The position numbers and the translations under genes were made by a program. This document shows, piece after piece, positions 1 through 24,706 of a stretch of DNA of 24,706 bases. The DNA is from a virus. Position 1 is the first letter of the stretch; every line of letters begins with the position of its first letter. Below the pieces are notes generated by a model that was not told the origin of the DNA, ran no database searches, and saw only the letters and a program-made list of their open reading frames with translations. The DNA is taken from positions 1 through 24,706 of the IMG/VR virus record IMGVR_UViG_3300037485_000422; one strand, written 5' to 3'.

Positions 1-462
1 TGGCGACGATAAACCTTGCACTTGTTCACAATTAGTATTTAAATAAATAACCAATGGGTGTAGTTGTTCTTTGTTTATTGTTTCTTGTTTAACTATACTA
101 ACAGTGCTTTGACTGTGCTTTGTACTGTGCTTTTGCAGTGCTATGTCTAGTGCTTTGGTAGTTGCTTTGGTATTTTTTACAATAGCAATTATATTTGATG
201 AGTATTGATTTTTACTAATTTCTACCATTTCTATAAATCCATAGTCGACTAATTCATTTAATCCCGCAGAGTAAGTTCTCCAATTTTTAACCCCTATTGC
301 TTCCATAACCATTTGTGAAGGAAGCCCAAACTTATCCTTCCAACCCAAACGATTGCAGTGTTCAATAGCAAAAAAATAAATTGCGTAATGAATAGGCTTT
401 ACTTTGTCTGGGTTATCAAATGCCCAGTTGCAGAAGTTTCTACTTAAATCGTAACTATTCAT
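1..462 (-). CDS. replication initiator-like winged-helix protein (cut by window edge)
   Basis: The gene starts at 462 and stays open to base 1, giving the first 154 residues. Residues 1-95 look like the winged-helix N-terminal domain of phage replication initiators or DnaD-like replisome organisers: an aromatic-rich helix pair (YAIYFFAIEHCNRLGW, residues 27-41), then a helix-turn-helix (about 47-80) reading like LPSQMVMEAIGV...YSAGLNELVDYGFI. A polar linker (residues 98-121) follows and is encoded by tandem DNA repeats, the arrangement seen in phages whose origin lies inside the initiator gene. Its first 8 bases overlap the end of the gene at 455-649, so it is the last gene seen in that leftward unit. 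The family role is inferred from this pattern; the C-terminal loader-binding or initiator part is outside the window. It could instead be a transcription regulator with the same fold. Confidence 0.68.
   Translation of the reverse strand, partial: MNSYDLSRNFCNWAFDNPDKVKPIHYAIYFFAIEHCNRLGWKDKFGLPSQMVMEAIGVKNWRTYSAGLNELVDYGFIEMVEISKNQYSSNIIAIVKNTKATTKALDIALQKHSTKHSQSTVSIVKQETINKEQLHPLVIYLNTNCEQVQGLSSP
101..169. repeat. iteron-like tandem repeats, candidate replication origin
   Basis: On the plus strand six 11-12 base units follow one another with almost no spacer: ACAGTGCTTTG (101-111), ACTGTGCTTTG (112-122), ACTGTGCTTTT (124-134), GCAGTGCTATG (135-145), TCTAGTGCTTTG (146-157) and GTAGTTGCTTTG (158-169). 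The shared core is GTGCTTTG, decaying to the right. The unit is about one helical turn long and is not a multiple of three throughout, so selection on the protein alone does not explain it well. Iterons inside the initiator gene are known from lambda O and from many other phages; the origin role here is inferred. Confidence 0.6.
166..197 (+). promoter_or_regulatory. possible rightward promoter beside the iterons
   Basis: TTTG at 166-169 and TATATTTG at 190-197 are 20 bases apart, fitting the Bacteroidetes sigma-A pattern. It points right, antisense to the replication gene, and its -33 part overlaps the last iteron. It could make a primer or antisense RNA. One or more such matches are expected by chance in coding DNA this AT-rich, so it is weak. 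Confidence 0.3.
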
Positions 463-649
463 TTGGTTCTATATTATAATAAAACTTTAAAATAAAAGGC
501 AGTAATTTTTCAACATCATTTCTTGTAATTGTAACTGCTGCCCTATTTTCACCTTCTACACATTCAAAACATAAATATTCACCAATGCTAACAAACATAA
601 CATCACTTGAAATATTTATACATTCAAATTCTAAATAATCTTTACGCAT
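455..649 (-). CDS. small hypothetical protein, 64 aa
   Basis: I do not recognise this 64-residue acidic protein. It has one Cys pair (residues 27 and 30 in a YLCFECVEG stretch) and a basic residue-poor, hydrophobic C-terminal half ending in ILKFYYNIEPNE. No membrane segment or known fold is evident. It is the first gene after the structured RNA and terminator at 670-761, with only about 20 bases between the T-run and its ATG, so its expression should depend on read-through of that terminator. Its TAG stop lies inside the first codons of the replication-like gene (8-base overlap), which suggests translational coupling and makes it part of a replication unit. Confidence 0.6.
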   Translation of the reverse strand: MRKDYLEFECINISSDVMFVSIGEYLCFECVEGENRAAVTITRNDVEKLLPFILKFYYNIEPNE

Positions 650-669
650 AACTTAAATTTTTAGTAAAT

Positions 670-761
670 AAAAAACCCCTTAAATCCTTTGGGGCTTCAC
701 GTCCAAATTCATTAAGAGGTCTTAATAACGTCTTTAGGTTCTATAGTGTGAAGCCGAACCG
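670..761 (-). ncRNA. candidate structured RNA: H-type pseudoknot, inner hairpin and terminator
   Basis: Read leftward, the RNA starts near 761 and can form GGTTC (760-756) with GAACC (741-737). The loop of that stem holds GGCTTCAC (755-748), a perfect 8-base match to GTGAAGCC (700-693), which gives an H-type pseudoknot. Between them sits a hairpin ATTAAG-ACCT-CTTAAT (726-711). The RNA ends in CCCC (694-691) paired with GGGG (679-676) followed by six T (675-670), an intrinsic terminator. Bases 694-693 are shared by the pseudoknot stem and the terminator stem, so the two partly exclude each other. It may be a free small RNA or a leader/attenuator for the gene starting at 649. I cannot assign it to a known RNA family. 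Confidence 0.55.
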
Positions 762-765
762 TTTA

Positions 766-773
766 CAAATATA
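766..773 (-). promoter_or_regulatory. promoter -7 element for the structured RNA
   Basis: Minus-strand TATATTTG reading from 773 to 766 matches TAnnTTTG. The -33 part is not ideal: TTTG elements lie 16 and 22 bases upstream (790-793 and 796-799), not 19. A start near 761 would put the first base just before the GGTTC arm of the pseudoknot. Confidence 0.5.
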
Positions 774-784
774 CAAACTATTTT

Positions 785-892
785 TTAATCAAACTCAAAA
801 TTTTTATAGAAATTATTAGAAATGTTTACTCTTTTCTTCCAACGTTTAAGCCTTCTGTATTCGTATTTCTGTCGCGGGTAGTATAACTTCAT
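785..892 (-). CDS. tiny basic protein, 35 aa
   Basis: This short gene reads ATG at 892 to TAA at 785 and encodes 35 residues, strongly basic and aromatic (MKLYYPRQKYEYRRLKRW at the start, NNFYKNFEFD at the end). Its ATG overlaps the TGA stop of the upstream gene as ATGA, the same junction used by several neighbours, which is the main reason to believe it. It closes the tiny-gene cluster before the promoter for the structured RNA. Nothing shows its function; a nucleic-acid-binding role would fit the charge but is only a guess. Confidence 0.5.
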   Translation of the reverse strand: MKLYYPRQKYEYRRLKRWKKRVNISNNFYKNFEFD

Positions 893-1167
893 AGCTTTTC
901 GATTTCGTGTTTTACTTCTTCCCAATAATTTCTTGTAGCTTCTAATCTTTCAGATAATTCAATTTCAATATGATATTTTAATTTTGAATTTTGTTTATAG
1001 TGTTCATTATGAAAATATCTTTCTTTTATTATTTCATCAACTGCTATTAACGCGCATTGTTTAGCTATCACAGTACATAGTATTTCTTCGCCACAATCAG
1101 TATCTTCATTCATTAGTATAATTCTGTAAGAGTCAACTAAATCGTTTGCTTTATCTTTTGGATTCAT
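889..1167 (-). CDS. small phage protein, 92 aa, paralogue of the next gene upstream
   Basis: A 92-residue helical protein of unknown function, of a type common in Bacteroidota phages. It begins MNPKDKANDLVDSYRIIL, has a central AKQCALIAVDEII helix and ends in HEIEKL. The neighbour at 1164-1346 has the same plan (MTPKELAISLTEDF, AVKCAIYTAHQRI, NELEKL), so the two look like tandem duplicates; this copy has a longer middle segment (residues about 48-75). Start and stop overlap the neighbours as ATGA on both sides, pointing to coupled translation. No catalytic motif is visible. Confidence 0.65.
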   Translation of the reverse strand: MNPKDKANDLVDSYRIILMNEDTDCGEEILCTVIAKQCALIAVDEIIKERYFHNEHYKQNSKLKYHIEIELSERLEATRNYWEEVKHEIEKL

Positions 1168-1346
1168 AGCTTTTCAAGTTCGTTAACTACTTGTTTTAAA
1201 TATTTGATTCTTTCAATGTCAAACGTTTCTTGTATTCGTTGGTGTGCTGTGTAAATAGCGCATTTAACAGCTAATTTATAGTTTTTAATCTCTAAGCCTA
1301 TAAAGAAATCTTCTGTTAAGCTAATAGCTAATTCTTTGGGTGTCAT
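1164..1346 (-). CDS. small phage protein, 60 aa, paralogue of the 889-1167 product
   Basis: A 60-residue version of the same helical family as the next gene downstream, sharing the M-x-P-K-[ED] start, a central Cys-Ala helix and the E-[IL]-E-K-L C-terminus. The function is unknown. The start ATG overlaps the TGA stop of the gene at 1343-1570, and its own stop overlaps the start at 1167. The pair suggests a local duplication followed by loss or gain of a 30-residue middle segment. Confidence 0.62.
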   Translation of the reverse strand: MTPKELAISLTEDFFIGLEIKNYKLAVKCAIYTAHQRIQETFDIERIKYLKQVVNELEKL

Positions 1347-1570
1347 ATTTTTGATGTTACAATTATTGAATCCGAGTTTACAACCTTAAATGTACGCATT
1401 TGCTTGTACTTTTGCATAAAATGAATTAACCGTTTACCGTTATCCGTATGAATTACGTCCTCAAAATATTCTTTACCTTGGGTTAGTTCTGCATAAACAC
1501 GGTATAAAATGTTTTGCAAATCATCAAACGTACTATATTCAATGGTTAATGTTACTTCTTTCGTTTTCAT
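1343..1570 (-). CDS. small hypothetical protein, 75 aa
   Basis: I chose the ATG at 1570, giving a protein that begins MKTKEVTLTIEYSTFDDL. An in-frame ATG at 1594 would add eight residues but increases the overlap with the upstream gene to 56 bases. With 1570 the overlap is 32 bases. The protein looks alpha/beta, with an N-terminal beta strand, a helix (DDLQNILYRVYAEL), and a C-terminal strand ending in SIIVTSKI. The function is unknown. It belongs to the coupled cluster running left from the promoter at 2119-2090. Confidence 0.55.
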   Translation of the reverse strand: MKTKEVTLTIEYSTFDDLQNILYRVYAELTQGKEYFEDVIHTDNGKRLIHFMQKYKQMRTFKVVNSDSIIVTSKI

Positions 1571-1757
1571 AGTATTTGGAATAATATTTATCAAAATCTA
1601 AATCTTTATCTAACCAACCAACTAAATTTGCGCTTCGCATTTGTTCTTTCTCAATCATTTTAGAATACGAATAAATCCTATCTAGGTCTTCGGCTGTAAA
1701 TTCATTTTTTGCACTTTCTACAAGTGTTTCGTACATCCAATCAATAGCTGTTTTCAT
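1539..1757 (-). CDS. small conserved phage protein starting MKTA, 72 aa
   Basis: The ATG at 1757 gives MKTAIDWMYETLVESAK, which resembles a widespread Bacteroidota phage family that begins MKTAVEWL and carries an AKEMEKQQ-like segment, here SKMIEKEQM at about residues 32-40. The longer start at 1781 adds eight residues inside the upstream gene and breaks that match. The C-terminus is rich in Tyr, Asp and Lys (DFDKYYSKYYENE). The family function is unknown; it is usually found among short accessory genes. It overlaps both neighbours by 17-32 bases. Confidence 0.62.
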   Translation of the reverse strand: MKTAIDWMYETLVESAKNEFTAEDLDRIYSYSKMIEKEQMRSANLVGWLDKDLDFDKYYSKYYENERSNINH

Positions 1758-1923
1758 GGCTCCAAGTTTTAGATTCTTCATTCCATCTTAAATTATAAGC
1801 CTTTGCGCTGCAAACTTTCATGTAATGCGCTATATTCATTCGACCTACGTTTTTCTTTTCTTGCTCCAACCAATAGTTTAATATTTCTAATAATGTTGGA
1901 TTGCTTTTTTTAGGCTCTCTCAT
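1741..1923 (-). CDS. small hypothetical protein, 60 aa
   Basis: An unrecognised 60-residue protein with a basic N-terminus (MREPKKSNPTLLEILNYWLEQ), a likely helical middle and a Trp-containing C-terminus (NLRWNEESKTWSHENSY). Its ATG overlaps the TGA of the tiny membrane-protein gene at 1920-2066 as ATGA. It is the second gene after the promoter at 2119-2090. Confidence 0.55.
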   Translation of the reverse strand: MREPKKSNPTLLEILNYWLEQEKKNVGRMNIAHYMKVCSAKAYNLRWNEESKTWSHENSY

Positions 1924-2066
1924 GGCATTAAATTTAAAAGTGAATAAGATATACCAATCAATGCAAATAAGAACGTCCAGAAGCCTAAAACCGTGCTTAA
2001 AAACTCTTTCTGCTCATCGTTGGCAGGTGTAACTTGGTCTAGTAAATTTGTAAAGTGTTTTTTCAT
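1920..2066 (-). CDS. tiny membrane protein, 48 aa
   Basis: ATG at 2066 to TGA at 1920 encodes 48 residues: a polar N-terminal half (MKKHFTNLLDQVTPANDEQK) and one hydrophobic segment (about residues 29-45, FWTFLFALIGISYSLLN), so it is probably a single-pass inner-membrane protein. It is the first gene after a good promoter, about 20 bases downstream of the -7 element, and its stop overlaps the next start as ATGA. The function is unknown; being first in an operator-controlled unit, it could act at the host membrane, for example in exclusion, but nothing in the sequence proves this. Confidence 0.6.
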   Translation of the reverse strand: MKKHFTNLLDQVTPANDEQKEFLSTVLGFWTFLFALIGISYSLLNLMP

Positions 2067-2089
2067 GTTGTTTTGTTTAATTGTTTCAA

Positions 2090-2119
2090 CAAATATATAT
2101 ATTCTTTTTAGAATAACAA
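2090..2119 (-). promoter_or_regulatory. sigma-A-type promoter for the leftward small-gene cluster
   Basis: On the minus strand TTG (2119-2117), a 19-base spacer, then TATATTTG (2097-2090) matches the Bacteroidetes consensus TTG-N19-TAnnTTTG exactly. It points at the ATG at 2066. A palindrome fills most of the spacer (separate entry), so regulation by a repressor is likely. Confidence 0.72.
2100..2115. promoter_or_regulatory. candidate operator palindrome between -33 and -7
   Basis: TATTCT (2100-2105), four T, AGAATA (2110-2115) is a perfect 6-base inverted repeat lying wholly inside the promoter spacer, where a bound dimeric repressor would block RNA polymerase. The Cro/C1-type protein at 24381-24584 is the only visible candidate binder. 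The flank AGAATAACA recurs at 24330-24338 in the promoter next to that regulator. Confidence 0.5.
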
Positions 2120-2158
2120 CTATTTTATTAAATATTTTTTAATTTTTTTTTAGGCAAT

Positions 2159-2185
2159 AAAAAAACCCCTACCGAAGTAAGGGTT
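2159..2185 (-). terminator. strong intrinsic terminator ending the lysis end of the late operon
   Basis: In the leftward transcript AACCCTTAC, a TTCG tetraloop and GTAGGGGTT form nine pairs (one G-U), followed by seven T. The UUCG loop makes it very stable. It sits 42 bases after the stop of the last late gene (2227) and separates the late genes from the small-gene cluster. Confidence 0.85.
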
Positions 2186-2217
2186 CTTAACAATTAAACC
2201 ATTATGAAAAAGCAATA

Positions 2218-2225
2218 CAAATATA
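2218..2225 (-). promoter_or_regulatory. possible -7 element just after the late operon
   Basis: TATATTTG on the minus strand lies immediately after the stop codon at 2227. No TTG is found 19 bases upstream. Transcription from here would make an RNA of only about 55 bases ending at the terminator at 2159-2185. Confidence 0.25.
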
Positions 2226-2226
2226 A

Positions 2227-2451
2227 CTATTTTAATTTCTTAGATATATATCTGCCTAATATTTTTCCTGCGAAGCCCAAAAACGGATTTTGAGCCTCAA
2301 CTTTCACCTCTAAGCTGTCCTCCGTTTTCGTAACTTCAATGTCTAATTTATTTGAATCTAATAATACTTTCGATTCTTTGTCGTCTCTTTTTACTTCAAT
2401 GTGCGTATCGTTTACTTGTACGTCAACATCAATTTTCTTTTTCTTTGCCAT
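2227..2451 (-). CDS. small lysine-rich hypothetical protein, 74 aa
   Basis: An unrecognised 74-residue protein that starts MAKKKKIDVDVQVND, continues as alternating beta-type strands rich in Asp, Glu, Lys and Val, and ends in a basic, hydrophobic helix (FLGFAGKILGRYISKKLK). Such a C-terminal amphipathic helix could touch membrane. It is the last gene of the late operon, two bases after the endolysin, which suggests a link to lysis, but no known spanin or holin features (signal peptide, lipobox) are present. Confidence 0.6.
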   Translation of the reverse strand: MAKKKKIDVDVQVNDTHIEVKRDDKESKVLLDSNKLDIEVTKTEDSLEVKVEAQNPFLGFAGKILGRYISKKLK

Positions 2452-2453
2452 TT

Positions 2454-2972
2454 TTATTTTTCGTTTGTTGTGATTACTCCTTTAGGTTCTAAATGTACTC
2501 TTCGAACGTTTGCAGGTTGTGCAATTTTCCACGCCGTTCTACGTGCTTTAAATAATCTAGTCTTTGCGATACGTGAAACGCTTACAGAGTTGCCCTGATT
2601 ACCTCCTAAAACATGATAATGCGTTTTGTCCTCACCTATATAAATTCCTACGTGACCGCCACCATCTCTTTTAAATGTTAATATATCCCCTAACATTGGC
2701 TCTGTCGCTTCGTTTCCCCACGTTGACCATGATAACGCCCACAAAGGCTTAGATACTACGTCTAATCCAGCCATTTTGCATATATAAGCTATGTATAAAC
2801 CACACCAAGGAATCTCATCTGAATTATAAACTTTGTCTAAGCATAGTTCACGCGCCCAATTCATGATAATAGGATTGTGCTGTTTGCCTTCGACCTCTTT
2901 AACTCCAATATGTTTAATAGCTTGTACTAAAATTCTAGGTGCGCCTTCATTATATAACCAGTCGTAATTCAT
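2454..2972 (-). CDS. endolysin, TIGR02594-like CHAP/NlpC-P60 peptidase
   Basis: At 172 residues this has the plan of the TIGR02594-type cysteine peptidases used as lysins by Bacteroidota phages, which cut peptide cross-links of peptidoglycan. The catalytic Cys is in IPWCGLYIAY (Cys57), a GDILTFKR strand precedes the His in GGGHVGIY (His107), and HVLGGNQGNSV (Asn125) follows, as in the family. An N-terminal helix (APRILVQAIKHIGVKE) is typical of these enzymes. There is no signal peptide, so it needs a holin; the gene just upstream (2969-3199) is a candidate, and the two overlap as ATGA. The C-terminal tail (about 150-172) is basic and may bind the cell wall. Confidence 0.88.
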   Translation of the reverse strand: MNYDWLYNEGAPRILVQAIKHIGVKEVEGKQHNPIIMNWARELCLDKVYNSDEIPWCGLYIAYICKMAGLDVVSKPLWALSWSTWGNEATEPMLGDILTFKRDGGGHVGIYIGEDKTHYHVLGGNQGNSVSVSRIAKTRLFKARRTAWKIAQPANVRRVHLEPKGVITTNEK

Positions 2973-3199
2973 GCAATTAGATTTTTAAGCTTTTCGTTTA
3001 ATTCGTCTTTCGGTATAACAATAAAACTAGCTTCTTTATCAAGTTCTTTTTCAAATACTTGTTCAGTTTTTCCGTAACATTCGTAAAGACGAACCTTTAA
3101 ATCTTGTACCTCATTATGTGTATAATATAACCAAATAGCCAGTACTCCAGTTGCGCCTTGTTTCTTAATAATTTCAAAAAGTTTGTTTAAATCAATCAC
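2969..3199 (-). CDS. candidate holin, BhlA/UviB-like single-span membrane protein
   Basis: A 76-residue protein with a short N-terminal helix, one hydrophobic stretch (QGATGVLAIWLYY, residues 14-26) and a charged tail. The motif QG-x3-VL-x-IWL and the charged region after it resemble BhlA/UviB-type holins, which let the endolysin reach the wall. It starts with GTG at 3199, overlapping the TGA of the upstream gene, and its own stop overlaps the endolysin ATG. The position directly before the lysin supports the call. The hydrophobic stretch is short for a full membrane span, so it may instead be an accessory protein. Confidence 0.5.
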   Translation of the reverse strand: MIDLNKLFEIIKKQGATGVLAIWLYYTHNEVQDLKVRLYECYGKTEQVFEKELDKEASFIVIPKDELNEKLKNLIA

Positions 3200-3750
3200 A
3201 GTATTAAAATTTGAGTGTTATATCCGTTACCGTGTTCATAGTTGCAAGAACCATGACAGCATCCTGTACAACCAAAGCAATCAATCATTGGGCGTAAATC
3301 TGTATCTCTATTTTCAAGTGAAATAAATTCAGGGTACAATGATTTATTTTTGATTAGATACTTAATCAATCGTTCTTCAAAAAATGCTGCCTTTTGTGCG
3401 TAATGCTCCATTCCAAATGCAACCTCTCTTTGACTTACTGAACTTGAAAAGTCCCCGTTTTGAGTTTGAAGACCTTTGTTTTTAAGTTGGTAGGTTAAAC
3501 CGAAAACCGCATCTTCAGCAGAACGCCACGCTATAATAGGCTGTATAAATTTGATTAGTGTTTCTTCATCATTTGTTGCTGTTTGGTCATTATAGACTTG
3601 AAGCATATAATTAAAAAACGTAGTGCCTAATATTGGCATAACGCGAAGCTGTGCCTGTGTTGCAATATACGGTGTTACGTCTGTAACGTCAACATTTGCT
3701 GTTATTGGCGTGTTCGTTTTTAGGTAGTTTTCAGTTATAAAGTAAAGCAT
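3196..3750 (-). CDS. head-tail adaptor-like virion protein with Cys-rich tail
   Basis: The first 150 residues are mostly helical and resemble a Bacteroidota phage family (DUF6712-like) near portal genes: a start like LYFITENYLKTNTPITANVD, then VMPILGTTFFNYML and a long helix about 60-95. Such proteins are candidates for the ring joined to the portal. The C-terminus is unusual: residues 158-169 contain five Cys (CxxCxxCCxxxC) with His at 166 and 173, which could bind metal. The ATG is shared as TAATG with the portal stop, so the two are translationally coupled. The adaptor role is inferred from position. Confidence 0.6.
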   Translation of the reverse strand: MLYFITENYLKTNTPITANVDVTDVTPYIATQAQLRVMPILGTTFFNYMLQVYNDQTATNDEETLIKFIQPIIAWRSAEDAVFGLTYQLKNKGLQTQNGDFSSSVSQREVAFGMEHYAQKAAFFEERLIKYLIKNKSLYPEFISLENRDTDLRPMIDCFGCTGCCHGSCNYEHGNGYNTQILIL

Positions 3751-5069
3751 TATACAACAGGTGTTTCAGGGTTTGTACTAGGCACAATATCACCGCCTTC
3801 AATCGGTGGTAAACTTGCTAAGGCTCTGATTTCGTTTGGAGTCATAGAACCGAGAACTTTTGTAGCTACCAATGGACTCAAAGAGTTTAAAGCGTCACTT
3901 GTTTTAGATGCGCTTTCTTCAACTTCGACAATCGTTTCGTTAATGATTTGAAAGTTGTTTATTTTTAACTCACCTTTTACTTTTGCAATATGCAATAACT
4001 CATTAAATATATCTTCGACATTTTCTCGCAAAGGTTTAACTACGTTTTTTTCAAATATTACATAGGCTTGTTTGATGTCCGAACCGCTACCAAGTGAGCC
4101 AGTTGTTCTAACTCCCATTAATATTGGGTCAATAGTGTGCGCAAAACAAATCTGTTCTGTATTTAAACTAGATGCTTCTTGAAAGAGTTTATCGTTTGAG
4201 TTAGTTGGTAAACTTTCAATCTTTGGCATCTGTTCAGCACTATTTGCAAAGAATGCAACCGCTTTCCCTGCGTTTTCCGCGCCTTTTAGCTTATCAATGG
4301 TTCTACGTAGTACGTTCTTTTCTTCTTCGCTTTGTGGACGTTTAGGGAACATCATAGCAAATGAAGGGAAAACAGCGTTTTGTATATTAGATTTTGCTAA
4401 ATAACTTAGTTCACCGCTTAAAAACGCAAAATTTAACGCACTTGAATACTGCGGAAGTGGATAATAGTCTTGACCTATACAAGGTAACTCGTAAATAAAC
4501 AGCTGTTCGTACTCTTTGTTTAGTGGGTGGTACGGAACAATCTCTAAAACGTCTATCCTAGATGCCCAATCTTCACAAATAAAATACGTTTTACCATCTC
4601 TAGAACGTCTTAATTTCTCTGGTGATAAGTTGTCTATTTTGGTAAGTTTTCCTTTATCTGAAAAACACAATTTAAAATAAACCCTGTTATGAATAACTAG
4701 TTGTTTTGTTACTATTGAAGCAGTCTTTTTTAACTTAATCTTCTTTTCGAATGCGTACAAATCAAGTTTTTCCTCGTTTGTTAGCTTATCAATGATAATA
4801 TTAAACCCACCACCGATAACAGCATTCGTTTTGTAATCAACTATTGCACCATGTAATGGACTAGAATAATACATTTGATTCAAAGTTTCAGGATATAAAT
4901 TTTCAATCCCGAATGGAATATAACCTGCTACTTGATAACGTCCGTTTACATAAGGCAATGATAAATTTCCGCCACCAATTTTGCTAAATGGTGTACTAAA
5001 AGATTGATAGCCTTCGACAACTTCAATAGTTTTGTTTTCACTTTGTTTGAATATATTATACCATGCCAT
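3750..5069 (-). CDS. portal protein
   Basis: A 439-residue protein with the sequence plan of phage portals, the dodecameric ring at one capsid vertex through which DNA passes. Visible signs are YYSSPLHGAIVDYKTNAVIGGG near residues 65-90, a stem/wing region with LSPEKLRRSRDG, and a C-terminal half with FAHTIDPILMGVRTTGSLGSGSDIKQAY followed by FEKNVVKPLRENVEDIFNELL, typical of the portal crown helices. The length fits siphovirus portals. The adaptor candidate follows directly. It lies 14 kb from the terminase large subunit, its usual neighbour, with the tail genes between. Confidence 0.85.
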   Translation of the reverse strand: MAWYNIFKQSENKTIEVVEGYQSFSTPFSKIGGGNLSLPYVNGRYQVAGYIPFGIENLYPETLNQMYYSSPLHGAIVDYKTNAVIGGGFNIIIDKLTNEEKLDLYAFEKKIKLKKTASIVTKQLVIHNRVYFKLCFSDKGKLTKIDNLSPEKLRRSRDGKTYFICEDWASRIDVLEIVPYHPLNKEYEQLFIYELPCIGQDYYPLPQYSSALNFAFLSGELSYLAKSNIQNAVFPSFAMMFPKRPQSEEEKNVLRRTIDKLKGAENAGKAVAFFANSAEQMPKIESLPTNSNDKLFQEASSLNTEQICFAHTIDPILMGVRTTGSLGSGSDIKQAYVIFEKNVVKPLRENVEDIFNELLHIAKVKGELKINNFQIINETIVEVEESASKTSDALNSLSPLVATKVLGSMTPNEIRALASLPPIEGGDIVPSTNPETPVV

Positions 5070-5072
5070 AAG

Positions 5073-5414
5073 TTAGTCGTAAATTGAGTTAATAAGCGCA
5101 CCTGAAACCACCATTCGACCTTCTTCGATAACTATTCCTGTTGTATCTTCAATTTCAGTAGGCGCGGATATTGCTTCATAAACTGAATAGGAATATTGTC
5201 CTTTAATTAGTTGAACATCCACAGGTTCATCTAATAAAAATTGATTAAATCTTTCGGGATAAGTTGAAATGTCTGGTGAACTAAATAATATTGGTTCGCT
5301 TTCGGGGTTCATTTCGTTTTGAAAAACAAATAAATAGAATGGATTAGACAAAGAACTAACCTCACTTAGTGTTAGAACTATATTGTTAACTTCATCTTTA
5401 TTAATGTAAATCAC
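5073..5414 (-). CDS. small conserved virion-module protein, 113 aa
   Basis: The sequence resembles a family repeatedly found among Bacteroidota phage structural genes: MIYINKDEVNNIVLTLSEVSSL, an FYLFVFQNE strand, a YPERFNQF motif, and the end with G-R-M-V-V-S-G. It looks like one all-beta domain. The function is unknown; the position between tail tube and portal suggests a neck, decoration or tail-tube accessory protein. It is separated from the tail-tube gene by a strong terminator, so it is expressed by read-through or from a promoter I cannot see. Confidence 0.6.
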   Translation of the reverse strand: MIYINKDEVNNIVLTLSEVSSLSNPFYLFVFQNEMNPESEPILFSSPDISTYPERFNQFLLDEPVDVQLIKGQYSYSVYEAISAPTEIEDTTGIVIEEGRMVVSGALINSIYD

Positions 5415-5445
5415 AACTATATTAAATTAGTACGTCTTTTTGTTT

Positions 5446-5471
5446 AAAAAAAAAGCACCCCGAAGGATGCT
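5446..5471 (-). terminator. strong intrinsic terminator after the tail-tube gene
   Basis: The leftward transcript forms AGCATCC, TTCG, GGGTGCT (seven pairs with a UUCG loop) followed by nine T (5454-5446). It lies 23 bases after the stop at 5494. Confidence 0.85.
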
Positions 5472-5493
5472 CATTTTCTAGAGAATAGTAGGT

Positions 5494-6024
5494 TTAAGGT
5501 GCTACCGTAATAACAGATTGTACCGTTGAATCAGTTACTTCGTATGCAAGAAATTCGTTTTCAGCTGTTAAAGTTACCGAATATTTAGAACCATCCGCTC
5601 TCGCAGTTCCTGAACCTTCGCCAGTTGCTGTTAATTGCAAGAAAGGAAAATACCAATATTTACCATTTGCATCTAAAACGATTGCGTTAAGGTATTGCTG
5701 ACCTGCTCCTAAAACTTTAATCGCTTGGGATTTAGATTGGTCTCTACGGTGAAACAATAAAGTAATTGTTTGCGTATAGTAAGAAGAACCGTTTACTAAA
5801 TCGATTGCAGCTTCTTCTGTAAATGAACCTGTATTTCTACGGATTTCAAACTCCGTGTAAATGTCCGCAGGATCAGTTAATGTAATTGAATCAATAGTCC
5901 AACTTAACGTAGGGTTTAACGTGTAAGAGGCTATATTATCTTGTTGGTTTATCCAAACTTTATAAATCCCTCCAGAGTTGTTATCGCATGATTTTACAAT
6001 GGATTCGAGTGCTTCGCATGACAT
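5494..6024 (-). CDS. probable tail tube (major tail) protein
   Basis: A 176-residue beta-rich protein beginning MSCEALESIVKSCDNNSGGI, an opening seen in tail proteins of flavobacterial phages, and ending with TATGEGSGTARADGSKYSVT and a final beta strand. An insertion loop with basic residues (FHRRDQSKSQ) lies mid-protein. Tail-tube proteins form hexameric rings around the tape measure. The gene sits between major capsid and portal and is flanked on both sides by strong terminators, which fits an abundantly produced virion protein with its own mRNA end. I infer the role from size, position and resemblance; a decoration protein is the main alternative. Confidence 0.62.
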   Translation of the reverse strand: MSCEALESIVKSCDNNSGGIYKVWINQQDNIASYTLNPTLSWTIDSITLTDPADIYTEFEIRRNTGSFTEEAAIDLVNGSSYYTQTITLLFHRRDQSKSQAIKVLGAGQQYLNAIVLDANGKYWYFPFLQLTATGEGSGTARADGSKYSVTLTAENEFLAYEVTDSTVQSVITVAP

Positions 6025-6051
6025 ATGTATATATTTTTTTAAATGTTTTAC

Positions 6052-6079
6052 AAAAAAGGGGCGAGGCTATCCCCACCCC
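6052..6079 (-). terminator. strong GC-rich intrinsic terminator after the major capsid gene
   Basis: The leftward transcript folds as GGGGTGGGG, loop ATAG, CCTCGCCCC: nine pairs, two of them G-U, followed by six T (6057-6052). It lies 24 bases after the capsid stop and 28 bases before the tail-tube start. Confidence 0.87.
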
Positions 6080-6103
6080 ATTACTATTTTAGTTAATTAT
6101 TGA

Positions 6104-7036
6104 TTAATCAAAACAAGCAGCCCAAACAGAAATTTGTTCTGGGTTTGTGTGATAAAATCCTGCTTTAACGTTTGCTCTAGTTCTGATATAAGGCTCTGCA
6201 ACCGTATCTGTCAAGTTAACCGCTTTCAATGCTTTTGCATCTCCTTCAGCATCGAATGCGTAGATTAAATCGTCTTTCAATGAAGCTACAATTGTGTTAT
6301 CTGGCATACCCTCACAAACTACAACTTTAATACCTAAGTAAGTCATTTGCAACGGAGCAGAAACATAAGTCAAAGTGTTACCTGAAGCAGCAGCAAGTTC
6401 ATACGCAGCAGCTACGTTAGAAGAAACACGGATTCTTAAATCAGTTTTCTTAAATCTAACCGAAGCAGGAAGGCTGTTAACAACTACATTCAATGTTGCT
6501 AGTACATTTGATGAATTAACAGCACCGCCATTATGGTAAGCTAAGTTAGCTTCATCTGCACAAAGTTTTTTCAAGTGACCATCACACAAAGCAAGTAAAG
6601 GATTTGCGCTTAATGTATCGCCTTGCCATCTAATCAATTCGATATCTTCTTCGATTTGACTTGCCATAACTCCCCAATAGTAGTTCATGAATGAAGGTAC
6701 AGAGAAATCACCGTTAGAACCTTGAGTCATTTGTAAAGCTACAAAAGATTGCTCCAAGTCAAACTGACAAATTTGCGCCATTGCAGAAAATGCGCAAACA
6801 TCAATTTCGATTGCATCTAGTGTATCAGTTGGTGCTGAAAAGTTACAAGTAGATGCTTGTAAGATTGAACCAAAAGCAACGTTACCTAATTTTGTTTTAG
6901 ATTTTACACCCGGTAAAGCACGGTAAGTATCAGCAGTATCAGCTGTTAAATAAGCACGAGAATAGAACTCGTTTGGATTTGGACAAAGCAAAGCGTTAGC
7001 TTCTACTTCTAGGTCGAATTTTAATTTTCTTTCCAT
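6104..7036 (-). CDS. major capsid protein, HK97-fold type
   Basis: At 310 residues it has the size and order expected for the major head protein. Features fitting the family are an N-terminal arm rich in charged residues, a helix with EQSFVALQMTQ, the spine-like segment SSNVLATLNVVVNSLPASVRFKKTDLRI split over about residues 175-205, and a C-terminal beta region (YVSAPLQMTYLGIKVVVCEGM) that matches the A-domain/P-loop end of this group. It follows the protease-scaffold gene and precedes a very strong terminator, as expected of the most abundant product. It contains eight Cys, many for a capsid protein. Confidence 0.83.
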   Translation of the reverse strand: MERKLKFDLEVEANALLCPNPNEFYSRAYLTADTADTYRALPGVKSKTKLGNVAFGSILQASTCNFSAPTDTLDAIEIDVCAFSAMAQICQFDLEQSFVALQMTQGSNGDFSVPSFMNYYWGVMASQIEEDIELIRWQGDTLSANPLLALCDGHLKKLCADEANLAYHNGGAVNSSNVLATLNVVVNSLPASVRFKKTDLRIRVSSNVAAAYELAAASGNTLTYVSAPLQMTYLGIKVVVCEGMPDNTIVASLKDDLIYAFDAEGDAKALKAVNLTDTVAEPYIRTRANVKAGFYHTNPEQISVWAACFD

Positions 7037-7051
7037 TTTTATTGTTTGATT

Positions 7052-8023
7052 TTAGTTATTACTTAATTTGTTTAATGCGCTGAACTTTTCAGCAATTGAC
7101 ATTTTAACCTCCGATTTCAATTCGATTTCTTCTTCGGCTTTTTCTGCTAACATTTCCTCCATTTGAGTTCTTAAGTCAGCAATAATTTTTAGTAGGTTGT
7201 TTACTTGTTCTTCAAGTACAGGCGCAACGATTGCAAGTACTGCTTCCGCATCCGTAGCAACGTCCACAGCCATAGCAACTTCTTCAAGTTCAGCAGGTGC
7301 AGGTTGTTCATCGATAGGCTCGGTTTCAGTTGTTACTTCTTCTTCGACTACTGAATCCTCCATCGCCACTTCTTCTTTCGGTGCATCTTTAATCTCGATA
7401 ATTTCTCCGCCTTTTACAACGTAGACTTTGCCCTCGATTAGATGTTCTCCATCAGGTAACTTCATATTATTTAATTTTAATTGATTACTCATTTTTAACC
7501 CTAGAAAACCCTCAATTGAAAAACCAATCTGGTCTTTACTTACTAATTCTTGATAGTATTCTTTATCCGTGATTTGGGCGGTTAACATTAACGTTCCTTT
7601 TGGCACTTCAATTCCGAATGTAGTAAATGATTTGTCTAGCTTTGGATTATCCACTATCCATGATTCAAGAATATACGCAGGCACGGTTTGCGCTTGATCA
7701 TGTTCTAAGTTGAACACATCTCTATTCTTTAAATCCTGCATAAATTTAGCGTGGATTTGTTCTATTGTTTCAGCTGTAAACTGAACGTAATACTCGCCTG
7801 TTTCATCGTCACGTCTATAAATTTCCATTGGAATCATAGCGGGTGCTGTAACGCGGTATTTTACATCGTCTGCGAATAACAATCTTTCGCCTTGATTGAA
7901 AGCCATACCTTTAACTTTAATCGCAGGATTAGAAGTAAAAGCAATTTGCTCAATCCCTAATTCTTGACCGTCTGAATACTCGGGGTCGATTGTGATTTTA
8001 TAGATTGGTAAATCCTTTGTCAT
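7052..8023 (-). CDS. prohead protease fused to scaffold, XkdF-like
   Basis: Residues 1-180 match XkdF-type prohead proteases: ESWIVDNPKLDKSFTTFG, preceded by the catalytic His in FNLEHDQA (His108) and followed by the catalytic Ser in IGFSIEGF (Ser169). Residues 210-310 are very acidic and then coiled-coil (EVAMEDSVVEEE..., LRTQMEEMLAEKAEEE), as expected of a scaffold that lines the prohead and is removed by the protease. So one 323-residue chain does both jobs, unlike phages with separate protease and scaffold genes. The gene lies directly before the major capsid gene. Its 5' end abuts the promoter of the divergent chaperone genes. Confidence 0.85.
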   Translation of the reverse strand: MTKDLPIYKITIDPEYSDGQELGIEQIAFTSNPAIKVKGMAFNQGERLLFADDVKYRVTAPAMIPMEIYRRDDETGEYYVQFTAETIEQIHAKFMQDLKNRDVFNLEHDQAQTVPAYILESWIVDNPKLDKSFTTFGIEVPKGTLMLTAQITDKEYYQELVSKDQIGFSIEGFLGLKMSNQLKLNNMKLPDGEHLIEGKVYVVKGGEIIEIKDAPKEEVAMEDSVVEEEVTTETEPIDEQPAPAELEEVAMAVDVATDAEAVLAIVAPVLEEQVNNLLKIIADLRTQMEEMLAEKAEEEIELKSEVKMSIAEKFSALNKLSNN

Positions 8024-8052
8024 TACTCTATATTAAATATTATTTATATTTG
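8023..8052 (+). promoter_or_regulatory. rightward promoter for the chaperone island
   Basis: TATATTTG at 8045-8052 matches TAnnTTTG; at the 19-base distance upstream lies TTA (8023-8025), a near match to TTG. A start near 8058 gives a leader of about ten bases before the ATG at 8069. It lies in the 45-base gap between divergent genes. Confidence 0.62.
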
Positions 8053-8068
8053 TTCAAAAATTATAGAT

Positions 8069-8611
8069 ATGATTGAAGTATTCGGGCGTAACATAGCCAA
8101 CAGAATGAATGAAATAACGGTTGAAGAATTTGAAAAAATTAGCGCAATTCATAACAATCCTGATTTTGATAATATCGAAAAGCAAATTAAAGTTTTTGAA
8201 GTTGTAGGAGTTGAAGAAGATGAATGGGACGATTTTAAATACTTTGTAGAAAAAACAAAAGAGTTCAATACTGACAATTTAGATAATAAAGAACCAGTTT
8301 CAGAGTTAGAACTTGAAGGGCACACGTATAAAGCCGAAATGAAACTATCTGTAAAAGATACTAAACTAATCGAAAAGATAATTGTTAAAGAAAACAAGCA
8401 TTCAGTAAGTGATATTTTGGCATTAATGTTTAAACGTACTGACCTAACCAATACGGAACACTACGACAATGCACACTTAAAACATAAATCAAAGTTGTTT
8501 AGATTGCAACCTGCTGAAATTGCTATTCCTTACCTTACATTTGTAACCGAAACTATATCAAACCATGCTAAAAAACAAGCTGCCGAAAGCGTGGAATCAA
8601 ATAACGATTGA
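8069..8611 (+). CDS. tail assembly chaperone candidate 1
   Basis: An acidic, helical 180-residue protein of unproven function. It contains the motif NEITVEEFEKI near residue 14 and, near residue 150, FRLQPAEIAIPYLTFVTETI. The next gene's product has the same plan (NQITIETFIEL; FPISSVFGLLPEYIKF), so the pair are related. Proteins of this kind lie before the tape-measure gene in other Bacteroidota phages and are thought to act like lambda gpG/gpGT, coating the tape measure during tail assembly. Here the pair is on the strand opposite to every neighbour, with its own promoter. The last 47 bases overlap the next gene. Confidence 0.6.
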   Translation: MIEVFGRNIANRMNEITVEEFEKISAIHNNPDFDNIEKQIKVFEVVGVEEDEWDDFKYFVEKTKEFNTDNLDNKEPVSELELEGHTYKAEMKLSVKDTKLIEKIIVKENKHSVSDILALMFKRTDLTNTEHYDNAHLKHKSKLFRLQPAEIAIPYLTFVTETISNHAKKQAAESVESNND

Positions 8612-9305
8612 AACATTCATAGAACTTCGTAACCTATCTCAAGAAGATGGAATGTTTAATTATCAAATAGACGTTTTATGCACTTTGTTGGATTATTACC
8701 CAGAAGATTTAGACGATATATCAATCGAAGAACTTGACGATTTACTAATCGAAGTAAAATTTATACGAGATGAACCCCCTAAACGCTATGAAACGCAATT
8801 AGGGGACTTTCAATTGAAGCCATTTAATAAAATTACACTAGGTGAGTTTATCAGTTTAGAAACTTACTTTTCAGATGACTACATTAAAAAGCTGCCTAAC
8901 ATCGTTGCAATACTTTACAGGCGTTATAAACTAAACGAATGGAATGATAAGACGTTGGAACCTTATAATTTTAATTCAAATGACCGCTTAGAATGGTTTA
9001 TGGATTTTCCGATTAGTTCCGTGTTTGGGTTGCTTCCTGAATACATCAAATTTCGCGAGGGAATCATCGACCAGTACAAGAATTTAATGACTGAAAGTTA
9101 CGAAGATGATTTCGAAACAGATGAACCCCTAGATATCGAAGAACAAAAAGAACTTGAAGAAGAAAAGAAAAGTCAGAAATGGGCTTGGGAGCAGTTAATC
9201 TGGAATCTATGTAATGAAGACTTAACTAAGTTTAACGCTGTTTGTGATTTGCCTTTGATTCTAGTATTTAATTTTCTTGGGATGCGTAAAGAATTGAATT
9301 TCTAG
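8565..9305 (+). CDS. tail assembly chaperone candidate 2
   Basis: A 246-residue acidic protein related to the preceding one; it starts MLKNKLPKAWNQITIETFIEL. It has an extended middle (YETQLGDFQLKPFNKITLGEF, a second IT-x-x-E-F motif) and a Glu-rich segment (about 185-200) before a Trp-rich helix. The start at 8565 lies inside the first gene in the +1 frame; a run of six A (8570-8575) follows it. It ends in CTAG, where its TAG overlaps the stop of the convergent neck gene (four-base overlap). The chaperone role is inferred from gene order and resemblance to proteins before tape-measure genes. Confidence 0.6.
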   Translation: MLKNKLPKAWNQITIETFIELRNLSQEDGMFNYQIDVLCTLLDYYPEDLDDISIEELDDLLIEVKFIRDEPPKRYETQLGDFQLKPFNKITLGEFISLETYFSDDYIKKLPNIVAILYRRYKLNEWNDKTLEPYNFNSNDRLEWFMDFPISSVFGLLPEYIKFREGIIDQYKNLMTESYEDDFETDEPLDIEEQKELEEEKKSQKWAWEQLIWNLCNEDLTKFNAVCDLPLILVFNFLGMRKELNF

Positions 9306-9715
9306 TAATCCAAAGCAGACCAGAACTCACCAAATAACGGATTAAAGTCATAAATTACGTTTTGCTTTTTACGTAACATACCCGCAACTTGTACAAGTGG
9401 ATATTTAGAACCTAACCATTCAATATATTGGGCGTACATTTCTGATATTATACCCTCCATTTCTAACCGCTTGTTGAATTGTTTTACTAAGTGATAGGGT
9501 TCTATTGATATTGTACCGTTATTTAGAAAACCAAAATAATACGCCGCAAGTATTTCAATTCTTAAATTACCTTCGGTTGTGAATTTAGCGTTTATCCTAA
9601 TTGATTCGTATAAAGTACCCGTATCTATTAACGCATCCTCTTTGATAACACGCTTTAAAACCTTTGCAGCTTTGTTTCTTATTTTATACTTTAATCTAAA
9701 TTCCTTATCAGGCAT
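9302..9715 (-). CDS. neck / head-tail connector protein, HK97 gp10-like
   Basis: A 137-residue protein with the hallmark DALIDTGTLYESIRI near residue 28-42, typical of the HK97 gp10/tail-completion family that joins head and tail. It continues with strands (LRIEILAAYYFGFLNNGT) and helices, and the length is normal. It lies between the tail-terminator candidate and the convergent chaperone genes; transcripts running left from here must pass through the chaperone genes in antisense. Confidence 0.7.
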   Translation of the reverse strand: MPDKEFRLKYKIRNKAAKVLKRVIKEDALIDTGTLYESIRINAKFTTEGNLRIEILAAYYFGFLNNGTISIEPYHLVKQFNKRLEMEGIISEMYAQYIEWLGSKYPLVQVAGMLRKKQNVIYDFNPLFGEFWSALDY

Positions 9716-9729
9716 ATACTATATTAATG

Positions 9730-10182
9730 TTAATCTCCGATTTGTTCAGGAACTTGACAATCAGTATAATTATTAATTGAACAAGTAACATTCATTAACC
9801 ATCCCGCAGCGTAATCTAGTAAGTCGTTATTTAATGGCGTTAACGTAGGAACTCCTACAATATCGAAACTATAATCGTCCGAGTTTAAAAACCAATTATA
9901 AAGGTCGTTTAAGATTAAATGGCAGTCGCTTAGAATTACGTTTATATTCGCTCGGTCTTTTTGTATAATATCAAAGCAATAAATATCTAAACTTATTTCG
10001 GTTGTAAATCCCATTTCAGATGGTACAGCATCAACAGGGCAAATGTAAACCAATGGGTAGCGTTCGTCTTTTGTAGCGAAGTTTTCCAATTGCTCACGAA
10101 AATCAGAACCTACTTTTTTAACTTGTAAGTGATTATCGTAAAAATTGATAATCTTATTTATTAAACTTTGGTAACTTATCAT
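9730..10182 (-). CDS. tail terminator-like protein
   Basis: A 150-residue alpha/beta protein containing RYPLVYICPVDAVPSEMGFT and TEISLDIYCFDIIQKDRANI, then a helix with SDCHLILNDLY. This resembles the small proteins that sit next to neck genes in Bacteroidota siphoviruses and probably cap the tail tube (gpU/tail terminator role). Its ATG overlaps the stop of the tape-measure gene as ATGA. The function is inferred from gene order and similarity of plan. Confidence 0.6.
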   Translation of the reverse strand: MISYQSLINKIINFYDNHLQVKKVGSDFREQLENFATKDERYPLVYICPVDAVPSEMGFTTEISLDIYCFDIIQKDRANINVILSDCHLILNDLYNWFLNSDDYSFDIVGVPTLTPLNNDLLDYAAGWLMNVTCSINNYTDCQVPEQIGD

Positions 10183-12329
10183 AGGGTTGCGTTTTGATTT
10201 ATCTTATCTATCTTTTGTTGCGTGTTTGTGATTTCTGTTTCACTTACAACAGCCTTAACGGTTATTTGCGTTTGTTGTGCGTCCTGTGGTGCGCTTACAT
10301 TATTCATGTCGTTACCTTGCCCAAATAAACTTACATTTGGAGTTGCTGCAGTTGTTGACGTTGAACTAGCTTGAGGTGCGCTAGGTAGTTGACCACCACC
10401 GCCACCGCCTGAATTAAATTGAGTAGATGCAATTTTAGCAATATTAGCAGCCGAAACAGCAGCAGTTGCAACTAAGTTTGCAATACCAATTGGATTAGGT
10501 ACAACACCAATAGCCAAAGGTGCTGCTGCCAACGATGCTGTGATAGCTTTACCCGCATCCACAACCGCTCCCGCTAATTGTAAAGCCTTGTTAAACTTAA
10601 ATTGTTTCTTTGCAAGTTCTTCTTCTTCTTTACTTCCCTTTTTAACCTTTGACATTTTAGCAGCAAAAGCAATATCGCCAACAGCTTGTATAGCCTTAGT
10701 TGAACTTTCAGCTATTTGTAAAGCATTGTTTGCTGTTTCTAGTTGTGCATCGCGTTTTTTCTTTTCGGCTTCCTGTGTTATTTTAACAGAATCTTCAGCA
10801 GCTTTTTTATCAATAGCGTTTAAGTCTTCTTGTAGCTTTGTTGTTAATGCCTTTTGTAATTCTGCGTTACTTTCTGCGGCTGCTATTTCTTGTTCATATT
10901 TTACTTGAAGTTGTGTTTTTTCAAATTCAGTTTTTGACGTTGTTAATTCTTGAAGTTTAAGCCATTGTTTGTCTTGTTCTTCTGCTTGTTTAATTAATCC
11001 CGCGTTATATTCATCTAATAACTTTTTTTGCTTTTCCTTTTCAGCATCTAATTCAACTTGTTCTTGTTTACCTAGTTCAGCTTCTAGTTGTTTTTGATAT
11101 AATTGTTGAAGTTTTATCTTTTCGTCTTTTGTTAAATTCTCATTTTTAATAGTATCTTCAATTAACCTAGCGTATTTTTCCTGCGTTGCAACGATTTCTC
11201 GGTCAGAATCTTCTTTTATTAATGAAATTTCAATGTCTCTAATAGTACGTTGTGCTGCCAATCTGTCCGCTGCAAACTTTTTAGCATCGTCAATAGCTTT
11301 TTTATTTGCATCACTTCTAGCTTTACGTTTTGCTTCGTTGTTTTTCTTGTCTTCTTCTAAGTCTTTTTTCGCTTCTTCGCGTTTATCAACCGCATCCTGT
11401 GCAACTAATAGATTTCGTTCTCTACGTTGATCAATGATTAGCTTTTTTTCATCGTCAATTTGAGTCTTTAACTTCTTAATTGTTTCTTTGTTTGCTTTGT
11501 CCCCAAGTGCGCGTTGTGCCTCTAGGGCTTTTTCTGCTGAACTTAAACGCTTTTTTGCTTCTGTTCCTATGGCTTTGCTTTTTCCTAACTCTAAATCCAA
11601 CGTATCCTGTCCGTAGATTTTAGCCATTTTGATTTCATATTCAAAACCACCAACAACAGCTTCTTGTCGTTTCTTTGAGCTTTCCATTACTCGCTCATTG
11701 GCTGCTTCCATTTTAGCCGCGTTTTCTTCGGCTGCAAAACTTGTTAAACCTAGCCAATCAGTCAAATCTTTAAAGCCTTGAATTAATGCTTTTACAGGAG
11801 CCATTAACGTATCTATTACTTTTTTAAGAACTCCGATTTTATTTAAGAAAATAAGTATCGCTGCAACGATAGCTGTAATAACAGCAACTAGTAAGAAAAT
11901 AGGATTAGCCAATAATGAAACCCCGAATGAAAGAAATTGTTTACCTAGTATTCCAATAGTAGAACCTAGCGAACCTAGTATTTTTCCAAAGCCTTTAAAC
12001 TGCTCTGCAAAGTCAGCAGGGTTTATATTTTTTAAAGCACCTGTTAATAGTTTAGCTTTGTCACCTGCTTCGGCAAAATCCAACGACATGATTGAATCTT
12101 TAATTGAACCTAATCCGTTGTTTACTTGTTCGAATTTAGAACCCGAAGCAAATATATTAACTTGCTCGTTTGCATCCGCTAATTGGTCTTTTAGTTCCCC
12201 TGCTCTTTGTGATAACTTTCTGATTTGTTCGCTATCAGTTGCATTTGCAATTTCGCCTTTTAGGTCTCGAAGTTCTTTTTTAATCGCTCCAATTCCTGTT
12301 ATTTTTATAGGTACTTCTATTTCGTTCAT
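10179..12329 (-). CDS. tail tape measure protein
   Basis: A 716-residue protein with the usual features: an N-terminal coiled coil (KELRDLKGEIANATDSEQ...), a hydrophobic region (about 113-165, with one clear membrane-span-like stretch around 134-162), a long Lys/Glu/Ala coiled coil to about residue 560, another hydrophobic Ala-rich part, a Gly run and a Gln/Thr-rich end. The tape measure fixes tail length and helps DNA enter the cell. Taking about 0.15 nm per residue, the tail would be near 100 nm, a rough inference. It lies directly after the large tail-tip gene (gap of 4 bases). Confidence 0.88.
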   Translation of the reverse strand: MNEIEVPIKITGIGAIKKELRDLKGEIANATDSEQIRKLSQRAGELKDQLADANEQVNIFASGSKFEQVNNGLGSIKDSIMSLDFAEAGDKAKLLTGALKNINPADFAEQFKGFGKILGSLGSTIGILGKQFLSFGVSLLANPIFLLVAVITAIVAAILIFLNKIGVLKKVIDTLMAPVKALIQGFKDLTDWLGLTSFAAEENAAKMEAANERVMESSKKRQEAVVGGFEYEIKMAKIYGQDTLDLELGKSKAIGTEAKKRLSSAEKALEAQRALGDKANKETIKKLKTQIDDEKKLIIDQRRERNLLVAQDAVDKREEAKKDLEEDKKNNEAKRKARSDANKKAIDDAKKFAADRLAAQRTIRDIEISLIKEDSDREIVATQEKYARLIEDTIKNENLTKDEKIKLQQLYQKQLEAELGKQEQVELDAEKEKQKKLLDEYNAGLIKQAEEQDKQWLKLQELTTSKTEFEKTQLQVKYEQEIAAAESNAELQKALTTKLQEDLNAIDKKAAEDSVKITQEAEKKKRDAQLETANNALQIAESSTKAIQAVGDIAFAAKMSKVKKGSKEEEELAKKQFKFNKALQLAGAVVDAGKAITASLAAAPLAIGVVPNPIGIANLVATAAVSAANIAKIASTQFNSGGGGGGQLPSAPQASSTSTTAATPNVSLFGQGNDMNNVSAPQDAQQTQITVKAVVSETEITNTQQKIDKINQNATL

Positions 12330-12333
12330 ATCG

Positions 12334-15087
12334 TTAAGGGTAAACTCTTATTTCTATTGATGTATATTTTAAAGCGTTATCCGTTCCATTACCTAAACTA
12401 TCGCGCGTATATATTCTTATTTGGTCATCGTTAAACCTAAACACGCTAGAAACAAAATCACTACCTATATTATAATTATTTTGAAATAAAACAAAAGTTT
12501 TAGGTTGTAAAAATTGCCCTGTCAATGTTCCTATATAATTGCCAATTGCTGAACGAGTCCAAACAATGTCGCCTATCGTATTTTCTAAAATATAGGCAAC
12601 TGGTGCAGCTGTCCCCAATTGTTCCATTAAAGCAATATATTTTTTGTACGTTGGTAAAACCTCACTAACCAATTGACCGTTTATGGTTTCTGTTACTCGT
12701 AAATTCGTTGTAGTAATTCCTGTTTCTGTTACTTGGTGGTCATCTCCTACGATTAAAGCATTTACGCCACTTGAAACCGTGTTTCCTTTGCCTAATATTA
12801 CAGCGTTACCGTCCGATAAATTAACATTTGATTTAGAATTATTATCTATAAATACACCAGAGTCCCCTTCAACTGAAACAATAGGGTCAAAAGGTCGTGA
12901 AATTCGTGTTTTAAAATCAGCTAAATCAATTTCAGTATCTACGCTTATTAATTCAACCTTAGTTAATACGTCTTCGTTCGCGTTATAATCCATGATTTTA
13001 TTGATATTCCACCATGAATTATCTATTCGTATTTTATCGTTTAGTTTTAACGTTTGAATGTCAGCTTCATTCAAGTGAAATGATGCGCTTAAAAGTCTTC
13101 CTACGTTGATTTGGTTAACCGTTCTTCGCCAATATAGGTTATATAAATTATTATTCGTTAAAACGCTTGTTTGGTAAAAGTAATAATCACAAACTCCGAA
13201 GTTAATATCAAAAGTTGGAGTAATAGCATCGTTAAAATGTCCCGTTTGTGGGTAGCTTGTTAATCCTGTTACGCCAGTAGTGCCTTGTTCATATATGTTA
13301 AACGCTTGACATGAACGTAAACCCGCATCGTAAAGTATTCTAATATTCGTATTTGGCGCAATTCCGCTTATCATTGGTAGGTAAGCATCGAATGAAGTCT
13401 TATTTATAGGCGTAGGACTAAACAAAATCTCTTTTACGTCCGTATCTTTTACGTATTCGTTTTGAAAAGTGTATTCAATTTGACCGTAAATTTCAGAGGT
13501 TGCCTGTGTATAGGTTTTATTAGGTGAGTCAGTATCTTCTTTGTACGTTAACTTTAACTTTTTGTTAGTTAAATCAGGTAAAAATATAAGTTGCTGTTCT
13601 TGGTTCTTTGCAAGTTTTGAACTCCAATCTTTCTCCGTTCCTGCATCGTACCATTCATCGCGAGAAACTAGAATTAAATTATTAGGGTTATTAATATCAG
13701 GGTAAGCATAAAGGTTATACATTTGAAATATAGCTTTCACAAAGTCGGACTGCTTTATTTTTTGTGGTATAAATTCATTAACTACCTGTGTGCCACCAAT
13801 TATTTGAATATTTGTTGAAGGTGTAATGTCAACTTTTAAATCGCTTAAATCTACTTGAGGATTAACTTGTAATGCAGTGCCACTTCCGTTTGACCATTGA
13901 CCCTTAAACTGCGCACCTTGAACATCGAACACTCTAATTCCTACTCTTATTCGTATAACGTCCCCTGCATAAACACGTACAGGCACAGGGTATGAAGTAG
14001 TACCAGACGCGTTTAAAATACTTGTTTGTCCCGGTGGTATTGTATAAGTATAAGGCGGTGTAAAACCACTAATTTGAATTTTATCCGTAGCTTCAACCCA
14101 ACCAACATTAAAACCATTTACTGAAATCTGAAAAACTAAATTATAACGATATGCCCCTAATAAGTAAGCAGTAACAGCGCTTGTATTATCTAGTAATATT
14201 TCGTATGCATAACTAAAATTAAAAGTATAAGTTTGACCTTGTGTTATATCACTATTGAATGGTGCTGTATATATTCCTGTCGTTGGATTAAATAAGTTTT
14301 GCGCGTCTAGTGTTTCAGTCCATGTTGCAACTTGTTGTGTGAAACTAGAATTAAAGCCTATTGTAGGCTGTGAATAGTTGGTAGTATAAATCGTTTCAGC
14401 TTTTACTTGATAGTCAGTATAATCAAAGTTGTTAACGTCCCCATTATACGGAATCAATAGTTTATCAAAATGCGAAGATGCTAAACTTTGCCAGTTATAA
14501 GTAAAACCCGCATTCGAAAATATCCTATCAAAATAACTCTTTGCGTAAATAGCAGGTTTGAAATGGTTAACCGTATATTTATTACTATCGTTAAACGGCA
14601 TTAAATATTTATAGTTATCGCTTTGCGTATGACTCCAACTATCCGTTATTGCTGTAATATCAAAATCATGGTTACAATCGCTGAAATCTAAATCCGTTAA
14701 CTCTTTATTCGTTATCGTGGTGTAAAATTCAGCCTGTGAATCGCGAACCAATACTTCATATTCTACTCCCTGCTCGTATGCATCTGTTAATTGAACTTTT
14801 TTAACGTTAACTAATTGCAAAAGTGCATCTGTTACGATTGGAATTCCATTTTGTAAAACCGTACACTTTGTAATTTTATTAATGTCAAAAGTACCCGCCT
14901 TTATATTGACGTCGTAATAGTTGTTTAGAAGCGTGTTATTGTTCTTTGTTCCGCTTAGTGTTATAGTCTTTGAGAAAGTTCCTTTACGCTGCGTTAAATC
15001 GCGAATATCACCAACTTGAAAGTTAAGCGGGAAAGCTGTTCCTTCTTTTACGTCTAAATATCCATTATCTAATTGAATTCTAACCAT
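12334..15087 (-). CDS. large tail-tip / baseplate protein
   Basis: This 917-residue protein starts MVRIQLDNGYLDVKEGTAF, a beginning I know from distal tail proteins of Bacteroidota phages. It has a beta-rich N-terminal part (TFSKTITLSGTKNN), a large middle with the pattern of baseplate hubs (residues about 200-650), and a C-terminal stretch with short degenerate repeats (NAVILGKGNTVSSGVNALIV, about 745-790) like a beta-helix, ending in a globular domain. It probably forms the tail tip and contacts the host surface. It lies between the tape measure and another tail protein, with overlaps of 8 bases upstream and a 4-base gap downstream. Confidence 0.7.
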   Translation of the reverse strand: MVRIQLDNGYLDVKEGTAFPLNFQVGDIRDLTQRKGTFSKTITLSGTKNNNTLLNNYYDVNIKAGTFDINKITKCTVLQNGIPIVTDALLQLVNVKKVQLTDAYEQGVEYEVLVRDSQAEFYTTITNKELTDLDFSDCNHDFDITAITDSWSHTQSDNYKYLMPFNDSNKYTVNHFKPAIYAKSYFDRIFSNAGFTYNWQSLASSHFDKLLIPYNGDVNNFDYTDYQVKAETIYTTNYSQPTIGFNSSFTQQVATWTETLDAQNLFNPTTGIYTAPFNSDITQGQTYTFNFSYAYEILLDNTSAVTAYLLGAYRYNLVFQISVNGFNVGWVEATDKIQISGFTPPYTYTIPPGQTSILNASGTTSYPVPVRVYAGDVIRIRVGIRVFDVQGAQFKGQWSNGSGTALQVNPQVDLSDLKVDITPSTNIQIIGGTQVVNEFIPQKIKQSDFVKAIFQMYNLYAYPDINNPNNLILVSRDEWYDAGTEKDWSSKLAKNQEQQLIFLPDLTNKKLKLTYKEDTDSPNKTYTQATSEIYGQIEYTFQNEYVKDTDVKEILFSPTPINKTSFDAYLPMISGIAPNTNIRILYDAGLRSCQAFNIYEQGTTGVTGLTSYPQTGHFNDAITPTFDINFGVCDYYFYQTSVLTNNNLYNLYWRRTVNQINVGRLLSASFHLNEADIQTLKLNDKIRIDNSWWNINKIMDYNANEDVLTKVELISVDTEIDLADFKTRISRPFDPIVSVEGDSGVFIDNNSKSNVNLSDGNAVILGKGNTVSSGVNALIVGDDHQVTETGITTTNLRVTETINGQLVSEVLPTYKKYIALMEQLGTAAPVAYILENTIGDIVWTRSAIGNYIGTLTGQFLQPKTFVLFQNNYNIGSDFVSSVFRFNDDQIRIYTRDSLGNGTDNALKYTSIEIRVYP

Positions 15088-16579
15088 TGATTACGTCCTG
15101 ATTTGATAACCTTACACTAATTGAATGTTTAATTAAGTTCTTGTTTCTTTGTTGGAATATTTCGTAGTTTGTGTTTGTAACGATTACGGGTTGATATTCC
15201 GTACTTTCGGGTATTCTCAAAGGGCATCCGCTTTCATCTTCAGGGTATAACCAATTTTCCGTGTTTGTGTACGATGCAAGTTTAAGATAAACCTGTGGCG
15301 AAGTTACTAATTCTTCGAAATAACGCCCCATTGATTCACTCATCCAATTAGTATTTAAATCAATCGTCTTTTTGACGTTAATATTAAACGATTTAAACCC
15401 GTCTTCAATCGTATTGTAACTCCATTGGTCAGGCGTTGGCGTAGTATTTATAAATCCTGTAACGTCTTTATTATATTCATCGCGTGTTACTTCCCCACGT
15501 TCGTAGTTTTTAAGCTGAAAAGCGAAAGAACTAAACGAACCCATCCTATCTAAAAACAAACAATGGTATTCAGAAATTTGAACGCGAGTATCTAAGTTAA
15601 TTCTATAAGTTAGTGAACGCTGCGCAGGTGTTCCCGTGTTTGCGTTTGAGTAATAAATATCGTAATACGTAGTATCGGTTTTTATCATTGGCAAAGTTGC
15701 TGCGCCTATTGGATTTAACACGCCAAAGTTATTAGCACCAACTGCGATTTGGTTTATAGTACCTGTTCCGGGAATTGATTTATAAAAATATTCTCCATTC
15801 GAGTTTTTAAAAATAACGTAGTCAGGTGTTCCCGTTGGATTTAACGCATTTAAATACATATCCTGACCTAGTGTACTATAAAAAGTTGTAGGTTGATTTG
15901 TAAGCCATCTTTTATCGTTTGCTGTCAAACTAAAATCTGTATAATTCCAAACAGGAAAATCTAACCAACGTAACGCAGCGTTAATTACTCCCTTTGAATA
16001 TTCAACACCAAAATCGTAGGTCTTTCTGTTGTCAGCGTATGTTATAACTCCGTCAATAGATGAATCAGTTACAAGTGACCACAAAGAATCTACTACTAAA
16101 TAAGTTGATGTTGCACTCAATACCGTAAACAATCCCTCTAAGTAAGGGTTCGCTGTTCCGCTATCGTTTTGCTTAATGTTTATTCTGTCACCTGATACAA
16201 AGGTATTTGTTACGTTTATTCGTACATTTCCCGAACTATTTACTAAAGTTGAAGTGTAACTAACTCGCGTTGTATATTCTTCTCCTAGTTCGATTTTATA
16301 ATTGAAAACTGAATTTTCGGCATTGTAATAAGTAGTTACATTCGTGTTTAAGTCAAACGAAACATAGTTGCTTAATAGCTTCGATAGGTCTTGTTCACCG
16401 TAGCCAGTTCCGTATATTGGTAAAAGTCTATATTCAGCTATGATATTACTTAACGAATCTTTGATTTTAAATACATAGCGAAAGCCATCGTAGTTTTTTA
16501 TACTAGAATCTACAATCCATTTAACAGGGTTGTAAGCGGGTGTTATATCTTGCGGTCTCGCTATTAAAGTTATTGCCAT
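15080..16579 (-). CDS. tail tip / baseplate protein, 499 aa
   Basis: A 499-residue beta-rich protein that begins MAITLIARPQDITPAYNPVKW, an opening shared by tail proteins located next to the large tail-tip gene in related phages. The sequence continues with FRYVFKI and repeated Tyr/Asn/Thr-rich strands, with no enzymatic motif. It probably takes part in the distal tail or baseplate. Its ATG is shared with the preceding stop as TAATG, so it is translated together with the 16579-16809 gene. Confidence 0.65.
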   Translation of the reverse strand: MAITLIARPQDITPAYNPVKWIVDSSIKNYDGFRYVFKIKDSLSNIIAEYRLLPIYGTGYGEQDLSKLLSNYVSFDLNTNVTTYYNAENSVFNYKIELGEEYTTRVSYTSTLVNSSGNVRINVTNTFVSGDRINIKQNDSGTANPYLEGLFTVLSATSTYLVVDSLWSLVTDSSIDGVITYADNRKTYDFGVEYSKGVINAALRWLDFPVWNYTDFSLTANDKRWLTNQPTTFYSTLGQDMYLNALNPTGTPDYVIFKNSNGEYFYKSIPGTGTINQIAVGANNFGVLNPIGAATLPMIKTDTTYYDIYYSNANTGTPAQRSLTYRINLDTRVQISEYHCLFLDRMGSFSSFAFQLKNYERGEVTRDEYNKDVTGFINTTPTPDQWSYNTIEDGFKSFNINVKKTIDLNTNWMSESMGRYFEELVTSPQVYLKLASYTNTENWLYPEDESGCPLRIPESTEYQPVIVTNTNYEIFQQRNKNLIKHSISVRLSNQDVING

Positions 16580-16809
16580 TAATCTTCAATTGGTGGAAAA
16601 GGTGGTGTTGGCTTTGGTTCGTAAGGGCTCAAAGGAATATCTAATAAATAAGAATACTCTGTGTTTGCAATATCCGCTTCATCCTGTTCACTTAAAAATA
16701 AAAAATATACATCGTTAATATCTTGAACGAAATTGAAAAATGTATCAGCATCAAAGAATACACCTTGTAGTTCTTCTGCTGTTTGGTTTGTTACTATTCT
16801 ACCTTCCAT
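16579..16809 (-). CDS. small acidic protein in the tail module, 76 aa
   Basis: An unrecognised 76-residue acidic protein with an aromatic middle (FFDADTFFNFVQDINDVYFLFL) and a proline-rich C-terminus (YEPKPTPPFPPIED). Both ends use TAATG junctions, tying it to the tail genes on each side. It could be a small virion or assembly factor. Confidence 0.58.
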   Translation of the reverse strand: MEGRIVTNQTAEELQGVFFDADTFFNFVQDINDVYFLFLSEQDEADIANTEYSYLLDIPLSPYEPKPTPPFPPIED

Positions 16810-17621
16810 TATACCTGTCTGCTTAAAGTTGTTTGAAATGCTTGTACCGCTGTGTAAAAGTTAGCCGCTTCGGTATCTGTTAAACCGTCTCCAATTGAAG
16901 CAAAGGCACATTGTTTTGTTGAGGATAAAAACCCGTTTGTTGTTTGATTTGACCCACAAATATAAATATTTGCATTTGGAATAACATTAACATTCGTTGC
17001 TGTTGATGTTCCTAATGTAGTATTGTTTTTATATAATTTATGGTTTGTACTCGTAGTTCGTGTTCCTATATAAAAACCTGTAGCAGATGTAATTGAACCT
17101 GAAACTCTTTGACCATAATTATAATGGTCAGATAAGTAAATCCCTGTATTTGTACCAAGTGCAATAGTTGGGTTATCTGCACCAACATAAATACCAATGT
17201 CTCTTTGAATATTTACAATTGTTGATGTTCTCGAATAAAAACTAATATGTGTTGAATTTAAAGTTAATATAGAATTAGCATTTAAATTTGAATTTGCATA
17301 GCCTGTAGTTCCATTTGCAACCATTCCAGTTGAACTATGAGTCATTCCACTTGCATAAGTCAAGTTATACGTACCCGGGGTTTTAAGATTGACAGCATGG
17401 CTTGAAGCTACGCCACCCACTATTGGATAAATAGCTTTAAACTTAGTCCAAATTGAATATCCTTTCAAGTCAACTACTAAAGTGTTAATAGCCGCTTGTT
17501 GTGTAGGGTTGGTTATTGCAGCCGCTGTTATAAATGCTTGAGCATCTGGGTCGATACCACCGCTACCCCTTGCTAATATTCCTGTTGTTGCTAAGAACAT
17601 ACTGTTTCCGTATCCATACAT
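16809..17621 (-). CDS. tail receptor-binding candidate with lectin-like fold
   Basis: At 270 residues, it has an N-terminal linker helix (DAQAFITAAAITNPTQQAAINTL, about 26-48), then a jelly-roll-like beta domain with Ser/Thr/Asn-rich strands (NSTHISFYSRT; ATGFYIGTRT; ANIYICGSNQ), and a final helix (GLTDTEAANFYTAVQAFQTTL). This architecture, with GLTDxE-x-x-x-FY near the C-terminus, is familiar from flavobacterial phages and resembles LamG/concanavalin A-type sugar-binding domains. It is a candidate adhesin at the tail end. Lengths and neighbours fit, but no binding residue can be proven. Confidence 0.6.
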   Translation of the reverse strand: MYGYGNSMFLATTGILARGSGGIDPDAQAFITAAAITNPTQQAAINTLVVDLKGYSIWTKFKAIYPIVGGVASSHAVNLKTPGTYNLTYASGMTHSSTGMVANGTTGYANSNLNANSILTLNSTHISFYSRTSTIVNIQRDIGIYVGADNPTIALGTNTGIYLSDHYNYGQRVSGSITSATGFYIGTRTTSTNHKLYKNNTTLGTSTATNVNVIPNANIYICGSNQTTNGFLSSTKQCAFASIGDGLTDTEAANFYTAVQAFQTTLSRQV

Positions 17622-17623
17622 GA

Positions 17624-17896
17624 CTAACCTAATACAAGTGCTACACTACCCGAAGTTAAATCAACAGCGCTAAATTGTAAATCCGCAGTTGGTGTTATAA
17701 TTGCTCCCGCTTTTACCGCTGTTGCAGGTGTTCCAATATAATCCGTTTTTACGTCAGTCCCTGCTATTTTAATTGAAGCAAAAACCGTATCTTCTAAAAC
17801 TACAATCATATCTATAACCGCTGTTTTTTCAGTTGTGTTGTTTAAGATAAATGTTCCTTGGTTGGCTACTAATTCGCCCATTAAATTTGTACTCAT
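17624..17896 (-). CDS. small beta-rich virion protein, 90 aa
   Basis: A 90-residue protein made of short strands rich in Val, Ile, Thr and Ala (ATAVKAGAIITPTADLQF), with no Cys and no charge clusters, similar to small structural proteins found next to tail fibres in Bacteroidota phages. It could decorate the tail or fold on the fibre. It is three bases from the receptor-binding candidate. The function is not known. Confidence 0.58.
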   Translation of the reverse strand: MSTNLMGELVANQGTFILNNTTEKTAVIDMIVVLEDTVFASIKIAGTDVKTDYIGTPATAVKAGAIITPTADLQFSAVDLTSGSVALVLG

Positions 17897-17908
17897 TTTT
17901 TATTTATT

Positions 17909-19516
17909 TTAAGTTGTTATATCTCCAGCTAAATACCATTCATCGGTACCTCTCTTTATTAATGTAGCCATTGCATATTGCGCAGCTGTTTTCGTCTTTC
18001 CACCACTTGAACGTAAAGTAACGCCAGTATCAGGTGCAATAGTAACTTGACCTGATCCATATTGACTAATCAAAATTTGAGTTCCTATTGGAAAAGTTAC
18101 CGCAGTATTTGTAGGTATTGTTATTGTTCTCGCACTTGCGTTGTTTACTTCGATTAATTTATAGTTATCACTTAAAGCTAAAGTGTAATTAACCGTTTGA
18201 GTGTTTATACTAACTTCCGTTGGCGCTTTTGCGTTAAACGTAGTCCAATCAGTTGTACTTAATGCACCGCGATTTATTGCACTTGCAGTTGGTAAATTAA
18301 CCGTATGCGTTGAACCCGTTGAATTAATAGCGAAATCTGTCCCACTTGTTCCCGTTGCAAAGTTTTGAACTTGGTCTGTTAAACCATTTAAAGCCGTTAA
18401 ACCCGTTGTGAATGTCGTAATGACTTGGCAAAGGTGATTATCTTCGGTGTGTAATGTTATTGTTCGCCCTGCCGTAGTTACGTAAACTCGAATTGCTAAT
18501 CTATCCGTAGCTACTAAAACTGTTTCAGGAACACTTAAAGCTGTAAAATAAGCATCTATTGTAGTTCCATTTGTGATGCCTTCGGGGTTACTTGAATTCG
18601 AAGCCAATAGCGTAAATGTAGTTCCATCGTATTTATAAAGTTCTGCATAAAACGAAGGTGAACTTCCGCCACTTGAAGCTGAAAAATAGAATTCTAAATT
18701 CCAATTACCACCCGGTATCTTTAATAAATTTGGGTCATTTGCATCTGTTAAGAATGAAGCGATGTAACCATTACCCGCGCCATTTGTGCGGATGAAATCA
18801 GTACCTGCTCCTAATATCGGGGTCTTATTCATTTCGTAATAAGTAACACCACCTATTGTACCTTGACTTACTGAACCGTTAAGGTAATAACTTGTTGAAG
18901 CTCCACCACCTGAAACAGATGGGAAGTTAGCTAAAGAACCGTCACCACGAACATATTGACTAACAACTCCTGCTCCTGCAACTGCTAAAGTTCCACTGGA
19001 TGTTATAGGGTTGCCTGTTACCGTAAAAGCTGAAGGCATAGTTAAGTCTACGCTTGTAACTGTTCCGCTTGTTAAATCGCTTGTAGTCGCTATTGTATAA
19101 CTTCCTGTTGCTTTGTTTGGGAATTCTAAAATTACATTGGGGTTTGTTACGTTCGTGTTTTTGAGCGCACTTTCTTCGTCTCCGATTTTTAATTTTAATC
19201 CATTCGTTGCATCAATAGTTGTATATGTATCTAGTGAACCGCTTTGGGTTTTAACGAAGTAATCTGAAATAGTTGTGTTGTCAGTTGGACTATCAACGCT
19301 TACTATTAAATTATTCGTTGTTGTGTTCCCGTTATCTGTAACAGCTTGTAAATCCAAAGCACCACCAGAAGCAGCGTTAATAATTTGAAGCCCTGTTACT
19401 GACTTAGTGACATACGAACCACTTTCTAAAACGCTAACTTCAACTAAATCTGTTGTGCTTAAATCAGAACCCTTTGGGGGCATTTGACTAATCTTTTGTC
19501 TTTCACGGTAAGCCAT
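17909..19516 (-). CDS. tail fibre protein
   Basis: A 535-residue fibre-like chain. The N-terminus (ISQMPPKGSDLSTTDLVEVS) is the attachment-type segment seen in phage fibres of this group. Next come Gly/Ser/Thr-rich repeats, including the SGTVTSVDLTMPSAFTVTGN segment common to fibre stalks, a globular middle (about 205-370), and a C-terminal domain with LALSDNYKLIEVNNASARTI and IGTQILISQYGSGQVTIAP that matches a widespread fibre end domain. It should bind the host surface. It lies directly after the terminase large-subunit gene in transcription order. Confidence 0.75.
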   Translation of the reverse strand: MAYRERQKISQMPPKGSDLSTTDLVEVSVLESGSYVTKSVTGLQIINAASGGALDLQAVTDNGNTTTNNLIVSVDSPTDNTTISDYFVKTQSGSLDTYTTIDATNGLKLKIGDEESALKNTNVTNPNVILEFPNKATGSYTIATTSDLTSGTVTSVDLTMPSAFTVTGNPITSSGTLAVAGAGVVSQYVRGDGSLANFPSVSGGGASTSYYLNGSVSQGTIGGVTYYEMNKTPILGAGTDFIRTNGAGNGYIASFLTDANDPNLLKIPGGNWNLEFYFSASSGGSSPSFYAELYKYDGTTFTLLASNSSNPEGITNGTTIDAYFTALSVPETVLVATDRLAIRVYVTTAGRTITLHTEDNHLCQVITTFTTGLTALNGLTDQVQNFATGTSGTDFAINSTGSTHTVNLPTASAINRGALSTTDWTTFNAKAPTEVSINTQTVNYTLALSDNYKLIEVNNASARTITIPTNTAVTFPIGTQILISQYGSGQVTIAPDTGVTLRSSGGKTKTAAQYAMATLIKRGTDEWYLAGDITT

Positions 19517-19545
19517 ACCTATATTAATTTTTTTCGTGTTTATGT

Positions 19546-20697
19546 TTAGAATGCAAAGTAAGAATCATCCGTATAATATTCCTGTCTTACATGAGTAACT
19601 GCGTAACGTATTGCATCCATAGCATCGTCAAATAGTTTTACAGGTTCATCCGTGATTATGTCCCCAACCTTTTTCCATTTGTAATTGTCGTATTCCTTTT
19701 TAATCTCTTTTGAATCCTCGCAAAACACCCCAAACGTTTTAATGTTATCAATCCCTTTTTTAACTACCTTATTTGCGTTTTGAACGTCAAACCCTGCGTT
19801 GTTCATTTCTGCTATTATTTCGGGGCGTGAGTAGTCAGCTAAAATGGTTACGTGTTTTTCTACGCCTAATTGATTCATTTTGTCGATTAGGTTTGTAGTG
19901 GTTAAATAGCTTTCGTAAATTACTTTTTCAATGTAAATATCATTATCAACCCAGTACACCCTTACAAGCGCTGTGGGGTGATTATAACCAAAGTCCAACC
20001 CATAAACGTAATTAACAAACTTTGCAGGTCTATGATTTAAGAAATTCCAATTTGAGTAAATGTTGGATTTACTAATTGCCTTTTCACCTAGTGCGTAAAT
20101 CTGATATAACGATTCATCGGTTCGTTTTAAGTCCTCTATTTGCTTTTTAATGCTATCAGGTAAAAACGGATTGTCTTTGTAAGTAGATTTAATTAACGTG
20201 CTTTCGTCTTTTGGTAACTCGTAAAGCCAACTTGAACTTTCGGAAGGGTTGTAATCAAAAATTAACTTAAACTCGGTTCTCATGTTTAATTGAGTAAAGT
20301 CATCGTAAAATAATTCATTCGCTTCATTACACCATGCAACGTCACGTTTACGACCTCTAATCTTTTGTTCATCGTCAACAGAAAAGAATTCAACTATCGA
20401 ACCATTATCGAAAGTGTAGATATGTTCTGACTTGTTATGACGTTCACTTGAATAAATATCTAGGTCTTTAAGTATTTCAAAGAAGTCACGCATTACCGTT
20501 GCACGTAACGCAGGGAAAGTCTTTCTAATTATACTAACTACCTTTTGAGGGTTTTGTAAAGCGTAAACGATTAGCAACTGGCAAAGTGAATACGTTTTTG
20601 AGCTTCGGCTTCCGCCCTCATTAATGACAAAACGAACCCCTTTATTTTGGAGCGCGTCAAAGTTCTTTTGAAATATATTAGTCGCTTGTATTTCCAT
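19546..20697 (-). CDS. terL: terminase large subunit
   Basis: The DNA-packaging motor and nuclease. Residues 28-35 (GGSRSSKT) are the Walker A loop; 119-127 (DVAWCNEAN) is the Walker B motif with catalytic Glu125; FDYNPS (148-153) fits the coupling motif. The C-terminal RNase H-like nuclease shows GLDFG (Asp235), ADYS (Asp288) and DDAMDAIRYA (Asp358/Asp361). At 383 residues it is a compact form. The start overlaps the small-subunit gene by 20 bases. Unusually, the next gene in the transcript is a tail fibre, not the portal. Confidence 0.95.
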   Translation of the reverse strand: MEIQATNIFQKNFDALQNKGVRFVINEGGSRSSKTYSLCQLLIVYALQNPQKVVSIIRKTFPALRATVMRDFFEILKDLDIYSSERHNKSEHIYTFDNGSIVEFFSVDDEQKIRGRKRDVAWCNEANELFYDDFTQLNMRTEFKLIFDYNPSESSSWLYELPKDESTLIKSTYKDNPFLPDSIKKQIEDLKRTDESLYQIYALGEKAISKSNIYSNWNFLNHRPAKFVNYVYGLDFGYNHPTALVRVYWVDNDIYIEKVIYESYLTTTNLIDKMNQLGVEKHVTILADYSRPEIIAEMNNAGFDVQNANKVVKKGIDNIKTFGVFCEDSKEIKKEYDNYKWKKVGDIITDEPVKLFDDAMDAIRYAVTHVRQEYYTDDSYFAF

Positions 20698-21055
20698 TTA
20701 TTATCGTAACCTTAATATCTCGCATTGGTTCACCGTTTGTTGTGTGGTCGATTGATTCCTTTGGTTTACCTACTGCTCGGCTCAATAAAGTTTCTATTGA
20801 ATATAACGAACCTTTCTCCAGTGATTTTCTTAATGCATTTGCAATCGTCTTTTCAAGTATCGTTGCTTTTGGGTTTTGCCATACGTCTTTAAGTTCATCC
20901 AGTGACATTGAAATCATTACTAAAATACAATCGTTAATTTCAGATGCTTTGTACCCATGTTCCTTTAATGCTGAAACATACTTTCGAGGTCTTCCGTTAG
21001 GGTTTCCGCTTTCGCCTTTTTGCCAGCGTGGTTCTATTTGTCCTTTACCTGCCAT
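20678..21055 (-). CDS. terS: terminase small subunit
   Basis: A 125-residue DNA-recognition subunit that selects the packaging site for the large subunit. The N-terminus PRWQKGESGNPNGRPRKY is the familiar WKKGQSGNPxGRP-type DNA-binding motif of phage small terminases; the rest is helical with an ILEKTIANALRKSLEKGS segment. It lies just upstream of and overlapping terL. The packaging site is often within or near this gene; I cannot locate it from sequence alone. Confidence 0.85.
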   Translation of the reverse strand: MAGKGQIEPRWQKGESGNPNGRPRKYVSALKEHGYKASEINDCILVMISMSLDELKDVWQNPKATILEKTIANALRKSLEKGSLYSIETLLSRAVGKPKESIDHTTNGEPMRDIKVTIINGNTSD

Positions 21056-21059
21056 TTCG

Positions 21060-21089
21060 TTGTTTATTCGTTGTTTTTATTTATATTTG
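21060..21089 (+). promoter_or_regulatory. rightward sigma-A-type promoter for the tRNA-like gene
   Basis: TTG (21060-21062), 19 bases, TATATTTG (21082-21089): a consensus Bacteroidetes promoter on the plus strand. The expected start (about 21094-21096) is a few bases before the tRNA-like acceptor arm. All genes nearby are on the minus strand, so its only visible purpose is the tRNA-like RNA. Confidence 0.75.
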
Positions 21090-21100
21090 TAAAATCAAAT

Positions 21101-21170
21101 GCGGAGTTAGTGTAATGGTAACATACTAAACATCCAGTTTAGAGTCGGCGTTCGATTCGACCACTTCGCT
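21101..21170 (+). tRNA. tRNA-Gly(UCC)-like gene with altered anticodon loop and T-stem
   Basis: Seventy bases fold as a cloverleaf. The acceptor stem GCGGAGT (21101-21107) pairs with ACTTCGC (21163-21169), one G-U. The D-arm is GTGT-AATGGTA-ACAT with the GG pair. The anticodon stem CTAAA/TTTAG holds loop CATCCAG, giving anticodon TCC. The T-loop is TTCGATT. Glycine identity bases are all present: G1-C72, C2-G71, C35, C36 and T73. Defects: base 33 is A where T is almost universal, and the T-stem (21146-21150 with 21158-21162) needs a bulge or mismatches, with a short variable region. No CCA is encoded. It is antisense to the last 45 bases of the Mom-like gene. Confidence 0.62.
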
Positions 21171-21830
21171 CAAAGCCTTGCGTTCCGTGAGGCTTATTTT
21201 TTTTCCTTTATACATTCCTGCACCTTGTTTGTCAATTTCGCTAAATGGTAATATTGGAACAGTAATTTTGCAAGTTTTGTCTATTAGGTAAATGTATCTT
21301 AATTGATAACCTTTTAATTTTTCCCATTTATGAAATTCTTTTGACAAACCTAAATGAAATGCTTGCATAGATTGTATTACTTCATTTGTTTTTGGATTTA
21401 TCCTTAATTGTGAATTGTCTTTTATTTGTGTTAAACTAAATCCGCTTGCACGATATATTGTACCATCTCCGCTTTGTGTACCATCTGAAAAACTAACAAT
21501 CCATTTAATTTGTGGTGCATTTTTTTTAATTAATCTAATGCTTATTGCTATGCATCTGCTTTCAGAATACTTAGGTAAATACTCATCAAAAGCCATTCTA
21601 TTTAATTCTATAAACTCATTCCAACCCGTACCTGCAACTAAAGGACTTATTAAATCTTTACGCATACTACTACCATAAGACATAACACCATGCAATTGAT
21701 TATCTAAAAAGCAACCAAAATGTAAATTACTATTTGGAACTACCTTACCTGAATAATGATGTTTCTTTACAAATTCGTTAGCAATTTTTGAAGGTATTAC
21801 TTTAACGATTATTTCCTTTGCTCTGCCCAT
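21126..21830 (-). CDS. Mom-like DNA adenine modification enzyme
   Basis: A 234-residue GNAT-fold protein resembling phage Mu Mom, which turns adenine in DNA into a bulky acylated form that blocks many restriction enzymes. Conserved segments are KHHYSG (23-28), a VMSYGSS strand (49-55), ELNRMAF (75-81), IKWIVSFSDG (108-117) and GTIYRASGF (123-131). The ATG lies 22 bases inside the ParB-like gene. The final 15 codons overlap the antisense tRNA-like gene, and the C-terminal residues (SEVVESNADSKLDV) look like a tail shaped by that overlap. Whether it modifies phage DNA here needs chemical proof. Confidence 0.78.
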   Translation of the reverse strand: MGRAKEIIVKVIPSKIANEFVKKHHYSGKVVPNSNLHFGCFLDNQLHGVMSYGSSMRKDLISPLVAGTGWNEFIELNRMAFDEYLPKYSESRCIAISIRLIKKNAPQIKWIVSFSDGTQSGDGTIYRASGFSLTQIKDNSQLRINPKTNEVIQSMQAFHLGLSKEFHKWEKLKGYQLRYIYLIDKTCKITVPILPFSEIDKQGAGMYKGKKISLTERKALSEVVESNADSKLDV

Positions 21831-22414
21831 TGCATAATAATTAAATAAAGTGCATTTCCGTTCGTGTTTTCGTTTCCCATTGTTTCAGCATATTTATATT
21901 CTTCCGTTTGTTTAATATCTTCAATAGCGTTCTTTATTTGCTCCGCTTGTTCATCAGCAAGTGTAAAAGTCATTTGTTGAAAAGGTGCTTTGTCGCCTTC
22001 AGGTAAACTAAAATCAGTTCCTAATTCATCAGCGTTTAAATCAAAACCAATTAAATCTAATCCCCATTCGTCTAACTTTTCAGCATCCCATTCATTCGCT
22101 AAACTATCCCAGTCCCATTCACCAAAACCAACGTTATCTTTAATTAAAAACTCCGCTTTTTGTTCTTCCGTCCATTCGTCTGCTATAATAACGGGTATTT
22201 CTTTAAATTTTAACTCATTTAACGCTTTTAAACGCATATTGCCACCTAATACAACGTATTTATTATCTACGTCAGTAAAAACGATTAGAGGGCGTTTATT
22301 TAGCATGTCTGGAAACTCCTGTATAGACTTAACTAACTTTTGAAATTTTCCGTCTTTTATTACGCGTGGGTTCTTTGGGTTCGGCTTTACGTCCGATATC
22401 TTTACTAACTTCAT
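21809..22414 (-). CDS. ParB/sulfiredoxin-fold protein
   Basis: A 201-residue protein whose first 100 residues are a ParB-like N-terminal domain: SDVKPNPKNPR (7-17), VKSIQEFP, and the nucleotide-binding-loop motif GGNMRLKAL (57-65). No helix-turn-helix DNA-binding domain follows, so it is not a partition ParB; the C-terminal half is acidic and Gln/Asn-rich. In phages such proteins often sit with DNA-modification genes just before terminase, exactly as here. It may act as a nuclease or CTP-dependent switch; the sequence alone does not decide. Confidence 0.78.
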   Translation of the reverse strand: MKLVKISDVKPNPKNPRVIKDGKFQKLVKSIQEFPDMLNKRPLIVFTDVDNKYVVLGGNMRLKALNELKFKEIPVIIADEWTEEQKAEFLIKDNVGFGEWDWDSLANEWDAEKLDEWGLDLIGFDLNADELGTDFSLPEGDKAPFQQMTFTLADEQAEQIKNAIEDIKQTEEYKYAETMGNENTNGNALYLIIMQWAEQRK

Positions 22415-22554
22415 TTATCGTTTATTAATTGTCTAACTCCTTGCAATAGGTTGTAGTACTCGCTTATTGGTATTTCAATCTTAGTTTTATTCTTGTTTAG
22501 GTGTTTAGCTGAAATTGAATTTATAAAATCTATTACTTTTTGTGTTTTATCCAT
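22411..22554 (-). CDS. tiny hypothetical protein, 47 aa
   Basis: ATG at 22554 to TGA at 22411 gives 47 residues, basic and helical (MDKTQKVIDFINSISAKHLN at the start, YYNLLQGVRQLINDK at the end). Its stop overlaps the ParB-like start as ATGA, and its start overlaps the stop of the upstream gene by 8 bases; both junctions support it as a real gene. The function is unknown. Confidence 0.58.
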   Translation of the reverse strand: MDKTQKVIDFINSISAKHLNKNKTKIEIPISEYYNLLQGVRQLINDK

Positions 22555-22765
22555 TTTTCTTTCGTCTTTTTCTAGGTTCTTGCTTTGGTTCTTGTTCTAT
22601 TCCTGTGTAATTAATTGGCTCAGGTTCGAATATATACCCAAGTCCAATTGATTGATAATAGGAAAAGCGGGTAACGTCTAGTTTATCAACTATTATTCTT
22701 TGCTCACCCATGATTGAATTGTATTTTACAATCGTTTTGCCTTTATACTCGTCTTTAATTCTCAT
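22547..22765 (-). CDS. small conserved phage protein, 72 aa
   Basis: A 72-residue protein starting MRIKDEYKGKTIVKYNSIMG and ending in a basic tail (PRKRRKKNG). The opening resembles short proteins placed before terminase genes in Bacteroidota phages whose role is not known. A beta-type N-terminal region and a Glu/Pro/Gln linker before the basic tail are all that can be seen. It overlaps its upstream neighbour by 11 bases. Confidence 0.6.
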   Translation of the reverse strand: MRIKDEYKGKTIVKYNSIMGEQRIIVDKLDVTRFSYYQSIGLGYIFEPEPINYTGIEQEPKQEPRKRRKKNG

Positions 22766-23300
22766 GTTGTTTCTTAATTATAAGTAAATCGTTTTTTATT
22801 TCTCTAATCCAAAAGTGAGCAGTTGTAAATGGTAAATCAAAATATTTACCCATTGCTCTGGCTGTTGAATAACCTTTGTCATAGTATGCCTCAAATATTA
22901 ATAACTTAATTTTGTCATCAATGTTGTTTCTATAAACCTCAATACATGATTTGTGAAGTTGGTATTTACGTTCTAATTCTATTTTATCCTGTAAATCGGT
23001 GTTGTCTTCGGCTTCTTGTACGTTCGTGTTTTCAAAGGCTGTAATATGCTCATCTTTATTTGACTGGCTAGTATTCCAAATTATTTGTTTTTTTATCGTA
23101 TTAAACAGATATGCTTTCATTTGTTCTTCCGTCTTTATGTCAGTCTTCAATCCAACTAAATAAATATAGCTGTTATTAATTACCACGTCCGCAGTTATTC
23201 GGCTTTTCATACGCACTAAAAAGTAGTTAGTGTATTTTCGCACGTCTTCATAATGCTTCGACAGGTATTTATCAAGAATTGCTTTCAAACCAACTGACAA
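22755..23300 (-). CDS. sigma-factor-like protein, candidate late gene regulator
   Basis: A 181-residue protein with the plan of short phage sigma-like factors: a region 2-like helical half (TADVVINNSYIYLVGL at 36-51, EQMKAYLFNTIKKQIIW at 59-75), a charged linker, and a C-terminal helix-turn-helix (YSTARAMGKYFDLPFTTAHFWIREI, about 144-168, here split by residue order). It could recruit host RNA polymerase to late promoters; the gene just before terminase fits that. The start is uncertain: no in-frame ATG lies nearby, and TTG at 23300 (or 23288) is the best choice. The overlap with the upstream gene is 29 bases. Confidence 0.6.
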   Translation of the reverse strand: MSVGLKAILDKYLSKHYEDVRKYTNYFLVRMKSRITADVVINNSYIYLVGLKTDIKTEEQMKAYLFNTIKKQIIWNTSQSNKDEHITAFENTNVQEAEDNTDLQDKIELERKYQLHKSCIEVYRNNIDDKIKLLIFEAYYDKGYSTARAMGKYFDLPFTTAHFWIREIKNDLLIIKKQHEN

Positions 23301-23475
23301 AATCTTTAAACCAAACTCTACGCCTTACATTTGAACAAAAACACTCACCGTCTTTTTTCTTCGTTTTAAGCTCTTTAATCTTTTTCAGTCTATTGAGACT
23401 AACCTTTGAGTATTTCACCACCTCTGTGGCGTTAATAATCTCGTTTATTACTTCGAGTTCAGCCTGTTCAAACAT
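23272..23475 (-). CDS. small conserved phage protein with CxC motif, 67 aa
   Basis: I chose the ATG at 23475 (MFEQAELEVINEI) over the one at 23511, since the longer form adds 12 residues inside the upstream gene. A phage family I recognise ends in a similar C-x-C then basic/aromatic segment: here GECFCSNVRRRVWFKDFVSW (43-62). It may be a DNA- or RNA-binding protein, but the function is unknown. It lies between the small membrane protein and the sigma-like gene. Confidence 0.6.
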   Translation of the reverse strand: MFEQAELEVINEIINATEVVKYSKVSLNRLKKIKELKTKKKDGECFCSNVRRRVWFKDFVSWFESNS

Positions 23476-23702
23476 AAATCTATTATAAATGCTGTTAATG
23501 CGCCTAAACAAGCGAATCTAAAACTACCTGAAAATATTAAAATAGTCCAAAATGAAGAACATTTCCAACAACCTAAACTAGAATGTATGTAGTTTGATAG
23601 GTTTGTAATAGGGAACTGCCTGAAAATATGGTCAATAAACAACTGCAAAGGCTCAAAACTGACTAACCACCATGCAACCGCTAACAATAATACTAACTCC
23701 AT
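23448..23702 (-). CDS. small membrane protein with CxxC motif, 84 aa
   Basis: An 84-residue protein with hydrophobic segments at about 2-15 (ELVLLLAVAWWLVS), 49-60 (SSFWTILIFSGS) and 62-78 (RFACLGALTAFIIDLCL), so two or three membrane spans. Between them is GCWKCSSFW (Cys45, Cys48), the key mark of a small Bacteroidota phage membrane family I know only as hypothetical. The Cys pair faces a loop and could bind metal or form a disulfide. It sits in the early operon, not the lysis cassette. Confidence 0.62.
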   Translation of the reverse strand: MELVLLLAVAWWLVSFEPLQLFIDHIFRQFPITNLSNYIHSSLGCWKCSSFWTILIFSGSFRFACLGALTAFIIDLCLNRLNSK

Positions 23703-23710
23703 GCTTTTTT

Positions 23711-24046
23711 TTATGCTAAATTAAGCAATTTTATTTTATAGTTTTTTAATCTATATAAACCACAGGATAAAGTTTTTAAACGTTCAACGTATGGTGTTGG
23801 GTTTTTAGCTTTCATTACTATTCGAGAAAGTCCCTCAATCCGTGTTTCCATGCCCTCAATCATTTCTGTAACTCCGTCTAGTTTCATTTGATATTCGTCT
23901 TCATGTAGAACTTTTCCTTTGCCACAACATGACATACATTCGTAATCAATAGGGTTTTGTTCGTACGGTATTATCGTATCGTTTAAATCAATGGTTACGA
24001 ATCCCCAACCGTCACACTCTTCGCAGCTGTAAAATAAATCTTTCAT
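23711..24046 (-). CDS. DnaJ-type zinc-motif protein with coiled coil, 111 aa
   Basis: Two CxxCxGxG motifs, CEECDGWG (8-15) and CMSCCGKG (37-44), match the DnaJ cysteine-rich zinc-binding repeat. After them a long helix (about 50-100) rich in Met, Glu, Arg and Lys likely forms a coiled coil. DnaJ's J-domain is absent, so this is only the zinc module, as in several small phage proteins. It may help fold or bind partner proteins or nucleic acid. It is the second gene after the promoter at 24323-24316. Confidence 0.65.
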   Translation of the reverse strand: MKDLFYSCEECDGWGFVTIDLNDTIIPYEQNPIDYECMSCCGKGKVLHEDEYQMKLDGVTEMIEGMETRIEGLSRIVMKAKNPTPYVERLKTLSCGLYRLKNYKIKLLNLA

Positions 24047-24057
24047 AGTTTAAAATT

Positions 24058-24291
24058 TTAAAATCCGTATCTCATTACATCTTCATATTCTGCTAAAGTC
24101 ATTTGGTCAAAATGGTCTTGTGCTATATCTCCGTTAAGTTCAAACCGTGTTTTTCTAATTTCACGTTCTTTAGCTTCCGCTTTTTCAATATTGCGTATAA
24201 TCATTTTTAACGTGTTTCGTAAATGGTTTTCACCCATTAAATCAACATCAATCTTTTGACCTGTTTTAGTAGTCCAATAATACTTTCTCAT
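24058..24291 (-). CDS. small conserved phage protein, 77 aa
   Basis: The start is the ATG at 24291 (MRKYYWTTKTGQKIDVDLMG). An ATG at 24339 is in frame, but it lies upstream of the promoter -7 element (24323-24316) and would add an improbable leader peptide. The protein resembles a common phage family beginning with WTTKEGKKI-like motifs, with a helical middle (HLRNTLKMIIRNIEKAEAKER). The function is unknown. It is the first gene of its operon. Confidence 0.65.
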   Translation of the reverse strand: MRKYYWTTKTGQKIDVDLMGENHLRNTLKMIIRNIEKAEAKEREIRKTRFELNGDIAQDHFDQMTLAEYEDVMRYGF

Positions 24292-24315
24292 AATTTCTAA
24301 GTTTAATTGTTTATG

Positions 24316-24323
24316 CAAATATA
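24316..24323 (-). promoter_or_regulatory. promoter -7 element for the early leftward operon
   Basis: Minus-strand TATATTTG; transcription would begin about 24310 and reach the ATG at 24291. No TTG is seen 19 bases upstream. The segment TGTTATTCT (24338-24330 on the minus strand) lies just upstream and also occurs in the promoter at 2119-2090, so a shared regulator is possible. Confidence 0.55.
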
Positions 24324-24344
24324 ATAAAAAGAATAACATTAAAT

Positions 24345-24372
24345 AAAAAAAGCAGGATTTTTTACGTCCTGC
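24345..24372 (-). terminator. intrinsic terminator after the regulator gene
   Basis: In the leftward transcript GCAGGA (24372-24367) pairs with TCCTGC (24357-24352), followed by seven T (24351-24345). It is placed 8 bases after the stop of the regulator gene, so that gene's transcript ends here and a new one starts at the promoter just beyond. Confidence 0.78.
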
Positions 24373-24380
24373 CTTGTTGT

Positions 24381-24584
24381 TTACTGATTAAAGAATTTAC
24401 CTACCTTTTCAATCGTTTTTGTGCTTACATTTTTCTTGTAGTTTACAAACTTAAATAAGATAGGTTGGTTTATTCCGACTAACTTAGAAAATGCGTTTAA
24501 TGTTATTCCGTTTTTCTGTAAATAAGCATTAATCAAATTCCGCGTTACATCGTTTACGTTGCTTAGTATCTTACTTTCTATCAT
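24381..24584 (-). CDS. Cro/C1-type helix-turn-helix regulator, 67 aa
   Basis: A 67-residue protein consisting almost only of a Cro/C1 helix-turn-helix: helix 1 NLINAYLQKNGI, the helix 2-turn-helix 3 part LNAFSKLVGINQPILFKFVN (29-48), and a closing helix. It has no oligomerisation or cleavage domain, so it is Cro-like more than CI-like. Its ATG overlaps the stop of the upstream gene as ATGA, and it ends at a terminator, so it shares that transcript. It is the only visible candidate to bind the palindrome at 2100-2115. Confidence 0.72.
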   Translation of the reverse strand: MIESKILSNVNDVTRNLINAYLQKNGITLNAFSKLVGINQPILFKFVNYKKNVSTKTIEKVGKFFNQ

Positions 24585-24706
24585 AGGTTGCTTAAAAAGT
24601 CGTCAAATCCATTCTTTTGGGGTTGTTTAGCTGTTTCTTGAACTGGTTTAAAACTTAGACTTTGAAATTTACCTTTTGCTCCGTCTTTTACCCATGCTGA
24701 AACGTA
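24581..24706 (-). CDS. C-terminus of an unidentified protein (cut by window edge)
   Basis: The last 41 codons of a leftward gene that enters from the right edge. It ends with the acidic, hydrophobic tip GFDDFLSNL, reminiscent of the flexible acidic tails of single-strand DNA-binding and related replication proteins, after a polar linker (PVQETAKQPQKN). The upstream part YVSAWVKDGAKGKFQSLSF looks like the final strands of a beta barrel. A single-strand DNA-binding role is a reasonable guess and not more. The stop overlaps the next start as ATGA. Confidence 0.5.
   Translation of the reverse strand, partial: YVSAWVKDGAKGKFQSLSFKPVQETAKQPQKNGFDDFLSNL

Follow-up and report, generated by a model that had tools for sequence, protein, structure and literature searches.

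The repC attenuator leader of pT181 consists of a promoter, a folded leader and an intrinsic terminator placed directly before a replication gene, and its terminator is induced by an antisense RNA transcribed from the opposite strand. In the IncB/IncI-type repZ leader, two parts of the leader, one of them a hairpin loop, pair as a pseudoknot upstream of the initiator gene; translation is activated by the pseudoknot, whose formation an antisense RNA prevents. The put RNA of phage HK022 is the folded 5' RNA of an early operon, and put RNAs sit upstream of the terminators that they overcome. The phi29 packaging RNA is phage-encoded and has complementary loops, and the type III antitoxin RNA (ToxI) is a pseudoknotted RNA, organized in tandem repeats and lying ahead of a terminator and a gene, in that order. 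In the plasmid pMV158, a separate antisense RNA controls repB (RNAII/repB; PMC4485353).

The RNA described here lies in a 24,706-nt stretch of viral DNA (positions 1 to 24,706 of IMG/VR record IMGVR_UViG_3300037485_000422; hereafter the window) and has features in common with each of the systems just named. It differs from pT181 in that the partner strand belongs to the same RNA, and from repZ in that its second hairpin is the intrinsic terminator and that only sister families could pair with a start region. With put it would have in common a possible control of terminator passage, but here the terminator belongs to the fold. The likeness to pMV158 would be RNA control of a replication initiator, though the phage RNA is by contrast same-strand and phage-borne. 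Unlike the phi29 RNA, it sits at the replication operon, away from packaging genes and from any phi29-type packaging module, and the large terminase of the window is an ordinary one of the phrog_2 type. Unlike ToxI, it occurs as a single copy per slot without tandem repeats, the following gene varies, and the 64-amino-acid ORF found there in the window belongs to no family. Rfam 15, to which the original prediction had pointed, contains no match to the window at the gathering threshold, and relaxed thresholds over positions 600-800 gave a best E-value of 0.98, below threshold; literature searches, limited to open-access papers, retrieved no description of the RNA. The RNA is best read as resembling replication-gene attenuators and the kissing-loop control RNAs of plasmids, and as lying outside all Rfam families.

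On the minus strand, positions 773-670 read TATATTTG-TAAAC-GGTTC-GGCTTCAC-ACTATA-GAACC-linker-AAGACCTCTTAA and, after AAGACCTCTTAA, TGAA-TTTGG-AC-GTGAAGCC-CCAAA-GGAT-TTAAGGGGTTTTTT. The first hairpin, P1, is closed by GGTTC (756-760) and GAACC (737-741); its loop holds one kissing strand, K5 (GGCTTCAC, 748-755), followed by ACTATA (742-747), in which the A..ATA columns are invariant or nearly so. An A/T-rich linker (724-736), delimited in the alignments, leads to P2, a long intrinsic-terminator hairpin (723-672). Its outer stem P2a is formed by AAGACCTCTTAA (712-723) and TTAAGGGGTTTT (672-683), the latter assigned from the single-sequence fold and from covariation, and its inner stem P2b by TTTGG (703-707) and CCAAA (688-692); between them TGAA (708-711, invariant in A1/A2) faces GGAT (684-687) in an internal loop that, like A..ATA, is a conserved unpaired part of the RNA. 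The apical loop of P2 carries the second kissing strand, K3 (GTGAAGCC, 693-700), which pairs over 8 bp with GGCTTCAC. Because both strands of this helix sit in hairpin loops, it is a loop-loop kiss that is compatible with the terminator and leaves the terminator stem free. A T-run (670-675) ends the terminator, and the match of model R1 spans 669-760. The internal loop of the terminator hairpin differs between families: TGAA/GGAT in that of the window, the same two sides swapped in Cellulophaga phage phi18:3, and AGTA/GAA, which is loop-E-like, in a GCAG-type sister family; the comparison took in L154 (1644-1737) and GCAG-type loci.

Nested folding of the window sequence alone already yields P1 and the long terminator hairpin; however, the folding energy is unremarkable relative to shuffled sequences (z = -0.9), so that evidence for the RNA must come from relatives. 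These were collected by exact-pattern scans of viral contigs in which one part of the RNA was fixed at a time and the free part could show variation. In an alignment of 22 sequences, the 27 pairs were 99.3% paired and 18 had changed on both sides; all eight pairs of the 8-bp helix were kept, six of them with compensatory changes. A covariance model built from these 22 sequences without the kissing helix matched 132 sources, including the window, once each, a few of the matches being cut by a contig end. A scan of cellular contigs with one pattern gave three matches, all attributable to chance, and looking in annotated phages for DNA similar to the RNA returned spurious matches only; relatives in annotated phages were reached through their replication proteins.

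The larger alignment comprised 102 model-aligned matches, 101 of them distinct. Across these 101 relatives, 24 of the 27 pairs covary and 99.3% of the cells are paired: all five pairs of P1 (99.8% paired), eight of the nine modelled pairs of P2a (99.1%), all five of P2b and six of the eight in the kissing helix (99.4%). Since the kissing helix had been left out of the model that produced the alignment, its count is an independent test. Compensatory changes are lacking from the terminal A-U and C-G pairs of the helix, and homologues breaking both of its arms without compensation, looked for as evidence against the helix, were not seen. None of 500 shuffles reached any of the covariation or pairing measures, and sliding all 3' partners by one to three columns lowered pairing to 34-51%. 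At least 22 alleles of the kissing 8-mer were counted, almost all with the pattern N6-AC/GT-N6, in a sample that is non-random because the first scans held part of the RNA fixed. These observations confirm that the structured RNA in the window is real.

The original prediction, made from the sequence of the window, had described GGTTC/GAACC and the 8-base pairing with one arm inside the first-stem loop, preceded by a -7 element and followed by a T-run and an ATG; all of these are present, and the pairings are exact on the minus strand. The 8-base helix had been taken for an H-type pseudoknot, a reading replaced by kissing loops because the partner strand itself occupies the apical loop of another hairpin that covaries. 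Neither the inserted ATTAAG/CTTAAT hairpin (84.8% paired) nor the short CCCC/GGGG terminator said to share two C bases with the pseudoknot (71.6% paired, no covariation) is conserved, and the 8-bp helix shares no base with the conserved terminator stem. The view of the locus as a cis-acting leader stands as to a structured 5' RNA before a replication unit whose first loop pairs with a distal strand, whereas the proposed competition of the 8-base stem with the terminator finds no support, because the covarying terminator hairpin and the helix coexist as a kiss. A small ORF within P2 (ATG AAT TTG ... TAA) was considered as well and rejected, as relatives such as L098 and L100 do not preserve it.

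Viral contigs with the RNA number well above one hundred, and it also occurs in cultured phages; it constitutes a family of about 90 letters found ahead of DNA-replication genes in many viruses of aquatic Flavobacterium-type bacteria. A sample free of the bias of the fixed-part scans was obtained by choosing 80 contigs by their replication helicase alone. The covariance model matched 50 of these; the remaining 30, with sister types recognized partly by eye, comprised eight contigs that end too early, 14 with the GCAG-type sister, seven with a further type and one with none. The RNA or a sister of the same layout (21 cases) is thus found in 71 of the 72 testable contigs, the seven further-type loci being counted on promoter, terminator and repeated strand, as P1 is unclear in some. 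The sole exception is L185, where another gene abuts the initiator gene. A relaxed descriptor recovered two of three GCAG-type regions on which it was tried and matched about 1% of shuffles.

Among cultured phages, Cellulophaga phage phi18:3 (KC821620) carries the RNA at 3075-3168 on the minus strand, with a model E-value of about 2e-9 in the scanned stretch (covariance-model E-values here are rough), in the intergenic gap before gp007 and the annotated replication protein gp006. A descriptor of the architecture marks this site as a single place in the whole 71-kb genome. The same descriptor marks the gap before the replication genes in the parts scanned of Flavobacterium columnare phage V156 and Flavobacterium phage elemoE, where the covariance model gives no more than marginal scores; when each region was shuffled as a control, the descriptor matched 3 or 4 of 2000. 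The structure is absent from the scanned stretches of Polaribacter phage Leef_1, Maribacter phage Panino, Tenacibaculum phage Larrie, phage MW202828, Bacteroides phage BT-TP2 and two gut phage contigs.

The flavobacterial promoter consensus is TTTG / TAnnTTTG (PMC6847099), and in Flavobacterium psychrophilum the TAnnTTTG box lies at -12 to -5 (PMC9723704). In the window, the -7 element TATATTTG occupies 766-773 and a possible -33 element TTTG lies at 790-793, both on the minus strand. Of 140 non-redundant loci, 133 have a TAnnTTTG box whose end is separated from P1 by 3-7 nt, in most cases 5; given where the box lies in F. psychrophilum, transcription is expected to start at the base of P1. 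The spacing from the -7 box places the predicted start at 761, which gives a predicted RNA of about 92 nt (761-670, minus strand). All 140 loci have an ORF start no more than 60 nt beyond the RNA end, as the leader layout originally predicted would have it, and in 135 of them no TAnnTTTG lies between the RNA and that ORF. The slot runs from promoter through RNA and terminator to the opening gene of the replication operon, at most 60 nt further on; judged by sequence motifs, this is the arrangement of an attenuator leader, with no further promoter before the gene.

In the window the first gene past the terminator is the 64-amino-acid ORF (455-649, minus strand, ATG at 649; cluster c34), followed by a truncated winged-helix-type protein (1-462, minus strand) that its position suggests to be replication-initiator-like; in relatives its slot is held by c1, a DnaD/lambda-O-like helicase loader. 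The usual downstream block is an optional small ORF, the DnaD/lambda-O-like loader and a helicase or primase-helicase, and a gene for a DnaA C-terminal domain often sits upstream of the RNA. Similarity of the RNA correlates weakly with that of the flanking proteins (Spearman 0.10-0.32). Alleles thus seem to be exchanged between phages, and this weak co-inheritance indicates no specific protein partner. Three contigs (L201, L204 and L213) carry two such RNAs, 1.7-2.4 kb apart and with different kissing alleles, flanking genes inserted ahead of the initiator that by eye are ParB-, PAPS-reductase- and methyltransferase-like. Elsewhere in the window, the region 2235-2150 (minus strand) contains another TATATTTG box, a TTCG-capped terminator hairpin within about 60 nt and, ahead of the gene that follows, one more TATATTTG box; this is possibly a second small promoter-terminator RNA. 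A tRNA-Gly (tcc) gene lies at 21101-21171 on the plus strand, opposite to most genes.

In 51 of the 52 loci of the GCAG-type sister family, the P1-loop strand complements the P2-loop strand. The 6-mer of the P1 loop appears again immediately ahead of the downstream start codon: the locus's own allele is found there in 34 of 52 loci against 6 of 312 for other alleles (the 52 loci are not all independent; six alleles are each matched). Three copies of the strand thus covary in this family. Structure in the start region lowers translation in Flavobacterium (PMC6847099), and pairing at the start codon would therefore be expected to repress. In the family of the window no start-codon copy was found, the own allele being no commoner than other alleles in the phage loci, and complementarity between the RNA and the start region is not above background; translational control by pairing therefore does not apply there, and the kissing helix appears to be kept for structure alone. 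The kissing strand was also considered as an antisense to targets in the phages of this family and rejected on the same allele comparison.

We regard a structured leader or attenuator of a flavobacterial phage replication operon as the preferred account of this RNA, at about even probability. Transcription would start at the P1 5' end, and the P1 loop would capture the 8-mer carried by the loop of the downstream terminator hairpin, so that the RNA of about 92 nt ends in a compact kissing fold. No recognizable promoter separates the T-run from the operon, whose start is at most 60 nt away, so the operon's transcripts must read through the terminator. The kissing fold would then most likely set the level of replication-gene mRNA, and the terminated RNA would accumulate as a stable by-product; in the sister family, pairing of the P1-loop strand around the downstream start codon would add translational control. 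Among the alternatives tested (the candidate helices of the original prediction), no antiterminator fold is conserved. The fold, the promoter and terminator motifs, the slot and the triple covariation of the sister family are observed; regulation of the replication genes by the RNA, as well as its direction and its trigger, we infer.

The promoter and terminator would also suit a stand-alone phage sRNA acting in trans, perhaps on host functions or defence, which would lie before the replication operon only because that slot is expressed early. Its sRNA-like ends (the predicted start at P1 and the intrinsic terminator), the weak correlation with neighbouring proteins and the presence in some phages of two RNAs that differ in allele agree with this. 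However, the next gene is always at most 60 nt away and mostly lacks a promoter box of its own, the phage loci hold no target for the own allele, and the matching target in the sister family is the adjacent gene; a trans-acting sRNA is therefore rather unlikely. The conserved position, often between the DnaA-like gene and the DnaD/O-like initiator, would also fit a transcript or primer of a replication origin whose fold positions the primer or opens DNA for the adjacent initiator. The phages with two RNAs, one of them ahead of other genes, argue instead for a leader of gene blocks, and the intrinsic terminator and start-codon copies point to gene expression, which makes an origin function improbable.

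Still less probable is a put-like cis RNA that modifies the elongating RNA polymerase to pass this and later terminators: a 5'-terminal folded RNA in an early operon does precede a terminator that must be passed, but that terminator is part of the fold, unlike in put RNAs. At the level of DNA, the 8-mers might be inverted operator sites of a DNA-binding protein, with the RNA pairing incidental, and the near absence of G-U pairs from the kissing helix (748-755/693-700) in the window and its relatives (2 of about 800 cells) is what an inverted DNA repeat would show. Yet P1 and P2 enclose both 8-mers exactly and covary independently, G-U pairs are many in the terminator stem, and each of the at least 22 alleles would call for a protein specificity of its own; we consider this explanation very improbable.

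The RNA may, somewhat short of an even chance, represent a previously undescribed class of phage RNA switch, in which a kiss through a diversified 8-mer, joined in one branch by start-codon pairing, would control read-through and translation. If so, the RNA would act like the copy-number RNAs of plasmids, but from the same strand. A strongly supported RNA structure outside Rfam sits at a control point of DNA replication, and a terminator loop that kisses an upstream hairpin is an unusual link of RNA folding to transcription. The natural kissing alleles provide ready-made variants for testing it.
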